Source: Arthrobacter sp. MSA 4-2 (GTDB lineage: Bacteria > Actinomycetota > Actinomycetes > Actinomycetales > Micrococcaceae). From it: a DNA stretch of 64,000 bases. Shown piece by piece: positions 1-64,000 of this stretch. The notes beneath the pieces are model-generated. The model was not told the origin of the DNA. It was given only the letters and a program-made list of their open reading frames with translations, and did not search any database. The DNA lies in assembly GCF_016405885.1 (NCBI RefSeq), contig NZ_JAEKGC010000016.1:1-64000 (forward strand), read 5' to 3'. The first letter of the stretch is position 1. Every line of letters starts with the position of its first letter. The position numbers and the translations under genes are program-made.

Positions 1-1824
<1,824 letters not shown>

Positions 1825-1833
1825 CCCGGCCCC

Positions 1834-2499
1834 GTGACCGAGTCCACGGACGTGTCAGCGAAAGTTGACGGCGAGGCGATCTTCCGGGTCCTCCGGGGGG
1901 AGATCCTCGCCGGGGTCCACCCGCCGGGCACCGCCCTGCGCGAAGTGGTCATCTCCGAGCGGTTCGGCGTCTCCCGCACTCCGGTGCGGGAGGCGCTCAG
2001 CCGGCTCCAGCACGAGCGGCTCCTGGAGCGTGCGGCGCGTGGGCTCCAGGTGCCCCAGATCGACCCGCAGGAGGTCATCCAGATCTACGACCTCCGGGTG
2101 ATGCTCGAGGAGGAAGCCGCGGGCCAGGCCGCATCAGAGCGCCGGTCGGCCGATGTGATCCGCCTCGAGGCGCTCGTCGAGCGGGATAAGGCCCTGTCCG
2201 ACCCAGACGACCAGACCCGGATCAACCTCAACCAGGAGTTCCACGTGGCGCTGTGGGCGGCCTCCCACAACCCGGTGCTCACCGACCTGCTGGCGAGGCT
2301 CTCGACGCACCTGATCCACACCCCGCGCTCCACCCTCTCCGTCGGCAACCGCTGGCAGGAGTCGCTGGACGAGCACGAGGCGCTGGTGTGCGCCGTGGCC
2401 GACCGCCGGGCCGAGGACGCCCGGCGGATCGCCCGCACCCACATGGAGACGGCCCGCGCCCTGCGGCTTGCGCTCCTGCGGACCTCGGCGGCCGGCTAG
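1834..2499 (+). CDS. GntR-family transcriptional regulator (FadR/FCD subfamily)
   Basis: This 221-residue DNA-binding regulator starts at a GTG. The N-terminal winged helix-turn-helix includes [19 protein letters not shown], a textbook GntR recognition helix, followed by the wing. The rest is the helical FCD ligand-binding domain, with the acidic and His residues usual for that fold ([40 protein letters not shown]). It lies 9 bp after aconitase, and its stop codon overlaps the GTG of the nucleoside hydrolase. That tight coupling suggests it controls the nucleoside hydrolase and ECF transporter operon and perhaps itself. The ligand cannot be read from sequence; a nucleoside, base or ribose derivative is an inference from context. 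Confidence 0.9.
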
Positions 2500-3527
2500 T
2501 GGGTCCGACCCGGTTGCTGCTCGACGTCGACACCGGCATCGACGACGCGGTGGCGCTGCTCTACCTGTGTGCTGTGCCCGAGGTCCGCCTCGAAGGCATC
2601 ACCTGCACCGCCGGAAATGTCGGTGCGGCGCAGGTTGCGGCGAACAACCTCGCCCTCCTCGAACTCGCAGGGCGGAGCGGGGTCGAGGTGGCCATCGGCA
2701 GCGAGGTTCCCCTCGTGGTGCCGCTGGTGACGACCGAGGAAACCCACGGGGACCAGGGGGTCGGCTACGCCGTGCTTCCGGCCGCCCGGCAGCAGGTTTC
2801 CGACCGCTCCGCGGTGGAGGTATGGGTGGAAGCGGCCCGGGCGAACCCTGGGGAGATCACGGGGCTGATCACCGGGCCGCTGACCAACTTTGCCCTCGCG
2901 CTGCGCGCCGAGCCGCGGCTGCCGATGCTCCTGAAGGGCCTGGTGATCATGGGCGGGGCGTTCAACTACCCCGGCAATACGACGCCGGTCGCTGAATGGA
3001 ACATCCATGTCGATCCGCATGCGGCCAAGGAGGTCTTCGCGGCCTACCGCGGCCTGCCGCCGGACCGGCTGCCGGTGGTGTGCGCCCTCGAGTCGACCGA
3101 GCGGATCGAATGCCGTCCGGAGCACCTCGACCGGCTGTCGCGCTCCGCCGGCGCCGGCGGAGAGCTGCTCAGCCCCGACGACCCCGAAGTGCTGCGCAGC
3201 AGCAATCCCAACCGGATCATCGCCTGCGTCTCGGATGCGCTGCGCTTCTACATGGAGTTCCACCGCCGGTACGACCAGGGCTACCTCGCCCACCTCCACG
3301 ACCTCTTCGCCGCAATGGTCGCCACGGGTGAGGCGACCGCCACCACCCGGCCCGCTACGGTCGACGTCGAAACGGACTCGCCCCTGACGTTCGGGCAGAC
3401 CGTCGGTGACTTCGCCGGGTTCTGGAAGCAGCCGCCCAACGCCCGGGTGGTGACCGCGAACGAGCCGGAAAAGGTCTTCGAGACCCTCATCGCCCGCCTC
3501 GCCCGGCTGGCCGCAGAGCGGGGCTGA
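2499..3527 (+). CDS. Inosine-uridine-preferring nucleoside hydrolase family protein
   Basis: This 342-residue enzyme should hydrolyse the N-glycosidic bond of ribonucleosides to free base and ribose. I chose the GTG at 2499 because it overlaps the preceding TAG and puts the calcium-binding signature DVDTGIDDA near residue 10, as in the IunH/RihA family. Other family features are the NNLALLE and THGDQGVGY segments, GLITGPLTNFALAL, and the AEWNIHVDPHAAKEVF block, which carries the N and D residues of the active site. Downstream is an ECF importer, so the pair may scavenge nucleosides or related glycosides. The preferred base cannot be told from sequence. Confidence 0.92.
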   Translation: MGPTRLLLDVDTGIDDAVALLYLCAVPEVRLEGITCTAGNVGAAQVAANNLALLELAGRSGVEVAIGSEVPLVVPLVTTEETHGDQGVGYAVLPAARQQVSDRSAVEVWVEAARANPGEITGLITGPLTNFALALRAEPRLPMLLKGLVIMGGAFNYPGNTTPVAEWNIHVDPHAAKEVFAAYRGLPPDRLPVVCALESTERIECRPEHLDRLSRSAGAGGELLSPDDPEVLRSSNPNRIIACVSDALRFYMEFHRRYDQGYLAHLHDLFAAMVATGEATATTRPATVDVETDSPLTFGQTVGDFAGFWKQPPNARVVTANEPEKVFETLIARLARLAAERG

Positions 3528-3634
3528 CCCGCCCCGGATCCTGCAGGTACACTTAGCTACTGCCCGCACCGCCGCGGGCCGCGCCGAGGTGACATGAGGT
3601 GCATGCCCCCGCCCCCGCGCGCCCGAGGACTGCA

Positions 3635-4447
3635 ATGAGCTCACCCCTGACCCTTCCCGCGACGAAGGCCGCGCGCCCCCGGACCGCCCTGGTCGCCGTC
3701 GGCGCCGCCCTGATCGCCGCCACGTACCTGTACCTCGTGCTGGTGCAGCCCGCGGAGATCGCCGAGGGGATCGGCGGAACCTCCTCGCTGATCACCCTGT
3801 TCGGCTTCCTCGGCGGCGGCGCCCTGCTGGTGGCGGGGATCCTGCCCTCCCTGAGCACGAGTTCCCTCGTCCTAATGCCGCTGGGCATCGCCCTCAATAT
3901 CGCGATCGGGCAGACAGCGGGCAGCCTGGGGCTGCAGATCTACCTCGACGCCATCGGCACTGTCCTCGTCGCGGTCCTCGCCGGTCCGGCCGCCGGTGCG
4001 GCCACCGGGGCGCTGAGCAACGCCATCTGGGGTCTGTTCAACCCGCTGGCGCTGCCCTTCGCGGCCGGAGCGGCCCTCATCGGGCTGCTGGCCGGCACCG
4101 CCGCACGGTACGGCATGTTCCGGCGGGTCTACCTGGCACCGGTTGCCGGGCTCGTCGTCGGTGCCGTCGGCGGACTGGTGGCGGCCCCGGTGGCCGCCTT
4201 CATGTTCGGCGCGGCGGGCACGGTGGGCACCAACGCCCTCGTTGCCGCCTTCCGCGCCGTGGGGGACTCGCTGCTGGTCGCCGCCACGAAGCAGGGACTG
4301 ACCTCGGACACTCTCGACAAGCTCGTCGTCTTCACCCTGGTGGCCCTTCTTGCCTACGCCTTGCCGCGCCGCTCGCGGGCCCAGTTCCCCTTCCTCCGGC
4401 GGTACGGGGTCCTCGCCGGGAGGACCGGGTCGGCCACCGGACGGTAA
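3635..4447 (+). CDS. ECF transporter S component (substrate-binding membrane subunit)
   Basis: This hydrophobic protein of about 270 residues has around six membrane segments, and two genes encoding an ECF T component and a double ATPase follow it. That order identifies it as the S component of an energy-coupling-factor vitamin or metabolite importer. Segments rich in Ala and Gly, such as GAATGALSNAIWGLFNPLA, fit the S-component fold. I prefer the ATG at 3635, preceded by GAGG; an in-frame GTG at 3599 would add 12 residues. The substrate is not evident. Its place after a nucleoside hydrolase suggests a nucleoside, nucleobase or derived compound, but I cannot assign it to a named S family. Confidence 0.8.
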   Translation: MSSPLTLPATKAARPRTALVAVGAALIAATYLYLVLVQPAEIAEGIGGTSSLITLFGFLGGGALLVAGILPSLSTSSLVLMPLGIALNIAIGQTAGSLGLQIYLDAIGTVLVAVLAGPAAGAATGALSNAIWGLFNPLALPFAAGAALIGLLAGTAARYGMFRRVYLAPVAGLVVGAVGGLVAAPVAAFMFGAAGTVGTNALVAAFRAVGDSLLVAATKQGLTSDTLDKLVVFTLVALLAYALPRRSRAQFPFLRRYGVLAGRTGSATGR

Positions 4448-4451
4448 TCCG

Positions 4452-5207
4452 GTGCCCCGGCGACGCGTCTTCAACCCGCTGACCGAACTCCTCGCTGCGG
4501 CGCTGCTGGTGGTGCTGGTCCTGGTGGTGAACACTTGGCAGTTCTCACTCGCCGTCCTCGTTGTCGTCGTGGTGCCCGGCGTGCTCCTTTCGGGTAAACC
4601 GCGGCAGATCGCCCTGGCCATCGCGGTGGCCGCCGGTCCGCTGCTGATCTCCTCGTTCCTTCTGCACGGCCTGTTCTTCCCCGAGGGAACCACGGTCCTC
4701 GCAGAGTGGGGCCCTGCCCGCGTCACCGCCGAGGGGCTGCAGTTCGCCGCGTTGACCGGGCTGAGGCTCGCCGTTTTCACCGGGGTGCTCCTCACCGCGG
4801 CCCTGACCGTAAGCATTCCCGAACTGGTCTCCACCCTCACCCACCGCGGCTGGAACCGCAGGCTCGTCTTCGTCGTGGGCTCGGCGGTGGGGCTGTTGCC
4901 GCACGTCGCCGAACGGGCCCGCCAGATCACCCGGGCCCAGCAGGCGCGCGGGCTGGTGGTGGGCGGCAGCCTCCCCTCCCGGGTGCGCGGTCTCCTGATG
5001 GTCAGCGTTCCCCTCGTCACCGGCCTGCTGATTGACGCCGCCGAGCGGACCCAACTGCTCGAGTCCCGGGGGTTCTCCTCCCCGGGACCCCGCACCAGCT
5101 ACCTTCCCGATACCGATACGGCGGGTCAGCGCACCGCGAGGTGGCTGATGGCCGCCGGGGTGCTCGGGTTCGGCTGCGCCTGGTACGCGGTGGGGGCAGG
5201 CCGGTGA
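4452..5207 (+). CDS. ecfT: ECF transporter T component (transmembrane coupling subunit)
   Basis: This 251-residue membrane protein links the S component to the ATPases. It has several N-terminal membrane helices (LLAAALLVVLVLVVN, AVLVVVVVPGVLL). Two short Ala-Arg-Gly-type coupling motifs near the C-terminus, AQQARGL and LLESRGF, match the conserved XRX motifs through which EcfT grips the two nucleotide-binding domains. Translation starts at GTG 4452, 4 bp after the S-component stop, and its own stop overlaps the start of the ATPase gene. Tight spacing indicates one operon and probably one complex. Confidence 0.9.
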   Translation: MPRRRVFNPLTELLAAALLVVLVLVVNTWQFSLAVLVVVVVPGVLLSGKPRQIALAIAVAAGPLLISSFLLHGLFFPEGTTVLAEWGPARVTAEGLQFAALTGLRLAVFTGVLLTAALTVSIPELVSTLTHRGWNRRLVFVVGSAVGLLPHVAERARQITRAQQARGLVVGGSLPSRVRGLLMVSVPLVTGLLIDAAERTQLLESRGFSSPGPRTSYLPDTDTAGQRTARWLMAAGVLGFGCAWYAVGAGR

Positions 5208-6742
5208 TCCGTCTCGAGTGTTCAAGCTACGCGTACGACGGCGGTCCCGTCGTCCTTTCCGGCGTGGATCTCGCCGTGGAACCCGGAGCCCTGGTGCACG
5301 TCGTCGGGCCGTCGGGGTCGGGAAAAACCACCCTCGCACGCCTGCTGGCAGGGCAGACCGGGGCGGGGAGCGGCGCCCAGTTCCGCGGTGCGCTGACCCT
5401 CGGAGGGGACAGGCTGGGATTCTCGGGCAGCCCTGAGGATCCGCGGATCGACCCCGCCGCGTGGAGTTCCACCGTGGCGTATGCGGCGCAGCGGACCGAG
5501 GGCCAGCTCTCCATGATGTCGGCCACGGTCGCGGAGGAGATCGCCTTCGGACCGGCGAACCGGGGCATGCCCGCCGGGGAACTGCGGGCGGCCGTGCAGG
5601 CCACCGCCGCCCGGCTCGGGCTGACGGACCTCCTGAACCGGGATCCCCGCCGGCTCTCCGGCGGCCAGCTCCGTCGCACGATCATCGCGGCGGCCGTCGT
5701 CGGGAACCCCCGGGTGCTGATCCTCGACGAGCCCTTCCAGGGGCTCGATGCCGGCTCCCGGGCCGAGGTGGCCCGGACCCTTGAGGTCCTGCGCGCTGCG
5801 GGCACCGCCCTGTTGATCTGCGCCCCGATGCTCCCCGGGTCGGCACCGCAGCACTCCAGGGTCCTGGCGCTGGTGAGCGGCCGGCCCGTGTTCGACGGCA
5901 CCCTCGCGCAGGCGTGGACGGCGGGGCTTGAGCGGTACGCCATCGGCACCGAAGGGTCGGCCCCGGACGTGCGGCGGGACCCCCCGCAGGGATGTGCAGC
6001 CCCGGTGGCGGCCTCGGACGTGCGGCAGGACTCGACCGGGGGGCCGCTCACCGAGCTCGCCGGAGTCTCCTTCTCCTACCGCAGGGAGGGCACCAGCGGG
6101 CAGGCCGAGGTTCTGCGGGGCGTCGATCTGAGGGTCGACCCGGGCGACATCGTCGGCCTGACGGGAGCGAACGGCTCGGGCAAGTCGACGCTCCTGCAGC
6201 ACCTGAACGGGCTGCTGAGGGCGTCGTCGGGCACGGTGACCGTCGCGGGGCGGCTGCTGGGGCGCCGCACCGCCACCGGGCGGCTGGCCGGTGCGGTGGG
6301 ATTCCTGTTCCAAGACACCGACCAGCAGCTCTTCGAACGGACCGTGCTGCGCGAGGTGGCCTACGGGCCCACAGCGGCCGGAGCCGGCCGGGAGGGAGCC
6401 CAGGAGCGGGCGCGGACGGCACTGGCGGCCGTTGGGCTTGGACACGCCGCCGGAGAACACCCGTACGAGCTGGGGTTCGTTGAGCGCCGGCTGGTGGCGT
6501 TTGCGTCCCTGATCGCCTCGGAACCGTCGGTGTGGGTACTCGACGAGCCGACCGCCGGCCTTGACCTGCGGGGACGGAACCGGGTGGGGGAGCTGCTCCT
6601 CGGCCACGCCGCGGCAGGCGGTGCGGTGATACTTGCCACCCACGACGGGGCGTTCGCCGATGCCTTGTGCACCCGGATCCTTGAGCTGAAGGACGGCAGG
6701 ATCCTTTCCGGCGGGGCCCGCCGGGGCGCGGACGGGGCGTAG
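5204..6742 (+). CDS. ECF transporter energy-coupling ATPase, two fused ABC domains
   Basis: Two ABC ATPase domains are fused in one 512-residue chain, with GTG 5204 overlapping the ecfT stop (GTGA). Domain 1 has Walker A GPSGSGKTT (35-43), signature LSGGQ (151-155) and Walker B VLILDEP (171-177), but the switch-histidine position reads ICAPML. Domain 2 (about 285-512) has Walker A GANGSGKST (321-329), Walker B VWVLDEP (443-449) and the switch His in ATHD (480), but its signature is replaced by YELGFVERRL. The predicted dimer therefore has one normal and one degenerate ATP site. It powers the S/T pair encoded just upstream. Confidence 0.93.
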   Translation: MIRLECSSYAYDGGPVVLSGVDLAVEPGALVHVVGPSGSGKTTLARLLAGQTGAGSGAQFRGALTLGGDRLGFSGSPEDPRIDPAAWSSTVAYAAQRTEGQLSMMSATVAEEIAFGPANRGMPAGELRAAVQATAARLGLTDLLNRDPRRLSGGQLRRTIIAAAVVGNPRVLILDEPFQGLDAGSRAEVARTLEVLRAAGTALLICAPMLPGSAPQHSRVLALVSGRPVFDGTLAQAWTAGLERYAIGTEGSAPDVRRDPPQGCAAPVAASDVRQDSTGGPLTELAGVSFSYRREGTSGQAEVLRGVDLRVDPGDIVGLTGANGSGKSTLLQHLNGLLRASSGTVTVAGRLLGRRTATGRLAGAVGFLFQDTDQQLFERTVLREVAYGPTAAGAGREGAQERARTALAAVGLGHAAGEHPYELGFVERRLVAFASLIASEPSVWVLDEPTAGLDLRGRNRVGELLLGHAAAGGAVILATHDGAFADALCTRILELKDGRILSGGARRGADGA

Positions 6743-6751
6743 GGTTGCCGG

Positions 6752-7708
6752 ATGGAACGCCCCGACGCCCCCTCTGGCCTGAACGCCGGTCCGTCCGGCG
6801 CGCCCGCCCCCGCCGCCCAACGGAGCGGGAGTCCTGCCGAAGGTAGTGGAGACTCCAGCGACGGCCAAGCCGTCGCCCGGCGCCGCACCGTGGTCTTGGG
6901 AACGCCGGGGCAAGGCGCGGAACTGGCGGTCTTCGAATACGGCAGGGAGCCGGGACCGGGCGTTCCTACCCTGGTGCTGGTGCACGGCTACCCCGACGAC
7001 CACCGCGTGTACCTCCCGGTCATCGCCCTGCTGGCTCCGACCCACCACCTCGTCGCCGTCGATACCCGCAACGCCGGCCGATCGGTGGCCGTTTCGGGGG
7101 ACTACCGGATCTCCGCCCTGGTGGATGACCTCTTCGCGGTGCTCGACGCCGTCGGCGTTCCCGGGGTACACCTGGTCGGCCACGACTGGGGCTCCATCCA
7201 GGGCTGGACGGCGGTGACCGATCCCCGCTCCGAGGGGAGAATCGCCCGCTTCACGAGCATCTCGGGGCCAGACCTCGGGCATTTCCGCCGCTGGACCCGC
7301 AGCCGCCTCCGGACGCCGGGCCGCTGGCCCGAACTCGCCGGGCAACTGCTGCGCAGCTGGTACATCGGGGCCTTCCAGCTGCCGGTCCTCCCCGAACTCT
7401 TCTGGCAGGTGGCGCTGCGCCGGCGCTATGAGCGTTCGGCGCGGCGCCGGGTGGGAGCCGATCCCATCCGGGGCCTCGCCCTGTACCGGGCGCTGCGCTC
7501 GCCCTCAGGGCTCGGGCCGCGGCTGCCGGCCGTGACGGTGCCGGTCCACGTGGTCGTGCCGGTGAAGGACCCATTCCTGTCCCCGGCGCTGGTCGAGGGA
7601 CTCGGCGGGTGGGTGGAGCACCTGAGGGTGACAAGGGTTGACGCCGGGCACTGGTGGCCGGAGACCCGGGCCGCCGAATTCGCCGACCTGCTCCGCCGGG
7701 AGCCGTAG
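6752..7708 (+). CDS. Alpha/beta-fold hydrolase, epoxide hydrolase (EphD)-like
   Basis: This 318-residue enzyme begins with a low-complexity Ala/Gly/Pro/Ser tail of about 45 residues that may be disordered. The hydrolase core then shows the oxyanion motif LVHGYPDDH (around 77-84) and the nucleophile elbow GHDWGS, with Asp145 in the nucleophile position. Asp rather than Ser points to epoxide hydrolase or haloalkane dehalogenase chemistry. The catalytic His is probably in DAGHWWPE near the C-terminus. The start lies 9 bp after the ECF ATPase, so it may belong to that operon. Its substrate is unknown, and a link to nucleoside metabolism is not obvious. Confidence 0.82.
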   Translation: MERPDAPSGLNAGPSGAPAPAAQRSGSPAEGSGDSSDGQAVARRRTVVLGTPGQGAELAVFEYGREPGPGVPTLVLVHGYPDDHRVYLPVIALLAPTHHLVAVDTRNAGRSVAVSGDYRISALVDDLFAVLDAVGVPGVHLVGHDWGSIQGWTAVTDPRSEGRIARFTSISGPDLGHFRRWTRSRLRTPGRWPELAGQLLRSWYIGAFQLPVLPELFWQVALRRRYERSARRRVGADPIRGLALYRALRSPSGLGPRLPAVTVPVHVVVPVKDPFLSPALVEGLGGWVEHLRVTRVDAGHWWPETRAAEFADLLRREP

Positions 7709-7724
7709 GAGCGGCCCTGCGGGG

Positions 7725-8510
7725 TCAGGACAGGGTGAGCCGGTGCCAGGACCGCAGGGTGAGGCCCGCTGCAAGAGCGCCTAGCGGCAGCGACAGCAAC
7801 ACCTGGACCGCTGTCGTGGCGTCGGTGCCGGCGCCGCGCTGGCTCGCCCACAGCCCGGGAGCGGAGAAGGGGAACCAGCCGCCGACCCCCACCATTGCCG
7901 CCAGCTGCGCCAGGACGACGATGACGATCACCGCGCCGATCGAGGCGAGGTAGCCCCGGCCCAGGGTGGCGGCCCACGCACAGGGCAGGGCCAGGAGGGC
8001 CGTGGCGGCGGTGATCAACAGGAACTTGGCCGCCAGGGCAGGAATCCCCGGATCGCCCGGGTTTCCGGCCGTTCCGGTGAGGAGCCCGGCCGCGACCAGG
8101 GTGAAGGTCAGTGCGACGGCGACCGCGCCGGACCAGGCGAGGATCAGCAGCAGTTTCGCGGCGGCCGTGGCCGTCCGGGAGACCGCCGCAAGGAAGAGAG
8201 AACCGATGGTGCCGTCGGTGAACTCCCTGCCGAACACCCATCCGGCGACGACCCCGAAACCCAGGAGACCGCCGACGGCACTGATGGTGGCGGCCCCGGC
8301 GAAGAACCCCTCCCAGCCGCCGGCACCGACGACGCCCTCGGCCTTGACCGCCAGCAGCGGGTTGGCGCCGTCCAGGGAGAGCACCGACGCCACCGTCATC
8401 ACCGGTACGCCGAGGACGAGGAAGACGCTCGTGAACACCACGGGGCGGGCGCGGCGGAACTTGAGCCACTCGGCGGCGAGGGCAGCCCTGAGCTGTGCCG
8501 GACCGGTCAC
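7725..8510 (-). CDS. ABC transporter permease (ABC-2 type)
   Basis: This 261-residue integral membrane protein has about six helices (for example VVFTSVFLVLGVPVMTVASV and GAVIVIVVLAQLAAMVGVG) and an N-terminal AEWLKFRRARP segment typical of ABC-2 exporters of the NatB/YhgE type. The GTG start at 8510 overlaps the stop of the preceding ATPase gene (GTGA), so the two form a translationally coupled exporter. The 3' end converges on the EphD-like hydrolase with only 16 bp between them and no clear terminator hairpin. The transported molecule is unknown; antibiotics, lipids or sodium are all seen in this family. Confidence 0.85.
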   Translation of the reverse strand: MTGPAQLRAALAAEWLKFRRARPVVFTSVFLVLGVPVMTVASVLSLDGANPLLAVKAEGVVGAGGWEGFFAGAATISAVGGLLGFGVVAGWVFGREFTDGTIGSLFLAAVSRTATAAAKLLLILAWSGAVAVALTFTLVAAGLLTGTAGNPGDPGIPALAAKFLLITAATALLALPCAWAATLGRGYLASIGAVIVIVVLAQLAAMVGVGGWFPFSAPGLWASQRGAGTDATTAVQVLLSLPLGALAAGLTLRSWHRLTLS

Positions 8511-9277
8511 TGCCCGATCCCGGAGTCGGCGTAAATCATGTCGAAGAAGCGCCGCTCGAGGTCCATGGCGTCAGGCGGCAGGCTGCCGATGATGCGTCCC
8601 GCGTTCAGGACACTGATGCGGTCGGCGACCCGCGCCACCTCGTCGAGATGGTGGCTCGAGACGAGCACCGCTGCGCCGCGCGTGTGGGCGCGGTCCAGCA
8701 GCATCCGGCGCACGATCATGACCCCGGCAGGGTCGAGCGCGTTCGTTGGCTCGTCGAGGAGAATCGTGCCCGGCGAGGCGGTTAAGGCCGCCGCAAGGCC
8801 AAGGCGCTGCTTATTGCCCAGGGACAGCCTGCGGCCCTGCGTGTGTTCCCACTTCGTGAGCGCGAATTCCCCGATGAGCTCAAGGGCCGCGGCGCGGGCA
8901 CGCTCCGGCGGCAGCCCGGCCAGCCTCCCGGCCAGCGTCAGATTCTGCAGGACGGTGAGTTCCGGATACGCAAGGGGATGTTCAAGCAGGTAGCCCACGC
9001 CGGCGCGTTCGCCCGATGACAGCCTCGAGGGCTCGCGGCCTGCCACCAGGACCGATCCTCCGTCGGGCCGGAGCATGCCCAGGAACAGGCGCATCAGGGT
9101 GGTCTTGCCTGCTCCATTGAGGCCCACAAGGGCATGAATTTCGCCCCCGCGCACCTCGAGGCTGACCCGCTCCAGGACCGGCTCGCCACCGAACCGCTTG
9201 GACGCGCCGGCGCACTGCAGGCGGGCGGCGCCAACCGCCGGTCCGGCGGCGTCGTGCAGTTCCTCCTCCACCGCCAC
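8507..9277 (-). CDS. ABC transporter ATP-binding protein
   Basis: This 256-residue ATPase partners the ABC-2 permease downstream. It has Walker A GLNGAGKTT, a Q-loop region, a slightly unusual signature LSLGNKQRLGLAAAL, Walker B TILLDEP and the switch His in SSHHLDE. The first GTG, at 9277, directly abuts AAGGAG. A second in-frame GTG two codons later, at 9271, has better ribosome-binding-site spacing and could be the true start. The order ATPase-permease with a 4-bp overlap is typical of two-gene exporters. Confidence 0.92.
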   Translation of the reverse strand: MAVEEELHDAAGPAVGAARLQCAGASKRFGGEPVLERVSLEVRGGEIHALVGLNGAGKTTLMRLFLGMLRPDGGSVLVAGREPSRLSSGERAGVGYLLEHPLAYPELTVLQNLTLAGRLAGLPPERARAAALELIGEFALTKWEHTQGRRLSLGNKQRLGLAAALTASPGTILLDEPTNALDPAGVMIVRRMLLDRAHTRGAAVLVSSHHLDEVARVADRISVLNAGRIIGSLPPDAMDLERRFFDMIYADSGIGQ

Positions 9278-9355
9278 CTCCTTCCGCCCGGGGACCGCAG
9301 CGGAGCCTCGGCCCGCCTGCGTTCATTGTGGACGCTGCGGCCGGGGCTGGAAAGC

Positions 9356-12300
9356 TCAGGCCTCGAGCAGGCCCCGGATGTCCTCGGCGGTGAGCGCCGA
9401 GCTGAACACGGCGTCGTCGTCCATGACGGAGTTGAAAAGCTGGGCCTTCTGCTCCTTGAGCTTCATCACCTTCTCCTCGATGGTGCCCTTGGAGACCATC
9501 CGGTAGACCATGACGTTCTTCGTCTGCCCGATCCGGTGGGTCCGGTCGACCGCCTGCGCCTCGCTGGCCGGGTTCCACCAGGGGTCCAGGAGGAAGCAGT
9601 AGTCGGCCTCGGTCAGGTTGAGGCCGAAACCACCGGCCTTCAGGCTGATCAGGAACACCGGCGCCGAACCCTCCTTGAACCTGTCGATCACCTCTCCCCG
9701 GCTGCGCGTCGAGCCGTCGAGATAGGCGTACTCGATCCCGCGGGCCTCGAGCTGTTGGGCGGCCTTCTTCAGGTAGGAGGTGAACTGGCTGAACACCAGG
9801 GCGCGGTGGCCCTCGGCAAGGACGTCCTCGAGCTGTTCGAAGAGCACATCAAGCTTGGCCGAGGGAACATCCGCGTGGTCGGGGTCAACGAGGGAGGCGT
9901 CGAGGCTCAGCATGCGGAGCAGCGTCAGCGACCGGAACACGATCATGCGGTTGCTGTTGAGGTCATCGATGAGGCCCAGCAGCTTCTGCCGTTCCCGCTG
10001 GAGGTAGGTCGAATAGATGTGGCGGTGCTCCGGGGTGAGCTCGACCTCGAGGACCTGCTCCTGCTTCGGCGGCAGGTCGGAGGCGACGGCCTCCTTGGTG
10101 CGGCGCATCATCAGGGGGCGGATGCGCCGGCGCAGCCGCGCCAGCGGTCGGTTGTCGCCGATCTTCTCGATGGGTGTGCGGTAGTCCTCGGTGAACCGGC
10201 GAGCCGAGGGGAACAGCCCGGGGGCGACGATATTGAACATCGCCCACAGTTCCATCAGGTTGTTCTCCATGGGCGTGCCCGTGATCGCCAGCTTGAAGGG
10301 TGCGGCGAAGTCCTTGGCGGCCTGGTGGACCTTCGAGGTGCGGTTCTTGACGAACTGCGCCTCATCGAGGATCAGCCCGGCCCACTCGGTTTCCGAGTAC
10401 GCGTCAAGGTCGAGCCGGAACAGGGTGTAGGAGGTCACGACGACGTCGGCGCCGCGCACCTGCTCGCGGATCGGCACCCCGGAGGCGCCCTGGGTGTCGG
10501 TGATGCCGACGACGTGGAGCCCGGGGGTGAAGCGGTGGGTCTCGTTGATCCAGTTCGGCACCACGGAGGTCGGCGCCACGATGAGGAAGGGCGCGTGCGG
10601 CCCGCCGGTTTCATGGGCGTGCTGGATCAGGGTCAGGGCCTGAAGGGTCTTACCGAGGCCCATGTCGTCAGCGAGCACACCACCGAGCTGATGCCGCCAG
10701 AGGAAGGCGAGCCAGTTGAAGCCTTCCTTCTGGTAGGGCCGCAGTTCGGCCTTGACCCCCAGGGGAAGCTCGACCGGTGCCAGGTCGGGAAGCTCGAGCA
10801 GCCCGGCGACGGCGTTCCGCCAGGACTCGGCCTGCTCCGTCTCATCGGCAAGGTCTTCGAACTCGGCCCACAGCCCGGCCTGGTAACGGCTGATCTGGAA
10901 CCCGGTCTCCCACTCCGTGAGGCCGCGTGCCTCCTCGATGAGTTCGCGCAGCTGGTCGAAGACGGGCTGCTGGAGGGACAGGTAGCTGTTGTCGACGAGC
11001 TTGAGCTTCGTCCGGCCCTGCGCCAGGGCGCGGAAGATGTGGTCGAAGGGAATCTTGCGCCCGCTGACCGTCACCATCACGCCCAGGTCGAACCAGTCCC
11101 GGTCCTCCGTCTCGACGGTGCTGATGACCAGCTGCGGGGTCTCGGTCAGGTGCTCGTAGTCGGGTTTCTCCCCGACGACGTCGACCTCGAGGCCCGGTTC
11201 GGCCTCGATCCGCGGCAGCACCGACTCGGTGAACTCCACGGCCTGCATGTCTTCGAGGGTGGTCTTCCGCAGCGGCAGCGGGCTGAGCAGGGCCCGGGCG
11301 GCCGCCTCCAGGACGTCCTCGGCGTCGGGGTCGCGGTAGCCGTCAGCGGCGGCCGGGCCGCCGCCCAGGGGGTGGCGCTGCGCGGCGGTGCCGAAGTTGT
11401 ACCGGAAGTCCCAGGAGAGGGTCACCGCGCCGTCGGGCCGGTAGGCGGTGGTGAGGACGAGCGCCGGCGGCTGGACCTCGGGCAGGTCCACGCTTCCATC
11501 GCTGCTGGCCACCTTGAGCGACCGGCTGAGGCGGGGGTAGTACTCCTCAAGGAAGATTGATGTCTCCCCAGCCGGGATGAGGACCGGGCGGGCGCGGCGG
11601 AGCAGTTCAAGGTCCTGCCCGCTGAGCTTCTTGCCGGTCGGGGCGAGGGTGATTGTCGTGTCCGGCGCCACCGTGTAGATCCCGTGGTCGCTGATGACGT
11701 GGGCGGTCTCCGGCGGGTGGATCCGCCCATCGATCTCCAGGACGGGGGAGAGCTGCACTGCGGCGTCGGCCGTCGCCGTCGCGTCGAGGCGCAGGGTGGC
11801 CCGGTGGGCGAGGACGACGGTTACCGACTTCTTCGATCCGACGAACTCGATGCCGAGCCGCCCGGCTTCCTCGAGGAGGTGCCAGAGCAGGGGATTGCTG
11901 AAGTCGTCGAGGTACAGCCACGAGTCGTTATTGCCGAAGTAGTTGACGCCGGTGCCCCGGTGCAGGGCAGGGAACTGGGAGAACCAGCGGTGCTGGTCCG
12001 GGTCGAGCCGCAAACCGTAGGTCTGGTAGCTGATGCTTCCCCACGAGAGGTTGTTCTTGACCCACTTGCCCTTGGAGTTCTGGCTCACGGGCCGGACCCC
12101 CAGCCGGGCATTGAGGGTGCGCAGGCCCTGCCGGTCGGCGGCCGATCCCCAGCGCTGGACCGCCACCTCGGGGGTGCGCACCTCGAACTGCAGACCCAGT
12201 GGCGTCGTCGGCGCTGCGGGAACCTCGGCGGTGCCCGGGGCCGGGGCGAGCAGTTCGCTCAGCGAGGCCTGCCAGCCCGCCGCCGGCCGCGGAGGCGGCG

Positions 12301-12637
12301 GTGCCGCAGAGGTCTCCTGGCGGGCCAGGAGGTGCTCGGTGTTGCTCTGGAGGGCGGTGGCGGCAACATGCTTGCAGTCCGAGCCGACCGGGCAGCTGCA
12401 GAAGTTTTCGAGCGGACGGAAGCGGCCGTCACCCTTGAGGCCGAGGCGCAGCTTGGTGCGGTACTCGGTGGGCGCGCTTCCCCGCACCCGGCCGGTGAGG
12501 ATCTTCGCGCTCGCGTCCCAGGCGAGGGAACTGACGGCGCCGTCCTTGGCATAGACCTGTCCGCGTTGGAACGAGGCACCGCCCACGATGCGGATGATGT
12601 CGGTGACATCGATCAGGGGGTGGGACGAAGAGGGCAT
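9356..12637 (-). CDS. SNF2-family DEAD/DEAH helicase with SWIM zinc finger
   Basis: This 1093-residue RapA/SNF2-type ATPase has three parts. Near the N-terminus is a SWIM zinc finger with Cys80, Cys82, Cys88 and His90 (FCSCPVGSDCKH). A long central region of about 500 residues has no motif I recognise. The C-terminal SF2 motor carries ADDMGLGKTLQAL (around 660), the DEAQ box in ILDEAQFVKN, TGTPMENN, and the late motifs FSQFTSY, LDGSTRSR and DRTHRIGQ. Such proteins remodel nucleic acid-protein complexes and in bacteria are linked to transcription or repair. The ATG start at 12637 is divergent from the antiporter gene, with about 180 bp between them. Confidence 0.94.
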   Translation of the reverse strand: MPSSSHPLIDVTDIIRIVGGASFQRGQVYAKDGAVSSLAWDASAKILTGRVRGSAPTEYRTKLRLGLKGDGRFRPLENFCSCPVGSDCKHVAATALQSNTEHLLARQETSAAPPPPRPAAGWQASLSELLAPAPGTAEVPAAPTTPLGLQFEVRTPEVAVQRWGSAADRQGLRTLNARLGVRPVSQNSKGKWVKNNLSWGSISYQTYGLRLDPDQHRWFSQFPALHRGTGVNYFGNNDSWLYLDDFSNPLLWHLLEEAGRLGIEFVGSKKSVTVVLAHRATLRLDATATADAAVQLSPVLEIDGRIHPPETAHVISDHGIYTVAPDTTITLAPTGKKLSGQDLELLRRARPVLIPAGETSIFLEEYYPRLSRSLKVASSDGSVDLPEVQPPALVLTTAYRPDGAVTLSWDFRYNFGTAAQRHPLGGGPAAADGYRDPDAEDVLEAAARALLSPLPLRKTTLEDMQAVEFTESVLPRIEAEPGLEVDVVGEKPDYEHLTETPQLVISTVETEDRDWFDLGVMVTVSGRKIPFDHIFRALAQGRTKLKLVDNSYLSLQQPVFDQLRELIEEARGLTEWETGFQISRYQAGLWAEFEDLADETEQAESWRNAVAGLLELPDLAPVELPLGVKAELRPYQKEGFNWLAFLWRHQLGGVLADDMGLGKTLQALTLIQHAHETGGPHAPFLIVAPTSVVPNWINETHRFTPGLHVVGITDTQGASGVPIREQVRGADVVVTSYTLFRLDLDAYSETEWAGLILDEAQFVKNRTSKVHQAAKDFAAPFKLAITGTPMENNLMELWAMFNIVAPGLFPSARRFTEDYRTPIEKIGDNRPLARLRRRIRPLMMRRTKEAVASDLPPKQEQVLEVELTPEHRHIYSTYLQRERQKLLGLIDDLNSNRMIVFRSLTLLRMLSLDASLVDPDHADVPSAKLDVLFEQLEDVLAEGHRALVFSQFTSYLKKAAQQLEARGIEYAYLDGSTRSRGEVIDRFKEGSAPVFLISLKAGGFGLNLTEADYCFLLDPWWNPASEAQAVDRTHRIGQTKNVMVYRMVSKGTIEEKVMKLKEQKAQLFNSVMDDDAVFSSALTAEDIRGLLEA

Positions 12638-12818
12638 ACTTTCATGCTCTCACGCGGCGGCTGCGCACCGTGCCCGGGAGGCGGTGCTGTCCGCTGTCGG
12701 CCATACCGTCCGCCGGGCGGAACTCCAACCGGCGGGGACCGGCCGGGTTCCGGTACCCGGTGCACCGGTGCAGCACGTAAGGTACGAAAGGGGCTGTCCG
12801 ACGTCTTCCTGAGAAAGG

Positions 12819-14129
12819 GTGCCGGTGTTCGAAGCGCCGAGTTTTATCTACGCTGCCGCCGGGCTCGCGGTTTTTGCCGCCGCCCTGCTGCCCCGCCTCC
12901 TGATGCGGGCGCCCATCTCCATGCCCATGGTGTTCCTTGGGGCCGGGGTGCTTGCGTTCTCCCTGATCGAAACGCTGCCCACCCCCGACCCTGTGGCCCA
13001 CGGTGACTTCACCACGCACCTCGCCGAGGTCTGCGTCATCATCTCCCTCATGGGTGCAGGGCTCGCCCTGGACCGCAGGGTGGGCAGGAAGCGGTGGGCC
13101 ACCACCTGGCGCCTGCTGGGCATCGCCATGCCGCTGTGCATTGTGGGTCTGATGCTCCTCGGCCTCTGGGTGCTGGGCCTGGGAATCGCCGCGGCGCTTC
13201 TTGTCGCCGCGGCCCTCGCACCCACCGACCCGGTGCTCGCCTCGGAGGTACAGGTGGGCGAACCGTCCGAATCGGAGGAGGATCTCGGCGGCGAGGACGA
13301 GGTGCGCTTCGGGCTCACCTCCGAGGCGGGCCTCAACGACGGTCTTGCCTTCCCCTTCGTCTATCTCGCGATCGCCATCAGCCTCGTGGGGGCGGCACCC
13401 GGCGCGTGGTTCCCCGAGTGGATCGCGCTGGACGTGGCGTGGCGCCTGGGCATCGGCTGCCTCTTCGGGTTCGGCATGGGCAAGCTGCTTGGACGGTTGT
13501 TCTTCTCGGCCCGGATCGAAACCGTCCGGCTGGCGAACCACTCCGAAGGGTTCGTGGCGCTGGCGGCGACCTTCCTGACCTACGGCCTCACCGAACTCGC
13601 CGAGGGGTACGGCTTCATCGCCGTCTTCGTCTGCGCCGTCACCATCCGCGCTGCTGAGCAGACAAGCGGCTACCACGGTATCCTTCACAGCTACATCGAG
13701 CAGCTCGAACGGCTGCTCACGGTTGTGGTGCTCGTCCTCCTCGGGGGAGCCATCTCCCGCGGCCTGCTGATGGGCCTCACCTGGCGGGAGATCCTCGTCG
13801 CGGTCCTGTTCCTCCTCGTGATCCGTCCCGTTGCCGCCTGGGTCAGCCTCGCCCGCGGACGCACCGGGCTCTGGGAGCGGGGCGTACTTTCATTCTTCGG
13901 TGTCCGCGGCATCGGCTCGATCTACTACCTGGGGTACGCGCTGTCGAAGGGAGAATTCGACGCCGAGGAAGCCTCGCTGTGGCGGATCGTGGCGCTGGTG
14001 ATCTGCATGTCCATCGTGCTTCACGGAATGACCGCCGCCCCGGTGATCAATGCGCTCGACCGTGCGCGCAAACGCAAGGCGGTGCGGGTCAGCGGCGACG
14101 AGGGACAGGCGCCAAAAACGCCGATCTAG
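12819..14129 (+). CDS. Na+/H+ (cation/proton) antiporter, CPA1/NhaP type
   Basis: This 436-residue polytopic membrane protein has about 12-13 helices. The central motifs are diagnostic for CPA1 exchangers: APTDPVLASEVQVG and SEAGLNDGLAFPFVYL, the latter carrying the conserved Asn-Asp pair involved in ion binding. An acidic cytoplasmic loop (EPSESEEDLGGEDE) separates them. It should exchange Na+ or K+ for protons across the membrane and support pH and salt tolerance. Translation starts at GTG 12819 after a GAGAAAGG box, and a second in-frame GTG lies two codons later. It is divergent from the SNF2 gene and appears monocistronic. Confidence 0.93.
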   Translation: MPVFEAPSFIYAAAGLAVFAAALLPRLLMRAPISMPMVFLGAGVLAFSLIETLPTPDPVAHGDFTTHLAEVCVIISLMGAGLALDRRVGRKRWATTWRLLGIAMPLCIVGLMLLGLWVLGLGIAAALLVAAALAPTDPVLASEVQVGEPSESEEDLGGEDEVRFGLTSEAGLNDGLAFPFVYLAIAISLVGAAPGAWFPEWIALDVAWRLGIGCLFGFGMGKLLGRLFFSARIETVRLANHSEGFVALAATFLTYGLTELAEGYGFIAVFVCAVTIRAAEQTSGYHGILHSYIEQLERLLTVVVLVLLGGAISRGLLMGLTWREILVAVLFLLVIRPVAAWVSLARGRTGLWERGVLSFFGVRGIGSIYYLGYALSKGEFDAEEASLWRIVALVICMSIVLHGMTAAPVINALDRARKRKAVRVSGDEGQAPKTPI

Positions 14130-14253
14130 TCCGCCGGGTCAGAGGGCGCCCGAAATAAGTGGCCCGTTTCTGCCGTTGCCTACTGCATACCCGGTCCGGT
14201 GATGGCCGGGACGCGAGATAGCACAGCGCGCCACTTCTGGGAAGGCTTTTCTC

Positions 14254-15246
14254 TTGATCTCTGTTCCTTTGTCCATCCTCGACCTGGCACACATCCCGAG
14301 GGGAGGCACGGCTGCCGGAAGCCTCGCCTCGAGCGTGCGGCTGGCGCAGAGCGCGGAGAAGTGGGGGTACCGGAGGATCTGGTACGCCGAGCACCACAAC
14401 CTGAGCAGCATCGCCTCCTCCGCGACAAGCGTGCTGATCGCCCACGTCGCCGCGGCCACCACCAGCATCCGGTTGGGATCCGGCGGAATCATGCTGCCGA
14501 ACCATTCACCCCTGACGATCGCCGAACAGTTCGGGACCCTCGAGACGCTCCACCCGGGCCGGATCGACCTCGGCCTGGGCCGCGCACCGGGAAGTGACGG
14601 GAACACGATGCGGGCCCTGCGCCGCGATCCCGCCGCCGCCGACACATTCCCGCAGGACGTCCTCGAACTCCAGGGCTACCTCTCCGGTGATACGCGCATC
14701 CCGGGAGTCCACGCCACGCCCGGACGCGGGACGAACGTTCCCCTGTACATCCTTGGATCCTCGCTGTTCGGGGCGGGCCTCGCCGCGGCACTTGGGCTGC
14801 CCTACGCATTCGCCTCCCACTTCGCCCCGGCGGCGCTCCGGGAGGCTGTGGCGTTGTACCGGCGGGAATTTCAGCCCTCCGCCCAGCTCGAGCAGCCCCA
14901 CGTCATCGCCGGCCTCAATGTTCTTGCGGCCGATACCGAGGATGAGGCGCAGGACCAGTTCCGAGAGGGCCAGCGGAGGATGGCCGAGCTGCTGCTCGGC
15001 CGCGGCCGTGCCTTCACCCCGGAGGAGGCCGATGCGCTCCTTGCCTCTCCGGGAGGCCAGCAGGTGGCGCAGATGTTCACCTACTCGGCCGTGGGGACCC
15101 CGCCCCAGGTGCAGGACTACCTCGAAGGCTTCACCAAGCACGCCGATGCCGATGAACTGATTATCGCCACGAGGGCGAGTTCCGAAGCGGCCTGGCTGCG
15201 CTCTTTCGAGCTGGTTGCAGGCCTTGCGCGGCCGGTGGCCGCCTGA
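14254..15246 (+). CDS. LLM-class flavin-dependent oxidoreductase (MsnO8-like)
   Basis: This 330-residue luciferase-like monooxygenase begins [15 protein letters not shown], followed by the conserved [26 protein letters not shown] and [13 protein letters not shown] blocks of the MsnO8 subgroup. It probably uses reduced FMN or F420 to oxidise a small molecule; the substrate is unknown. The start is a TTG at 14254 with a GAAGG box upstream; no ATG or GTG in frame fits the conserved N-terminus better. It stands alone between the antiporter and cspA and differs clearly from the two CE1758-type LLM proteins at 22 kb and 31 kb. Confidence 0.88.
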
Positions 15247-15461
15247 GGCCCAAATATTTATAGAGAAGGTTTCGATTCCTGCTTGCCATCACCCATGGTG
15301 GTGCTGTTAGGTTGGTAACGGTTGTAGTGTTGCGCATTTGTATTTCACGTGGTGTAGCTCCTCGGGGCCCACGCCGCATCTCTGAAAGAGCGGACAAGCA
15401 CGCCGCGACTGGGGCTTTCCGAAAGTCGGAAGGCGTCTGAATTTCAGAAGGATAAACAAAA
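15247..15461 (+). promoter_or_regulatory. Long leader region in front of the cold-shock gene
   Basis: This 215-bp non-coding stretch is less GC-rich than its surroundings, with AAATATTTATA near 15253, and ends in AGAAGGA about nine bases before the cspA ATG. Cold-shock genes often have a long untranslated leader that folds differently in the cold. I cannot fix the transcription start, so the leader length is an inference. Confidence 0.45.
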
Positions 15462-15665
15462 ATGGCAACAGGTACCGTGAAGTGGTTCAACGCTGAAAAG
15501 GGCTTCGGCTTCATCGCCCCCGACGACGGAAGCGCAGATGTGTTCGCACACTTCTCCGCCATCAATGCCAGCGGCTACCGCTCGCTTGATGAGAACCAGA
15601 AGGTTAGCTTCGACACCGAGCAGGGCCCCAAGGGTCCCCAGGCGTCAAACATCCAGCCTCTCTAA
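15462..15665 (+). CDS. cspA: Cold-shock protein (CspA family)
   Basis: This 67-residue single OB-fold protein binds single-stranded RNA and DNA and acts as an RNA chaperone, in the cold or during growth. Both nucleic-acid-binding motifs are intact: RNP1 as KGFGFI and RNP2 as DVFAHF, after the family opening [14 protein letters not shown]. Length is exactly as expected. A strong AGAAGGA ribosome-binding site precedes it and a perfect terminator follows 12 bp after the stop, so it is an independent single-gene unit. Confidence 0.98.
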
Positions 15666-15676
15666 GGTCCGGATCT

Positions 15677-15710
15677 AAGGCAGGGCGGGATTTTCCCGCC
15701 CTGCCTTTGT
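15677..15710 (+). terminator. Rho-independent terminator of cspA
   Basis: A perfect 14-bp stem (15677-15690 with 15694-15707) closes a TTT loop. The stem is GC-rich (GGCAGGGCGGGA) and is followed by TGTTT. It begins 12 bp after the cspA stop and reads on +. Confidence 0.93.
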
Positions 15711-15769
15711 TTAACCCCTTTTCGGGTCCGAGGTGCCGGATTGAGCGTCGAAGATGCCTAGGGCCCGGC

Positions 15770-18700
15770 TCAGGCCCCGCCGGCGCACAGGCCAATGAAC
15801 GCGCCGAGCTCCTCGAGCGCCTGCGGACGCGGGGGGACGTGATGGGTGAGCCCCGGCGCGCGGACGATCACGGCACGCCACTGCCCCCGTGACACTGCCA
15901 CGTTGATGCGGTTGCGGCTGAGCAGGAACTCAATTCCCCGGGGCGCCTCGGCGGCACTCGAGCAGGCCATTGACACGATCACGACGGCCGCCTCCTGGCC
16001 CTGGAACTTATCCACCGTTCCCACCCGCACCCCCGGGTAGCCCGCGGCGTCGAGCGTGGTCCGGATCAGCTGGACCTGCGCGTTGTAGGCAGCGACGACG
16101 AGGAGGTCCGCCTCCCGCAGGGGCCGCGCTCCGGCGCCCTCGCCCGGGGTCCAGTCCCGGCCGAGGTGCCGCACGACCTGCGCGAGCACCTCCGCCGCCT
16201 CCTCCGGGGAGAAGGTACTCCGCCGCTCGGTGTGCTCCACCAGGACGCATTCGACGCCCGGGGCGAGTCCGTCGAGGTTCCGGAGTGCGGCCGACGGCGT
16301 GGATTCGAGCCGTCGATCGTAGGAGAGCCGGGAGACAAAGGCGCACAGCGCCGGATGCATCCGCCAGCTGTCGGCGAGGAAATACCCGAACCGCCCGGGG
16401 AGCGTCGCGTGCCCGTCGGAAAGCCAGCCGAGGGCCGATTCGTGAACCGGTTCGGGGTGGCTGCCCTGGGTGACCTGGGGGAGCTGCTGCGGATCGCCGA
16501 GCAGCAGCAGCCGCCGGGCCGAGCGTGCCACCGCGAGCGTGTTGGCAAGGGAGAACTGGCCGGCCTCATCGATGACCAGGAGGTCGAGCGAGCCCGCCGG
16601 AACCTTGCTGCCGGTCATCGTCCAGGCCGTGCCGCCGACCAGACAGCCGGCGCCCTCCTGGAGCAACGCGGCGACGCCGTCGTCGGTGGTGTTCGGCCAG
16701 GGAGCAGCGGGATCCGCCGTCTTCTTCGCGACCCTCTCCGGGGGCACCCCGGCCCGGAGCGCGGCTCTCAGCAGGTTTTCGACGACGGCGTGGGACTGGG
16801 CGACGACGCCGACCTTCCAGCCGCCGGCGACGAGCCGGGTGATCACCGCCGCGCCAACGAAGGTCTTCCCGGTTCCCGGCGGTCCCTGGACGGCCAGGTA
16901 GGACGAGTCGAGCCGTTCGACCGCCGCGGTGATGGCGTCGGCATACCCGGTGGGCCCGGGAAGGGCCGGAGGGAGCACACCGCTGGTCAGCCGCGGTGGA
17001 GTCCTGCGGAGCAGGTCAAGGCCGGGCCCGTGGGGGAGATCGGGAAGGGTCGAGCCGGCCTCGGCGGCCACGGCCAGCAGGGCCGCCTCAATGGAGGGAG
17101 TGCGGATGGGCTGGTCCGGGGCCAGCGCCGCGGGCAGGAACGGGTGGGCGGGCGCGCCGGCCCGCAGCCGTTCCTCGAGGAGGATCACGTCCTTCCCACC
17201 GTCGGTTCCGGCAGTGAGCACCTTCGCGCCGAACCACCCGCCCCGCCCCGAGTCCGCGGAGTCGACCCCATTGGGCAGGGGCTCCTCGTACACGCTGAAC
17301 CAGGTCGAGTCCTTCCGGAAGTCCGAACCCTCGGGAAGGACCCCGGTGAGGCGGAGGGTCCGGGAGAGGGAGCGGGCGCGCGGGGTGCGCAGCGCCCAGT
17401 CCGTCTCCACCTCGACGGACTCGGGAAGGAACATGTCCCGGGCCTGCGTCCAGTTCTCGGGCGGGGTGGCGAGCCGGTCGAAGTGCTCCCACCAGAACTG
17501 CTTGCGCTCGCGCCGGTGATAGCCCACGGCCGCCGCCACCATCGCCACGGCGCGATCATCCGGACCCTGCGCTGCCGCCGGGAGGGAGCCGAGGTACGCC
17601 AGCAGCTGCGCCTCCTCCGGCTGCGGCTCGGATGCAGTGCGCTCGCGTTCCGGCGGGTCCGCCGAAGCGGGCCCGATCCCGCGTTCGCCGGCCCGCTCGA
17701 GGAGCCAGTTGCGCAGGTGCAGGGTGGAGCGGCAGTCGTACTCGTTGTAGTCCCGGATGCCGGCGAGCAGTTCGGCGGCCCGAGCATCGTCACCGGCGTC
17801 GCGGGCCGCGCAGTACTCGGAGTAGGCGACGACTGAGGCCCCGGCGTCGGTGATCGCTCCGGTTCGGAGGTCGGCCCCCATATAGAGGGGTTCGAGGGCC
17901 TTGATGCTGTAGGACTTCTCCGAGATGCGCAGGCTGCGCCGAACGACTTCGTAGAGGTCGATCAGCACGCCCTCGCGCAGCAGGGTGTCCACCGCGTCCT
18001 CCCCGAGAATGTGGGTCATCGACAGCCGGCGCAGGGCGCTCTTCTCATAGGCCGCGTAGTGGTAGATGTGGAGGCCTGGATATCGTGCGCGGCGCTCGGC
18101 GACATAGTCGAGGAAGCTGCTGAAGGCCGTCCGCTCTTCCGCCCGCGAGTGGGCCCAGAACGCCCGGAACGGCGGCTTTGAACCGGCCTCCCGGGCATTC
18201 TCGACGACGCCGAAAAGGTACTCGATCCCCCAGGATCCCGTTCCAGGGTCCTGCCACAGCGGGTCCCCCTCGAAGTCGAAGAAGATGTCCCCCTCGTCGG
18301 GCGGGGGCAGCAGGCCCAGGGCGTGGCCGGGCAGGACCTTGTACCCAAGGCGCCGGGACCTGCCGTCGGCACCGGTGTAGTCGACGCCGCCGTCGGCCTG
18401 CTCAATGCCCGTCTGCATCCGGGCCTGGTCGCGCAGCCGCGCGAGGGCCGGGGCGCCGCCGGCCGCTTCGCTCGCCGCAAGCTGGTCGATCGTGGAGATG
18501 CCTGCTTTCCGCAGTTCGGCGCGCTGTGCGAGGCTCAGGTTCGCCACGAGCAGCAGATCCCGCGTGAACTCCACCATCTGCTGGCAGTAGTCGCACCGGC
18601 CGCAGGCGGTATGGCCCGGGCCGTCCCATTCGACGGGGTGGGGCTGGGCGCGGTGCGCCGCCAGGAGGTCAAGGAATCGTGCCCGGCGTTCCCGGTAGAC

Positions 18701-19297
18701 CGGGATGAGATCGTCGAGGCTGTGGACGCTTGACGTGCTGTCGCCGAGGACGAGGGTCACCTGGGGCGCCGGGGTGAGCCCGGCGCGCAGCAGCTGGTCG
18801 CCGTAGGCTGCAAGCTGCAGCAGGGCGCCGACCTTCGCGTGCCGGGCGAGCTTGGTGTCCCACACCGCATAGCCCTCACCGGTGTGCACCAGGAAGTCGG
18901 AGCGGCCGTGGAACACTCCGTCGAAGAAGGAGGCCTGGAACACGACCCCGGCCCCGGCGCGCAGGGCACCCAACGATTCCTCATGCTTCGCCGTCAGGGT
19001 GGCGCGGTCCATGGTGGCCGCCGGAACCACCTCGTACACGCCGCCCGGGTTTCCGGGGGAGTACGTGCCGAGTTCGGCGGTGAACTTCTCGAGGACCCGG
19101 TGCTCGTGCACATCGCCCAGGGCCGCGGCGCGCTGAAGCATCTCATCGGCGGCGAAGGTGGCCGGCGGAGTGCGGCCGAGTTTCTCATCGAGGATCCGCA
19201 GGACGCGGTACTCGCACTCGGCGGCGTTGACAAGGTCGCTCGCCGAGAACACGAGGTCGGCCCCGGCGTCCGGTGCGGCGTTTTCAAGCAGGAACAC
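15770..19297 (-). CDS. Fusion of Cas4/RecB-like nuclease, DEDD exonuclease and SF1 helicase (TM0106 family)
   Basis: This protein of about 1175 residues carries three nucleic-acid-processing modules. The N-terminal RecB-like nuclease has one Cys (28) and a CxxCxxC group (Cys232, 235, 238), the pattern of a Cas4/AddB-type Fe-S cluster. The middle is an RNase H-like DEDD exonuclease (YprB type), with FFDFEGDP around 340, YHYAAYEKSALRRL and YNEYDCRSTLHL around 517. The C-terminal third is a Upf1-like SF1 helicase with GPPGTGKTF (about 804), LVIDEAGQF (about 909) and late motifs through VDKFQGQEAAVVIVSM and ISRNRINVAVSRG-like text. I chose GTG 19297, preceded by GGGAGG, over an upstream extension. 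The role is probably DNA repair. Confidence 0.9.
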   Translation of the reverse strand: MFLLENAAPDAGADLVFSASDLVNAAECEYRVLRILDEKLGRTPPATFAADEMLQRAAALGDVHEHRVLEKFTAELGTYSPGNPGGVYEVVPAATMDRATLTAKHEESLGALRAGAGVVFQASFFDGVFHGRSDFLVHTGEGYAVWDTKLARHAKVGALLQLAAYGDQLLRAGLTPAPQVTLVLGDSTSSVHSLDDLIPVYRERRARFLDLLAAHRAQPHPVEWDGPGHTACGRCDYCQQMVEFTRDLLLVANLSLAQRAELRKAGISTIDQLAASEAAGGAPALARLRDQARMQTGIEQADGGVDYTGADGRSRRLGYKVLPGHALGLLPPPDEGDIFFDFEGDPLWQDPGTGSWGIEYLFGVVENAREAGSKPPFRAFWAHSRAEERTAFSSFLDYVAERRARYPGLHIYHYAAYEKSALRRLSMTHILGEDAVDTLLREGVLIDLYEVVRRSLRISEKSYSIKALEPLYMGADLRTGAITDAGASVVAYSEYCAARDAGDDARAAELLAGIRDYNEYDCRSTLHLRNWLLERAGERGIGPASADPPERERTASEPQPEEAQLLAYLGSLPAAAQGPDDRAVAMVAAAVGYHRRERKQFWWEHFDRLATPPENWTQARDMFLPESVEVETDWALRTPRARSLSRTLRLTGVLPEGSDFRKDSTWFSVYEEPLPNGVDSADSGRGGWFGAKVLTAGTDGGKDVILLEERLRAGAPAHPFLPAALAPDQPIRTPSIEAALLAVAAEAGSTLPDLPHGPGLDLLRRTPPRLTSGVLPPALPGPTGYADAITAAVERLDSSYLAVQGPPGTGKTFVGAAVITRLVAGGWKVGVVAQSHAVVENLLRAALRAGVPPERVAKKTADPAAPWPNTTDDGVAALLQEGAGCLVGGTAWTMTGSKVPAGSLDLLVIDEAGQFSLANTLAVARSARRLLLLGDPQQLPQVTQGSHPEPVHESALGWLSDGHATLPGRFGYFLADSWRMHPALCAFVSRLSYDRRLESTPSAALRNLDGLAPGVECVLVEHTERRSTFSPEEAAEVLAQVVRHLGRDWTPGEGAGARPLREADLLVVAAYNAQVQLIRTTLDAAGYPGVRVGTVDKFQGQEAAVVIVSMACSSAAEAPRGIEFLLSRNRINVAVSRGQWRAVIVRAPGLTHHVPPRPQALEELGAFIGLCAGGA

Positions 19298-19472
19298 TGG
19301 GCCTCCCGGCGGCTGGGCGATCAGCAACAATCTACCAAGGGGGATGCGGTAGCGTGGAAGGGCCTGTTTACCCTTCGGATGTTGCCGGCCCCGAGGCGCT
19401 GCCACCAGCAGTTGCGGTGCGCCTGCCGCCCTTTACCGGCTCCGCCCGAACGTCCACTTTCTTTGGAGATCC

Positions 19473-19931
19473 ATGAATCCGCTCACCCTGTTTCGGACCG
19501 TCGCCGTGGCCGAGGCTCTCACCTGGGCGTTCCTGCTCACCGCCATGTTCTTCAAGTACGTCACCCGAAGCACCGAAGCGCTTGTGCCGCCGGCCGGCGG
19601 GATTCACGGGTTCGTGTTCCTCTGCTTCGTCGCGACCACAGTGTTCGTCTGGATCAATTCGAAGTGGTCATGGCGGATGGGCTTGTTAGGACTGGTCTCA
19701 GCCGTGGTGCCCTTCGCCACCATCCCCTTCGAACTGATGGCTCAGCGCCGGGGGATGCTCAGCGGCCCGTGGCGCCTCCGCCCGGGCGGGGAGGCACCCG
19801 GGAACCCCGTCGAGACGGCTCAGGCCTGGGTGCTGCGCAGCCCCGTGCTCGCCGCGGCGCTCGCCGTCGTCGGCATCGGGGTCGTCTTCACGCTGCTGCT
19901 GATCGCCGGTCCGCCCGTCGCGGCGGGCTGA
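19473..19931 (+). CDS. DUF3817-family integral membrane protein
   Basis: This 152-residue membrane protein shows the DUF3817 pattern: FRTVAVAEALTWAFLLTAMFFKY, then GGIHGFVFLCFVATT, then an SKWSWRMGLLGLVSAVVPFATIPFE helix pair. A fourth C-terminal helix (AAALAVVGIGVVFTLLLIAG) follows a polar linker. Function is unknown, and no catalytic residues are seen. The ATG start has GGAG nine bases upstream. It is divergent from the nuclease-helicase gene and convergent with the oxygenase gene. Confidence 0.87.
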   Translation: MNPLTLFRTVAVAEALTWAFLLTAMFFKYVTRSTEALVPPAGGIHGFVFLCFVATTVFVWINSKWSWRMGLLGLVSAVVPFATIPFELMAQRRGMLSGPWRLRPGGEAPGNPVETAQAWVLRSPVLAAALAVVGIGVVFTLLLIAGPPVAAG

Positions 19932-19971
19932 GGCGCACCCCGTCCGGTGCCGGTGCGGGTGCGCCTCCGTC

Positions 19972-20991
19972 TTACCGGCCGACCAGCCCGGGGTGGTGCA
20001 GTTCGGCGACGTCCGGGTGGGCCCGCAGGCGCCCCTTGAGGACGTTTTTTCCGTAGGAGGAGAGCATCGGGTTCTCAGGATCATCGGTGACGCCGGTCGC
20101 TGCCGCCGCGAGCTCCGCGGGAAGCGATACCGGTTCGATGACGGCGTCAAGCCGGGGAGACCAGAAGAACGGGACCGCGTACCGGTCCACTCCGGGCGGA
20201 GGAGATGCCACCCGATGGATAGTGGCGGCGAGGTACCCCTGGGTGGCTACTTCGAGCATCTCCCCGAGGTTGACGACGAGCGCACCGGGAATCGGTTCGA
20301 CCGGCACCCACTCGGAGCGTCCCCGGGGAAGCACCTCAAGCCCGCCCACCTCGTCCTGGAGCAGGAGGGTGACAAACCCGTAGTCGGCGTGGGAGCCGAC
20401 GCCCTGGCCTCCGGCTCCGCCGTCGCCGCCAACGTAGTGGACAAGCTTCGCCATCCAGGCCGGCGTGCCTTCGAAGGGTTCGGCGAAGTGGTCCTCGGGG
20501 AGGCCCAGGGCCACGGAGAGGGCGCTGAGAAGCTCGGCCCCCACGGTAGAGAGCAGTTCCGCCCAGGCCATCGCTGAACGTTCAAGTTCGGGAAGGGCCT
20601 CGGAGGGCCACTGGTTGGGCCCCTGGAGCAACCAGTACGGCTGGTCCGCGGGATAGCTCTCGAGGGGCGCGCGGTCCGGCGAGAAGTCGATCTGTTCGCG
20701 GGCATCGGGCCTGCCGCGGGTGATTTCGGTGCCCAGCCGGGCGTAGCCCCGGAAGTGGGGAGACCGCCGGTTGTCGAGCCGCAGGCGCTCCTCAAGCGGC
20801 AGGTCGAAGAACCGGCGGGCCACCGACAACAGGTCCTCCGCCTGGGTGGCGGAGGCTCCGTAGTTGGTCACCTGGAAGAAGCCGACGGTGTGCGCTGCGT
20901 CGCGGAGCCGGTCGATGAACCGGGGATCGAAGGAACCATCGGGGCGGCGGGCCGTGCCGAGGTCGAAGACGGGGATTGTGCTTGAAACCAT
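19972..20991 (-). CDS. 2-oxoglutarate/Fe(II) oxygenase, isopenicillin-N-synthase-like
   Basis: This 339-residue non-heme iron dioxygenase is of the plant-type DIOX/IPNS family. An N-terminal DIOX_N block (FDLGTARRPDG, GFFQVTNYG) precedes the double-stranded beta-helix core. The iron triad is visible as SHADYGF (HxD) and the distal His in IHRVASPP. The RYAVPFFWSP segment carries the Arg that would bind the 2-oxoglutarate carboxylate. Bacterial members hydroxylate or desaturate diverse metabolites; the substrate here is unknown. No biosynthetic genes surround it, so a role in secondary metabolism is not supported by context. Confidence 0.9.
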   Translation of the reverse strand: MVSSTIPVFDLGTARRPDGSFDPRFIDRLRDAAHTVGFFQVTNYGASATQAEDLLSVARRFFDLPLEERLRLDNRRSPHFRGYARLGTEITRGRPDAREQIDFSPDRAPLESYPADQPYWLLQGPNQWPSEALPELERSAMAWAELLSTVGAELLSALSVALGLPEDHFAEPFEGTPAWMAKLVHYVGGDGGAGGQGVGSHADYGFVTLLLQDEVGGLEVLPRGRSEWVPVEPIPGALVVNLGEMLEVATQGYLAATIHRVASPPPGVDRYAVPFFWSPRLDAVIEPVSLPAELAAAATGVTDDPENPMLSSYGKNVLKGRLRAHPDVAELHHPGLVGR

Positions 20992-21058
20992 GCCGGGAGA
21001 CTACGCCTGGTGCGGGCCCGGCCGTGCGCCCGGGTTACGTTTCGTGTCGCCGGGCCAC

Positions 21059-21463
21059 TCAGAGGCCGGCCAGCCGAAGGAGGACCGCAAGGCCCTGGGG
21101 GCTCCCAGGCCAGTGGCGCTCAACGGCCCCGGCGCCGGCGCGGCGGACGGTCAGCCGAAGGACGAAGGCGACCAGGAGGACGTCGTCGGCATAGCCGATG
21201 ACGGGGAGGAAATCCGGAACCAGGTCGATCGGGAGCAGCAGATACGCAAGGAGCAGCAGGAGCGCCGCGCGCACGCCGGCGGGGACCGCCCGGTCGGCGG
21301 CGAGGCGCCGCAGCAGGCGGAGCAGGTCGGGCAGGAACCGCAGGGCGTCGGTCATGGTGAGGGCCTCGGGGTGGGCCCGGGCATACACGGCAAGGCCGAG
21401 GAGCAGCAGCGCGTAGATCCCGAGCGCCCCAGCCAACCAGCCAAGGACAACCGTTCCGTCCAT
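21059..21463 (-). CDS. YkvA-like DUF1232 membrane protein
   Basis: This 134-residue protein has an N-terminal helix (VVLGWLAGALGIYALLLLGLA) and the diagnostic DUF1232 motif LLPIDLVPDFLPVIGYADD near residue 90. The family function is not established. The ATG start is preceded by AGGAGG. It is divergent from the small membrane protein gene that begins about 205 bp away. Confidence 0.9.
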   Translation of the reverse strand: MDGTVVLGWLAGALGIYALLLLGLAVYARAHPEALTMTDALRFLPDLLRLLRRLAADRAVPAGVRAALLLLLAYLLLPIDLVPDFLPVIGYADDVLLVAFVLRLTVRRAGAGAVERHWPGSPQGLAVLLRLAGL

Positions 21464-21668
21464 GAACCTCCTGTCGGGGGATAAATCCCTGCTGCCTCAA
21501 ATGCAACATGCGTATCTTCCCACTGGTGAATCTGCGGGCTATAGTTCTCATGCCGCCTTACACAGATCGCATCGATGGGGGAACCTTCCACGCGGACTCG
21601 GGCCGGTTCGCAGTTCTATTCGCGAGGTGCAGCACCTCAACCGCTTTTCCCTGGAAGGAATTTCTCCG

Positions 21669-22040
21669 ATGTCCCAGTATGCGCACCAGAGCAGGCCCGC
21701 GTATCCCAGCGAGCAGCCCTTCGGCGGCGGAGCCCAGTTCTACCGCGGGGCAGGTACGCCGGCGGACTCGCTGGCCGGCAAGAAACACATGCAGCTCTCC
21801 CTGGCCTTCGGGTTCCTGAGCTTCTTCCTTCCCATCGTCTTTGTGCCCCTGGCCCTGATCCAGGCGGGCAGGGCCGAGCGGTTGGGCGAACCCTCCACCG
21901 CGGGCAAGATCCTCGCCTGGACGGCCGTCGGCTACTGGGTCCTCTGGACGATCTATATGTTCCTCATCTACGCCTTCATCGCCAGCCAGCTTCCGATGCT
22001 CCTGGAATCGGTACCTCCGGTGTACGGTCCGCCGGCCTAG
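21669..22040 (+). CDS. Small membrane protein, DUF4190-like
   Basis: The protein has 123 residues: a polar, Gln/Gly/Tyr-rich N-terminal tail of about 42 residues and then two helices (LSLAFGFLSFFLPIVFVPLALIQAG and ILAWTAVGYWVLWTIYMFLIYAF). This layout resembles DUF4190 proteins of Gram-positive bacteria, which have no known function. I chose ATG 21669 because GGAAGGA stands at good spacing in front of it; the longer open frame upstream lacks coding character. A strong hairpin follows its stop. Confidence 0.7.
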   Translation: MSQYAHQSRPAYPSEQPFGGGAQFYRGAGTPADSLAGKKHMQLSLAFGFLSFFLPIVFVPLALIQAGRAERLGEPSTAGKILAWTAVGYWVLWTIYMFLIYAFIASQLPMLLESVPPVYGPPA

Positions 22041-22060
22041 CCGCCGGCCCCAGTAAACGC

Positions 22061-22101
22061 CACAAGCCCCGGTGGAAGGAGTTCTTCCACCGGGGCTTGT
22101 G
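22061..22101. terminator. Bidirectional terminator hairpin
   Basis: A perfect 18-bp stem (22061-22078 with 22084-22101) closes a GAGTT loop. It lies between two converging genes, the small membrane protein on + and the LLM oxidoreductase on -. No long T-run follows on +, so termination strength there is uncertain. Confidence 0.8.
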
Positions 22102-22159
22102 CCTCGTTGCCGGGCGCATCGGCGCCCGCAGGTCCACGGGTGCGTATCTGCGCCCCGCC

Positions 22160-23242
22160 TCAGGCGGCCGTGACGGAGCCGGGCTTGCGGGTCGTGTGGA
22201 CCGGCTTGTCGGGGACGTGCGCGGGGCGGCGCTTGGCGAACTCCGCCCGCAGTTCGGGGAGGACAAGTTCGCCGAAGAGGTCGAGCTGGTTCAGCACCGT
22301 CTTCAGCGGCAGGCCCGCGTGGTCGATGAGGAACAGCTGGCGCTGGTAGTCGCCGAAGTATTCCTGGAACGAGAGAGTCTTTTCGATGACCTCCTGCGGG
22401 CTGCCGACCGTCAGCGGAGTCTGGGCCATGAAGTCCTCCATCCGCGGACCGTGGCCGTAGACCGGGGCGTTGTCGAAGAACGGGCGGAACTCCTTGATCG
22501 CGTCCTGGGACCTCCGGGCCATGAAGAACTGGCCACCGAGGCCCACGATCGCCTGGTCGGCGGCGCCGTGGCCGTAGTGGGCGTAACGCTCACGGTAGAG
22601 CCCGATCAGCTGCTGGTAGTGCTCCTTGGGCCAGAAGATGTTGTTCGCGAAGAACCCGTCGCCGAAGTAGGCGGCGATCTCGGCGACCTCCGGGGTGCGA
22701 ATGGAACCGTGCCAGACGAAGGGGGCCACGCCGTCGAGCGGGCGCGGGGTTGAGGTGAAGTTGCGCAGCGGGGTGCGGAACTTGCCCTCCCAGTTCACGA
22801 CGTCGTTGTCCCACAGCTGGCGCAGCAGGTTGTAATTCTCAATGGTGAGCTCGACGCTGTCCTGCTGGTTCTTCCCGAACCAGGGGTAGACCGGCCCCGT
22901 GTTGCCGCGCCCAAGGATCAGGTCGACCCGGCCGTCGGCCAGGTGCTGCAGGGTGGCGAAGTCCTCGGCGATCTTCACCGGGTCGTTCGTGGTGATCAGC
23001 GTGGTGGACGTCGAGAGCTTGATCCGCTCGGTCTGGGCGGCGATGTAGCCGAGAATCGTCGTCGGGGAGCTGGCGTAGAAGGGCGGGTTGTGGTGCTCGC
23101 CGGTGGCATAGACGTCCATGCCGATCTCTTCGACCTTCTTGGCGATGGCGACGGCTGCCTTGATGCGCTCGCCCTCGGCGGGGGTCTTGCCGGTAAGCGG
23201 GTTGCGGGTGACATCACTGACTGTGAAAACGCCGATTTCCAT
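22160..23242 (-). CDS. CE1758-type FMN-dependent luciferase-like monooxygenase, copy 1
   Basis: This 360-residue bacterial-luciferase-fold enzyme belongs to the subgroup I recall as the CE1758 family: IGVFTVSDVT at the N-terminus, ATGEHHNPPFYASSPTT, STSTTLITTNDPVKIAEDFA, GRGNTGPVYPWFGK, and the late LPLKTVLNQLDLFGE block. It would use FMNH2 supplied by a reductase to oxygenate a small organic substrate, not yet defined. It is the last gene of a run on - that includes an MFS carrier and DoxX (69 bp from the MFS stop). A closely similar second copy lies at 30.6-31.6 kb next to a matching FMN reductase. Confidence 0.92.
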   Translation of the reverse strand: MEIGVFTVSDVTRNPLTGKTPAEGERIKAAVAIAKKVEEIGMDVYATGEHHNPPFYASSPTTILGYIAAQTERIKLSTSTTLITTNDPVKIAEDFATLQHLADGRVDLILGRGNTGPVYPWFGKNQQDSVELTIENYNLLRQLWDNDVVNWEGKFRTPLRNFTSTPRPLDGVAPFVWHGSIRTPEVAEIAAYFGDGFFANNIFWPKEHYQQLIGLYRERYAHYGHGAADQAIVGLGGQFFMARRSQDAIKEFRPFFDNAPVYGHGPRMEDFMAQTPLTVGSPQEVIEKTLSFQEYFGDYQRQLFLIDHAGLPLKTVLNQLDLFGELVLPELRAEFAKRRPAHVPDKPVHTTRKPGSVTAA

Positions 23243-23311
23243 GATTTTTCTCCAAAGGGTGGTGCTGGTTTCTGAGGGGGTGGTTTCTGTGCGGCGCGGG
23301 CGCCGGAGGGT

Positions 23312-24502
23312 TCAGGCGGTTCCGCGCGGTGACCGGCGGTTGACGAGCCAGGCCGCGGCGGCCAGGGCCATCACGACGGCGATCACGAGAGTGGTTCCCG
23401 TAGTGAGCCCAAGGGGGCCGGTGAGGGCGCCGATCGAGAGGACCGGGATGGCCAGGCCGCTCTGGGCGGCGATGAAGTAGGCCGCGACACTCTTGGCGTG
23501 GCTCTCGTGCGGTACAGCGCGCGCGAGCTGGCCCAGGCCTCCCATGAAGGTGAGGCCGGCGCCGAACCCGCCGATGACCGTGCCAAGCCCGAACACTCCG
23601 AGGTTTCCGGTGAGGAACCCGGTGAGCACGAGGGCGAGGGCCGCGATCAGCAGGGGAAGCCCGCGGAGGATTGACCACCGGGGATCCTTTCCGCGGAACA
23701 CGAGCTGGGCGATCACGCCGATCTCAAAGAGGATGAAGGTCGCAAGCCCGGCGATCGCGAGGTTGTGCACGTCGAGGGTCTGCGAGATGAAGCGCGGGGT
23801 CAGGCTCGAGAACAGGCCCAGCAGGGTGAACGTCGGAATGACGGCGACCGCCGACCTGCCGTAGATTCCCCGCGCGGAGCGGGGCACTCCGACCCGCGGC
23901 GCCCAGTTGATCTTGCCGGCCGTGCGCGGATGGGTTTCGGGAACGAAGAACGTCAGCAGGAACACCAGGGCCACAAGTGCGCCGAAGACGATGAAGATCA
24001 GGGCCGTCGGTGCCGGCAGGTACTGGGCGAAGACACCCGCGACGAGCGGGCCAAGGCCTAGGCCGCCCATATTGGCGGCGGTCGAGATCATCGAGGGGAA
24101 CGCCTTGTTCTTCCCGCGGTACAGCTCGGCCAGGGCGGCCGTCGCGGCGGAAGTCATCAGTCCCACACCGAATCCGCTGAGGAACCGGCCGGCAAGGAGC
24201 ATCGGCACGTTCCCGGCGAAGAGGAAGAACAGGGTGGAGGCGAGGGTCAGCGCCAGGGCGGCGAAGGCCAGCGGCCTGCGGCCCACCTGGTCGGAGAGGC
24301 CCCCGAAGAAGATCAGTGCGAGAAGCGTGCCCAGGACGTAGACGGCGAAGACCGAGGTAGTCGTCCCGGCGCCGAACCCGAACTCATCGCCCCACAGGGT
24401 ATAGAGGGGGATGGGCAGGGTTCCGCCGGTGGTCATCAGGGCGAAGGTCGCGGCGATGATTGCGAATGAGGCTGGGTGTTTGGTCTGGGGTAGCCGGGCC
24501 AT
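23312..24502 (-). CDS. MFS transporter, 12-helix drug/metabolite type
   Basis: This 396-residue major-facilitator protein has about 12 helices. The loop motif between helices 2 and 3 reads GGLSDQVGRRPLAF, the classic MFS motif A. An acidic/basic central loop (FFVPETHPRTAGKI) separates the halves. It is likely an exporter or importer for the compound handled by the adjacent monooxygenase. Its start lies directly at the DoxX stop (1-bp gap), so the two genes are coupled, and the LLM gene follows 69 bp later. Confidence 0.9.
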   Translation of the reverse strand: MARLPQTKHPASFAIIAATFALMTTGGTLPIPLYTLWGDEFGFGAGTTTSVFAVYVLGTLLALIFFGGLSDQVGRRPLAFAALALTLASTLFFLFAGNVPMLLAGRFLSGFGVGLMTSAATAALAELYRGKNKAFPSMISTAANMGGLGLGPLVAGVFAQYLPAPTALIFIVFGALVALVFLLTFFVPETHPRTAGKINWAPRVGVPRSARGIYGRSAVAVIPTFTLLGLFSSLTPRFISQTLDVHNLAIAGLATFILFEIGVIAQLVFRGKDPRWSILRGLPLLIAALALVLTGFLTGNLGVFGLGTVIGGFGAGLTFMGGLGQLARAVPHESHAKSVAAYFIAAQSGLAIPVLSIGALTGPLGLTTGTTLVIAVVMALAAAAWLVNRRSPRGTA

Positions 24503-24503
24503 G

Positions 24504-25022
24504 TCAGATGTGCCTTTGGTCGGGTCGGTTTACTGGTGCGGTGTGGAGCAGGACTCGAACGATGAGACCGGAGGCTGCACCTACAAGAGTTGTGAGGATG
24601 CCTACCCAGAGGGGCAGGAGGTCAATGCCCAGGAGGGCATCCACGGAGAGGGCGCCCGGACCGGTGAGGCTGAGCGCGCCGGCAATGGTGATGAGCACCA
24701 GCGGGTACTCATATCCGTCGTGTTGGACCCATAGGCCGTTGGCGGCTTTGACCGTCAGCGCGACGGTCATCACCCCAATGGCCGCCATGCCCGCAAGCGG
24801 GGTAAGGAGACCGGAAGCGAGAAAGAGGCCGGACCCGAGCTGGCCTAGGCCCGCGGCGAGTGCCGTAGAGGCACCGCCGCGGAATCCATCGGCGCGGAAC
24901 TCGCGGATGCCGCCTTGAAGTCCTGAGCCTCCCAGCCGGAAGGAAATCTTCTGCAGCCCGTGGGCGGCGATCAACAGTCCGATCACCACGCGCAGCAGCA
25001 GGATTCCAATATCGGCATTCAT
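24504..25022 (-). CDS. DoxX-family membrane protein
   Basis: This 172-residue DoxX/DoxD-like protein has four helices: ILLLRVVIGLLIAAHGLQKI, ALAAGLGQLGSGLFLASGLL, AAIGVMTVALTVKAANG, and a C-terminal pair. The AHGLQKISFRLGG and GLWVQHDGYEYPLVLITIA blocks are typical. DoxX proteins occur in thiol/redox stress complexes and in many catabolic operons with unclear roles. Here it sits between YcaC-like and MFS genes, in line with a quinone- or membrane-linked helper of the flavin-enzyme pathway. Confidence 0.9.
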   Translation of the reverse strand: MNADIGILLLRVVIGLLIAAHGLQKISFRLGGSGLQGGIREFRADGFRGGASTALAAGLGQLGSGLFLASGLLTPLAGMAAIGVMTVALTVKAANGLWVQHDGYEYPLVLITIAGALSLTGPGALSVDALLGIDLLPLWVGILTTLVGAASGLIVRVLLHTAPVNRPDQRHI

Positions 25023-25076
25023 GATCCGGTCTCTTTCGTCGTCTTACCTAATTACCTGGGGTGGTCGTCGTGCTTC

Positions 25077-25104
25077 GGCTGACCGGCCACTGGGCCGGTC
25101 AGCC
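25077..25104 (-). terminator. Hairpin terminator after the YcaC-like gene
   Basis: A perfect 12-bp stem (25077-25088 with 25093-25104, GGCTGACCGGCC) closes an ACTG loop. It lies in the 153-bp gap between the YcaC-like stop and the DoxX start. No T-run is seen, so it may attenuate rather than end transcription and lower expression of the three genes beyond it. Confidence 0.65.
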
Positions 25105-25175
25105 GTGCTGCTTTCGTCGGGTGAATCGTCGATCAGGTGGCCTTCCAGCTGGATGACTCTCAGCCGGGGGGCTGT

Positions 25176-25841
25176 TTAGCCGGCGTTTCCGCCGATGAAG
25201 TCACCGGCGTAGTGCATGCCCAGGCCGTAGGTTCCGCCGTGGGCCTTGACGACCTCGGTGACGGGGATGTAGGTCTCGCTGCGGGCCCAGTCGCGCTGGA
25301 GTTCGAGCAGGACCTGGATCCATGTCACGGGGACGGCGCCGGCGCGGGTCATGCGCTCCATGGCGTTGTCGTGGGCTTCCTTGGTGACTCCGCCGGAGGC
25401 GTCGGAGACGACGTAGACCTCGTAGCCCTGGCCCAGCGCGGAGAGCGCGGGGAGGACGAGGCAAACCTCGGTCCACAGGCCCGACAGGACGATCTTGGTG
25501 CGGCCGGTGGCCTTGATGGCCTCGACGACGCGCTCGTCTTCCCAGGCGTTCATGCTGGAACGGTCGATGATCTCCTGGTCCGGGAACACCGCGGCCAGGT
25601 CCGGCAGGATGTTGCCGGAGAAGGACTGCGCGGCCACGGTGGTCAGGATCGTGGGCACGTTGAAGGCCTTGGCGGACTTGGCAAGGCCGACGGTGGCGTT
25701 GATGATCGAGGTGCGGTCTCCGCTGCCGACGCCGAAGAACATCTGGGGCTGGTGGTCAACGAAGAGGAACACGCTGTTGTCCGGCGTGAGCAGGTCGTCA
25801 CTGGGGGTGGCGGTGACGTTGGCGAAATCGATGGTGGTCAT
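25176..25841 (-). CDS. YcaC-like isochorismatase-fold hydrolase
   Basis: This 221-residue cysteine hydrolase is of the YcaC branch of the isochorismatase-like superfamily. The triad is visible as Asp29 (FVDHQ), Lys116 (GRTKIVLSG) and Cys127 (WTEVC), with the YcaC-typical PTILTTVAA and SDASGGVTKEAHDNAMERM segments. Family members cleave amides or imides, but the YcaC substrate remains unknown. I chose ATG 25841, which has AAAGGAA nine bases upstream, and the conserved fold begins soon after. The amidohydrolase gene lies 78 bp upstream on the same strand, so two C-N hydrolases may act in sequence. Confidence 0.9.
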   Translation of the reverse strand: MTTIDFANVTATPSDDLLTPDNSVFLFVDHQPQMFFGVGSGDRTSIINATVGLAKSAKAFNVPTILTTVAAQSFSGNILPDLAAVFPDQEIIDRSSMNAWEDERVVEAIKATGRTKIVLSGLWTEVCLVLPALSALGQGYEVYVVSDASGGVTKEAHDNAMERMTRAGAVPVTWIQVLLELQRDWARSETYIPVTEVVKAHGGTYGLGMHYAGDFIGGNAG

Positions 25842-25919
25842 TTCTTCTTTTCCTTTGTGCTGGTTCCTGCTGAATGCCGTGCGAATGATTTCGTACAGAC
25901 TTTTCTTATTCATGGGGGC

Positions 25920-27812
25920 TTAGTGCGCGTGCGTTTCGAACGCGTTGTCGGCAATGGTGAGGGTGGTGCCGTACCGGGCCGCGCGCCACTGCCTCTGCTG
26001 CTCGGACTCGGCTGCCGCCTGGGCGAGCAGTTCGGCCTGGCGGCCTCCGGCCATCGAGGGCTTGGGGGTCGCCTGGTATCCGCCGTAGTGGGCCACCGGG
26101 CTCCACAGCGGGGACACCCTGGGCATTTCCTCGTCCTGGCCCTCGTAGTCTCCGGCCGCGTACACGATCCGGCCGCCGACGACGGTGAACAGGGACTCGA
26201 TGTGCGGAATATCCCGCTCCTCGACGGCGAAGAAGTCGTCCGAGAGGATCGAGAGGTCTCCGTAGAAGCCTTCCCGCAGGACGCCCTTCACGTTGTCCTC
26301 GCCCGTGAGCTTGGCACCGGCGACAGTGAACATTTCGAGTGCCTGCTCGCGGCTCACACGGTTCTCGGGCGGGTAGATGAGGGTGTCCCCGACCGTCCGT
26401 CCGGAAACCAGCCAGTGCAGGGCAACCCAGGGGTTGTAGGAGGAGACGCGGGTGGCGTCGGTTCCTGCGCCGACGACGAGTCCGCGGTCGAGCATCTTGC
26501 GGATCGGCGGGGCTTCGGCTGCCGCGCCGGCGCCGTAGCGCTGGACGAAGGCCTCACCCTGGAAGGACATGCGGTTCTGGATGGAGAGCGCTCCGCCGAG
26601 GGCCGCGACCCGGTCGAGGCTTCGGCCGCTGATCGTCTCGGCGTGGTCGAAGATCCACCGGTTGCCGCCGGGGAACAAGCCCTCGGCGGCAAGCTTTTCG
26701 AAGACCGCGAGGTCCCGCTCGATGGTCTCGTTGTAGGTGGCGTGGAGGCGGAAGCCCCAGCCGTTCTCCATCATGAGGCGGACGGCCTTCTCGAACTCAA
26801 CCTCGTAGTCGGGTGAGAGCTCGGGACGCGGTTCGGTGAAGTTCTCGAAGTCGCCGGCGGCCCAGGTGAGGTTCTCACCGGCGCCGTTGAGGCGGAGCCA
26901 CTCGTCGCCGTCGCCGGGGCGGACCGTCTCGGTCCAGCGGCGGAGATCGTCGACTTCCTGTCCGGCGACCTGCGGGAAGAGGTGGTAGGCGATGCGGAGG
27001 GACAGCTTGCCCTCGTTCGCCAGGTCCATCACCGTCCGGTAGTTATCAGGGAAGTTTTGGAACCCACCGGCCGCGTCGATGGCGGAGGTCAGGCCGAACC
27101 GGTTCAGTTCCCGCAGGTACTGGCGGGTCGAATCCTTGCGTTCCTCGGGGGGCAGCAGCGGAGCCTTGGCCAGGGTCGAGTAGAGCACCAGTGCGCTTGG
27201 AGCGGCGAGGAGGAGTCCTGTGGGCTCGCCGTCCCGCCCGCGGACGATCTGGCCGCCCTTGAAGTCGGGCGTCTCCCTGGAATAGCCCGCGGCCAGAACC
27301 GCGGCGCGGTTCAGCAGCGCGGAGGAGTAGAGGTTGAGGATGAACACCGGGGTGTCGGGGGCTGCCGCGTTGAGCTCGGCGAGGGTGGGAAGGCGCTTCT
27401 CGGCGAACTGCTCCTTCGTGAAACCGCCAACCACGCGGACCCACTGGCCCTTCGGAGTGCGGGCCGCCTGCTCGCGGAGCATCTGCATCGCCAGCTTCAA
27501 GGTGGGCACTCCGTCCCAGCGCAGCTCGAGGACGTAGTTGAGTCCACCTCGGATGACGTGGAGGTGGGAATCGTTGAGTCCGGGAACGACCCGGCGGTTC
27601 TGAGCGTCAACGACCTTGGTGTTCGGCCCGGCAACCTTGGCGATATCGGCATCGTCCCCGACGACCGTGACCTTTCCATTCCGGATGGCGACGGCGGTCG
27701 CCTGCCGGCGTGCCGGATCACCGGTGAAGATCTTGCCGTTTCGAACAATGAGATCAGCGGGTTCGACCGCATCTGCACGGGGGGCGATCCCGGCTACAGG
27801 CATTGTGGGCAT
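25920..27812 (-). CDS. YtcJ-like metal-dependent amidohydrolase (Amidohydro_3)
   Basis: This 630-residue enzyme has the beta-sandwich start DLIVRNGKIFTGDP and the metal-binding HxH of the TIM barrel (GLNDSHLHV, His83 and His85). Later barrel-strand residues include FRLHATYNE, RWIFDHAETI and the Asp in VVGAGTDATR; the C-terminal sandwich follows (GFYGDLSILSDDFFAVEE). YtcJ-like enzymes hydrolyse amides, esters or lactams, so the substrate is open. Start ATG 27812 has GGAGG upstream; a second ATG three codons in is also possible. It is the first gene of a run on - leading to YcaC, DoxX, MFS and LLM. Confidence 0.9.
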   Translation of the reverse strand: MPTMPVAGIAPRADAVEPADLIVRNGKIFTGDPARRQATAVAIRNGKVTVVGDDADIAKVAGPNTKVVDAQNRRVVPGLNDSHLHVIRGGLNYVLELRWDGVPTLKLAMQMLREQAARTPKGQWVRVVGGFTKEQFAEKRLPTLAELNAAAPDTPVFILNLYSSALLNRAAVLAAGYSRETPDFKGGQIVRGRDGEPTGLLLAAPSALVLYSTLAKAPLLPPEERKDSTRQYLRELNRFGLTSAIDAAGGFQNFPDNYRTVMDLANEGKLSLRIAYHLFPQVAGQEVDDLRRWTETVRPGDGDEWLRLNGAGENLTWAAGDFENFTEPRPELSPDYEVEFEKAVRLMMENGWGFRLHATYNETIERDLAVFEKLAAEGLFPGGNRWIFDHAETISGRSLDRVAALGGALSIQNRMSFQGEAFVQRYGAGAAAEAPPIRKMLDRGLVVGAGTDATRVSSYNPWVALHWLVSGRTVGDTLIYPPENRVSREQALEMFTVAGAKLTGEDNVKGVLREGFYGDLSILSDDFFAVEERDIPHIESLFTVVGGRIVYAAGDYEGQDEEMPRVSPLWSPVAHYGGYQATPKPSMAGGRQAELLAQAAAESEQQRQWRAARYGTTLTIADNAFETHAH

Positions 27813-27917
27813 ATCTGCCCACCTCCAATCGACTTACTAACGTGTTCGCTCGGACCGTGGCGGTCCGGGTGCGGTGTGTACAACTTCGCTTCCATATAAT
27901 TTATTTCCACGGAAGAT

Positions 27918-27931
27918 GTTTGCCCGCAAAC
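27918..27931. promoter_or_regulatory. Perfect palindrome upstream of the amidohydrolase operon
   Basis: GTTTGCCCGCAAAC is a perfect 14-bp palindrome about 105 bp in front of the amidohydrolase start. It lies next to an AT-rich patch (27893-27906) that could hold the promoter. It could bind a dimeric regulator. It does not match the TGTG-N3-GGCAAC motif found around 30-32 kb. Confidence 0.35.
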
Positions 27932-27980
27932 GGGCGGGACGCCGGTCGATCGGGCACGGCTTCCGAGCGGGTCCGGGCAG

Positions 27981-28016
27981 AAAAAAGACGCAGCCGGGGA
28001 GCCCGACTGCGTCTTC
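27981..28016 (-). terminator. Rho-independent terminator of the 14-helix MFS gene
   Basis: Read on -, AAGACGCAG pairs with CTGCGTCTT around a GC-rich inner stem and is followed by a run of six T. It lies 19 bp past the stop of the MFS gene at 28035. Confidence 0.9.
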
Positions 28017-28034
28017 TGGAGGAAACGGCTCCGC

Positions 28035-29744
28035 TTAGCCGATCGGTTTGGACCGCGGCCCAGAAGTGACCTGCCTTACTCGGCCGTCCGAGGGGTCCGT
28101 GTCCGGTGCGGAGGCATCAGTGGCCGGTCCTGACGGATCCGCGTCCCGTGCGGAGGGATCTGGTGCTGCCGGGGGTGCGGCGGCCGGAGCCTGAATGTCA
28201 ACGGTGGATCGCAGCGAGGTTTCCCGAATGAACAGCACGCTGAGCAGGGCTAGGACAGCGATGGCGGCGGTGATCAGGAAGATCAGGGCAGTGCTTTCCC
28301 CATAGGCGGCCCGAATGATGTCGCCCACCGGTGCGGGCAGTCCGGCCGGATCGGGCGAACCGCCGGCTGCTCCGGAGGGATCGGAGGGGAGTCCGGCAGC
28401 CCGGAGGCCTTCCGCCGTCCGCGCCGCTGTCGAGTTGCCGAGGACGGCCCCCAGAGCGGCGACGCCGGCAGCGCCACCGATGGTGCGGAAGAACGCCACC
28501 GATGCGCTGGCGGAGCCTACATCCTTCAGTGACACCGTATTCTGCACGGCGAGCACGAGGTTCTGCATCAGCATTCCGAGGCCCAGCCCGAAGAGGAAGA
28601 TGAAGCTTCCGACGAACCAGAGGCTGGTGAGCTCGTCGATGGTGCCCGCGAGGGCGAGCCCGAGGATCAGCAGGACCGACCCGCCGACAAGGAAGCGCTT
28701 CCACCGCCCGAAGCGGGTGATCAGCTGCCCCGAGGTGACCGAACCGATCAGGTTGCCGGCGATCATGGGGAGCGTCAGCAGGCCGGCGTCGGTAGCGGTG
28801 AAGCCGCGTGCCACCTGGTAGTACTGGCCCAGGTAGGTCGTTGAAGCGAACAGAGCGACTCCCACGGCGAGGGAGGCGATGATTGCCAGGGCGGTGGTGC
28901 GCTCGGTGATGATCTTCAGGGGGATCACCGGCTCGGCGGCCTTCGACTCCACGAGGACCAGCAGGCCCAGGAGCAGGATGCTGCCGCCGACCATCAGCCC
29001 GCTCTGCCAGGAGACCCACCCGAAGGTGTTCTCCTTGCCGACGAAGGAGACCCAGATCAGCAGGGTGCTCACTCCCGCCGTCAGGAGGATCGAGCCAAGC
29101 CAGTCAATCGTGACCCGGCGGGCGGTGGAGGAGAGCCGAAGCGTCAGCTGGAGCAGGAAGAGGGCGGTCACTGCCAACGGCACGACGATGAAGAAGGTCC
29201 AGCGCCAGCCCAGGGGCGAGTCCACGATAACGCCGCCCAGCAGCGGCCCGGCCGCAGTCGCGGCGGCGATGACCCCGCCGAGGTACCCCGAATAGCGTCC
29301 CCGTTCCCTGGGCGAGACCATGGCGCCGATGATCGCCATCGACACGGCGGTCAGACCGCCCATCGCTATACCCTGGATGGCGCGGCCCGCCAGCAGGACC
29401 GGGATGGTCGACGCGAATCCCGCAAGCACCGAGCCCGCCACGAAAACGACGATGCTCAGCTGCACCAGGAGCTTCTTGTCGAACAGGTCCGCCAGCTTTC
29501 CCCAGAGAGGAGTGGTCACCGCGCCGGCGAGCAGGGCGGCGGTGATGACCCATGCGAAGTCGGTCTGTGAGCCGTTGAGGTCCGCAATGATGGCCGGGAG
29601 AGCGTTGGCCACGATGGTGCTGCTGAGGATCGCCGTGAAGAGTCCGGCGAACAGGCCGGTGAGCGCCTGCAGGACCTGCCGCTGGGACATTGCGGCACCT
29701 GCCTGCGGCGGCGGGGTGGGGGAGGGAGCTGGGGGAGGTGTCAT
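28035..29744 (-). CDS. MFS transporter, 14-helix DHA2 (EmrB/QacA) type
   Basis: This 569-residue carrier has 14 predicted helices and DHA2 motifs: NGSQTDFAWVITAALLAGAV, WGKLADLFDKK (motif A) and GGLTAVSMAIIGAMVSPRERGR followed by GPLLGGVIVDSPLGWRW (motif C region). The C-terminal 50 residues are a disordered Pro/Ala/Ser/Asp tail with repeated DPS/DAS groups. The family exports drugs or toxic organics using the proton gradient. The FMN reductase lies 46 bp upstream on -, so the carrier may be co-expressed with the flavin enzymes. Confidence 0.92.
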   Translation of the reverse strand: MTPPPAPSPTPPPQAGAAMSQRQVLQALTGLFAGLFTAILSSTIVANALPAIIADLNGSQTDFAWVITAALLAGAVTTPLWGKLADLFDKKLLVQLSIVVFVAGSVLAGFASTIPVLLAGRAIQGIAMGGLTAVSMAIIGAMVSPRERGRYSGYLGGVIAAATAAGPLLGGVIVDSPLGWRWTFFIVVPLAVTALFLLQLTLRLSSTARRVTIDWLGSILLTAGVSTLLIWVSFVGKENTFGWVSWQSGLMVGGSILLLGLLVLVESKAAEPVIPLKIITERTTALAIIASLAVGVALFASTTYLGQYYQVARGFTATDAGLLTLPMIAGNLIGSVTSGQLITRFGRWKRFLVGGSVLLILGLALAGTIDELTSLWFVGSFIFLFGLGLGMLMQNLVLAVQNTVSLKDVGSASASVAFFRTIGGAAGVAALGAVLGNSTAARTAEGLRAAGLPSDPSGAAGGSPDPAGLPAPVGDIIRAAYGESTALIFLITAAIAVLALLSVLFIRETSLRSTVDIQAPAAAPPAAPDPSARDADPSGPATDASAPDTDPSDGRVRQVTSGPRSKPIG

Positions 29745-29790
29745 GGTGCTGCCTTAGATGGGAGTGGGGTGCGCGTTGGGGGCGAGCCGA

Positions 29791-30408
29791 TCAGCCGGCG
29801 GCCCGATCGAGGAGTTCTTGGAATGGAACCGGGTCCTGGCCGGTCCGAAAAGTGCGTGGAGAATTGCGGAGTACTCCGCCGAGCTCCCGGGCTGCGCGGT
29901 GGATCCGCTGTTCCAAGGGTTGAATTGACGCCTCGCCGGAGCCCCAGTCCTCGGGGGAGGCGTATACGCCGGTGGGGACGACGACCGCCCGGAGGTAAGT
30001 GAACAGGGGGCGCATCGCGTGCTCGAGCATCAGGGCATGGCGGGCGCTCCCACCGGTGGCGCCCATCAACACCGGCATCCCCTCCAGTGCAGCGGGGTCC
30101 AATACATCGAAGAACGACTTCAGCAGGCCGCTGTAGGAGCCGGAAAAGACAGGACTGACAACGAGAAGGGCGTCGGCGCGGGTCAGACGATCGACGACAG
30201 AGGCTAGCGCAGGCGCGGGAAAGCCGGTGAGAAAGTTGTTGGCGATGTCCACGGCGTAGTCCCGCAGTTCCACCGCTTCGACTTCCACGGGCAGGTTGGG
30301 GGATGCCAATTCCGCCCGAACCGCATCGGCCAGTTGATCGGCGAGCATCCGGCTGGAGGACGGAACCCCCAGGCCTGCGGACACTGCCAGGATTCTTTGC
30401 GTAGTCAT
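29791..30408 (-). CDS. CE1759-type NAD(P)H-dependent FMN reductase, partner of the LLM monooxygenase
   Basis: This 205-residue flavodoxin-like reductase begins RILAVSAGLGVPSSSRMLAD, the phosphate-binding loop of the family, and continues with SPVFSGSYSGLLKSFFDVLD and VLMGATGGSARHALMLEH. It matches the subgroup I recall as CE1759, which is named for pairing with CE1758-type luciferase-like monooxygenases. It should reduce FMN to FMNH2 for them. It is divergent from LLM copy 2, with 210 bp between the two starts, and each side of that gap carries one copy of the TGTG-N3-GGCAAC-N-TAAA motif. Co-regulation of the two enzymes is therefore likely. Confidence 0.92.
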   Translation of the reverse strand: MTTQRILAVSAGLGVPSSSRMLADQLADAVRAELASPNLPVEVEAVELRDYAVDIANNFLTGFPAPALASVVDRLTRADALLVVSPVFSGSYSGLLKSFFDVLDPAALEGMPVLMGATGGSARHALMLEHAMRPLFTYLRAVVVPTGVYASPEDWGSGEASIQPLEQRIHRAARELGGVLRNSPRTFRTGQDPVPFQELLDRAAG

Positions 30409-30432
30409 TCGAACTCTCCTTTACCTCAATCT

Positions 30433-30450
30433 TTTATGTTGCCGGGCACA
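30433..30450 (-). promoter_or_regulatory. Shared operator-like motif, copy A (FMN reductase promoter)
   Basis: On - this reads TGTGCCCGGCAACATAAA, matching TGTG-N3-GGCAAC-N-TAAA. It lies 25-42 bp in front of the FMN reductase start, so a bound protein would overlap the promoter or leader. Confidence 0.65.
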
Positions 30451-30533
30451 TATCTACAACCGGCCCCGCAACGGTTCCATTCCCCGGCATGCCGCCGGTG
30501 GACGGGGGAATAGCCGGGCACGTCCGGCAGTTG

Positions 30534-30551
30534 TGTGGTTGGCAACCTAAA
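30534..30551 (+). promoter_or_regulatory. Shared operator-like motif, copy B (LLM copy 2 promoter)
   Basis: TGTGGTTGGCAACCTAAA matches TGTG-N3-GGCAAC-N-TAAA and contains the palindrome GGTTGGCAACC. It lies 68-85 bp in front of the LLM copy 2 ATG. Confidence 0.65.
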
Positions 30552-30618
30552 TTCGGAACCAGAAACGCCCAACACCCGGCAACGGCCCCGGTGTCGGCGC
30601 CCACTAGATGGAGGAATC

Positions 30619-31641
30619 ATGCAGATCGGTATTTTCAGCGTCGGCGACCGCACGGCGGATCCCGCAACGGGCAGGCCTCCGACGGAGCGTGAACGCATTA
30701 AGGGAACGGTTGAGATAGCGCTCCGTGCGGAGCAGGCAGGCCTCGATGTGTTTGCGACCGGTGAACACCACATTCCGCCGTATGTCACCTCGTCGCCCAC
30801 GACGCTCTTGAGCTATATCGCCGCCAAGACCAGTACCCTCCACCTGTCCACCTCGACCACCCTGATCACCACCAACGATCCTGTGAAGGTCGCCGAGGAT
30901 TACGCCATGCTCCAGCACCTTGCCGACGGCCGCCTCGACCTGATGCTCGGCCGCGGTAACAGCGGGCCCGTCTATGGGTGGTTCGGCAAGGATTCACGCA
31001 AGGGTGTCGACCTGGCGATCGAAAACTATGCGCTGCTGCGGAGGCTGTGGGATGAGGACCGGGTGACCTGGAGTGGAAAGTACCGCACGCCGCTGCAGAA
31101 CTTCACCTCCACTCCCCGCCCGTTGGGCGGTGCCGCACCCTTTGTCTGGCACGGCTCGGTGAAGACTCCCGAGATAGCCGAGCAGGCCGCCTACTACGGC
31201 GATGGCTTCTTTGCGAACCACATCTTCGGCCCGCCGCAGCACACTGCCCGGATGGTCGGCCTGTACCGCGAACGGTTCGAGCACTACGGGCATGGACGTG
31301 CAGACCAGGCCATCGTGGGCCTTGGAGCGCACGCGTTCATCCGGAAGAACTCCCAGGACGCCGTCCGGGACTTCCAGCCCTACTTCGACAATGCCCCAAT
31401 GTTCCCGGGGGGCTCGGCCATGGGGGACTACATGGCGCAGACCCCAACCATCGCCGGCAGTCCCCAGCAGGTGATCGAGAAGACTCTGTCTTTCCGGAAC
31501 TACGCCGGAAATTTCCAGCGCATCCTGTTCGCCCTGGAAATCGGGGGAGTGCCGCTGGAGACCACCCTTGAGCAGATCGACCTGCTCGGGGAGTACGTGG
31601 TACCCGAGCTCCGGAAGGAGCTCACCTCGGGCGCGGCCTGA
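30619..31641 (+). CDS. CE1758-type FMN-dependent luciferase-like monooxygenase, copy 2
   Basis: This 340-residue enzyme is closely similar to the copy at 22 kb: IGIFSVGDRTADP, TGEHHIPPYVTSSPTT, STSTTLITTNDPVKVAEDYA, GRGNSGPVYGWFGK, NFTSTPRPLGG, DQAIVGLG and PLETTLEQIDLLGE. It lacks the 20-odd residue basic C-terminal tail of copy 1. I chose ATG 30619, which follows GGAGGA at ideal spacing. FMNH2 would come from the divergently encoded reductase. The two copies differ around the active-site face (PYV/PFY, HIFGPPQHTA/NIFWPKEHYQ), so they may have different substrates. The OYE gene follows after a 281-bp gap with its own motif copies. Confidence 0.93.
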   Translation: MQIGIFSVGDRTADPATGRPPTERERIKGTVEIALRAEQAGLDVFATGEHHIPPYVTSSPTTLLSYIAAKTSTLHLSTSTTLITTNDPVKVAEDYAMLQHLADGRLDLMLGRGNSGPVYGWFGKDSRKGVDLAIENYALLRRLWDEDRVTWSGKYRTPLQNFTSTPRPLGGAAPFVWHGSVKTPEIAEQAAYYGDGFFANHIFGPPQHTARMVGLYRERFEHYGHGRADQAIVGLGAHAFIRKNSQDAVRDFQPYFDNAPMFPGGSAMGDYMAQTPTIAGSPQQVIEKTLSFRNYAGNFQRILFALEIGGVPLETTLEQIDLLGEYVVPELRKELTSGAA

Positions 31642-31706
31642 AGGCGTTGATGCTGTGGCCGCAAGTTCTGGTCTTCGACCTGGTTGGGGAATAATCCGCA
31701 CACCAG

Positions 31707-31736
31707 ATCCGCTATACATGTGGCTGGCAACGTAAA
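31707..31736 (+). promoter_or_regulatory. Shared operator-like motif, copy C (distal OYE site)
   Basis: ATCCGCTATACATGTGG leads into TGTG-N3-GGCAAC-N-TAAA at 31719-31736. The whole 30-bp unit recurs 99 bp downstream as copy D with three mismatches. It lies 187-216 bp upstream of the OYE start. Confidence 0.65.
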
Positions 31737-31805
31737 CAATCACCGGCACACTCCGACTCGAAGCCATTCCCGGCCCCGCAGGCCTGGGAATATCTCCGAA
31801 ACCTT

Positions 31806-31835
31806 ATCCGCTATACATGTGGTCGGCAACCTAAA
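31806..31835 (+). promoter_or_regulatory. Shared operator-like motif, copy D (proximal OYE site)
   Basis: This is the second copy of the 30-bp unit, sharing ATCCGCTATACATGTGG with copy C. The TGTG-N3-GGCAAC-N-TAAA core is at 31818-31835, 88-105 bp in front of the OYE ATG, a distance similar to copy B before LLM copy 2. Confidence 0.65.
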
Positions 31836-31922
31836 TGGAAGCCGCCGCCCTCGATCCACCGCCCCAGCGGCCTAAGGGCCGCAAACTCCGCAGCACCGAC
31901 ACCTAATGATTGGACAAATATC

Positions 31923-32993
31923 ATGACGAGCCTCTGGGATCCCATCTCCTTCGGCAACATCTCGCTGAACCACCGCCTCGCGATGGCTCCGATGACCCGC
32001 AGCCGGGCGATCGACGACGGCACGCCCGGGCCGCTGACGGCCGAGTACTACACCCAGCGGGCCTCCCTGGGCCTGCTGATCACGGAAGGTGTCCAGCCTT
32101 CGGATGACGGCCAGGGCTACCTGAACACCCCAGGCATCTACACCGACGCCCACGTTGAGGGCTGGCGTGAAGTGACCACCGCCGTGCACGAAGCCGGCGC
32201 CTCGATGTTTCTGCAGCTGATGCACGCCGGGCGGATGTCACACCCCGACAACACCCCCCACCACCGCACCGCGGTGGCCCCGTCGGCCATCGCTCCGGGC
32301 GTTCCGATGTTCACTCGGACCGGAGCGCAGGACATCCCCACGCCCCGGGAGCTGAGCGTTGAGGAAATTGCCGCCACAGTGCAGGACTTCCGCACCGCGG
32401 CCGCGGCCGCCATCCGTGCCGGGGCCGACGGCGTCGAACTCCATGGTGCCAACGGATACCTCCTGCAGCAGTTCTTCGCCCCCAACGCGAATGTGCGCAC
32501 GGATCAGTACGGGGGATCGATTGAGAACCGCGCCCGCTTTGCCCTCGAGGTCGCCCGCGGCGTTGCCGAGGAGATCGGCGCCGAGCGCACCGGCATCCGC
32601 CTCTCCCCGGGCCTGACCCTTGGTGGACTGGATGAGGGCCCCGAGTCGGCCGATCTCTACCGTTACCTCGTCGGTGAACTGGCCAAGCTCGACCTGGCCT
32701 ACGTGCACGTGCTGCACATCGGCGATGAGGACCTGCTGCGTGACATCCGGGCCGCCTTCCCCAATACGCTGCTGGTGCTGCGTGCCGGACGGGCCCGTGA
32801 AGACGTGGCAGTTGACGTTGAGGCCGGGCTGGCCGACATCGCCCCGATTGCTTCCTGGGCCCTTGCCAATCCGGATGTCGTCGAGCGCCTTCGGACGGGT
32901 GCTGAGCTCAATGAGGGCAACCCGGCAACGTACTACGGTGGCGGTGCCGCCGGTTACACCGACTACCCCGTGCTGGAACCAGTCGGCAAGTAA
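31923..32993 (+). CDS. Old Yellow Enzyme family ene-reductase (NADH:flavin oxidoreductase)
   Basis: This 356-residue FMN-containing TIM-barrel enzyme begins LWDPISFGNISLNHRLAMAPMTRSR. Substrate-binding His174 and Asn177 are present in VELHGANGYLLQQFF, with the Q-containing LQLMHAGRMSHP and the barrel motif GGSIENRARF. Such enzymes reduce activated C=C bonds, nitro groups or nitrate esters with NAD(P)H. The ATG start is at 31923; a good Shine-Dalgarno sequence is not obvious. The gene follows LLM copy 2 and is probably expressed from its own promoter through the paired 30-bp repeats. A MarR gene follows it. Confidence 0.95.
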   Translation: MTSLWDPISFGNISLNHRLAMAPMTRSRAIDDGTPGPLTAEYYTQRASLGLLITEGVQPSDDGQGYLNTPGIYTDAHVEGWREVTTAVHEAGASMFLQLMHAGRMSHPDNTPHHRTAVAPSAIAPGVPMFTRTGAQDIPTPRELSVEEIAATVQDFRTAAAAAIRAGADGVELHGANGYLLQQFFAPNANVRTDQYGGSIENRARFALEVARGVAEEIGAERTGIRLSPGLTLGGLDEGPESADLYRYLVGELAKLDLAYVHVLHIGDEDLLRDIRAAFPNTLLVLRAGRAREDVAVDVEAGLADIAPIASWALANPDVVERLRTGAELNEGNPATYYGGGAAGYTDYPVLEPVGK

Positions 32994-33042
32994 TCCCAAA
33001 GCGGACTCACAGGCGCGGGGGTGCCGGTGGATGCGCATCGAT

Positions 33043-33070
33043 GGGTGGAGGGGCTTCGGCCTCTCCACCC
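33043..33070 (+). terminator. UUCG-capped terminator hairpin after the OYE gene
   Basis: GGGTGGAG pairs with CTCCACCC, and an inner GGGC/GCCT stem closes a TTCG tetraloop, giving a 12-bp stem. It starts 50 bp after the OYE stop. There is no strong T-run, only GTTGGTCTTC. Confidence 0.7.
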
Positions 33071-33284
33071 GTTGGTCTTCACCCGTCGGTCCTCCAGCAG
33101 GGCATCGTTCCCGGGACCCCTGGGCGGCTAGCGCCTTGGCGGCCAGGTCCTGCCCTCGACGGCCTCCGCCGTCCGGGCACCCCGCCCGGGGGAATGCTAG
33201 GGTTGACCCGCTTGGGTGCGGGTGGCCCGGCCTGCTGTGCCGCCCCAGCTCCCGCATTCGGACAACGAACCAAAGGCAGCAATC

Positions 33285-33743
33285 GTGAAATCCCCGAACG
33301 GATCTGTGGAGACCCAGTCCTCCATAGCGAGCGACTTTCCCGCCAGCTGGGCGATCTACAGCCTGGCCCGTTCGCACCGGGCACTGGCCGCGTCAATGCT
33401 CGCGGAACTTGGGCTTTTTCCCAGTCAGGAGCTGATCCTGATGCAGCTGTGGGATGAGGATGGCCAGTCCCAGAAGGCCCTTGGCCAGACCCAGCGCTTC
33501 GACCATTCCACAATCGCCAAGTCCGTGCGCCGTTTGGAAACCGCGGGCCTGGTCCGGCGGGAAAAATCCAGCGTCGACGGCAGAGTCACCCTCGTCTTCC
33601 TCACCGATGCGGGACAGGCTCTCAAGGACCGTACCCTCGGAATCTGGGAAGAACTCGAACGCAAGACCGTGCAGAGCCTCACGGCCGAGGAGCAGGCGCA
33701 GCTTGTCGCCCTCGCACGCAAGATCATTCCTGACCTCGAATAG
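33285..33743 (+). CDS. MarR-family transcriptional regulator 1
   Basis: This 152-residue winged-helix dimer has the core KALGQTQRFDHSTIAKSVRRL followed by the wing REKSSVDGRVTLVFLTDAG, which carries the conserved Asp-Gly-Arg. The start is GTG 33285 after AAAGG; the frame continues upstream, but without coding character. MarR proteins typically bind palindromes near their own or neighbouring flavin-enzyme genes and release them on binding a phenolic or quinone-like ligand. It is the best candidate for the TGTG-N3-GGCAAC-N-TAAA sites upstream, though no clear copy of that motif stands in front of its own gene. Confidence 0.9.
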   Translation: MKSPNGSVETQSSIASDFPASWAIYSLARSHRALAASMLAELGLFPSQELILMQLWDEDGQSQKALGQTQRFDHSTIAKSVRRLETAGLVRREKSSVDGRVTLVFLTDAGQALKDRTLGIWEELERKTVQSLTAEEQAQLVALARKIIPDLE

Positions 33744-33818
33744 CAGGCAGGACGCTCCCGGCCCGTGACCCCGATCAGCGCGCGCTGGACCCCTCGAGGT
33801 CGCCCGGGTATCCCTCAC

Positions 33819-33867
33819 GCATCAGCCCCTGCAGGCGGAATCTTTCTACGCCTGCAGGGGCTGATGC
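33819..33867. terminator. Perfect 19-bp hairpin between convergent genes
   Basis: Arms 33819-33837 and 33849-33867 (CATCAGCCCCTGCAGG core) are exact complements around an 11-base loop. It lies between MarR 1 on + and the DUF4190-like gene on -, so it probably ends transcription from both sides. No T-run flanks it. Confidence 0.65.
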
Positions 33868-33950
33868 ATGGGCGGGACCCGCGGGTTCTGGACGAGTCGA
33901 TGTCCGCCTCAGGCCGGAGCCGGTTTGGAGCCGCTTCCGGCACCGCGCAG

Positions 33951-34319
33951 CTACGGGCACTGAACCTTCGCGCCATTGACCTCGACCGGTGCTCCCGATG
34001 CCAGGCCCTGGCACTGTTCAGTCAGCTCGATGAAGTTCGGCACGAGTGACATCACAACGAAGGCACCAACCACAAGGATCGCCGTGCCGAGAAGCCCCAC
34101 GATGATTCCGGCGAGGGCCAGTCCGTTGCCCGTGCCGCTCCTGCGGGCCTTCACCATTGCAACGATGCTGATGATCAGTCCGACCGGGCTGATGAGGAAC
34201 GCGAGAACGACGCCAGTGATGCTTAGGGCCCTCCCGGAGGAGCGCTGGACGACGCCTCCTTCACCGGGCATCCGATTGCCATTCTTTACTTCAGTGTCGT
34301 GAAACTGGTAATTCGACAT
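33951..34319 (-). CDS. Small membrane protein, DUF4190-like
   Basis: The protein has 122 residues: a polar N-terminus of about 28 residues, then two helices (LSITGVVLAFLISPVGLIISIVAMV and GLALAGIIVGLLGTAILVVGAFVVM), then a short external domain with two Cys (TEQCQGLASG and the C-terminal VQCP). The helix pair with the short basic turn KARRSGTGNG is the DUF4190 layout. The two external cysteines could form a disulfide. Function is unknown, and it has no operon partners. Confidence 0.7.
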   Translation of the reverse strand: MSNYQFHDTEVKNGNRMPGEGGVVQRSSGRALSITGVVLAFLISPVGLIISIVAMVKARRSGTGNGLALAGIIVGLLGTAILVVGAFVVMSLVPNFIELTEQCQGLASGAPVEVNGAKVQCP

Positions 34320-35088
34320 ATTTTCCTAACGGCCGGAGGCGGCATTGTTAATTTTGCGGCGGGGGTATATTTACGAACCGGGCCGCTCTTTCTTTTCCAG
34401 CCTATCCCGCCGAACCTCCCGGTAGCCGTCGAAAAGGTGAATATCGTCCTCTGGAAGTAGGAATGTCATCCAAAGTGCTGAGGGCCGCGCGGGCGTGCTG
34501 TTTGGATGAGGTGACCGCTGCCACTGCCGGAGGAGTAGGGACGTCGCCGGCCTGCCGATTGGCCCCGTGTCGGCTGACCGGGATCGAGGCAATCATCGGA
34601 GCGTGGAACTCCAACCGGAACACGGAACACTGATCTGACCAGAGAATACTGCTCCGAGCCCGAGCGCTGATCCGAACACCTCGAATAGGTGGCACGGAAT
34701 GCGTGAGAAGTTGGATTTGCTTCTCCAGCCCGCTGATTATTCCAAAAAATGCATTTCCGCCGGCTGGCCGGCAATAGCAATATGTCTCACGATAAGTTCA
34801 ACTGATGCGACTACCGTGCCCAACAGTGGTCGATGAGGTGATTCCCAGCAGTTATTGCGCCTGCTTTGAATCTGCCAGCTTCTTTTCTCCGACGGGCTCC
34901 TTTTGCCGGCATGTTCCTTCTGCCGGCACGTTCCTTCCGTCGCACGTTCCTTCCGCCGCGCCCGCGACCGCCAGCAGCTGGTTCCGCGGCGGACGTGGGG
35001 AGCCACCCGGTCATCCGCGGTTTGCTTCCGTGGAATATGCTTGCCCGAAGAAGAATTGCCGGTGGCGGCCCAGCAGGAAAGGTTCGAG
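34320..35088. other. 769-bp stretch without a convincing gene
   Basis: This gap separates the DUF4190-like gene (-) from MarR 2 (+). It is noticeably AT-richer than the flanks in places, for example around 34345-34375 and 34735-34800. Short open frames occur on both strands but have neither family motifs nor normal codon bias. It holds a short tandem array at 34904-34953 and presumably the promoter of MarR 2. It may be the remains of a lost gene or an insertion scar. Confidence 0.6.
34904..34953. repeat. Short tandem array, three 16-17 bp units
   Basis: TGCCGGCATGTTCCTTC is followed immediately by TGCCGGCACGTTCCTTC and then CGTCGCACGTTCCTTC. Unit 2 differs from unit 1 at one base and unit 3 is one base shorter. 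The core GCAYGTTCCTTC is kept in all three. The array ends 135 bp before the MarR 2 start and could be a multi-site binding array. Confidence 0.7.
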
Positions 35089-35568
35089 ATGGAATCCCGC
35101 GAAGCGAGCTCTGCACCCGTGCCCAGCGACGAGGAGGTCATTGCCGAGTGGGGCCAGGTGATCCGGGGATTCTCCGTCACCAACAAAAAGCTCCACGTGG
35201 CGGTCGCCGCAGCGTTCAACCTTGACGAACCGGAGACCGAAACCATGCTCCGCCTTGGGAGCAGCCCCCTTCGTCGGGTGCCGATGACGGTGTTGGCCCG
35301 GGAAGCTGCGTTCAGCTCGGGAGGCTTCACCAAGGTTGCGGACCGGCTGGCCCGCCGCCAGCTCGTTCAGCGTTCGCCGGGTGCGAATGACCGCCGGATC
35401 ACCTATCTCGAGTTGACCCCTGCGGGCGAGGAGATGGCCGCCGGCCTTCATCGTCTTGTGGCCGACGTCGTGCGCTCTATCTACGTCGATATCCTGGGCG
35501 CCGAGCGGGCCGCCGTTGTCGCCTCGGCCATGCGCGACCTCCGGAAGGCCCACCGCGACGTCGCCTGA
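35089..35568 (+). CDS. MarR-family transcriptional regulator 2
   Basis: This 159-residue winged-helix protein has the recognition region MTVLAREAAFSSGGFTKVADRLARRQLV and the wing RSPGANDRRITYLELTPAG. I chose ATG 35089, preceded by GGAAAGG; the conserved fold begins about 20 residues later. The third-quarter HTH and C-terminal dimer helix are intact. A neighbour on - encodes a RibD-C-like reductase. The stop codon lies in the first unit of a 14-bp tandem repeat. Its targets are unknown; it could control itself, the RibD-like gene or part of the flavin-enzyme island. Confidence 0.87.
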   Translation: MESREASSAPVPSDEEVIAEWGQVIRGFSVTNKKLHVAVAAAFNLDEPETETMLRLGSSPLRRVPMTVLAREAAFSSGGFTKVADRLARRQLVQRSPGANDRRITYLELTPAGEEMAAGLHRLVADVVRSIYVDILGAERAAVVASAMRDLRKAHRDVA

Positions 35569-35615
35569 CTGACGTCGCCTGACTGACGTCGCCGGACTGA
35601 CGACATCGCCTGACT
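35557..35615. repeat. 14-bp tandem repeat at the 3' end of MarR 2
   Basis: GACGTCGCCTGACT occurs twice exactly (35557-35570, 35571-35584), then once with one change (35585-35598), then as a 17-base variant (35599-35615). The first unit encodes Asp-Val-Ala and the stop codon of MarR 2; the others are untranslated copies. It looks like a recent slippage duplication. Confidence 0.85.
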
Positions 35616-35637
35616 GTCGCGAATCCGGGCGTCGGCC

Positions 35638-36192
35638 TTACCGCCTCACCTCGTAGATGAGCTGGGCAAATTGCCCCTGCTGGGTCGCTTCGCGCAGCAC
35701 CAGGGCGTCCGGATTGACCCGTCGGGGAAACAGTGGGGCGCCGCCGGTCAAAGCCGCCGGGGCCACCGAAATCTGGATCTCGTCGAGATGCCCGCTGTCG
35801 AGGAACTGCCCGGCGAGGTCGCCGCCGCCGACAATCCAGATGTCCCGGTCTCCGGCTGCCTCAGTCAGGCGCTCAAACACCGTGTCAACCGCCCCAGTGA
35901 CGAAGCGGACGTCCGCTCCCTCGGGAACGGGCAGGGCCCGGGAGGTGAAGACGAAGGTCGGTCGGGGTCCAAAATAGGTCGGCCACTTCTCGGGTGCCTC
36001 CAGCAGATTTTCCTCCCGGAGAACCCATTCGTAGGTTGTCGAGCCCTGGACCAGCACGCCGATGCCGGAGAGGAACCGTTCGTGGACGCCCGGCTCGGGG
36101 GCTTCGGCGGCGAAGAGCCAGTCAAGCGAATTGGACTCATCGGCGATGAACCCATTGAACGAAGTGGCGGTGTTGTAAATGACGCGCGGCAT
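35638..36192 (-). CDS. Dihydrofolate-reductase-like / RibD C-terminal-domain protein
   Basis: This 184-residue protein has the DHFR fold of the RibD-C family: an N-terminal TATSFNGFIADESNSLDWLF, the central VQGSTTYEWVL and the Gly-rich IWIVGGGDLAGQFLDSGHLDEIQISVAP. Stand-alone members are thought to be NAD(P)H-dependent reductases of unknown substrate. It is not expected to be the folate enzyme. It converges with MarR 2 and follows the NagB operon by 113 bp on the same strand, so it may be read through from there. Confidence 0.88.
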   Translation of the reverse strand: MPRVIYNTATSFNGFIADESNSLDWLFAAEAPEPGVHERFLSGIGVLVQGSTTYEWVLREENLLEAPEKWPTYFGPRPTFVFTSRALPVPEGADVRFVTGAVDTVFERLTEAAGDRDIWIVGGGDLAGQFLDSGHLDEIQISVAPAALTGGAPLFPRRVNPDALVLREATQQGQFAQLIYEVRR

Positions 36193-36305
36193 GACAGCAG
36201 GGTAGTTGTTTTGCTCAGCCGGGGCACCCTTCCCGGCACCCGGTCCCGGCGCTCCTGCCCGAGCGCCCGGACCTTCTCGTGGGGAGGCCCGGTGGATTTT
36301 GGGTT

Positions 36306-37085
36306 TCAGGGAGCCCCGGTGACGCCCTCGACCGGGTTTTCCTGCACATAGCGGTAGTACTCACGCAGCGTGAGCTGCTCGGCTGCTTCCTCGTCAATGA
36401 CCAGGGTGGCCCGCGGATGCAACTGCAGCACCGACGCCGGACACATGCTCGACACCGGTCCCTCGACCGCCCGGGCGATCGCCTCAGCCTTGGCCGTCCC
36501 TTGTGCCATGAGAAGCACCTCCCGTGCTTCGAGAATGGTTCCGAGCCCCTGCGTCACGCAGTGGCGCGGGACCTGGTGTTCGTCCGTGAAGAACCGCGAA
36601 TTGTCGACCCGGGTGGCTGACATCAGGGTCTTAACGCGGGTCCGGGAGGCAAGGGAGGAGGTCGGCTCGTTGAAGCCGATGTGCCCGTTGCGTCCAATCC
36701 CAAGGATCTGTAGGTCGATCCCGCCGGCGGCGGCGATGGCTGCCTCGAATTCGGCGCATGCCGCCGCCAGGTCCGGCGCGTTGCCCTGCGGCACGTGGAC
36801 CTTCGCCGGGTCGAGCTTGAGCCGGTCGGTGACCTCCCGCCGGATCACCGAGGCGTAGCTTTCGGGGTGGCCCGGAGGCAGCCCGACGTACTCATCGAGC
36901 GCGAACGCGTTCAGCGCACCCAGCGCCGGTGTCCACCTTCGCTCGAGTTCCTTGTAGATGGACAGCGGCGAGGATCCCGTCGCCACCCCGAGGGTGCGGA
37001 GCCTGCCGGCGGCTAACCGCTTGAGGATGCGGTCGCTGGCGTACCCGCCGATGTCGGCGGCATTTTCGAGGATGACGATACGCAT
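36306..37085 (-). CDS. nagB: Glucosamine-6-phosphate deaminase NagB
   Basis: This 259-residue enzyme converts glucosamine-6-phosphate to fructose-6-phosphate and ammonia. The family signatures are intact: VATGSSPLSIYKEL for phosphate binding, NAFALDEYVGLP with the catalytic Asp, and LGIGRNGHIGFNEP with the His and Glu of the ring-opening site. It is the last gene of a six-gene operon on -, 35 bp after the DeoR gene. No N-acetylglucosamine-6-phosphate deacetylase (NagA) is seen in the window. Confidence 0.95.
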   Translation of the reverse strand: MRIVILENAADIGGYASDRILKRLAAGRLRTLGVATGSSPLSIYKELERRWTPALGALNAFALDEYVGLPPGHPESYASVIRREVTDRLKLDPAKVHVPQGNAPDLAAACAEFEAAIAAAGGIDLQILGIGRNGHIGFNEPTSSLASRTRVKTLMSATRVDNSRFFTDEHQVPRHCVTQGLGTILEAREVLLMAQGTAKAEAIARAVEGPVSSMCPASVLQLHPRATLVIDEEAAEQLTLREYYRYVQENPVEGVTGAP

Positions 37086-37120
37086 GGTGGGCCAATCGTT
37101 ACGGCGGATTCGGGTGTCGG

Positions 37121-37918
37121 TCAGAGCGGGGCGGGCGGGGCGACGAGCACCTTCGTGCCGCCGGCTTCAAACGCTTTCTTTTGGGAGGCGGTGATGCCGC
37201 TGTCGGTGATGAGGTTGTTGAAGACGTAACCGGTCATTGTCGCGAAGCTCCGCATCCCGATCTTCGACGAGTCGGCGACGATGTAGGTGTCGGAGGCGCG
37301 GTGGGCCATCAGGGCGTTGACCGCCGCTTCGCCCTCGTCGCTGACGGTGGGGCCGATTTCCGGATCGAGGCCGTTCACTCCGACGAAGGCAAGGTCGAGC
37401 GCGACCCGCTGCAGGATCACGTCGGTGTACGGGCCCACCAGCTCGTAGGAGCGCGGGTTCACCACTCCACCGGTGACCATGATGCGGATGTTCGGCCGCA
37501 CCACGAGCTGCACGGCGATGTTGATGGCGTTCGTGACGACGGTGAGGGTCGGCTTGTTCGAGGGCTCGAGCAGGTCGGGCCGCATGCCGAGGGCCTGGGC
37601 GATGGCAGTGCTTGTGGTGCCACCGCAAAGCCCGATCACCGCGCCCTTGGGAACCAAGGCACTGGCGGCCTGGGCGATGGCCTGCTTCTGCGCTGTGTGG
37701 TCGTCGCGGTTGTAACGGGTGGGAAGGTCGTAGGCGACCGACTCCATAGTGGCCCCACCGCGGGTCCGGGTAAGCAGGCGCTGGGCGGCCAGGCTGTCCA
37801 GGTCCCTGCGGGCCGTAGCGGGGGATACCTTCAGCTCCCGGACGATATCCTCGACCTGCACGTGGCCGTCAGCGGCGAGCAGGTCGAGGATGGCGTTGAG
37901 CCGCTCGGTCTTTTCCAT
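37121..37918 (-). CDS. DeoR-family sugar operon regulator
   Basis: This 265-residue regulator has the N-terminal DeoR helix-turn-helix (VQVEDIVRELKVSPATARRDLDSL) and the following RTRGGA wing. The C-terminal sugar-phosphate sensor is recognisable by IGLCGGTTSTAIA, RIMVTGGVVNPRSYELVG and VADSSKIGMRSFA, in which Lys and Gly residues hold the phosphate. Regulators of this group respond to a phosphorylated pathway intermediate. It lies inside the operon it presumably controls, between the aldolase (3-bp gap) and nagB, and likely acts at the divergent promoter region at 41742-42139. Confidence 0.93.
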   Translation of the reverse strand: MEKTERLNAILDLLAADGHVQVEDIVRELKVSPATARRDLDSLAAQRLLTRTRGGATMESVAYDLPTRYNRDDHTAQKQAIAQAASALVPKGAVIGLCGGTTSTAIAQALGMRPDLLEPSNKPTLTVVTNAINIAVQLVVRPNIRIMVTGGVVNPRSYELVGPYTDVILQRVALDLAFVGVNGLDPEIGPTVSDEGEAAVNALMAHRASDTYIVADSSKIGMRSFATMTGYVFNNLITDSGITASQKKAFEAGGTKVLVAPPAPL

Positions 37919-37921
37919 CGC

Positions 37922-38770
37922 TCAGCTCCCGCCCTCTGAAAGGGCAAGCAGCCGCAGGAGCCGCGCCGCCTCGGGCGCCAGGGCCCGCCGTCCGGCACCG
38001 AGGTAGCGCCGAGAGTCAACAAGGTTCGGCTGCTCCTCGAGCACCCCGCGCACCGCGCGGGTGAAGAAGCCGTTGAGGTGGGTCGAGACGTTGATCTTCG
38101 TCATCCCGGCCCGGACCGCCGCGACGAGCGTATCGTCGGGAACTCCCGAGGAGCCGTGAAGCACGAGCGGCACCTCAAGCATCGCGCGCAGTTCCCGCAC
38201 GAGGTCGACATCGAGGGACGCGGTCCGCTCGGTCATGGCGTGGGAGGATCCGACGGCGACCGCGAGGGCATCGACCCCTGTCGACTCGACGAAGCTGCGC
38301 GCCTCACCCGGATCGGTGCGGACCCCGGGGGCGTGGGCACCGTCCTTGCCTCCGATCCGTCCCAGCTCCGCCTCCACCAGCACGCCGGCGTCACGGGCCC
38401 GCCGTGCCACCCGGGCCGTGGATCGAACGTTCTCGGCGTAGGGGAGGGTTGACCCGTCGTACATCACCGACCCGAAGCCCAGCTCGATGGCCTCGTCGAC
38501 GAGCCGTTCGTCCTCGGCATGATCGAGGTGGAGTGCCACCGGCACCCGGGCGCCCGCCGCGACGGCCCGGCAGGCGAGGGCAAGGGGTGCGAGCGCGCCG
38601 TGGTAGTCCGCACAGTTTTGGGAGATCTGGAGGATCACCGGGAGCCCCGCTGCCTCGGCACCTTCGACAATCGCCTCGGCGGTCTCGAGGTGCAGCACGT
38701 TGAACCCCCCGATTCCGGTGCGCGCGGCGAAGGCGGCATCGAGGATCTCGCGGGTGGGGGTCAGGCCCAT
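37922..38770 (-). CDS. Class II ketose-bisphosphate aldolase (GatY/KbaY/FbaA-like)
   Basis: This 282-residue zinc aldolase should cleave tagatose- or fructose-1,6-bisphosphate to dihydroxyacetone phosphate and glyceraldehyde-3-phosphate. Zinc ligands show in VALHLDHAED (HxDH) and in LVLHGSSGVPDD, and the GGFNVLHLETAEAI and GSVMYDGSTLP blocks are typical. The later phosphate-binding segment KINVSTHLNGFF is also present. Its ATG overlaps the stop of the PfkB kinase (ATGA), which would supply the bisphosphate, so kinase and aldolase act in sequence. Confidence 0.92.
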   Translation of the reverse strand: MGLTPTREILDAAFAARTGIGGFNVLHLETAEAIVEGAEAAGLPVILQISQNCADYHGALAPLALACRAVAAGARVPVALHLDHAEDERLVDEAIELGFGSVMYDGSTLPYAENVRSTARVARRARDAGVLVEAELGRIGGKDGAHAPGVRTDPGEARSFVESTGVDALAVAVGSSHAMTERTASLDVDLVRELRAMLEVPLVLHGSSGVPDDTLVAAVRAGMTKINVSTHLNGFFTRAVRGVLEEQPNLVDSRRYLGAGRRALAPEAARLLRLLALSEGGS

Positions 38771-39786
38771 CAGGATTCCTTTCCAACCGGTTCAGTGCCC
38801 GGGGTGCTCTGCCTGGTCGGCGCGCCGTCGTCGTGCCGGGTCACGGAGACCTCGGCGGCCAGACGGACGTGGTCGGGGTGGATCTCACCGGCCGTCGGCA
38901 TGAGCACGGCTGCCGCCGACCAGGCAGTGGCCCGGCGGAGCATTTCCGAAACATCACCGGATCCAACTGCGAGCAGTGTGGCCAGGGCCGCAACGGCCGC
39001 ATCGCCGGCGCCGGTGGCGTTCCCGTGCAGCGGCTCCGGGAGGGCGGCGCGGAGGTGGCCGTCGGGCGCGTCGGCCGTGAAGGCGAGCATTCCGTCCTCA
39101 CCACAGCTGACGAAGACACGGCGGGCTCCGAGGCCGAGCAGGAGCCGGGCGCCGCGAACCGGATCAGCTTCCCCCGTCGCCTCGCGGAGTTCACCGGCAT
39201 TGGGCTTGAGCAGGTCCGCGCCGGCTGCGGCGGCCCGGAGCAGCCCCGGGCCGGAGGTGTCGATGATGCAGGGAACTCCGGCCTCCGCACACCGGCGCAC
39301 CAATGCCGCGTAGAAGTCGGTCGGCGCCCCTGGAGGGAGGCTTCCCGAGCCGACGACGCAGCCCGCACCGCGGAGGGCATCGTCAATCCGGGCCCGGAGC
39401 CGGGCCCACTCCGCCGCTTCCAGCGCGCTGCCGGTCTCATTGAACAGACTTGTGCTGCCGGCCGTCGAATCGTGGAAGGCAAGGCTGCGGCGGGTGGGTG
39501 CGGTGGCCGGCTCGAGGACCGAGGGGATGCCGCTTGAGGCGAGCTCGGTGGTGTACTGCTCACCTGTTGGTCCGCCGACAACCGCCAGGGCGAGCGTCGG
39601 ATAGCCCTGCTGGTGCAGGACCCGGGAGACATTGACGCCCTTCCCGCCGGCCCTCACAGCCGGTGCCGCAACGCGGTGGGTGGTCCCCAGGACGATGGCC
39701 GGCAAGGAATAGGTCTCATCGAGGGCTGGGTTGGGGGTCACCGTGACGACGGTTCCCACCGTGCCCAGGGGAGGCGGCCCCGTCAT
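38770..39786 (-). CDS. PfkB-family hexose-phosphate kinase (1-phosphofructokinase/tagatose-6-phosphate kinase type)
   Basis: This 338-residue ribokinase-fold enzyme has the N-terminal VVTVTPNPALDETYSL, GGKGVNVSRVL and the C-terminal PfkB signature GNATGAGDAAVAALAT carrying the catalytic Asp. These fit the FruK/LacC subgroup, which phosphorylates fructose-1-phosphate or tagatose-6-phosphate. Context with a class II aldolase and a SIS deaminase favours tagatose-6-phosphate or fructose-6-phosphate. ATG 39786 overlaps the ROK kinase stop. The open frame extends far upstream but overlaps the ROK gene and has no family match there. Confidence 0.92.
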   Translation of the reverse strand: MTGPPPLGTVGTVVTVTPNPALDETYSLPAIVLGTTHRVAAPAVRAGGKGVNVSRVLHQQGYPTLALAVVGGPTGEQYTTELASSGIPSVLEPATAPTRRSLAFHDSTAGSTSLFNETGSALEAAEWARLRARIDDALRGAGCVVGSGSLPPGAPTDFYAALVRRCAEAGVPCIIDTSGPGLLRAAAAGADLLKPNAGELREATGEADPVRGARLLLGLGARRVFVSCGEDGMLAFTADAPDGHLRAALPEPLHGNATGAGDAAVAALATLLAVGSGDVSEMLRRATAWSAAAVLMPTAGEIHPDHVRLAAEVSVTRHDDGAPTRQSTPGTEPVGKES

Positions 39787-40805
39787 GGCCGGGCCACCAA
39801 ATCCCGGGCCCGCAGTCCGGCGCCGATGAGGCCTGCGTCCTGGCCAAGGACCGTGGTGAGAATCCGGGGTGTCCGTAGGAAAGACAGCCTCGATTCGACC
39901 CGGGACTGGAGGGGCTCGACCAGTGCCGGGCCGGCCTGCGCGAGCCCCCCGCCGAGGATGACGGCTTCGGTGCCGAGGATGGCCGTGAGCTGGCAGATGC
40001 TGAAGGCAAGCGCATTCACCGCGTCGTCCCAGACCTGCGCCGCGTGCCGATCTCCGTTCCGCGCCGCCGTCAGGACGGTCTCCGCTCCTGCCGCGGCGTT
40101 CCCTGAGAGGGCGTTGTAACGCCTCGTGATGGCACCTGCGGAGCCGATAGTTTCGAGGCATCCGAACGCCCCGCAGGGGCACTCGGTGCCTCCGGGGACC
40201 TCTGCATGACCGATCTCCCCGGCATATCCTCCGGCGCGCACCCGCTGACCTTCGCAGAACACCGCACCGGCGATCCCGGTGCCGATGACCATCACGACGA
40301 CGTCGCGCAGGCCCCGCCCGGCGCCGGCGCGCATCTCGGCCTCCCCGGCGATGCTCACGTCGTGTCCGAACGCCACAGGAAGGCCTGTGGCGCGGGTGAG
40401 GTGTTCCCCAAAGCGGTAGTCCCGCCAGCCAAGGTTGGCTGACATGAGGCCGATGCCTGCCTCTTCATCGACGAGGCCGGGCACAACGAGACCGATTGAC
40501 TCGATGGCACACCCGGGATATTCGGCGCGGTAGCTCTCGGTCAGTGCGGCGACCTTGGCGACGACGACATCACCGGGGAACTGCCGGTCCCGGGGCGTGG
40601 GGATGCGCAGGAGGGAGTGGAGCTGGCCTGCATCGTCAACGAGGGCCGCCTTCATGTCGGTCCCGCCGACGTCGAAGGCTAGGACCGCGCGGGCGGGAGG
40701 CTCCCCGCTCCCTGCACCGGGCCCGGTCACCGGATCGGCCGGCAGTCCCACCTGCGGGCCGGCCCAGGTGCCAGGACCGGTGCCGGCGCTTCCCCCACCT
40801 CTCAC
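39783..40805 (-). CDS. ROK-family sugar kinase
   Basis: This 340-residue kinase has the ATP-binding LAFDVGGTDMKAAL, the catalytic region AFGHDVSIAGEAEM and the ROK zinc cluster motif GHAEVPGGTECPCGAFGCLETIGS. A Gly/Pro-rich N-terminal tail of about 38 residues follows the GTG at 40805; a later start is possible. ROK kinases phosphorylate glucose, N-acetylglucosamine, fructose or allose. Here it probably makes the 6-phosphate of the sugar imported by the divergent ABC system. It lies 6 bp after the SIS gene. Confidence 0.92.
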   Translation of the reverse strand: MRGGGSAGTGPGTWAGPQVGLPADPVTGPGAGSGEPPARAVLAFDVGGTDMKAALVDDAGQLHSLLRIPTPRDRQFPGDVVVAKVAALTESYRAEYPGCAIESIGLVVPGLVDEEAGIGLMSANLGWRDYRFGEHLTRATGLPVAFGHDVSIAGEAEMRAGAGRGLRDVVVMVIGTGIAGAVFCEGQRVRAGGYAGEIGHAEVPGGTECPCGAFGCLETIGSAGAITRRYNALSGNAAAGAETVLTAARNGDRHAAQVWDDAVNALAFSICQLTAILGTEAVILGGGLAQAGPALVEPLQSRVESRLSFLRTPRILTTVLGQDAGLIGAGLRARDLVARP

Positions 40806-40811
40806 CGAAAC

Positions 40812-41741
40812 TCAGCCTTCGAGGATGACGGAGCGGGAGAGGTTGCGCGGCACGTCGGGGTTCAGGCCGCGGGCCAGGGCGCGTTCAAGCGTCACCTTGT
40901 GCACCCGCACCAGGTCAGCGAGCGGGTGGAGCCCCGAGTCGATGAACAACGCCCCGGTGGCGGCGACCTCGGCGTCCAACCCAGCGGGCGCGTCGCCGAA
41001 TGACCAGGTGACCCGTCCGGGCGCGGCGATGGAGATGGGGCCGTGGCGGTATTCCATGGCGGGGTAGGACTCGGTCCAGCCCTGGACGCCCTCCCGCATC
41101 TTGAGCGCGGCTTCGTGGGCGAGCCCCACCGTCCAACCTGTGCCGAGGAAGCTGAACTGCTCCGCGTCGAGCAGTTCCTGGTCCGTTGCGCCCTGCAGCA
41201 CGCTCCGGGCATCCGCAACGGCGCCGGTGAGGTCCTCGCCCAGCGTCGTCAGGAGGTAGACCAGGGCGGTCGTCGCAAAGCGGGTCTGGACGACCGACGA
41301 CTCGTCGGCGTAGGGCAGGCCGACGACGGCGTCCGCCAGTCCGGTTGCCGGCGAGCCGGTATCGCCGAGGAGGACAACCGTAGGGGTACGTCCCTTGACC
41401 TGGCTGAGCACGGAAAGAATTTCACTCGTCGTGCCCGAGCGCGTGATGGCGACGATCGAGTCATAGGAGCGGGTGGCCAGCACCGAGGCCTCCGAGGCGG
41501 CGAAGGCGTCGGTCTCCCCCCTGCCGGCAGCTTCGCGGGCTGCGGCGTAGGCCTGGGCCATGAACCATGAAGTTCCGCATCCGATTACTGCGACCCTGCG
41601 GCCGTCGGCCGGCAGCAGCCGCTCGGACCCGGCCTGGGCTATTGCCTGCTCCCAGAGATCGGGCTGGGAAGCCAATTCCGCAGCCATGTGCTGGCCGGGG
41701 GCAGCCCCGACTGGCGCTGACGGTTCGGTGGACTGTGACAT
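40812..41741 (-). CDS. SIS-domain sugar isomerase/deaminase (GlmS isomerase-domain-like)
   Basis: This 309-residue protein consists of two SIS domains. VIGCGTSWFMAQAY and AITRSGTTSEIL are the phosphate-binding signatures, and the C-terminal GLNPDVPRNLSRSV resembles the tail of the GlmS isomerase domain. No glutaminase domain is present. Stand-alone relatives act as aldose-ketose isomerases, amino-sugar-6-phosphate deaminases (AgaS) or fructosamine deglycases (FrlB). As the first gene of the operon it would open the pathway after phosphorylation. The ATG has GGAGA upstream. Confidence 0.88.
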   Translation of the reverse strand: MSQSTEPSAPVGAAPGQHMAAELASQPDLWEQAIAQAGSERLLPADGRRVAVIGCGTSWFMAQAYAAAREAAGRGETDAFAASEASVLATRSYDSIVAITRSGTTSEILSVLSQVKGRTPTVVLLGDTGSPATGLADAVVGLPYADESSVVQTRFATTALVYLLTTLGEDLTGAVADARSVLQGATDQELLDAEQFSFLGTGWTVGLAHEAALKMREGVQGWTESYPAMEYRHGPISIAAPGRVTWSFGDAPAGLDAEVAATGALFIDSGLHPLADLVRVHKVTLERALARGLNPDVPRNLSRSVILEG

Positions 41742-42139
41742 GGGGTCTCCTTCGGGCGGAGGTGCCCGGTGCTGGAAGAATGGGGAATGCTGCTCCCATG
41801 ATGAACGGTGATCGAACCAGATGTCCAGTGCTCAACTGCGATCATGACCGGAAACGCTCCCGTCCCCCGCGGCCCGCTCCCTTCCTTTGCCGTGGGTGAC
41901 CGCAGGGATTAGGGAAAACGCCAGCGCCAACCTGCGGCGCGTTTCTCTTGACGTGAGACCCACATCACGTCATTATTTCTGCATTAGGTGATTCCTTGTG
42001 ATTGGGGGACGCCTTCACGTATCACAAAAAACCATCGTGTTGCCGACTCCCGGGTCCCGCCCGCGGCCGTCCTGCCCGTCCGGACCAGAACTTCCCGCGT
42101 CGGTGCCATCACTCGAAATATCACCTGAAAGAGGAATTC
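41742..42139. promoter_or_regulatory. Divergent control region between the SIS operon and the sugar ABC importer
   Basis: This 398-bp non-coding region lies between divergent starts. The left half holds repeated GATC-containing half-sites (GGTGATCGAACC near 41807, TGCGATCATGACC near 41838) of the kind DeoR proteins bind. The right half holds a good promoter facing + at 41948-41976 and further TGATT/ATCAC elements (41989-42027). The embedded DeoR regulator is the likely controller of both directions. Confidence 0.6.
41948..41976 (+). promoter_or_regulatory. Predicted sigma-70-type promoter with inverted repeat in the spacer
   Basis: TTGACG (41948-41953) and CATTAT (41971-41976) are separated by exactly 17 bp. 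The inverted repeat GACGTGA-N8-TCACGTC (41950-41971) covers the spacer, an arrangement suited to repression. It points to the solute-binding-protein gene 164 bp downstream. Confidence 0.6.
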
Positions 42140-43384
42140 ATGAAGAGCAGACTGCGCAAAGGTCTCGTGGCTGCCGTCGCCGCCGGGACCCTGATGGTCA
42201 CCTCCTGCGGCTTTGGCGGGGGTGGCTCCGAAGCGGAAGGCGAAGGCGGAGACACCACGATCGACATGCTCGTGCCGAGCTACTCCGATAACACCAAGGC
42301 GCTGTGGGAAGGGGTCGTCGAGGAGTTCGAAGCCGCCAACGACGGCGTCACCGTGAACCTGCAGATTGAATCCTGGGAGAACCTCGAGTCTGTGCTGCAG
42401 ACCAAGATCCAGTCAGGTGAAGCCCCCGACATCTATAACGGCGGTGCCTTCTCGGCCTTTGCGGCCGAGGGACTGCTGTACCCGGCCGAGGACATCGCCT
42501 CCGAAGAGATCATCGGCGACTTCCAGGAATCCTTCGTCGAGAACGAATCCTTTGAGGGAACCCAGTATGGCCTTCCGCTGCTCGCCTCCGCCCGCGCCCT
42601 GTTCTACAACAAGGACCTGATGGAGGAGGCCGGCGTTGCCGAGCCACCGAAGACCTGGGATGAGCTCTACGACGCGGCCAAGAAGATCACCGACACCGGG
42701 ACACCCGGCTACGGCATGCCGCTGGGCTCCGAGGAAGCCCAGGGTGAAAGCCTCATCTGGTTCGCGGGCAACGGCGGCGGTTTCGGAGACGAATCCGAAA
42801 TCACCGTCAACACCCCCGAGAACGTCGAAGCTGCCGAGTTCATGAAGAAAATGATCACCGACGGCGTCACCCAGCCCGACCCCGGCGCCACCCAGCGCAC
42901 TCCGATGATCAACGTCTTCGCCCAGGGCAAGATCGGAATGGTTTACGCCCTGCCGCAGACCGTGGGCCAGATCGATAAGGAAAACCCCGACCTCAACTAC
43001 GGTGTTGCAAACGTTCCTACGAACACCGGGGAGCCTGCAACTCTCGGCGTCGCAGACCGCCTGATGGCCTTCAAGAACGATGAGAACAAGCAGGAAGCCA
43101 TCACGCAGTTCATGGACTTCTTCTTCGAAACCGGCACCTACGTGCCGTGGGTCGAGGCCGAGGGATTCCTGCCCACCACCAAGAGCGGTGCCGAGGAGAT
43201 GGCATCCAACGAGGTCCTGAAGCCGTTCCTCGAGATGCTTCCCGACGCACAGTTCTACCCCACGTCCAACCCGGCGTGGAACGCAACGGATGGCGCCTTC
43301 AAGTCGCTCATGGGCCAGCTTGAGGACCAGGAGGCCAAGACGGTACTGGACCAGATCCAGGCCAAGGCCGACGCCGCCGGCTGA
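42140..43384 (+). CDS. Sugar ABC transporter solute-binding lipoprotein
   Basis: This 414-residue family-1 extracellular binding protein begins with a basic n-region, a hydrophobic segment and a lipobox ending in Cys23 (LMVTSC), so it is a lipoprotein anchored on the outer face of the membrane. The mature part shows MsmE/UgpB-type features (IDMLVPSYSDNTKALWEGVVEEFE, LPLLASARALFYNKDLMEEAG). I chose ATG 42140, preceded by AAAGAGG. It delivers a sugar or oligosaccharide to the two permeases encoded downstream. Its mature domain is acidic, as usual for the class. Substrate is probably an amino sugar, by context. Confidence 0.93.
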   Translation: MKSRLRKGLVAAVAAGTLMVTSCGFGGGGSEAEGEGGDTTIDMLVPSYSDNTKALWEGVVEEFEAANDGVTVNLQIESWENLESVLQTKIQSGEAPDIYNGGAFSAFAAEGLLYPAEDIASEEIIGDFQESFVENESFEGTQYGLPLLASARALFYNKDLMEEAGVAEPPKTWDELYDAAKKITDTGTPGYGMPLGSEEAQGESLIWFAGNGGGFGDESEITVNTPENVEAAEFMKKMITDGVTQPDPGATQRTPMINVFAQGKIGMVYALPQTVGQIDKENPDLNYGVANVPTNTGEPATLGVADRLMAFKNDENKQEAITQFMDFFFETGTYVPWVEAEGFLPTTKSGAEEMASNEVLKPFLEMLPDAQFYPTSNPAWNATDGAFKSLMGQLEDQEAKTVLDQIQAKADAAG

Positions 43385-43491
43385 CCCGCGGGCTACCAGC
43401 AGCACCTTTTCGGCATAGGTATCTACCCAGCAGGGGAGCCGGCCCGGTCCGGGCGGCTCCCCTGCGTTCCCTAAGGAACGGTCCGCACTCC

Positions 43492-44421
43492 ATGAGCACT
43501 TTGACACCCCCGGTCATCCGGGAACGGAAACGCGGCGGCGGTCCCCAGAACCGGGACAGCCTGTGGGCGGCCCTTCCCTGGGTCGGCCCGGTCCTGCTCC
43601 TGATCTTCGGAGTAGTCCTCTTCCCCGCCGCATACATGATCTACTCCTCGACACGGCGGATCAGCCAGGCCGGAACGAACGTCGAAGGCGTCGGCTTTGA
43701 AAACTTCGCCACAGTCTTCGCCGACCCGAACCTGCCCCGGGTCCTGCTCAACACCTTCGTCTGGGTGATCGTCGTCGTTTCGGTGACGGTCGTCCTCTCC
43801 CTGCTGCTCGCCAACTTCCTCAACAAGCCCTTTCCCGGCCGAACCCTGGTGAGGATGGCTGTCATCGTCCCCTGGGCGGCAAGCGTCGTCATGACGACAA
43901 CGGTCTTCTACTACGGCCTTGACCGCGACTACGGCATCATGAATTCCTTCCTCGTTGACATCGGACTCCTCGATTCGACCTATGGGTTCACGAAGAACGT
44001 CGCGACGGCCCTGGGGGCCGCGATCGTCGTTGGGATCTTCGTCTCGATCCCCTTTACCACCTATACGCTGCTCGCCGGGCTGCAGGCCGTTCCGTCCGAC
44101 GCTCTCGAGGCCGCGAAGATGGACGGTGCGGGCCCAGTCCGCACCTACTTCAGCGTCGTGCTGCCGCAGCTGCGCGGCGCGCTCGCCGTCGCCGTGCTGA
44201 TCAATGTGATCAACGTGTTCAACAACCTGCCGATCCTGCGCATCATGACCGGCTCAATCCCCGGCTACAGCGCGGACACCCTCATGACCTACATCTTCAA
44301 GGTGCTTCAGTTCGATCGGCGGCTCGACATCGCCAGCGCCCTCAGCGTCGTGAATTTCGCCGTCGTCATTCTGATCGTTGCGGTGTACGTGAAGGTCGTT
44401 CGACCCATGAAGGAGACCTGA
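43492..44421 (+). CDS. Sugar ABC transporter permease (MalF/MsmF type)
   Basis: This 309-residue permease has six helices. The cytoplasmic EAA loop reads DALEAAKMDGAGPVRTYFSV, which docks the ATPase subunit. An N-terminal basic stretch (REKRKR-like) precedes helix 1. It lies 107 bp after the binding-protein stop and 1 bp before the second permease gene. No ATPase gene is in the cluster, so a shared MsmK/UgpC-type ATPase elsewhere is expected, as is common in actinobacteria. Confidence 0.94.
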   Translation: MSTLTPPVIRERKRGGGPQNRDSLWAALPWVGPVLLLIFGVVLFPAAYMIYSSTRRISQAGTNVEGVGFENFATVFADPNLPRVLLNTFVWVIVVVSVTVVLSLLLANFLNKPFPGRTLVRMAVIVPWAASVVMTTTVFYYGLDRDYGIMNSFLVDIGLLDSTYGFTKNVATALGAAIVVGIFVSIPFTTYTLLAGLQAVPSDALEAAKMDGAGPVRTYFSVVLPQLRGALAVAVLINVINVFNNLPILRIMTGSIPGYSADTLMTYIFKVLQFDRRLDIASALSVVNFAVVILIVAVYVKVVRPMKET

Positions 44422-44422
44422 G

Positions 44423-45331
44423 GTGTCAGTGAGCGCTCCGGCGAAAGCCGCCATCCCGCCGGTGCGGCAGGACCGTGTCCGCAAGTACGGGCCCGACGGC
44501 ATCAGCGGACGGCGGCTCGGCCTGCGCATTGCGGTCGGCGTCATCATCGCGTTGGTTTTCCTGACGCCGTACCTGATCATGCTGGTCGGCTCCCTCAAGA
44601 CCCGGCCGGAAATCCTGAGGGTGCCGCCGCGGTACTTCCCGCAGGACGGCCTTCAGTTCGGGAACTACGCGTCGATGTGGTCGACGCCCGAGACCCCCCT
44701 GCCGTTCAACCTCATCTCAACACTGATCATCTCGATCTTTGCGACGCTGCTCGTGCTCCTGGTTGCCACGCCCGCGGCCTACTACACGGCACGTTTCCGC
44801 TTCCCGGGAAAGATCGCGTTCCTGTTCCTCGTCATCGTGACGCAGATGCTGCAGCCGGCGGTTCTCACCGCGGGGCTGTTCCGGCAGATGCTTGTTCTCG
44901 ACATCAACGACACGTGGCTGGCGATGATCCTGATCAACGCAGCCTTCAACCTTTCGTTCGCGCTGTGGATCATGCACAGCTTCTTCGCCGGCATCCCCAA
45001 GGAGATCGACGAGGCAGCCCAGCTCGACGGCGCCGGCCGGCTCAAGGTCCTCTTCACCGTGAACCTGCCGCTTGTCTGGCCCGGCATTGTCACCGCGATC
45101 ATCTTCACCTTCGTCTCCTCCTGGAACGAGTTCGCTGCGTCCCTGGTGATCATGTCCACGGCCGAAAACCAGCCGTTGTCGGTGGCGCTGACGAAGTTCA
45201 TCGGTCAATACGCCACGAGTTGGCAGTACGTGTTCGGCATCTCGATCGTGGCGATCATCCCCGTGATCATCCTCTTCGCACTCATCGAGAAGCGGCTGAT
45301 CGGCGGACTCACCGCGGGAGCCGTCAAGTAG
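44423..45331 (+). CDS. Sugar ABC transporter permease (MalG/MsmG type)
   Basis: This 302-residue second permease has six helices and the EAA loop EIDEAAQLDGAGRLKVLFTV. The start is GTG 44423 with AAGGAG eight bases upstream, 1 bp after the first permease stop. The two permeases should form the membrane channel for the binding protein at 42.1 kb. A hairpin terminator follows 17 bp after the stop. Confidence 0.94.
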   Translation: MSVSAPAKAAIPPVRQDRVRKYGPDGISGRRLGLRIAVGVIIALVFLTPYLIMLVGSLKTRPEILRVPPRYFPQDGLQFGNYASMWSTPETPLPFNLISTLIISIFATLLVLLVATPAAYYTARFRFPGKIAFLFLVIVTQMLQPAVLTAGLFRQMLVLDINDTWLAMILINAAFNLSFALWIMHSFFAGIPKEIDEAAQLDGAGRLKVLFTVNLPLVWPGIVTAIIFTFVSSWNEFAASLVIMSTAENQPLSVALTKFIGQYATSWQYVFGISIVAIIPVIILFALIEKRLIGGLTAGAVK

Positions 45332-45348
45332 CCGGGCCGAAGCATGGG

Positions 45349-45380
45349 AGGCGCTTCCAACTTTTCGTTGTGGAGCGCCT
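45349..45380 (+). terminator. Terminator hairpin of the sugar ABC operon
   Basis: AGGCGCT (45349-45355) pairs with AGCGCCT (45374-45380), and an inner AAC/GTT stem closes a TTTTC loop. It begins 17 bp after the second permease stop; TCTGC follows instead of a long T-run. Confidence 0.7.
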
Positions 45381-45435
45381 TCTGCGGTGCTATCCCTAGA
45401 AGATGTCCGCAGCGGAGCGTGTCGAAGGAGAAGCG

Positions 45436-45750
45436 ATGACAACGAGTCCCGACGCAGAGGAACGCGAGCTCAGCGACTGGAGCCGCACCCTGACCCAGGC
45501 GCTGCAGATCCTCGACCTTGAGGTGGACTCCGCCAAGATCCTCGAGGTGGCCGCCCGGTCGTCGTCGGCCGTCGCGCCGAACGCGGGAGCCATCAGTGCC
45601 TTCCTCGTGGGATATGCGGCGGGCACCGTCACCACCAAGGGCCGCAAGGGTGCGGACGAGGCGGTCCAGAAGGCCGCCTCCACCGTGCTGCGGGTGCTTG
45701 CCACGGGCGATGACCGCGAAGAAGAAGGCTGGACCGGCACCGCGCAGTAA
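45436..45750 (+). CDS. DUF6457-domain protein
   Basis: This 104-residue soluble protein has the pattern SDWSRTLTQALQILDLEVDSAKILEVAARSS and then NAGAISAFLVGYAAG, which I recognise as DUF6457. Related domains occur fused to MobA-like molybdopterin nucleotidyltransferases, so a link with molybdenum-cofactor enzymes is possible; a molybdopterin oxidoreductase lies about 2.2 kb downstream on the other strand. I chose ATG 45436 after GAAGGAGAAGCG. Function is not established. Confidence 0.75.
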   Translation: MTTSPDAEERELSDWSRTLTQALQILDLEVDSAKILEVAARSSSAVAPNAGAISAFLVGYAAGTVTTKGRKGADEAVQKAASTVLRVLATGDDREEEGWTGTAQ

Positions 45751-45755
45751 ATTCC

Positions 45756-45819
45756 GCGTTGAGTGTGCAGCTCACCACCGAAAGCCCGTTCCAAAGGGTG
45801 GTGAGCTGCAGTTTCGGCG
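45756..45819. repeat. 64-bp palindromic repeat, copy 1 (REP-like)
   Basis: This unit starts 6 bp after the DUF6457 stop and differs from copy 2 at a single base. Internally, GCAGCTCACCACC and GGTGGTGAGCTGC form a perfect 13-bp inverted repeat around a 17-base loop containing CCGTTCCAAAG. The layout is typical of repetitive extragenic palindromes. Confidence 0.85.
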
Positions 45820-45860
45820 CGGGGCGGGTGTGGCCGCGTCGGTGCGTTCCGGCGGCTTGC

Positions 45861-45924
45861 GCGTTGAGTGTGCAGCACACCACCGAAAGCCCGTTCCAAA
45901 GGGTGGTGAGCTGCAGTTTCGGCG
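45861..45924. repeat. 64-bp palindromic repeat, copy 2 (REP-like)
   Basis: This is the same unit as copy 1, 105 bp further on, in the same orientation and with one change (GCAGCACACC instead of GCAGCTCACC) that puts a single mismatch in the stem. The unmatched 41 bp between copies is GC-rich and non-coding. Confidence 0.85.
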
Positions 45925-45997
45925 GGAGTAGGAGCCGGCGACGGTGTCGAGATGGCCTCGGGAGTGCTCCGCGTCGGTGTTGGAACGTCGGTGTTAG

Positions 45998-47521
45998 CTA
46001 GTCTGTGCCGGTGCCGGTGTCGGCTGACGGCGGCCCCGGTGCCGTGAGGTGCTGCAGTGCCTGCTCGAGGAAGCCGCGCAGCGCCGGATCGGTCGTCAAT
46101 GCAAGGGCCCTGCCGTAGGCCTCCGCCGCCTCCGCGGTCCGGCCCGCCTCGGCCAGCAGGTGCGCTCGGGTTGCCCAGGCCGGCTGGAAATCCTCGAGAG
46201 CCGGAGCGTTCGCCGCGTCGAGGAAGGACAGGGCCGCGTCCGGGCCGGATGCCTCGCCCAGGGTGGAAGCGAGTGAGACGATCCCTCCGAGAGTAGGTGT
46301 GAGGGCCACCAGGGCCTCGTTGAGGCGGAGCAACGCCTGCCAGTCGGTCCTCCCCGTGCGGGCCCGGGCGCAGTGGACCGACTGCATCGCGGCCTCGAGC
46401 TGGAACCTTCCGATTCGCCCTAGGGAGTGGGCACGCCGCAGGTGTTCTTCTCCGCGGGCGATCAGATCACGATCCCAAAGGCTGGTGTCCTGAAGGGCGA
46501 GGGGAACAAACCCTCCGGCCGAGGCAGTACGCGCGGTTCCCCGGGCCAGCGACAGGCAGATCAACGCGGCCAGTCCGTGCACCTCCGGCTCGTTGGGAAG
46601 CAGTTCAGTGAGAAGCGTCGCAAGGTACAGCGCCTCGGCGGCGAGGTTCTCGGGAGGGTCGGCGCCTGCCCCGGCCTCGGAGTGAGCCCCGGTGTCCGGG
46701 CCTGCCCCGAGGCGGGCCCGGGCGTCGACCCCTGTCTGAGGTTGGGCCCCGGCGTCCGCCCCGGATGGTTCACCCAACCCAACTCCCGCCCGCACTCTTC
46801 GGGCGCCCGGCGAGGGGCTTCGCCAGTCGAGGGCATACGCGCCGTACACCGCCTCGAGCACCGCGGGCAGGCGCTCCTTCAGCACTGTCGTGTCGGGCAG
46901 GACGAAGGGAATGCGGGCCTCGCGGATGCGCCGCTTGGCGCGTACGAGGCGCTGCGCCATCGCCGGTGCCGGCACGGCGAAGGCCGAGGCGATCCGGTCC
47001 GACGGAACGCCTAGAACCACCTGGAGCATCAGGGGCGTACGGACCCCCGGGTCGATGGCGGGGTGGGCGCAGACGAAGAGCAGGGCGAGCCGTCGGTCCG
47101 GAATGGCCTCGACGTCGACCTCGTCCCAGTGCACGGCACCCGGCAGGGCGGAGCCGGACCCGACGGGTGAAGGGACAGCCACCAGGGAGCCTGTTCTCCG
47201 GGATGTGCCACTCGGGGGACCTGCTCCGGAGGAACCGGCGTCGGGCTCCAACGGCACGGAGGTACGGTAGGCCGCCGACCGGTAGCGGTCCCGCTGCCGG
47301 TTGCGCGACACCGTGAACAGCCAGGCCTCGGGGTTCTCCGGGATGCCGGAAACCGGCCAGTTGGTCAGCGCGCGGAGGAACGCGTCGGCCAGGGCATCCT
47401 CGGCGGCCTGAAGGTCGCCGGTGGGTGCGGCGAGCAGGGCGAGCAGGCGGCCGTAGGAGGCGCGGGCCACGGACTCGGCCCGAGCCCGCGCCTCGGCAGT
47501 GCTCAGCCCAGTTCCTGCCAC
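45998..47521 (-). CDS. ECF-type RNA polymerase sigma factor, ECF42-like with C-terminal TPR-type extension
   Basis: This protein of about 507 residues has sigma region 2 at the N-terminus (LQAAEDALADAFLRALTNWP, NPEAWLFTVSRNRQRDRYR) and region 4 (VLGVPSDRIASAFAVPAPAMAQRLVRAKRRIRE). A long helical C-terminal extension with repeat character (ALRLNEALVALTPTLGG, AEAAEAYGRALALTTDPALRGFLEQAL) follows, as in the ECF42 group. Between about 240 and 290 there is a low-complexity Gly/Ala/Pro/Asp insert. I chose GTG 47521, which overlaps the stop of the YCII/DGPF gene by 19 bp; that gene pair is the known ECF42 arrangement. No anti-sigma gene is present. Confidence 0.88.
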   Translation of the reverse strand: MAGTGLSTAEARARAESVARASYGRLLALLAAPTGDLQAAEDALADAFLRALTNWPVSGIPENPEAWLFTVSRNRQRDRYRSAAYRTSVPLEPDAGSSGAGPPSGTSRRTGSLVAVPSPVGSGSALPGAVHWDEVDVEAIPDRRLALLFVCAHPAIDPGVRTPLMLQVVLGVPSDRIASAFAVPAPAMAQRLVRAKRRIREARIPFVLPDTTVLKERLPAVLEAVYGAYALDWRSPSPGARRVRAGVGLGEPSGADAGAQPQTGVDARARLGAGPDTGAHSEAGAGADPPENLAAEALYLATLLTELLPNEPEVHGLAALICLSLARGTARTASAGGFVPLALQDTSLWDRDLIARGEEHLRRAHSLGRIGRFQLEAAMQSVHCARARTGRTDWQALLRLNEALVALTPTLGGIVSLASTLGEASGPDAALSFLDAANAPALEDFQPAWATRAHLLAEAGRTAEAAEAYGRALALTTDPALRGFLEQALQHLTAPGPPSADTGTGTD

Positions 47522-47880
47522 TGTCCCTCGCGGAAGGAGATCGCTGACGGACGGATCTCGATCACCCCGTACTGGGCGCCCGGGCACTTGGAGGCCCAGG
47601 CGAGGGCCTCGTCGAGGTCCGGGACGTCGATGACGAAGGCCCCGGCGAGCTTTTCCTTGGTGTCGGCGAACGGGCCGTCCTGGATGGAGAGAGTGCCCGT
47701 CCGCAGCGTCACCGTCGTGGTCATCTCGGCGGACTTGAGGATCTCCGCGGCGACGAGGATGCCCGCGGCGTTGAGCGACTTCGCGTACGCATCGAAAGCC
47801 TCCCGGAAAGGGGCCATGTCCTCCTCGGTGATGCCGGCGTCGGCGGGTTCGGGGTTATTCAGGAGCAGGGAGTAACGCAT
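47503..47880 (-). CDS. YCII/DGPF-domain protein, partner of the ECF42 sigma factor
   Basis: This 125-residue protein begins MRYSLLLNNPEPADAG and carries the name-giving QDGPFADTKEKLAGAFVIDV segment, followed by DLDEALAWASKCPGA. DGPF proteins of the YCII fold are encoded next to ECF41/ECF42-type sigma factors and are thought to take part in their regulation or regulon; the mechanism is unclear. I chose ATG 47880, preceded by AAAGGTCC. Its 3' end overlaps the sigma gene by 19 bp, so translation of the two is coupled. Confidence 0.9.
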   Translation of the reverse strand: MRYSLLLNNPEPADAGITEEDMAPFREAFDAYAKSLNAAGILVAAEILKSAEMTTTVTLRTGTLSIQDGPFADTKEKLAGAFVIDVPDLDEALAWASKCPGAQYGVIEIRPSAISFREGQWQELG

Positions 47881-47985
47881 GGTTTGGACCTTTCGTATTC
47901 GGCGGGCGCGGGGTGCGTCCCGTATGCCCATGACGGCCGGAGCGGCCCCGAATCGACATTTCCACGGGAAAATCCCGCGAAATTC

Positions 47986-50355
47986 TCAGGCCGGCGCCGC
48001 CGCCGCGGAACCGGCGTTCGCGTCCGCCGCCTCACCCGCCTCCTCGCCCGCCGCGTCACGAGCAGTCGGCTCGAGCCGAATCAGGACCGCCTTCGACACC
48101 GGGGTGTTGCTTCCCTCGGCCACCGAGTCCAGCGGGACGAGGACATTGGCCTCCGGGTAGTAGGCCGCGGCGCATCCCCGGGCGGTGGGATAGGACACCA
48201 GCCGGAAGTCGCGCAGCACGCGTTGGATCCCGTCGTCGTACACGCCGTGCAGGTCGACCTGCTGGCCGTCGGACAGGCCGAGCTCGGCGATGTCCTCGGG
48301 GCTGACGAACACGACGTGGCGGCCCTTCCGGATGCCTCGGTAGCGGTCGTTGTGCCCGTAGATGGTGGTATTCCACTGGTCGTGCGAGCGTACGGTCTGG
48401 AGGATCAGGGTGCCCGGCGGACGCTCGAGGGGCTCAAGGTCATTCACAGTCAGCACGGCACGACCCGTGGGGGTGCGGAAAGTCCGCGAGTCCCGTGGTC
48501 CGTTGGGCAGCACGAAACCGCCGTCCTGCCGGATCCGCTCGTTGTAGTTCTCGCAGCCGTCAACGACGTGGGAGATGTGTTCGCGGATGAGGTCGTAGTT
48601 CTTCTCGAAGCCGGCCCAGTCTGCCTTCACCCGGTCGCCGAGCGTCTCGCGGGCCAGCCGGCTGATGATCACCGGCTCGGAGAGCAGGGTGTGCGACACC
48701 GGCTCCACGCTGCCAAATGAGGGGTGGACGGCGCACACTGTGTCCTCGACCGAGACGAACTGGCGGCCGCTCTCCTGCACGTCGATTTCGGTGCGCCCCA
48801 TGGTCGGCAGGATCAGGGCCTCTTCCCCGGTGATCAGGTGGGAGCGGTTGAGCTTGGTGGAGATCTGCACGGTCATCTCGGTGTTGGCGAAGGCCGCCTC
48901 GGCGACCTGTGTGTCGGAGATGGCCGACACCAGGTTGCCGCCGAGGGCGACGAGCACCTTAATCTTCCCGTCGCGCATCTGGTGGATGCTTTCGACGGAG
49001 TCGACGCCGTGGTCCCTCGGCACGTCAAAGGAGAACTCCTTGCCGAGCGCGTCGAGGAAGGTCGACGGCATCTGCTCCCAGATGCCCATGGTGCGGTCGC
49101 CCTGCACATTGCTGTGCCCGCGGATGGGGGAGGCACCGGCACCGGGCTTGCCGATATTGCCGCGCAGCAGCAGCAGGTTGATGATCTCCTTGATCGTGGG
49201 GACTGCCTTCTTCTGCTGCGTGATCCCCATCGCCCACGTAATGATGACCCGCTCGGCCCGCAGGTAGCGTGCGGCAAGTTCGTCGATCTCCTCGCTGCGC
49301 AGCCCGGTCGCCTCGAGCACCGCCTGCTCGTCGAGCTGGGCGAGGTGCTCGCGGAGCTCATCGAGGCCCTCGCAGTGCTTCTCGAGGAAGTCGTGGTCGA
49401 GGACCTTGCCCGGATTCCTTGCCTCGGCCTCGAACACCCGCTTGGAGACGGCCTGGAGCAGCGCCATGTCGCCGCCGAGCCGGATCTGCAGGAACTGATC
49501 GGCGATCTCGGTGCCGCGCCCGACGATGCCGCTGACCCGCTGCGGGTTCTTGTACCTCCGCAGGCCCGCCTCGGGCAGGGGGTTTACGGCGACGATCTTC
49601 GCGCCGTACTCCTTGGCCTCCTCCAGCGCGGTGAGCATGCGCGGATGGTTGGTCCCCGGATTCTGGCCGAGGATGATGATCAGGTCCGACTTCGCGAAGT
49701 CGTCGTAGGTGATGGTGGCCTTGCCGATGCCGATCGTCTGGCCCATGCCCCAGCCCGAGGACTCATGGCACATGTTCGAGCAGTCGGGCAGGTTGTTCGT
49801 GCCGAAGCCCCGGACGAACAGCTGGTAGAGGAACGCCGCCTCGTTCGAGGTCCGCCCGCTGGTGTAGAAGGCCGCCTCATGCGGGGATTCCAGGGAGTTG
49901 AGTTTCCGGGCGACAATCGAGAACGCCTCGTCCCAGCCCACCGGACGGTAGTGGTCCTCGCCGGCGGCCTTGTAGACGGGCTCGGTAAGCCGGCCCTGCA
50001 TGCCGAGCCAGTACTCGGTGCGTGCACGCAGGTCGGTCAGCGAGTGTTCGGCCCAGAACTCAGTGCCGATGACGACGGGGGTGGCCTCCCAGGTCACCGC
50101 CTTGGCGCCGTTTTCGCAGAACTCGAAGGCCTTGCGGTGGTTCGGGTCGGGCCAGGCGCAACTGGGACAGTCGAAACCGTCCTTCTGGTTCAGCGCCAGC
50201 AGGGTCTTCCGGGTCCGGTCCACCCCCATGTGCTCGAGCGCCGGCTTCATTGAGTAGTAGACCCCCGGCACGCCGGCGGCCCAGTTTTTCGGCCGGTTCT
50301 TGACCTCGACGTTCTTCTCGTCGGGTTCCTCGACCGGAGGGTTGCTGCGGACCAC
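47986..50355 (-). CDS. FdhF/YdeP-family molybdopterin oxidoreductase
   Basis: This protein of about 789 residues belongs to the formate-dehydrogenase-like MopB superfamily, YdeP branch. GFDCPSCAWPDP stands near the N-terminus, where formate dehydrogenases have a four-Cys Fe-S site; only two Cys are visible. Later motifs are SGRTSNEAAFLYQLFVR, NMCHESSGWGMGQTIGIG, ILGQNPGTNHPRML, GASPIRGHSNVQGDR and the C-terminal MopB domain. The last 25 residues are an Ala/Glu tail. I chose GTG 50355 after AGAAGGGAAG; a GTG at 50427 lacks a ribosome-binding site. YdeP-like proteins are linked to acid resistance in Escherichia coli. No FdhD or cofactor genes are adjacent. Confidence 0.9.
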   Translation of the reverse strand: MVRSNPPVEEPDEKNVEVKNRPKNWAAGVPGVYYSMKPALEHMGVDRTRKTLLALNQKDGFDCPSCAWPDPNHRKAFEFCENGAKAVTWEATPVVIGTEFWAEHSLTDLRARTEYWLGMQGRLTEPVYKAAGEDHYRPVGWDEAFSIVARKLNSLESPHEAAFYTSGRTSNEAAFLYQLFVRGFGTNNLPDCSNMCHESSGWGMGQTIGIGKATITYDDFAKSDLIIILGQNPGTNHPRMLTALEEAKEYGAKIVAVNPLPEAGLRRYKNPQRVSGIVGRGTEIADQFLQIRLGGDMALLQAVSKRVFEAEARNPGKVLDHDFLEKHCEGLDELREHLAQLDEQAVLEATGLRSEEIDELAARYLRAERVIITWAMGITQQKKAVPTIKEIINLLLLRGNIGKPGAGASPIRGHSNVQGDRTMGIWEQMPSTFLDALGKEFSFDVPRDHGVDSVESIHQMRDGKIKVLVALGGNLVSAISDTQVAEAAFANTEMTVQISTKLNRSHLITGEEALILPTMGRTEIDVQESGRQFVSVEDTVCAVHPSFGSVEPVSHTLLSEPVIISRLARETLGDRVKADWAGFEKNYDLIREHISHVVDGCENYNERIRQDGGFVLPNGPRDSRTFRTPTGRAVLTVNDLEPLERPPGTLILQTVRSHDQWNTTIYGHNDRYRGIRKGRHVVFVSPEDIAELGLSDGQQVDLHGVYDDGIQRVLRDFRLVSYPTARGCAAAYYPEANVLVPLDSVAEGSNTPVSKAVLIRLEPTARDAAGEEAGEAADANAGSAAAAPA

Positions 50356-50473
50356 GGTGCACTTCCCTTCTTCCGGCACCGCTCGTCCCTGGGCGCATGC
50401 CGGTTCCTCTGCGGAACACCTTGTCACTCAGGACTAGCAGGCGCGCGGAGCCGCCGCAACCCTTTGTTGGCCC

Positions 50474-51400
50474 CTAGAGGGTGTGGATGCTCCAGCGCGC
50501 CTCGTGGGATCCGCCGGGAGCCAGCACGACGAGGTCGGTGCCCGAATTGAAGGCATCCGGCGGGCACGTCATGGGCTCCACGGCCATGCCGATGCGGGAG
50601 ACCGCAGGGTCCGGCTGGTCCGCAGTGTGCACCTGCACCCAGGGGCAGTCCCGGCCGAAGGTGATGCCCGCGCCGCGGCCGTCGGTGCCGGTGACACCCA
50701 CGGTGACCCGCCCGTCGGCGTCGTACGCCAGGTCCGTGAAGGCATGGTCGATGAAGGTCGCGCCCACGGCGCGAGGAGCTCGGAAATCGAACTCCTCGTG
50801 CACCGGGTCGAGGGTGGTGGGGATCAGCCGGTCCTCGGTGACGTTCAGGACGGAGTCCGCGGGCAGGGAGAGGGTCCAATCGTCGACGAGGCCGTTCCCG
50901 CCCACGAGATACGGGTGCGGCGCGGTGCCGTAGGGGGCGGGGGAGGGCCCGGTGTTTGTCGCCGTCACCGTCGTGGACAGGCCGCCGTCGTCGAGCACGT
51001 AGTCAACCTGGACCAGGAGGCGGAAGGGGTAGCCGTCCTGGGGGACCACCTCGGCACGAAGCCGGACGGAGGACTCGGTGTGCTCCTCGGCAACCCAGTC
51101 CTGCCAGGCCATCAGCCCGTGCAGGGCGTGACCGCGGTTGGGCTCGGTCATTGCGAGGAAGTTTTCCTTCCCGCCGAAGGTGTACCGGGCGTCGACGATC
51201 CGGTTGGGCCAGGGCGCCAGGAGTGCACCGCGGAAGAAGGGGCGGACCTCGGATTCCTCGTAGGGCACGACGAGGTCCCGGCCCTCGAAGCGCAGCCGGC
51301 GGACCGAGGCTCCGACACCGGCGATGTCGGCGGTGTAGCCGCCGGCGCGAAGCGTGTACTGGTGGCCCGAGACGGGCACTGCGGGGTCCATCGGTGTCAT
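50474..51400 (-). CDS. Aldose 1-epimerase family protein (galactose mutarotase type)
   Basis: This 308-residue beta-sandwich enzyme has the substrate-binding NRIVDARYTFGG, the His pair in NRGHALHGLM and APHPYLVGG, and the catalytic Glu in AVEPMTCPPDAFNSG. It should interconvert alpha and beta anomers of a free aldose. It reads toward the oxidoreductase but follows an importer operon on the same strand with a terminator in between. The nearby GH2 glycosidase would release galactose or glucuronate, so mutarotation fits the same pathway. Confidence 0.92.
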   Translation of the reverse strand: MTPMDPAVPVSGHQYTLRAGGYTADIAGVGASVRRLRFEGRDLVVPYEESEVRPFFRGALLAPWPNRIVDARYTFGGKENFLAMTEPNRGHALHGLMAWQDWVAEEHTESSVRLRAEVVPQDGYPFRLLVQVDYVLDDGGLSTTVTATNTGPSPAPYGTAPHPYLVGGNGLVDDWTLSLPADSVLNVTEDRLIPTTLDPVHEEFDFRAPRAVGATFIDHAFTDLAYDADGRVTVGVTGTDGRGAGITFGRDCPWVQVHTADQPDPAVSRIGMAVEPMTCPPDAFNSGTDLVVLAPGGSHEARWSIHTL

Positions 51401-51521
51401 GAGTTCCTCTGGGGTGGGTGCTGGGTACTGGCTGGGAAGGCGCCTCCGCGGGAGGTGCCTTCAGAAGTCTAGTGCGCAGGGATCGGGGTTTCGGTCGTCC
51501 CCTGACATGGCGCTTAACGGG

Positions 51522-51555
51522 CGATTCCCCCCGGCGCGTGCGCCGGGGGGAATCG
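51522..51555 (-). terminator. Terminator of the ABC importer operon
   Basis: CGATTCCCCCCGGCGC pairs with its exact complement across a 2-4 base loop, giving a stem of 15-16 bp. It lies 42 bp past the stop of the last permease gene and separates it from the epimerase gene. No T-run is visible on -. Confidence 0.8.
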
Positions 51556-51596
51556 GGAACCGTTGTGAGCCCTTCGGGGGTTCAGCCCTTCAGGTG

Positions 51597-52517
51597 TTAC
51601 CCCTTCACGCCGGAGCGTGAGACTCCCTCGATGATGAACCTCTGGAGGAAGACGAACAGCGCCAGGACCGGAAGGCTAGCCATCACGGCGCCGGCCATCA
51701 GCAGGTCGTACCTCACCGCGTTGGCCGACTGGAGGGTCGAAAGGCCCGCGGGCAGGGTCTGCACCTCGGGGCTGAAGAGCACGTAAATCGGCCAGAGGAA
51801 GTCGTTCCAGTTGGTGAGGAACGCCAGCAGCGCCAGCGTGGCCATTGCGGGCTTCGCGAGCGGCAGGATGATCTTCGTGAACATCTCGAACCGGTTCGCC
51901 CCATCGAGCCGGGCGGCTTCCTCGAGGTCTTCAGGCAGCGCTCCGAAGAACTGCCGCATGAAGAACACACCGAAGGCCGACGCAGCGGTCGGGACGATGA
52001 TCGCCACCAGGGCGTTGAGCCAGCCCAGGCCGCTCACGATCAGGTAGTTCGGGATGATCAGGATGACCGGGGGCACCAGCAGCGTGGCGACGATGACGCC
52101 GAACACGATCTTCTTGCCCCGGAACTCCATCCGCGCCAGCGGGTAGGCGGCGAGGGCGGAGATCACGACGACGAGGGCCGCGTGGAGCAGTGCGGCCACC
52201 ATGCTGTTGAGGAACCAGCGCAGCACCGGGGTGCTGCTGCCGGGGGCGAGGATCGACTCGTACGCCTGCAGCGTCCACGGGTCGGGGATCCAGCTCGGCG
52301 GGATCCCGGTGGCATCCTCACGCGTCTTGAAGGACGTGACGAACATGAAGATGAGCGGGCTGATGAAGATCAGCGCCACAATGCTGAGGATGATCAGCCG
52401 CAGGACCATCTTGCGCCGCCCGGCGGGATCGGCGCGCTTGGTGGACGGGCGCCCGCTGTTCCCTGCACCGGATGCGCCGGATGCTGTTGACGCACCGGAC
52501 TCGGTGAGCTGTGTCAT
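51597..52517 (-). CDS. Carbohydrate ABC transporter permease (MalG type)
   Basis: This 306-residue permease has six helices and the EAA loop DLEEAARLDGANRFEMFTKI. A Ser/Ala/Gly-rich N-terminal tail precedes helix 1. Its start overlaps the stop of the other permease gene by 4 bp (ATGA type), so the two are translationally coupled. With the binding protein at 54 kb and an ATPase from elsewhere, it imports an oligosaccharide or glycoside that the LacI-controlled GH2 enzyme is likely to cleave. Confidence 0.94.
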   Translation of the reverse strand: MTQLTESGASTASGASGAGNSGRPSTKRADPAGRRKMVLRLIILSIVALIFISPLIFMFVTSFKTREDATGIPPSWIPDPWTLQAYESILAPGSSTPVLRWFLNSMVAALLHAALVVVISALAAYPLARMEFRGKKIVFGVIVATLLVPPVILIIPNYLIVSGLGWLNALVAIIVPTAASAFGVFFMRQFFGALPEDLEEAARLDGANRFEMFTKIILPLAKPAMATLALLAFLTNWNDFLWPIYVLFSPEVQTLPAGLSTLQSANAVRYDLLMAGAVMASLPVLALFVFLQRFIIEGVSRSGVKG

Positions 52518-53509
52518 TTCCCCTCCTTCTTTTCACGGAAGAGCCAGAACACGATGAGGCTCAGGAGCATGAGGAACAGGGTGAGCACGTAGCTCATGGC
52601 TGCCGCGTTCCCCATCTGGAAGTTGCGCAGGCCCGTTTCGGCGATCTGGTAGATCGCGGTGCGGGTCTCACGTCCCGGACCGCCAAGGGTGATCAGGTAG
52701 GACTGGCCGAACATGTTCACCGAGGCGATGAGCGTGACGATGGTGACGAAGGACAACACGGGGCGCAGCCCGGGGATCGTGACATTGAGGAACTGCTGCC
52801 ACTTGTTGGCGCCGTCGACCCTTGCCGCTTCGTACAGCTCCGCGGGGATGTCCTGCAGGGCCGCCAGGTAGATGACAGCGTTGAATCCGAGGGTCCACCA
52901 CACCGTCACGCCGATCAGGGCAACCCAGGCCGCGGGGGTGGAGGTGGTCCAGGCGATGTTGTCCGGCAGGCCGATCACGCCGAGGTAGTAGTTGACGAGG
53001 CCGATGTTGTTGTCGAGCAGGTAGCGCCAGAGCACCGAAATCACTGCGACGCCAAGGACGTACGGCGCGAAGTACACGGCGCGGAAGAAGTTCCGGCCCG
53101 GGAACTTCGAGGCCATCAGCAGTGCGACGGCCAGCGGGATGGTCAGCAGCAGCGGAACGCTGAAGACGGTGAAGATGCCCGTTGCCTGCATGGAGCTCCA
53201 GAAGCTCTCAAAGTAGGGCGAGTCGGGCTGGAACAGCGACACGTAGTTCGCCAGCCCGACAAAGGGCTGAAGCGGACGGGTGTAGTCCCAGGCGTGCAGG
53301 CTGATCCAGAGGCCAAAGACGATGGGGACGAGGACGAACCCGATGAAAAGGATCAGGTACGGAGCGAGGAACAGCCACGGAGTGCCTGCGGCCTGCTTGG
53401 CGACACCCTTATTCGTTTTTGGGGCCGCAATTCGGGTGGGCGTAGTGGTCGGCTGACGCCCGGGCGCCTCCCCCTTCGAGGAGGCGCCCACCTGGGATGA
53501 GGATTTCAT
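52514..53509 (-). CDS. Carbohydrate ABC transporter permease (MalF type)
   Basis: This 331-residue permease has a Pro/Thr/Lys-rich N-terminal tail of about 40 residues, six helices (PWLFLAPYLILFIGFVLVPIVF first) and the EAA loop ELYEAARVDGANKWQQFLNV. It lies 6 bp after the solute-binding protein and overlaps the next permease. The three genes form one operon on -. No ATPase gene is in the cluster. Confidence 0.94.
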   Translation of the reverse strand: MKSSSQVGASSKGEAPGRQPTTTPTRIAAPKTNKGVAKQAAGTPWLFLAPYLILFIGFVLVPIVFGLWISLHAWDYTRPLQPFVGLANYVSLFQPDSPYFESFWSSMQATGIFTVFSVPLLLTIPLAVALLMASKFPGRNFFRAVYFAPYVLGVAVISVLWRYLLDNNIGLVNYYLGVIGLPDNIAWTTSTPAAWVALIGVTVWWTLGFNAVIYLAALQDIPAELYEAARVDGANKWQQFLNVTIPGLRPVLSFVTIVTLIASVNMFGQSYLITLGGPGRETRTAIYQIAETGLRNFQMGNAAAMSYVLTLFLMLLSLIVFWLFREKKEGK

Positions 53510-53515
53510 GTTCGG

Positions 53516-54835
53516 CTATTTTCCAAACGAGGCTTGGTTTTCTTCCATCAGCTGGGATGCTTTCGCAGCAACTTTTGAAAGGGCTTCCTTGGGCTCCTGC
53601 TCGCCGAGGATCGCGTTGTCGACGCCGACCTCGAGAGTCTCGGCCTGGACGGTGCCCAGACCCGGGACGGGAGGCAGGAACTTCATGGAGTCGACCTTCG
53701 CAGCGATCGGTTCCTGCGGGGTTCCATCAAGTGCTCCGCCTTCGCGCACCGAGGTGCGGGCCGGGATCATGCCTGAGCCGGCCCAGGTGTCGGAGTTCTC
53801 GCTCATCCAGGCGATGAAGACCTTGGCGGCGTTCACCTTGTTCTCGTCGGGAGTGGCCTGGCGGGGGAGGAAGAAGTTGTGCGAGCTGGCCCACACTGCG
53901 TCTTCCTCGCCGATCACGGGGATCGGAGCGGCTGCGTAAGGCACGCCGGCGGCTTCGAGGTCGTTGAACTGCCAGATGCCGTCCCAGGTGATGGAGTTTT
54001 CACCGTTCTTGAAGGCGACGTACTGGGAATCGATGGCGACGTTCTTGGGGCTGTACCCATCCTCGATGATCGAGGTCTGCCATTCGAGTCCCTCGACGCC
54101 GGCCTCCGAATCGAAGGTGGCCTTGGCGCCATCGGCGTCGTAGGGCTCGCCGCCGTTCTGCCACAGGAGGGAGAGGTTCATGAGGTGGCTGGGCCACTTC
54201 GCGGGCATCCAGAACGGGTTCTCGTAACCGGCGGCCTTCAGCTTCTTCAGCGCGTCCTCGAAGGATGCGGCGTCGGTGGGGGCCTCGGTGATGCCCGCCT
54301 TCTCGAAGTGCTCGGTGTTGTAGTACATCGCCAGAGAATGAACGTCCAGCGGGACGCCGTAGCGCTTGTCCTCGTACACGCCTGCGTCCCAAACCTCTTC
54401 GGTGAAGTCGTCACCGGTCAGTTCGAGCTCCTCGGCGAGGTCATCGACGGGAACGATGACGTTGCGGGCGGCGTTGCTCGACAGCTGCTCAAGGTGCATG
54501 ACCCCGACGTCGGGGCCCTCGCCGGCCTGAACGGCGGCGGGAAGCTTCTGGTACATGTCGGCCCACTTGATGGTGTTGGGGACGACCTTGATGTTGTCAT
54601 GCTCGGCGTTGAATTCTTCGACCATCTTTTCCATGAACGGGCCGTCACCGCCGGTGAACCCGTTCCAGTAGTCGAGTTCGACCTTCGGGCCGGTGTATTC
54701 ACCGGTGAACTCCGTGGCCGTGCCCTGCTGGGCTCCGCCACCTCCGCAGGCGGTGAGTGCCAGAAGGGCGGTGGCCCCAACGGCGGTGGCTGTGAATACA
54801 CGGTTACGGATGAACCGCTTCGGATAGGTCATCAT
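53516..54835 (-). CDS. Carbohydrate ABC transporter solute-binding lipoprotein
   Basis: This 439-residue extracellular binding protein has a signal sequence ending in the lipobox LALTAC with lipidated Cys30, then a Gly-rich linker and the acidic mature domain (VELDYWNGFTGGDGPFMEKMVEEFN). It belongs to the family-1 sugar binders. It is the first gene of the importer operon and starts 102 bp from a palindromic LacI-type site at 54937-54948. A second ATG one codon in is equally possible. Expected ligand: a beta-galactoside, beta-glucuronide or oligosaccharide. Confidence 0.93.
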   Translation of the reverse strand: MMTYPKRFIRNRVFTATAVGATALLALTACGGGGAQQGTATEFTGEYTGPKVELDYWNGFTGGDGPFMEKMVEEFNAEHDNIKVVPNTIKWADMYQKLPAAVQAGEGPDVGVMHLEQLSSNAARNVIVPVDDLAEELELTGDDFTEEVWDAGVYEDKRYGVPLDVHSLAMYYNTEHFEKAGITEAPTDAASFEDALKKLKAAGYENPFWMPAKWPSHLMNLSLLWQNGGEPYDADGAKATFDSEAGVEGLEWQTSIIEDGYSPKNVAIDSQYVAFKNGENSITWDGIWQFNDLEAAGVPYAAAPIPVIGEEDAVWASSHNFFLPRQATPDENKVNAAKVFIAWMSENSDTWAGSGMIPARTSVREGGALDGTPQEPIAAKVDSMKFLPPVPGLGTVQAETLEVGVDNAILGEQEPKEALSKVAAKASQLMEENQASFGK

Positions 54836-54936
54836 TGTCCTCCTCGGTGAAAGTGGTGCTCAGCGCCCGGGGCGTTTCGCATCGTTGTCAGGCGGCCCAT
54901 CCGGCAAGGCGGCGTTCCGTAGACGTTGCCTCAAGA

Positions 54937-54948
54937 TACAGCGCTGTA
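54937..54948. promoter_or_regulatory. LacI-type operator in front of the importer operon and the regulator gene
   Basis: TACAGCGCTGTA is a perfect 12-bp palindrome with the central CG typical of LacI-family operators. It lies in the 180-bp gap between the divergent binding-protein and LacI starts, so it can serve both. A 10-of-12 match occurs before the GH2 gene. Confidence 0.8.
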
Positions 54949-55015
54949 AACTCGTATGTCTAGTAAGCCCCAATGAGTCCCGACTGTCCACTAGTATTAA
55001 TTTTCCAGCGAGGGG

Positions 55016-56080
55016 GTGGCAGTGAAGCGAGTAAGACTTGTCGATGTAGCCGAAGTCGCAGGCGTGTCGACGAAGACCGTGTCCAACGTTGTCCATGATT
55101 ACCCGCATGTGGCGCCCGAACTGAGGCTCCGGGTGCAGGCCGCCATCGACAAGCTCGGCTACCGGCCGAACCTGACCGCCCGCCGCCTTGTCACGGGCAG
55201 AACCGGGATGATCGCCCTCGCCATTCCGGAGATCGACCACCCCTACTTCTCGGAGCTTTCCCGCCAGATCGCCGAAGAGGCGGCGCGGCGGAACTACCGG
55301 GTCATCATCGAACAGACCCTGGGCAAACTCGACGCCGAACACGCAGTGCTCGAGGACCGCGAAGCCGGCCTGGTGGACGGCATCATCTTCCACCCGGTCA
55401 GTATTGGCGCACTGTCCATCGCAAAGCTCCACCACGACACCCCCCTGGTGCTGCTGGGGGAGGGCGCGATGCCGGCGACCAGCGACCACGTGATGATCGA
55501 CAACGTCGCCGCAGCGGCCGAAGCGGTCCATTTCCTCCTCCGGCAGGGCCGGCGCCGCATCGCCTTCCTCGGAGTCGTCGAGGACGACGTCACCTTCTCG
55601 ACGGACAAGCGGCTGCTTGGGTACCAGCAGGGCCTGATCGAGGCAGGGCTGGATCCGGATCCCGCGCTCGTGCTGTCGGTAAAGGACTTCTCGCCCGAAG
55701 CCAGCGGTGAGGCGGTTCGGGCTGCCCTGGAGCGGGGGGTCTCCATCGACGGCATCGTCTGCCGCGACGACAAATTCGCCGCCGGAGCCCTGCGTGCCTG
55801 CGCCGCCGCCGGCATTTCGGTGCCCGATGGAATCGCGGTGCTCGGGTGGGATGACACGGCTATTGGGAAGTACACGACGCCGAGCCTGACCTCGGTGGCT
55901 CCGGACAAGTCGGCGCTGGCTTCGACGGCCCTCGAACTGCTGACCGAACGCATCGACGGCTTCCGCGGTGTCGGTCGGCACCGGATCGTTCCCCATGGAC
56001 TCACGATCCGGCAGAGCACCCCGTCCGTGTCCTCCGGGCTGGCAGTGCCCCAGGGCAAGCCGGCCGTTCCGTCGGCCTGA
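55016..56080 (+). CDS. LacI-family transcriptional regulator
   Basis: This 354-residue repressor has the N-terminal LacI helix-turn-helix (VRLVDVAEVAGVSTKTVSNVVHDYPHVAPELRLRV) with the hinge helix GYRPNLTARRLVTG. The periplasmic-binding-protein-like effector domain follows, with TGMIALAIPEIDHPYFSEL and the late DGIAVLGWDDTAIGKYTTPSLTSV. GTG 55016 follows a GCGAGGG box; GTG 55022 is an alternative. It is divergent from the importer and 88 bp upstream of the GH2 gene, and operator matches occur on both sides. The inducer is probably the imported glycoside or its sugar. Confidence 0.94.
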   Translation: MAVKRVRLVDVAEVAGVSTKTVSNVVHDYPHVAPELRLRVQAAIDKLGYRPNLTARRLVTGRTGMIALAIPEIDHPYFSELSRQIAEEAARRNYRVIIEQTLGKLDAEHAVLEDREAGLVDGIIFHPVSIGALSIAKLHHDTPLVLLGEGAMPATSDHVMIDNVAAAAEAVHFLLRQGRRRIAFLGVVEDDVTFSTDKRLLGYQQGLIEAGLDPDPALVLSVKDFSPEASGEAVRAALERGVSIDGIVCRDDKFAAGALRACAAAGISVPDGIAVLGWDDTAIGKYTTPSLTSVAPDKSALASTALELLTERIDGFRGVGRHRIVPHGLTIRQSTPSVSSGLAVPQGKPAVPSA

Positions 56081-56134
56081 ACGGGCGCCCCAACCTGAGT
56101 CGCGTCATCGTGGAGCGTTTGGCGAAATTGACTT

Positions 56135-56146
56135 TACAGCGTTGAA
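56135..56146. promoter_or_regulatory. LacI-type operator in front of the GH2 gene
   Basis: TACAGCGTTGAA matches the palindrome TACAGCGCTGTA at 10 of 12 positions and keeps the central CG. It lies 23-34 bp upstream of the glycosidase ATG, placing it over the leader or promoter. Confidence 0.65.
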
Positions 56147-56168
56147 AAATTCGGTCAGGATTGACGCC

Positions 56169-58079
56169 ATGCCTAACTCTTCCTCCTTCAGTGCAAGCAC
56201 CCAAGACGGCAGCTACCCGCGGCCCCAGCTCGTCCGGCGCCACTGGCACGATCTGTCGGGGGAGTGGGAGTTCGAGCATGACGACTCAAATACCGGGGTT
56301 GAGAGCGGGTGGGCAGCCGGGACGACCAGCTTCAGCAAACGGATCCTCGTCCCGTTCCCGCCCGAATCCACCCGCTCCGGCATCGGAGCCACGGGCTTCC
56401 ATCCGGTGGTCTGGTACCGGCGCACGCTCACCCCGGCCGACATTGCCGCAAGCGGATGGACCGGCGGTGAGGACCGGGTGCTGATCCACTTCGGCGCGGT
56501 GGACTACCGGGCCTCGGTATGGGCTGGCGACCGGTTGCTGGGCACCCACGAGGGCGGTCAGACACCGTTCTCCTTCGATATCACGGAGCAGGCGAGGACC
56601 GGGGAGGACTTCGTCCTCGTCGTCCGGGCCGAAGACGACCCCCACGACGTCTCCCAGCCACGCGGCAAGCAGGACTGGCTCGAAGAGCCCCATGTCATCT
56701 GGTACCACCGCTCGACCGGGATCTGGCAGCGGGTCTGGCTCGAGGCCGTCCCGGCCACTTCCGTCCGCCGGATCGCCTGGCGAACCGACGTGCCCGGCGG
56801 GACGGTGAGCCTCGACGTCGAACTGTCCTCCCGTCCGGTCGACGAGGTGAGCGTCCGGGTCGAGCTCAGCTACCGCGGCAAACCCCTCGGCACCCATCAG
56901 GTGTTCTCCTCCCAGCCACGGTTCACCATGACGAGCGCGCTGGCCCACCAGGCGAACGGCCAGGCCTATGAGAACCTCCTGTGGTCTCCCGACCACCCGC
57001 GACTCCTCGATGCGCGCGTCGTCCTGATGGACCGGGAGGGCAACGTCCTCGACGAGATCTGGTCCTACCTTGGCCTGCGCAGCGTGGGCGAGGCCGGCGG
57101 CCACTTCCTGCTGAACGACCGCCCGTTTTACGTGCGCTCCGTGCTGGAGCAGGGCTTCTGGCCCGACTCCCTGTACACCGCGCCGGACTCCCAGGCCATT
57201 CAGGACGAGATTCAGCTGATCAAGGACCTGGGGTTCAACTCGGCCCGGCTCCACGAGAAGGTCGAGGACCCCCGCTTCCTGTACTGGGCGGACCGCCTGG
57301 GCCTGCTGATCTGGGGCGAGATCGGAAGCACCTTCGAATTCTCCCCGACCGCCGTCCAGCGGGTCACCCGCGAGTGGATGAGCGTGGTCGAACGTGACAT
57401 TTCGCACCCCTCGATCGTCACCTGGGTTCCGGTCAACGAGAGCTGGGGCGTCCAGCACATCTCGCACGATCCCGCCCAGCAGCACTTCGTGCAGGCCCTG
57501 TACCACCTCACCAAGGCCCTCGATCCGACCCGCCCCGTCGTCTCCAACGACGGCTGGGAGCACACCGAGTCCGATCTGCTGACCATCCACGACTACACGA
57601 CGACTCACGACGGGCTGAAGGCGAACTATGCGACCGCCGAGGCGGTCGAGGGCCTCGTTGAGGGGGTGGGTCCGGCCGGCCGCAGGCTGACGACCCTTCC
57701 CACCGGTGGAAGCGGGAAGCCGGTGATGGTTTCGGAGTTCGGCGGGGTGACCTATGCGCCGAACAGTCCCATCGCCACCTGGGGCTACTCCACCGTCGAT
57801 TCCCCCGAGGACTTCGCCGACCGCGTCGGCGGTCTGTTCTCCGCCCTGCAGACGAGCCCGGTGCTTGCGGGATTCTGCTACACCCAGCTCACCGACACGA
57901 TGCAGGAGGCCAACGGGCTCACCGACGAAAACCGGAAGCCGAAGCTCCCGGTCGAGGTGATCCGTGCCATCGTCACCAACGGTGCGAAGGAAACCCACGA
58001 CAATGTCGTGGATGAGGGCGAGATGATCCTCCCGCAGTGGCAGCCGGGGCCCGCAGCCTCAGCAGCCGTCGGCTCCTAG
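56169..58079 (+). CDS. Glycoside hydrolase family 2 (beta-galactosidase/beta-glucuronidase type)
   Basis: This 636-residue enzyme has the GH2 order: a jelly-roll sugar-binding domain (ILVPFPPESTRSGIG, WYRRTL, VLIHFGAVDYRASVW), an immunoglobulin-like domain, and a TIM barrel. The acid/base Glu lies in TWVPVNESWGVQ and the nucleophile Glu in VMVSEFGGV. The absence of a signal peptide puts it in the cytoplasm, where it would cleave the imported glycoside. ATG 56169 has AGGA at good spacing, and an upstream extension overlapping the LacI gene has no family match. A LacI-type operator lies just upstream. Glucuronidase and galactosidase activities cannot be separated by eye. Confidence 0.92.
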   Translation: MPNSSSFSASTQDGSYPRPQLVRRHWHDLSGEWEFEHDDSNTGVESGWAAGTTSFSKRILVPFPPESTRSGIGATGFHPVVWYRRTLTPADIAASGWTGGEDRVLIHFGAVDYRASVWAGDRLLGTHEGGQTPFSFDITEQARTGEDFVLVVRAEDDPHDVSQPRGKQDWLEEPHVIWYHRSTGIWQRVWLEAVPATSVRRIAWRTDVPGGTVSLDVELSSRPVDEVSVRVELSYRGKPLGTHQVFSSQPRFTMTSALAHQANGQAYENLLWSPDHPRLLDARVVLMDREGNVLDEIWSYLGLRSVGEAGGHFLLNDRPFYVRSVLEQGFWPDSLYTAPDSQAIQDEIQLIKDLGFNSARLHEKVEDPRFLYWADRLGLLIWGEIGSTFEFSPTAVQRVTREWMSVVERDISHPSIVTWVPVNESWGVQHISHDPAQQHFVQALYHLTKALDPTRPVVSNDGWEHTESDLLTIHDYTTTHDGLKANYATAEAVEGLVEGVGPAGRRLTTLPTGGSGKPVMVSEFGGVTYAPNSPIATWGYSTVDSPEDFADRVGGLFSALQTSPVLAGFCYTQLTDTMQEANGLTDENRKPKLPVEVIRAIVTNGAKETHDNVVDEGEMILPQWQPGPAASAAVGS

Positions 58080-58094
58080 GCCGCCGATCCGCTT

Positions 58095-58131
58095 CCGCCC
58101 GCCCACCTGCCTTGAGCCGGTGGGCGGGCGG
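58095..58131. terminator. Terminator hairpin between the GH2 and Xre genes
   Basis: CCGCCCGCCCACC (58095-58107) pairs exactly with 58119-58131 around an 11-base loop. It lies 15 bp after the GH2 stop and 18 bp before the stop of the convergent Xre gene, so it can serve both strands. Confidence 0.8.
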
Positions 58132-58149
58132 TCTCCATTAAGCGGCCGG

Positions 58150-59373
58150 TCAGAGGCTGGTGTCCAGCAGCTCGTTGAGGACCTCGGAGGCGGTTTCGGG
58201 GTCCCCGGCGTCGGAGTAGTGCTTGGCCGCCCGGAGGTAGTGCCTGCGGGCCGGCGCCGGTGCGTCCACGCTGGCGTGGTACTGGCCGAGGAGGCGCTCC
58301 CTCAGGCCTGCTGATTCGAACTCGAGGTCCTCCGGGTCCTTCACCTGTTCGATCAGCGCATAGGCGGCACCGAGGTCACCGCGCAGCGAGTGGAGGTGGG
58401 CCCAGGCGAGCAGCAGTTCCGACCGTTCGGAGTCCGTGCCGGCAATGCGGAACCCCAGATCGGCGTTGGCGAGGCACTGTTCGACGGCGTCGTCCGAGAG
58501 GCCGGCAAGGAGGCGCGCCGAGGCTGAGGCCCTGTTGAAGTGCGCCCAAAGCCCCACATCGGTGTGGGGGGTGAGGTGCTGTGCCGCGATGGCGTGCTGG
58601 GCCAGGCCGGTTTCCACATCGCCGCGGCGGAACGCGATATTGCCGACCACCCAGCCGGCCCTTCCGATCGTAGGGGAGGACATGCCCGGCACCGTCGAGA
58701 GGTCGGTGAGTGGAAGGGCTTCCTCCCAGGCCTCTTCGTAGTCCCCCCGAACCGACAGGGCAGCCACGAGGATGAATCCGCATTTGAGGCGGGTCACCGA
58801 GTGGTCGGGGAGTGTGGACGCGGCGGCGACGGCGGAGCGGGCGAGGGTGATCGCCTCGTCCAGGGCTCCGGTGGCGCGTTTCGCAACGGAGAGCGCGCTC
58901 AGCACGGTCGCCTCGAGCTCGGGCCATTCACCAGTCAGGGGGTGGGCGAGCAGTTCGGTAAGCGTCTCCTCCGCGAGATCGGGGCGCCGCAGGGCTGAGT
59001 ATGCCTCGGCCTGGAGATTGGTGAAGTGCCACCAGATCGCCGAATTCGACTGCTCGCGGGCCAGGCTGGCAACATATTCGGATTCGGAGGCCGCGAGGGC
59101 GTAGTCCTTGAGGTCCCAGGCGTTCTGGGCGTGCTGCAGGGCGGCGGCGAGCGCACCGCCGTCGTCGGTGGGGCCGGTTCGGATCCAGCCGAGGACGGTC
59201 TGCGGGTTCAGCTTGAGCAGGTCGGCGAAACGCCAGGCCATCTCCCTGCTGGGCTGGCGCTGACCACTTTCAAGGAGGGAAACGTAACTCGCCGAGTACC
59301 GGCCGGCTCCGAGCTCGCTCTGGGTGAGTTTCCTCGCCGTGCGGGCGCTCCTCAGTTCGTCGCCGAATGCCAT
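58150..59373 (-). CDS. Xre-family regulator with TPR-type C-terminal domain
   Basis: This 407-residue protein has an N-terminal Cro/Xre helix-turn-helix (LRSARTARKLTQSELGAGRYSASYVSLLESGQRQPS) over residues 8-60. About 300 residues of paired helices follow, with the AEAYSALRRPDLAEETLTELL and LARSAVAAASTL pattern of tetratricopeptide repeats. This domain pair resembles actinobacterial relatives of RRNPP-type regulators that sense a peptide or metabolite, but no small peptide gene is visible next to it. Targets are unknown. Confidence 0.9.
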   Translation of the reverse strand: MAFGDELRSARTARKLTQSELGAGRYSASYVSLLESGQRQPSREMAWRFADLLKLNPQTVLGWIRTGPTDDGGALAAALQHAQNAWDLKDYALAASESEYVASLAREQSNSAIWWHFTNLQAEAYSALRRPDLAEETLTELLAHPLTGEWPELEATVLSALSVAKRATGALDEAITLARSAVAAASTLPDHSVTRLKCGFILVAALSVRGDYEEAWEEALPLTDLSTVPGMSSPTIGRAGWVVGNIAFRRGDVETGLAQHAIAAQHLTPHTDVGLWAHFNRASASARLLAGLSDDAVEQCLANADLGFRIAGTDSERSELLLAWAHLHSLRGDLGAAYALIEQVKDPEDLEFESAGLRERLLGQYHASVDAPAPARRHYLRAAKHYSDAGDPETASEVLNELLDTSL

Positions 59374-59488
59374 GCCATTTCCTCCCCCAGGGGAGCCCGG
59401 TGCGTCCCCGGGGACAGCCTATGCGCCTTTACTGACCCGTCAAATCTTTGACACGCCCTGTCACGCCGGACGGCCCTGGAGCTCCACG

Positions 59489-59965
59489 CTACTCCCGCAC
59501 GGGATGGCGGCTGATGATCGAGATGCGGTTAAACGCCCCGATGGTGATGGCGATCCAGTTCACCGCTGAGAATTCGGCGTCGCTCAGGACCTTCCGGGCT
59601 TTCGAGTGTTCCTCATCGAGGACCTCCGAGGGAGGAAGCAGCGTGGCGCTCTCGGCAAGCGCGAGGCCGGCCCGCTCCTGCTCGCTGAACAGGTCGGTGT
59701 CGCGCCAGGCAGGAAGTACCGACAGCCGGCGTGGGGAGACTCCCGCCGCGAGGGCCTCCTCTGTGTGGACGTCAAGGCAGTAGGCGCAGCCGTTGAGCTG
59801 GGAGACCCTGACCTTGATCAGCTCCGAAAGCTCCGCGCCGATTCCTGCTGCGTCGGCCGTTTCCTTGACCTTCAGGGCCAGGCCGTTGAGGGCGCGGAAG
59901 AGTGCTGGGTCTTCCTTGTCGAGGAAGACGCGGCGGGCGGTGCGGGGCTGGGAATCGGTGGTCAC
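59489..59965 (-). CDS. Carboxymuconolactone decarboxylase / AhpD-like peroxidase-family protein
   Basis: This 158-residue protein has the AhpD-type redox motif NGCAYCLDVHTEEAL, with Cys60, Cys63 and His67 placed as in alkylhydroperoxidase-like proteins. A C-terminal NWIAITIGAFNRISI helix completes the CMD fold. It likely reduces hydroperoxides or protects against oxidative stress; the partner reductant is unknown. GTG 59965 overlaps the GNAT stop (GTGA), so the two genes are translationally coupled. Confidence 0.9.
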   Translation of the reverse strand: MTTDSQPRTARRVFLDKEDPALFRALNGLALKVKETADAAGIGAELSELIKVRVSQLNGCAYCLDVHTEEALAAGVSPRRLSVLPAWRDTDLFSEQERAGLALAESATLLPPSEVLDEEHSKARKVLSDAEFSAVNWIAITIGAFNRISIISRHPVRE

Positions 59966-60324
59966 GAAGGGTCTGCTTCCTGTCGGGCGGCGGTGGCTGG
60001 CTTGTCGATGAGGTGGTCCCATTCATGGTGGGTGCGGAGGTAGGTCGCGATGTAGGGACACAGCGGAACGATCCGCAGGCCGCTTGCGCCGGCGTCGTCA
60101 AGGGCGAAGCGGGCAAGCTGCGCACCGAGTCCGCGGCCGGAGTAGGCGCGATCGACCTCGGTGTGGAGGAGCAGGATCTGGTTGGAGGACGGGCGCAGTC
60201 GATAGTCGGTGAAACCAATGGTGCCCGAGCCCTCTTCCACCAGTTCGTAGCGGCGGCGTTCGGGAACGTTCATCACCCGCAGCGGGGCGTCCACGCCAGC
60301 GCTGCCGTTCTGCCCTGCGTCCAT
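59962..60324 (-). CDS. GNAT-family N-acetyltransferase, YjdJ-like
   Basis: This 120-residue short GNAT protein has the core IGFTDYRLRPSSNQILLLHTEVDRAYSGRGLGAQL, where the Arg-x-Gly-x-Gly pattern binds acetyl-CoA, and the later IVPLCPYIATYLRTHHEW. That second motif marks the YjdJ/Gtn10 small acetyltransferases of unknown substrate. The start is at ATG 60324. It is translated just before the AhpD-like gene, with a 4-bp overlap. Confidence 0.9.
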   Translation of the reverse strand: MDAGQNGSAGVDAPLRVMNVPERRRYELVEEGSGTIGFTDYRLRPSSNQILLLHTEVDRAYSGRGLGAQLARFALDDAGASGLRIVPLCPYIATYLRTHHEWDHLIDKPATAARQEADPS

Positions 60325-60527
60325 TGCCTGTCCTCCGTCGGAAGAAGGGCCGCCCGGCGGCAGGGTCCGCTCGCGCGGCTGCCGGCGCCCGTCGGCGGGC
60401 CCGTTGTCCTTTCGCTTTCCTTTTCAATTCTTGCACCGATCGGCCCGGACCTCCCCCGCGGAGGAAGGTGGCGCGGCCGGGTGGTCCGGTCCGGCGGCCC
60501 CGTGCTGAACGCAGTAGCATTCGAGGG

Positions 60528-61262
60528 GTGAAACCGTTTCTCCTGCTGGCCACCCGTGCCGACGACGCTGCCGCCGAGGGCGAATATCGGGGATTCCTGC
60601 GCTTCGGCGGGCTCGTACCGGACGAGCTCCACCGGGTGAGGGTGGAGCACGGACCGCTTCCGCCGATCGACCTGGAGCGGTACTCCGGGATCTTCGTGGG
60701 CGGCAGCCCCTACAACTCGTCGGATCCCGAGGAGGAGAAATCGGCCGAGCAGCGCCGGGTCGAGCGGGAACTCGGCACCCTCCTCGACGAGGTTGTGGCG
60801 GAGGACTTTCCCTTCCTAGGTGCCTGCTACGGCGTGGGAACGCTGGGCCGGCACCAGGGGGCGGTGATCGATCGGACGTTCGGTGAGCCGGTCGGTGCCG
60901 CGACGGTGACGCTCAGCGGAGCGGGCGCCGAGGATCCGCTGCTCGAGGGCGTGCCGGAGGCCTTCACCGCCTTCGTCGGCCATAAGGAAGCCTGTGCCAC
61001 CCCTCCGCGGGGCGCGGTGGTCCTTGCCTCGTCACCGGCTTGTCCGATCCAGATGTTCCGGATCAAGGAAAACCTCTATGCCACCCAGTTCCATCCGGAG
61101 CTCGACGTCGATGCCTTGGTCGAACGGATTTCGATCTACCGCAACGCCGGGTACTTCCCGCCCGAGGAGGCCGAGGACTACATGCGGCGGGCCCGCGGCT
61201 ACCGGGTGGATCATCCCGCCCGGATCCTGCGCAATTTCGTCCGCCGGTACGCGGTGAGCTGA
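60528..61262 (+). CDS. Class I glutamine amidotransferase family protein (GMP-synthase-like)
   Basis: This 244-residue stand-alone glutaminase domain has the triad Cys100 (GACYGVG), His189 and Glu191 (TQFHPELD). The oxyanion loop reads GIFVGGSPYNSSD. Such proteins release ammonia from glutamine for a partner synthetase or act as gamma-glutamyl hydrolases; no partner is encoded here. GTG 60528 follows a GAGG box. The longer frame upstream overlaps the GNAT gene and has no family match. Confidence 0.88.
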   Translation: MKPFLLLATRADDAAAEGEYRGFLRFGGLVPDELHRVRVEHGPLPPIDLERYSGIFVGGSPYNSSDPEEEKSAEQRRVERELGTLLDEVVAEDFPFLGACYGVGTLGRHQGAVIDRTFGEPVGAATVTLSGAGAEDPLLEGVPEAFTAFVGHKEACATPPRGAVVLASSPACPIQMFRIKENLYATQFHPELDVDALVERISIYRNAGYFPPEEAEDYMRRARGYRVDHPARILRNFVRRYAVS

Positions 61263-61299
61263 GCGGCCTCCGGGGGCGCTTCGGCGGGCGCGGGTCGCG

Positions 61300-62475
61300 C
61301 TAGCTGAGCGCGTACTGCAGCAGGAACCCGTCGATGGCTGCAGGGGCGAAGACCTTCCGCATCACCAGGGTGGTGAGCCCCTCCAGGGCGGCATCGTCGC
61401 CCGCCGCTCCGCCTTCGACGGTGAGGCCCTTGGCGATCCGTCCGACGACGTCGGACATCACCCGCTCCCGCACCTGGTCGACGAACGCGGGGAGCACCCC
61501 GATGGTACCTCCGAGGACCAGCCGGTCGGGGTTGATGGTGGTGACGGTGGTCGCAAGTGCCCGTCCCAGGACGTCGGCGGCCGCCGTCAGTGCGTCAATC
61601 ACCACCGGTTCGTCCCGCCGGGCGGCGGCGCTGATCTCCGGGAGGGTGGGGTAGCCGGCCGGGCCTAGCTTCAGGCCCAGGGAGCGCCCCGAACTGAAGG
61701 TGGCAAGGCAGCCGTGTCGGCCGCAGCTGCACACCGGCCCGTTGGGGGCGACGCGGATATGCCCGATGTCGCCCGCCGCGCCGTGGGCGCCGTGAAGGAT
61801 CGAGCCGTCGACAACGATCCCGCAGCCGATGCCGGTGGCGACCTTGATGTAGACGAGGGTTTCGGCGTCGGTCCTGCGTTCGCCCAGCGCCGCGGTGCGT
61901 GCGTCATTCTCGATGACGAGGGGCACCGGCCAGCGCCCGGACATGGCGGCGACAACGGCGTCCGGCGGCCAGCCGGGGATCGTCGTTGAGTGGACCACGT
62001 GGCCGGTGGCCGCCTCGACCGGGGAGGGCACGCTCACCCCCACGCCGGTGAGGATCTCTGAGGTTTCCTGCTCCAGCAGTTCGGCCCCGGCCGCCAGCAG
62101 CGGCCCCAGGACGGTGTCGGCGGATTCGGAGATCCGGTGGGCCAGGGTGCGGGTGCGCAGCTGCCGGCCTCCGGTGTCGGTGACGCTGACCGTGGCATGG
62201 GTCTGGCCGAGGGCGAAGGCGAGGATGACGCGTCCCCGGTCGTCGAACCGGATCTTGCGGGAGCGGCGCCCGCCCGTGGCCTCGAGTGGTTCGGCCTCGT
62301 AGACCAGGCCGCGGCGCACCAGGGCATCGAGGCGTTCGTAGAGGGTGGCACGCGACATGCCGGTGGCCGCCAGCAGCTGCTGGCGGGACAGGCCACCGGT
62401 GGAACGGATCAGGTCAAGGAGGCTGCCGTGGGAGGCGGCCCCACCCAGCCCTGCTGGCACACGCTCAACAGCCAT
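61300..62475 (-). CDS. ROK-family transcriptional repressor
   Basis: This 391-residue repressor has an N-terminal winged helix (GGLSRQQLLAATGMSRATLYERLDALVRRGLVYE) fused to a ROK sugar-kinase-like domain. The ROK part keeps the zinc-cluster Cys motif CSCGRHGCLATFSSG and GIGCGIVVDGSILHG, but as a regulator it should bind rather than phosphorylate sugar. ATG 62475 has GGAGGGG upstream. It lies 66 bp after the glycerate kinase stop on the same strand and may be the last gene of that operon and its repressor. Confidence 0.92.
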   Translation of the reverse strand: MAVERVPAGLGGAASHGSLLDLIRSTGGLSRQQLLAATGMSRATLYERLDALVRRGLVYEAEPLEATGGRRSRKIRFDDRGRVILAFALGQTHATVSVTDTGGRQLRTRTLAHRISESADTVLGPLLAAGAELLEQETSEILTGVGVSVPSPVEAATGHVVHSTTIPGWPPDAVVAAMSGRWPVPLVIENDARTAALGERRTDAETLVYIKVATGIGCGIVVDGSILHGAHGAAGDIGHIRVAPNGPVCSCGRHGCLATFSSGRSLGLKLGPAGYPTLPEISAAARRDEPVVIDALTAAADVLGRALATTVTTINPDRLVLGGTIGVLPAFVDQVRERVMSDVVGRIAKGLTVEGGAAGDDAALEGLTTLVMRKVFAPAAIDGFLLQYALS

Positions 62476-62541
62476 TTCCGTCCCCTCCTGTCCGGTCGTC
62501 CAGCCTACCGCAGGCCGTTCGGCCCTCCGGCCCGCGCCGGG

Positions 62542-63690
62542 TCAGGCCGCGGGGAACCAGTCCTCGGCGATCCGGTGGCCGAGGGTGCCCAGCAGGGCAT
62601 CGGCATTGCGGATGGATTTCTGCAGGTCCTGCTCCAGCTCGGTCAGTGCGTAGGCGCGGGCGATTCCGAGTCCCTGCAGTTCCTCGGTGGTGAGGGTCCG
62701 CCGTCCGCAGACCGCGGCGACGGGCAGGCCGCGGGCCAGGGCGGCGCGGGCCACCCCGGCCGGTGCCTTGCCGCTGAGGGTCTGGGCGTCGAGGGAGCCT
62801 TCACCGGTGATCACCAGGTCCCCCTCGCCCAGCCGGGCGAGCGCGTCGGCGAACCCGACGAGTTCGAGGACCACCTCGACCCCGGGCCGGGTGGTGGCCT
62901 CGAGGACCGCCAGTGCGGCAAAGCCGAGCCCTCCGGCGGCCCCGGCCCCGGGCGCCTCGCTGACGTTGGGGTCGGACCCGCAGGCACGGTGGACCGCTTC
63001 GGCGTAGTGCCGCAGCCCGTCTTCGAGTGCGGCGACGTCGGCGGGCGAGGCGCCCTTCTGCGGCCCGTACACCGCTGCCGCGCCCCGAGGCCCGAGGAGG
63101 GGGTTGTCGACGTCGGTTGCGAGGATCACCTGGCAGGTGGCGAGCCGGGCATCGAGCGTCGTGAAGTCGAGCCGGCCCAGGTCGGCCAGGGCCCCGCCGC
63201 CGCGGCCGAGTGCGCGGCCGCGGCGGTTGACGGCGAGGGCGCCGAGCGCCTCAAGGAAGCCCAGGCCCCCGTCGGTCGAGGCGCTGCCGCCGACGCCGAG
63301 GATGATCCGGCGGGCACCGGCGTCGAGGGCGGCCCGCACCAGCTCACCGGTGCCGTAGGTCGTGGCGGCCAGCGGGGCGGGGATTCCTCCGGGCAGCTTT
63401 TCGAGCCCCGAGGCCTGCGCCATCTCGACGACGGCGGTGGCCGTCTCCTCGTGCCAGGCGAAGGCAGCGGCCAGCCGCTCCCCGGTGGGGCCGGTGACCA
63501 TCACCTCCCGCCGGGCGTATCCGGCGCCGACCGCGGCATCGAGGGTTCCGTCCCCGCCGTCGGCGATGGGCATGCGAACCACCCGCAGGTCCGGGCGGTG
63601 CGCCGTCAGGCCGCGGCCGACGGCGGCGCACACGCTGGGGGCGCCCAGGGAGCCCTTGAACTTGTCGCTGGCGATGAGGACGGTTCTCAT
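62542..63690 (-). CDS. Glycerate kinase (GlxK/GarK family)
   Basis: This 382-residue enzyme phosphorylates D-glycerate with ATP. The family motifs are complete: MRTVLIASDKFKGSL at the start, the IADGGDGTLDAAV loop, ILGVGGSASTDGGLGF and VITGEGSLDAQTLSGKAP. ATG 63690 overlaps the stop of the upstream hydrolase by four bases, so the two are coupled. Together they suggest release of glycerate from a glycosylglycerate followed by phosphorylation into lower glycolysis. Confidence 0.94.
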   Translation of the reverse strand: MRTVLIASDKFKGSLGAPSVCAAVGRGLTAHRPDLRVVRMPIADGGDGTLDAAVGAGYARREVMVTGPTGERLAAAFAWHEETATAVVEMAQASGLEKLPGGIPAPLAATTYGTGELVRAALDAGARRIILGVGGSASTDGGLGFLEALGALAVNRRGRALGRGGGALADLGRLDFTTLDARLATCQVILATDVDNPLLGPRGAAAVYGPQKGASPADVAALEDGLRHYAEAVHRACGSDPNVSEAPGAGAAGGLGFAALAVLEATTRPGVEVVLELVGFADALARLGEGDLVITGEGSLDAQTLSGKAPAGVARAALARGLPVAAVCGRRTLTTEELQGLGIARAYALTELEQDLQKSIRNADALLGTLGHRIAEDWFPAA

Positions 63691-64000
63691 GACGGGGTAT
63701 CCGGAGATGTTCCTCCGGGTGCGCCGATCCATTCGAGGGCCGCTGCGGCCGTCCACGCCTGGGCGAAGCTGCCTAACGGCGTTCCACTCAGGGGGTCGTA
63801 GTATTCGGCGAACTTCAGGTCGGAGAGCTGGTCCAGGGAGGCCGAGCGCAGGCCTCCGTAGAGGTGTTCCTGGCCGTCGCGGGCGCTGGCCCAGCCCAGG
63901 AGCAGGTTGAGGAAGGGCCAGACCGGCCCGCGCCAGTAGGTGCGGGGGCGGAACGCCGGGCTCGAGGGAGAGGTGGAGGGCGGCAGCGGGAACCGCAGGT
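63687..64000 (-). CDS. GH63-like glycoside hydrolase, 3' end only (glucosylglycerate/mannosylglycerate hydrolase candidate)
   Basis: This is the last 104 codons of a gene whose 5' part lies beyond the window. The visible text YWRGPVWPFLNLLLGWA, LSDLKFAEYYDPLSG and GSFAQAWTAAAALEWIG is the C-terminal edge of an (alpha/alpha)6-barrel hydrolase of the GH63/GH15-like clan, with the acidic FxEYYDP motif. Bacterial GH63 enzymes include glucosylglycerate and mannosylglycerate hydrolases. The overlap with glycerate kinase favours that assignment over amylo-glucosidase, but only a fraction of the protein is seen. Confidence 0.7.
   Translation of the reverse strand, partial: LRFPLPPSTSPSSPAFRPRTYWRGPVWPFLNLLLGWASARDGQEHLYGGLRSASLDQLSDLKFAEYYDPLSGTPLGSFAQAWTAAAALEWIGAPGGTSPDTPS

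Follow-up and report, generated by a model that had tools for sequence, protein, structure and literature searches.

Ten genes lie together within 12 kb of the stretch of Arthrobacter DNA analysed here (64,000 nucleotides, hereafter the window), and the question that this locus raises is whether they serve a single pathway or more than one. The original prediction read them as one degradative pathway built on two paralogous LLM monooxygenases. With regard to gene content it was borne out: all ten open frames were recovered at or near the positions expected, and each was matched to a family in profile searches (Table 1). The CE1758 and CE1759 assignments held as well, with the two LLMs and the FMN reductase all scoring above the curated cut-offs of 479.1 bits (TIGR04036, CE1758) and 175.9 bits (TIGR04037, CE1759). 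The enzyme classes would suit oxygenation, C=C or nitro reduction, and hydrolysis, and the view that no characterised pathway has this gene set agrees with the open-access literature searched, where we found none. Our own reading of the locus, which we consider probable, is that it holds two adjacent, separately controlled modules directed at foreign small molecules: module A under the regulator MarR-A and an 18-bp promoter element, and module B probably under a MarR of its own (MarR-B). Both modules are most likely inducible and small-molecule-sensing, and would serve detoxification or degradation.

Table 1. Genes and promoter elements of the two modules (positions are those of the window)
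Feature	Position	Strand	Evidence and remarks
LLM1, CE1758-family FMN-dependent monooxygenase, end of module B	22160..23242	-	TIGR04036, 651.7 bits
MFSa carrier, module B	23312..24502	-	PF07690
DoxX, module B	24504..25022	-	PF07681
YcaC-like isochorismatase-fold hydrolase, module B	25176..25913	-	PF00857, 102.7 bits; true start perhaps 25841
YtcJ-like metal-dependent amidohydrolase, module B	25920..27812	-	PF07969, 378.4 bits
Module B upstream element ATCTTYCNNSGAAATA	27902..27917	-	single match in window at <=2 mismatches
MFSb, predicted DHA2-type efflux carrier, module A	28035..29744	-	PF07690, 168 bits
CE1759-family FMN reductase, module A	29791..30408	-	TIGR04037, 259.9 bits
Operator-like element before FMN reductase	30433..30450	-	exact TGTGSNYGGCAACNTAAA
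Operator-like element before LLM2	30534..30551	+	exact TGTGSNYGGCAACNTAAA
LLM2, divergent CE1758-family monooxygenase, module A	30619..31641	+	TIGR04036, 577.3 bits
Operator-like element 1 before OYE	31719..31736	+	exact TGTGSNYGGCAACNTAAA; exact in A. crusticola
Operator-like element 2 before OYE	31818..31835	+	exact TGTGSNYGGCAACNTAAA; exact in A. crusticola
OYE-family ene-reductase, module A	31923..32993	+	PF00724, 251.2 bits
MarR-A, cysteine-free MarR regulator, module A	33216..33743	+	PF01047; true start perhaps 33285
MarR-B, likely module B regulator	34903..35568	+	beyond the ten-gene stretch first described; frame longer than likely gene

The window holds four exact copies of the 18-bp element, each in a module A promoter, against 0.01 expected at up to two mismatches, a count that is partly circular because the element was first read from the same promoters. 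These four are the only exact copies in the 3.6-Mb genome, which carries one single-mismatch copy elsewhere, upstream of an ABC transporter. Copies with at most one mismatch were found in A. crusticola (two), in the metagenome-assembled genome G198 (three) and in G159, a genome of another genus (three), and all lie inside module A loci. Compared with G159, the sites before the FMN reductase and LLM2 have kept 34 of 36 bases and the flanking bases 72 of 174. None of 400 simulated promoter sets held four 18-mers within three mismatches, and in an unbiased test four sites within four mismatches arose in 13 of 400 simulations; repeats of the unbiased test at five and six mismatches were not significant (17/60 and 4/60, respectively). 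Across the 197 genomes of the host family, 31 sites with up to one mismatch were located in 21 genomes, this genome and G159 together accounting for eight sites, and a reversed control pattern gave 19 sites in 16 genomes; the matches in the rest of the family resemble background. In nine of the other stretches with a match (L172-L180), none of the ten proteins was present, and the promoter region of MarR-A itself held no copy. The shared element did not feature in the original prediction.

We infer that MarR-A binds this element as a repressor of OYE, LLM2 and the FMN reductase-MFSb pair, and that a small ligand frees it. MarR-A was found in two of the 197 host-family genomes (E 1e-35), both of which carry the element. 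Once the genes are expressed, OYE would reduce an activated C=C bond or a nitro group, the FMN reductase would deliver FMNH2 for an oxygenation by LLM2, and MFSb may export the substrate or the product. The nearest solved chain to OYE is the glycerol trinitrate reductase 5epd, and the enzyme aligns with glycerol trinitrate and PETN reductases (5epd, 1vyp) over query residues 2-350 with the HGANGYL segment kept. In contrast, the FGRPFI of 5epd reads IASWAL here, as it also does in L043 and L143 (IGSWAL in L171). The Gly-Arg of the FGR segment, which we take to be the FMN-phosphate site of the OYE family, was sought in this OYE and is absent, so that its FMN binding is uncertain. It also differs from N-ethylmaleimide reductase, scoring 313 bits against a cut-off of 403. 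MFSb scores 186 bits with TIGR00711, under the cut-off of 230; a homologue stands behind the FMN reductase in G198 too, and none was found in the examined stretch of G159.

Module B is marked by its recurrence in other genomes. Among the best 80 of 222 YtcJ relatives, which are mostly from Streptomyces and therefore not independent loci, a YcaC homologue is present in 75 (69 within 3 kb), a DoxX homologue in 73 (68 within 3 kb), and the complete YtcJ-YcaC-DoxX triad within 3 kb in 67; MFSa comes after the triad in five (L042, L043, L045, L046 and L104). On proteobacterial plasmids, too, homologues of YcaC and YtcJ occur close together. The catalytic residues of both hydrolases are intact: the HxH, H, H and D positions of PF07969, which we take to be metal ligands, are carried by YtcJ here and are invariant in all 80 loci of this set, while the Asp and nucleophilic Cys of PF00857, presumably the catalytic residues of a YcaC-like hydrolase, are kept in all 75 of its YcaC homologues. 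Our YcaC aligns with the hydrolases 1yac and 4wgf over a length of 167 residues, in which both the Asp and the Cys position are conserved, but it is a homologue and not an equivalog (154.6 bits against the NF041461 cut-off of 310), and we know of no function for YcaC itself. As for YtcJ, N-substituted formamide deformylase is a YtcJ-like Amidohydro_3 enzyme. The bile salt hydrolase BwBSH1 is described as another (PMC13081902), and the two resemble YtcJ at the level of the family, PF07969 with its HxH, H, H and D positions. Among solved structures there was no close YtcJ relative with a known substrate. The predicted reaction of the two enzymes, YtcJ as an amidohydrolase and YcaC as a cysteine hydrolase, is cleavage of an amide, ester or related bond; DoxX and MFSa would act at the membrane, and LLM1 would be an optional oxygenase.

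The control of module B appears to be its own. Its upstream element differs from the 18-bp element of module A; similar elements lie upstream of YtcJ in L042, L043, L044 and L046, and in the Streptomyces loci and L104 the full element was not found ahead of YtcJ. The candidate regulator is MarR-B, homologues of which (40-45%) directly adjoin the YtcJ module in L046, L047, L048 and L104; in the window some 7 kb separate it from the start of YtcJ, so its putative role rests on other genomes. MarR-B had no Pfam match at 1e-5 and was named from neighbour-locus homologies and by eye. The gene had been missed when the locus was first described.

The two LLM proteins are 64% identical across 335 residues, with 119 differing positions. 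These were expected to lie mostly around substrate-contact loops, an expectation that the alignment does not bear out: the differences show no clear clustering (window variance p = 0.053) and track columns that vary within the family. Fifteen of them, including N52I and F55Y just behind the GEHH motif, sit on nearly invariant family columns (entropy < 0.15), and at these columns LLM2 departs 13 times and LLM1 twice. In the family tree, LLM1 falls among the core copies, and LLM2 belongs to a divergent clade with the G198 and G159 copies (support 100/100). Because they occupy separate branches, the two are not sister duplicates, and the idea that a single LLM was duplicated locally is rejected. 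The core-LLM loci surveyed were the 30 best-scoring matches. A. crusticola and MAG83 have LLM1 in the corresponding position, at 99%. The genes for LLM2 and the reductase stand next to each other in divergent orientation, an arrangement often seen elsewhere in CE1758/CE1759 two-component pairs. The 13 deviations at nearly invariant columns set LLM2 apart from the family. Our literature search found no CE1758 or CE1759 member with a known substrate, and among the matches listed the sole paper containing 'CE1758' concerned Escherichia ruysiae (PMC10434276). The genome also carries a third CE1758 LLM, which had gone unremarked.

Modules A and B may still be chemically linked, given that CE1758 LLMs recur near YtcJ. 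Among the loci from the best 80 of 222 that are fully flanked and lie outside the Micrococcales, 14 of 56 have such an LLM within 10 kb of YtcJ, against an expected 0.37% derived from the copy numbers of ten hand-picked genomes (12, minus two Arthrobacter), and this enrichment makes a recurring oxygenase-hydrolase link plausible. It could be imagined, as a tentative reading in which we place little confidence, that the YtcJ-YcaC-DoxX triad forms the core of a widespread, as yet undescribed hydrolytic pathway for a class of soil or plant metabolites, joined by a recurrent CE1758/CE1759 oxygenase that would prepare the bond, and that LLM2 and OYE here extend it to a new compound. A neofunctionalised LLM2 and an unusual OYE would then have been placed beside the triad, under a ligand-sensing MarR, in an Arthrobacter-type lineage.

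It is unlikely that OYE, both LLMs, YcaC and YtcJ process a single amide-type compound, aromatic or heterocyclic, in successive steps, as originally proposed. The proximity of the ten genes, the presence of the same genes in G198 (split over two contigs), the LLM enrichment near YtcJ, the enzyme classes and an element shared by half the set all point to such a pathway, and to that extent the proposal stands. Yet in the best 80 of 222 loci YtcJ is accompanied just once by OYE, once by MarR-A and never by MFSb, the 18-bp element is absent before the module B genes, and the LLMs stem from separate branches. Moreover, the near relative A. crusticola has an otherwise collinear locus in which module B, OYE and MarR-A are kept without MFSb, the FMN reductase and LLM2, and G159 has a module-A-like set and, across the 19 kb surveyed, no YtcJ. 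On the distribution of the modules among those 80 YtcJ loci, a single conserved ten-gene pathway is rejected. At the sequence level each module is conserved by itself and the ten genes are not conserved as one set; nor, as far as the sequence shows, are all ten co-regulated, a statement that does not extend to either module alone.

A general response to oxidative and electrophile stress, in which OYE, the FMN reductase, DoxX and YcaC-type proteins would clear quinones, peroxides and reactive chlorine under a redox-sensing MarR, seems quite unlikely. There is a precedent in RosR of Corynebacterium glutamicum, reportedly an H2O2-sensitive MarR that represses genes for putative monooxygenases and FMN reductases, and module A would resemble its regulon in this combination. 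Excerpts of two papers link RosR to the peroxide response (PMC5401885, PMC6306002). In Streptomyces a ferritin-like (Dps-like) gene often neighbours the triad (clustering places it within 5 kb in 29 of 81 loci, namely the best-scoring set together with the window), and in Azotobacter katG follows YtcJ. However, MarR-A and its A. crusticola and G159 orthologues contain no cysteine, and neither does MarR-B, so that an OhrR- or RosR-kind thiol switch is impossible in either regulator. MarR-A reaches 71 bits with the OhrR profile, below the cut-off of 200, and TTGTTGAYRYRTCAACWA, which we take to be the RosR site, was not matched anywhere in the window when up to three mismatches were allowed. With both the cysteine and the site missing, a RosR-like or OhrR-like switch is ruled out, and cysteine-based redox sensing is not supported for MarR-A or MarR-B. 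Finally, a chance gathering of mobile detoxification genes at one site, functionally unrelated between or within modules, would fit the patchy presence of YtcJ (one of 197 host-family genomes at E 1e-150) and MarR-A as well as a segment that one near relative has and another lacks, but is very improbable given an element kept across genera despite diverged flanks and a triad kept in most of the best 80 of 222 loci.

Two separately controlled modules are thus the reading that we favour. The YtcJ-YcaC-DoxX triad is kept across several actinobacterial genera, with no substrate in the literature searched, and the compact, element-defined regulon beside it would make the MarR ligand a direct handle on the chemistry. 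Since LLM2 and OYE are altered at otherwise conserved sites, they may act unlike known enzymes. The organism, a soil-type bacterium, holds next to each other two enzyme sets, apparently under separate control, that probably break down or disarm foreign small molecules; one of the sets recurs in many bacteria.

All ten genes of the island at 22160..33743 were located as the original prediction described, and both LLM monooxygenases and the reductase scored above the cut-offs for the CE1758 and CE1759 families, respectively. The window is part of contig C7 in a genome of 3.59 Mb and 35 contigs, and long parts of it are collinear, at 92-94% DNA identity, with the near relatives Arthrobacter crusticola (locus L043) and an uncultured Arthrobacter MAG (L042). 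The expectation that the ten genes would be conserved as a whole across genomes was not borne out: among the best 80 of 222 YtcJ relatives, mostly from Streptomyces, OYE and MarR-A each accompanied YtcJ at one locus and MFSb at none. A CE1758 LLM lay within 10 kb of YtcJ at 14 of the 56 fully flanked loci outside Micrococcales, against 0.37% expected from LLM copy numbers in ten genomes, with kinship inflating the observed figure. In Subtercola (L044), an LLM and an FMN reductase, divergently arranged, adjoin YtcJ. Because the side and orientation of the LLM relative to YtcJ vary among loci, the pattern argues for an association that arose repeatedly. Therefore, an LLM with hydrolases may be a recurring theme, whereas the ten-gene set is not. 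We treat the island as module A (MFSb, FMN reductase, LLM2, OYE, and MarR-A) and module B (LLM1, MFSa, DoxX, YcaC, and YtcJ).

Features of the window and of the compared genomes (G000, this genome; G197 and G198, Arthrobacter relatives; G399, another family of the order)
Feature	Location	Strand
LLM-class gene outside the island	14254-15246	
LLM1	22160-23242	-
YtcJ	25920-27812	-
MFSb	28035-29744	-
FMN reductase	29791-30408	-
LLM2	30619-31641	+
OYE	31923-32993	+
MarR-A	33216-33743	+
MarR-B, outside the island	34903-35568	+
Segment absent from A. crusticola	28067-31656	
Module A element with one mismatch, outside the island	G000:C12:19530-19547	
Third CE1758 LLM	G000:C3:93214-94275	
Second CE1759 FMN reductase	G000:C5:13767-14360	
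Divergent LLM (L141)	G197:C2:335345	
Divergent LLM (L142)	G198:C37:11436	
YtcJ homologue with in-frame TGA	G399:C1:1359362-1361200	

Module A is marked by a shared element, TGTGSNYGGCAACNTAAA, present in the window as four exact copies, each before its gene (FMN reductase, one; LLM2, one; OYE, two), where 0.01 would be expected at up to two mismatches. No exact copy was found in the rest of the genome, which holds one copy with a single mismatch and four with two (reversed control pattern, two). The single-mismatch copy precedes a gene for an ABC transporter ATPase by ~220 bp and might be a further MarR-A target. In an unbiased test of the island's intergenic DNA, four 18-mers fell within three mismatches, a number reached in 0/400 simulations; at four mismatches, four were reached in 13/400, and at five and six the result was not significant (17/60 and 4/60). 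Both A. crusticola copies with at most one mismatch precede OYE. At that threshold, the MAG relative G198 and G159, from another genus of the family, each carry three copies, all within their own islands, with a fourth at two mismatches in that of G198. Between the window and G159, the two sites of the LLM2/FMN reductase promoter keep 34/36 bases, and the flanks 72/174. Across the family, at most one mismatch gave 31 sites in 21/197 genomes, of which this genome and G159 account for eight; otherwise, the element is at background (reversed control, 19 sites in 16 genomes).

The G159 set comprises MarR (76%), OYE (79%), an SDR, LLM2 (85%), and, divergently placed, an FMN reductase (65%); the 19 kb examined contain no YtcJ. 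At its locus collinear with the window, A. crusticola lacks a segment of module A (see table) and keeps OYE, MarR-A, and both sites. MarR-A occurs in only 2/197 family genomes, both with a TGTGSNYGGCAACNTAAA-type element, and the most economical reading of these sequences is that the adjacent MarR-A would recognize it. RosR of C. glutamicum reportedly represses putative monooxygenase and FMN reductase genes. A peroxide response is reported for RosR (PMC5401885, PMC6306002). MarR-A and its A. crusticola and G159 orthologues contain no cysteine, and a thiol switch is therefore unlikely; the one cysteine in the G198 stretch lies in a divergent N-terminal part, probably ahead of the true start. 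We infer that MarR-A senses a ligand. Near residues 305-320, OYE has IASWAL (also in A. crusticola and G198; IGSWAL in G159) in place of the FGRPFI of typical OYEs (5epd). We take the Arg of FGRPFI to be an FMN-phosphate ligand, and flavin binding may therefore be altered in this subfamily.

LLM1 and LLM2 are 64% identical. Their supposed concentration of differences around substrate-contact loops did not hold up, as the 119 differences over the first 335 residues track family-variable columns without clear clustering (p = 0.053). At nearly invariant columns, the two differ 15 times; LLM2 deviates at 13 and LLM1 at two, and nine of the 13 LLM2 residues recur in the G198 and G159 copies, so LLM2 is, as judged from these alignments, the changed enzyme of the pair. 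In a 60-row tree, LLM2 and those copies form one long-branched clade (100/100), and LLM1 falls among the core copies, that of this genome included (87/96, under the strict support level). A CE1758 LLM was found in 184/197 family genomes (E 1e-100), only five with more than one copy; this genome has three, the third followed by MarR and then SDR. The second CE1759 reductase is 65% identical to that of the window. Among the 30 best-scoring family LLM loci, 18 have an adjoining MarR (at least 49% to that of the third LLM) and nine an FMN reductase. The two Arthrobacter relatives also carry members of another CE1758-type LLM clade that is deeply divergent (56-57% to LLM2), and the LLM-class gene outside the island matches CE1758 weakly (47.7 bits).

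For module B, none of the other 196 genomes in the family has YtcJ at E 1e-150, and 2/297 genomes in the order have it at E 1e-200, but it is common among Streptomyces and related genera. At 67 of the best 80 of 222 loci, YtcJ has both YcaC and DoxX within 3 kb; the remaining 13 include several that sit on short contigs or in which these two genes are more distant. MFSa comes next at five Micrococcales loci in that sample, followed by LLM1 in A. crusticola and the Arthrobacter MAG. Plasmids of Streptomyces, Acinetobacter, Azotobacter, and Niveispirillum carry YcaC homologues (49-67%) near YtcJ homologues (55-74%), with annotated neighbours DUF1427, DoxX, and an MFS carrier in Niveispirillum, DUF1427 in Acinetobacter, and an alpha/beta hydrolase and monooxygenase in Azotobacter. 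The presumed metal ligands are invariant in 80/80 YtcJ homologues, and 75/75 YcaC homologues keep the Asp and Cys. Upstream of YtcJ stands ATCTTYCNNSGAAATA, which differs from the module A element and has similar counterparts at four loci (L042, L043, L044, and L046). Homologues of MarR-B adjoin the YtcJ module at L046, L047, L048, and L104, making it the best candidate regulator. Streptomyces triads often have, within 5 kb, alpha/beta hydrolases, an AraC regulator, a ferritin-like (Dps-like) gene, DUF1275, and an MFS_3 carrier. The palindrome AGTGCACT is enriched upstream of YtcJ (20/80 versus 14/1600 control pieces). A 61% YtcJ homologue in G399 has one in-frame TGA and is possibly decaying.

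Our search of an open-access library returned no paper on CE1758/CE1759 proteins or the YtcJ-YcaC-DoxX triad, which is not proof of absence. Gene content, conservation, the shared element, and residue integrity are direct observations; MarR binding, the ligand, the reactions, and the direction of transport are inferences. We propose that the island would comprise two inducible modules directed at foreign small molecules: module A would reduce and oxygenate a compound and afterwards export it, and module B would act by hydrolysis, with LLM1 as an added oxygenase.
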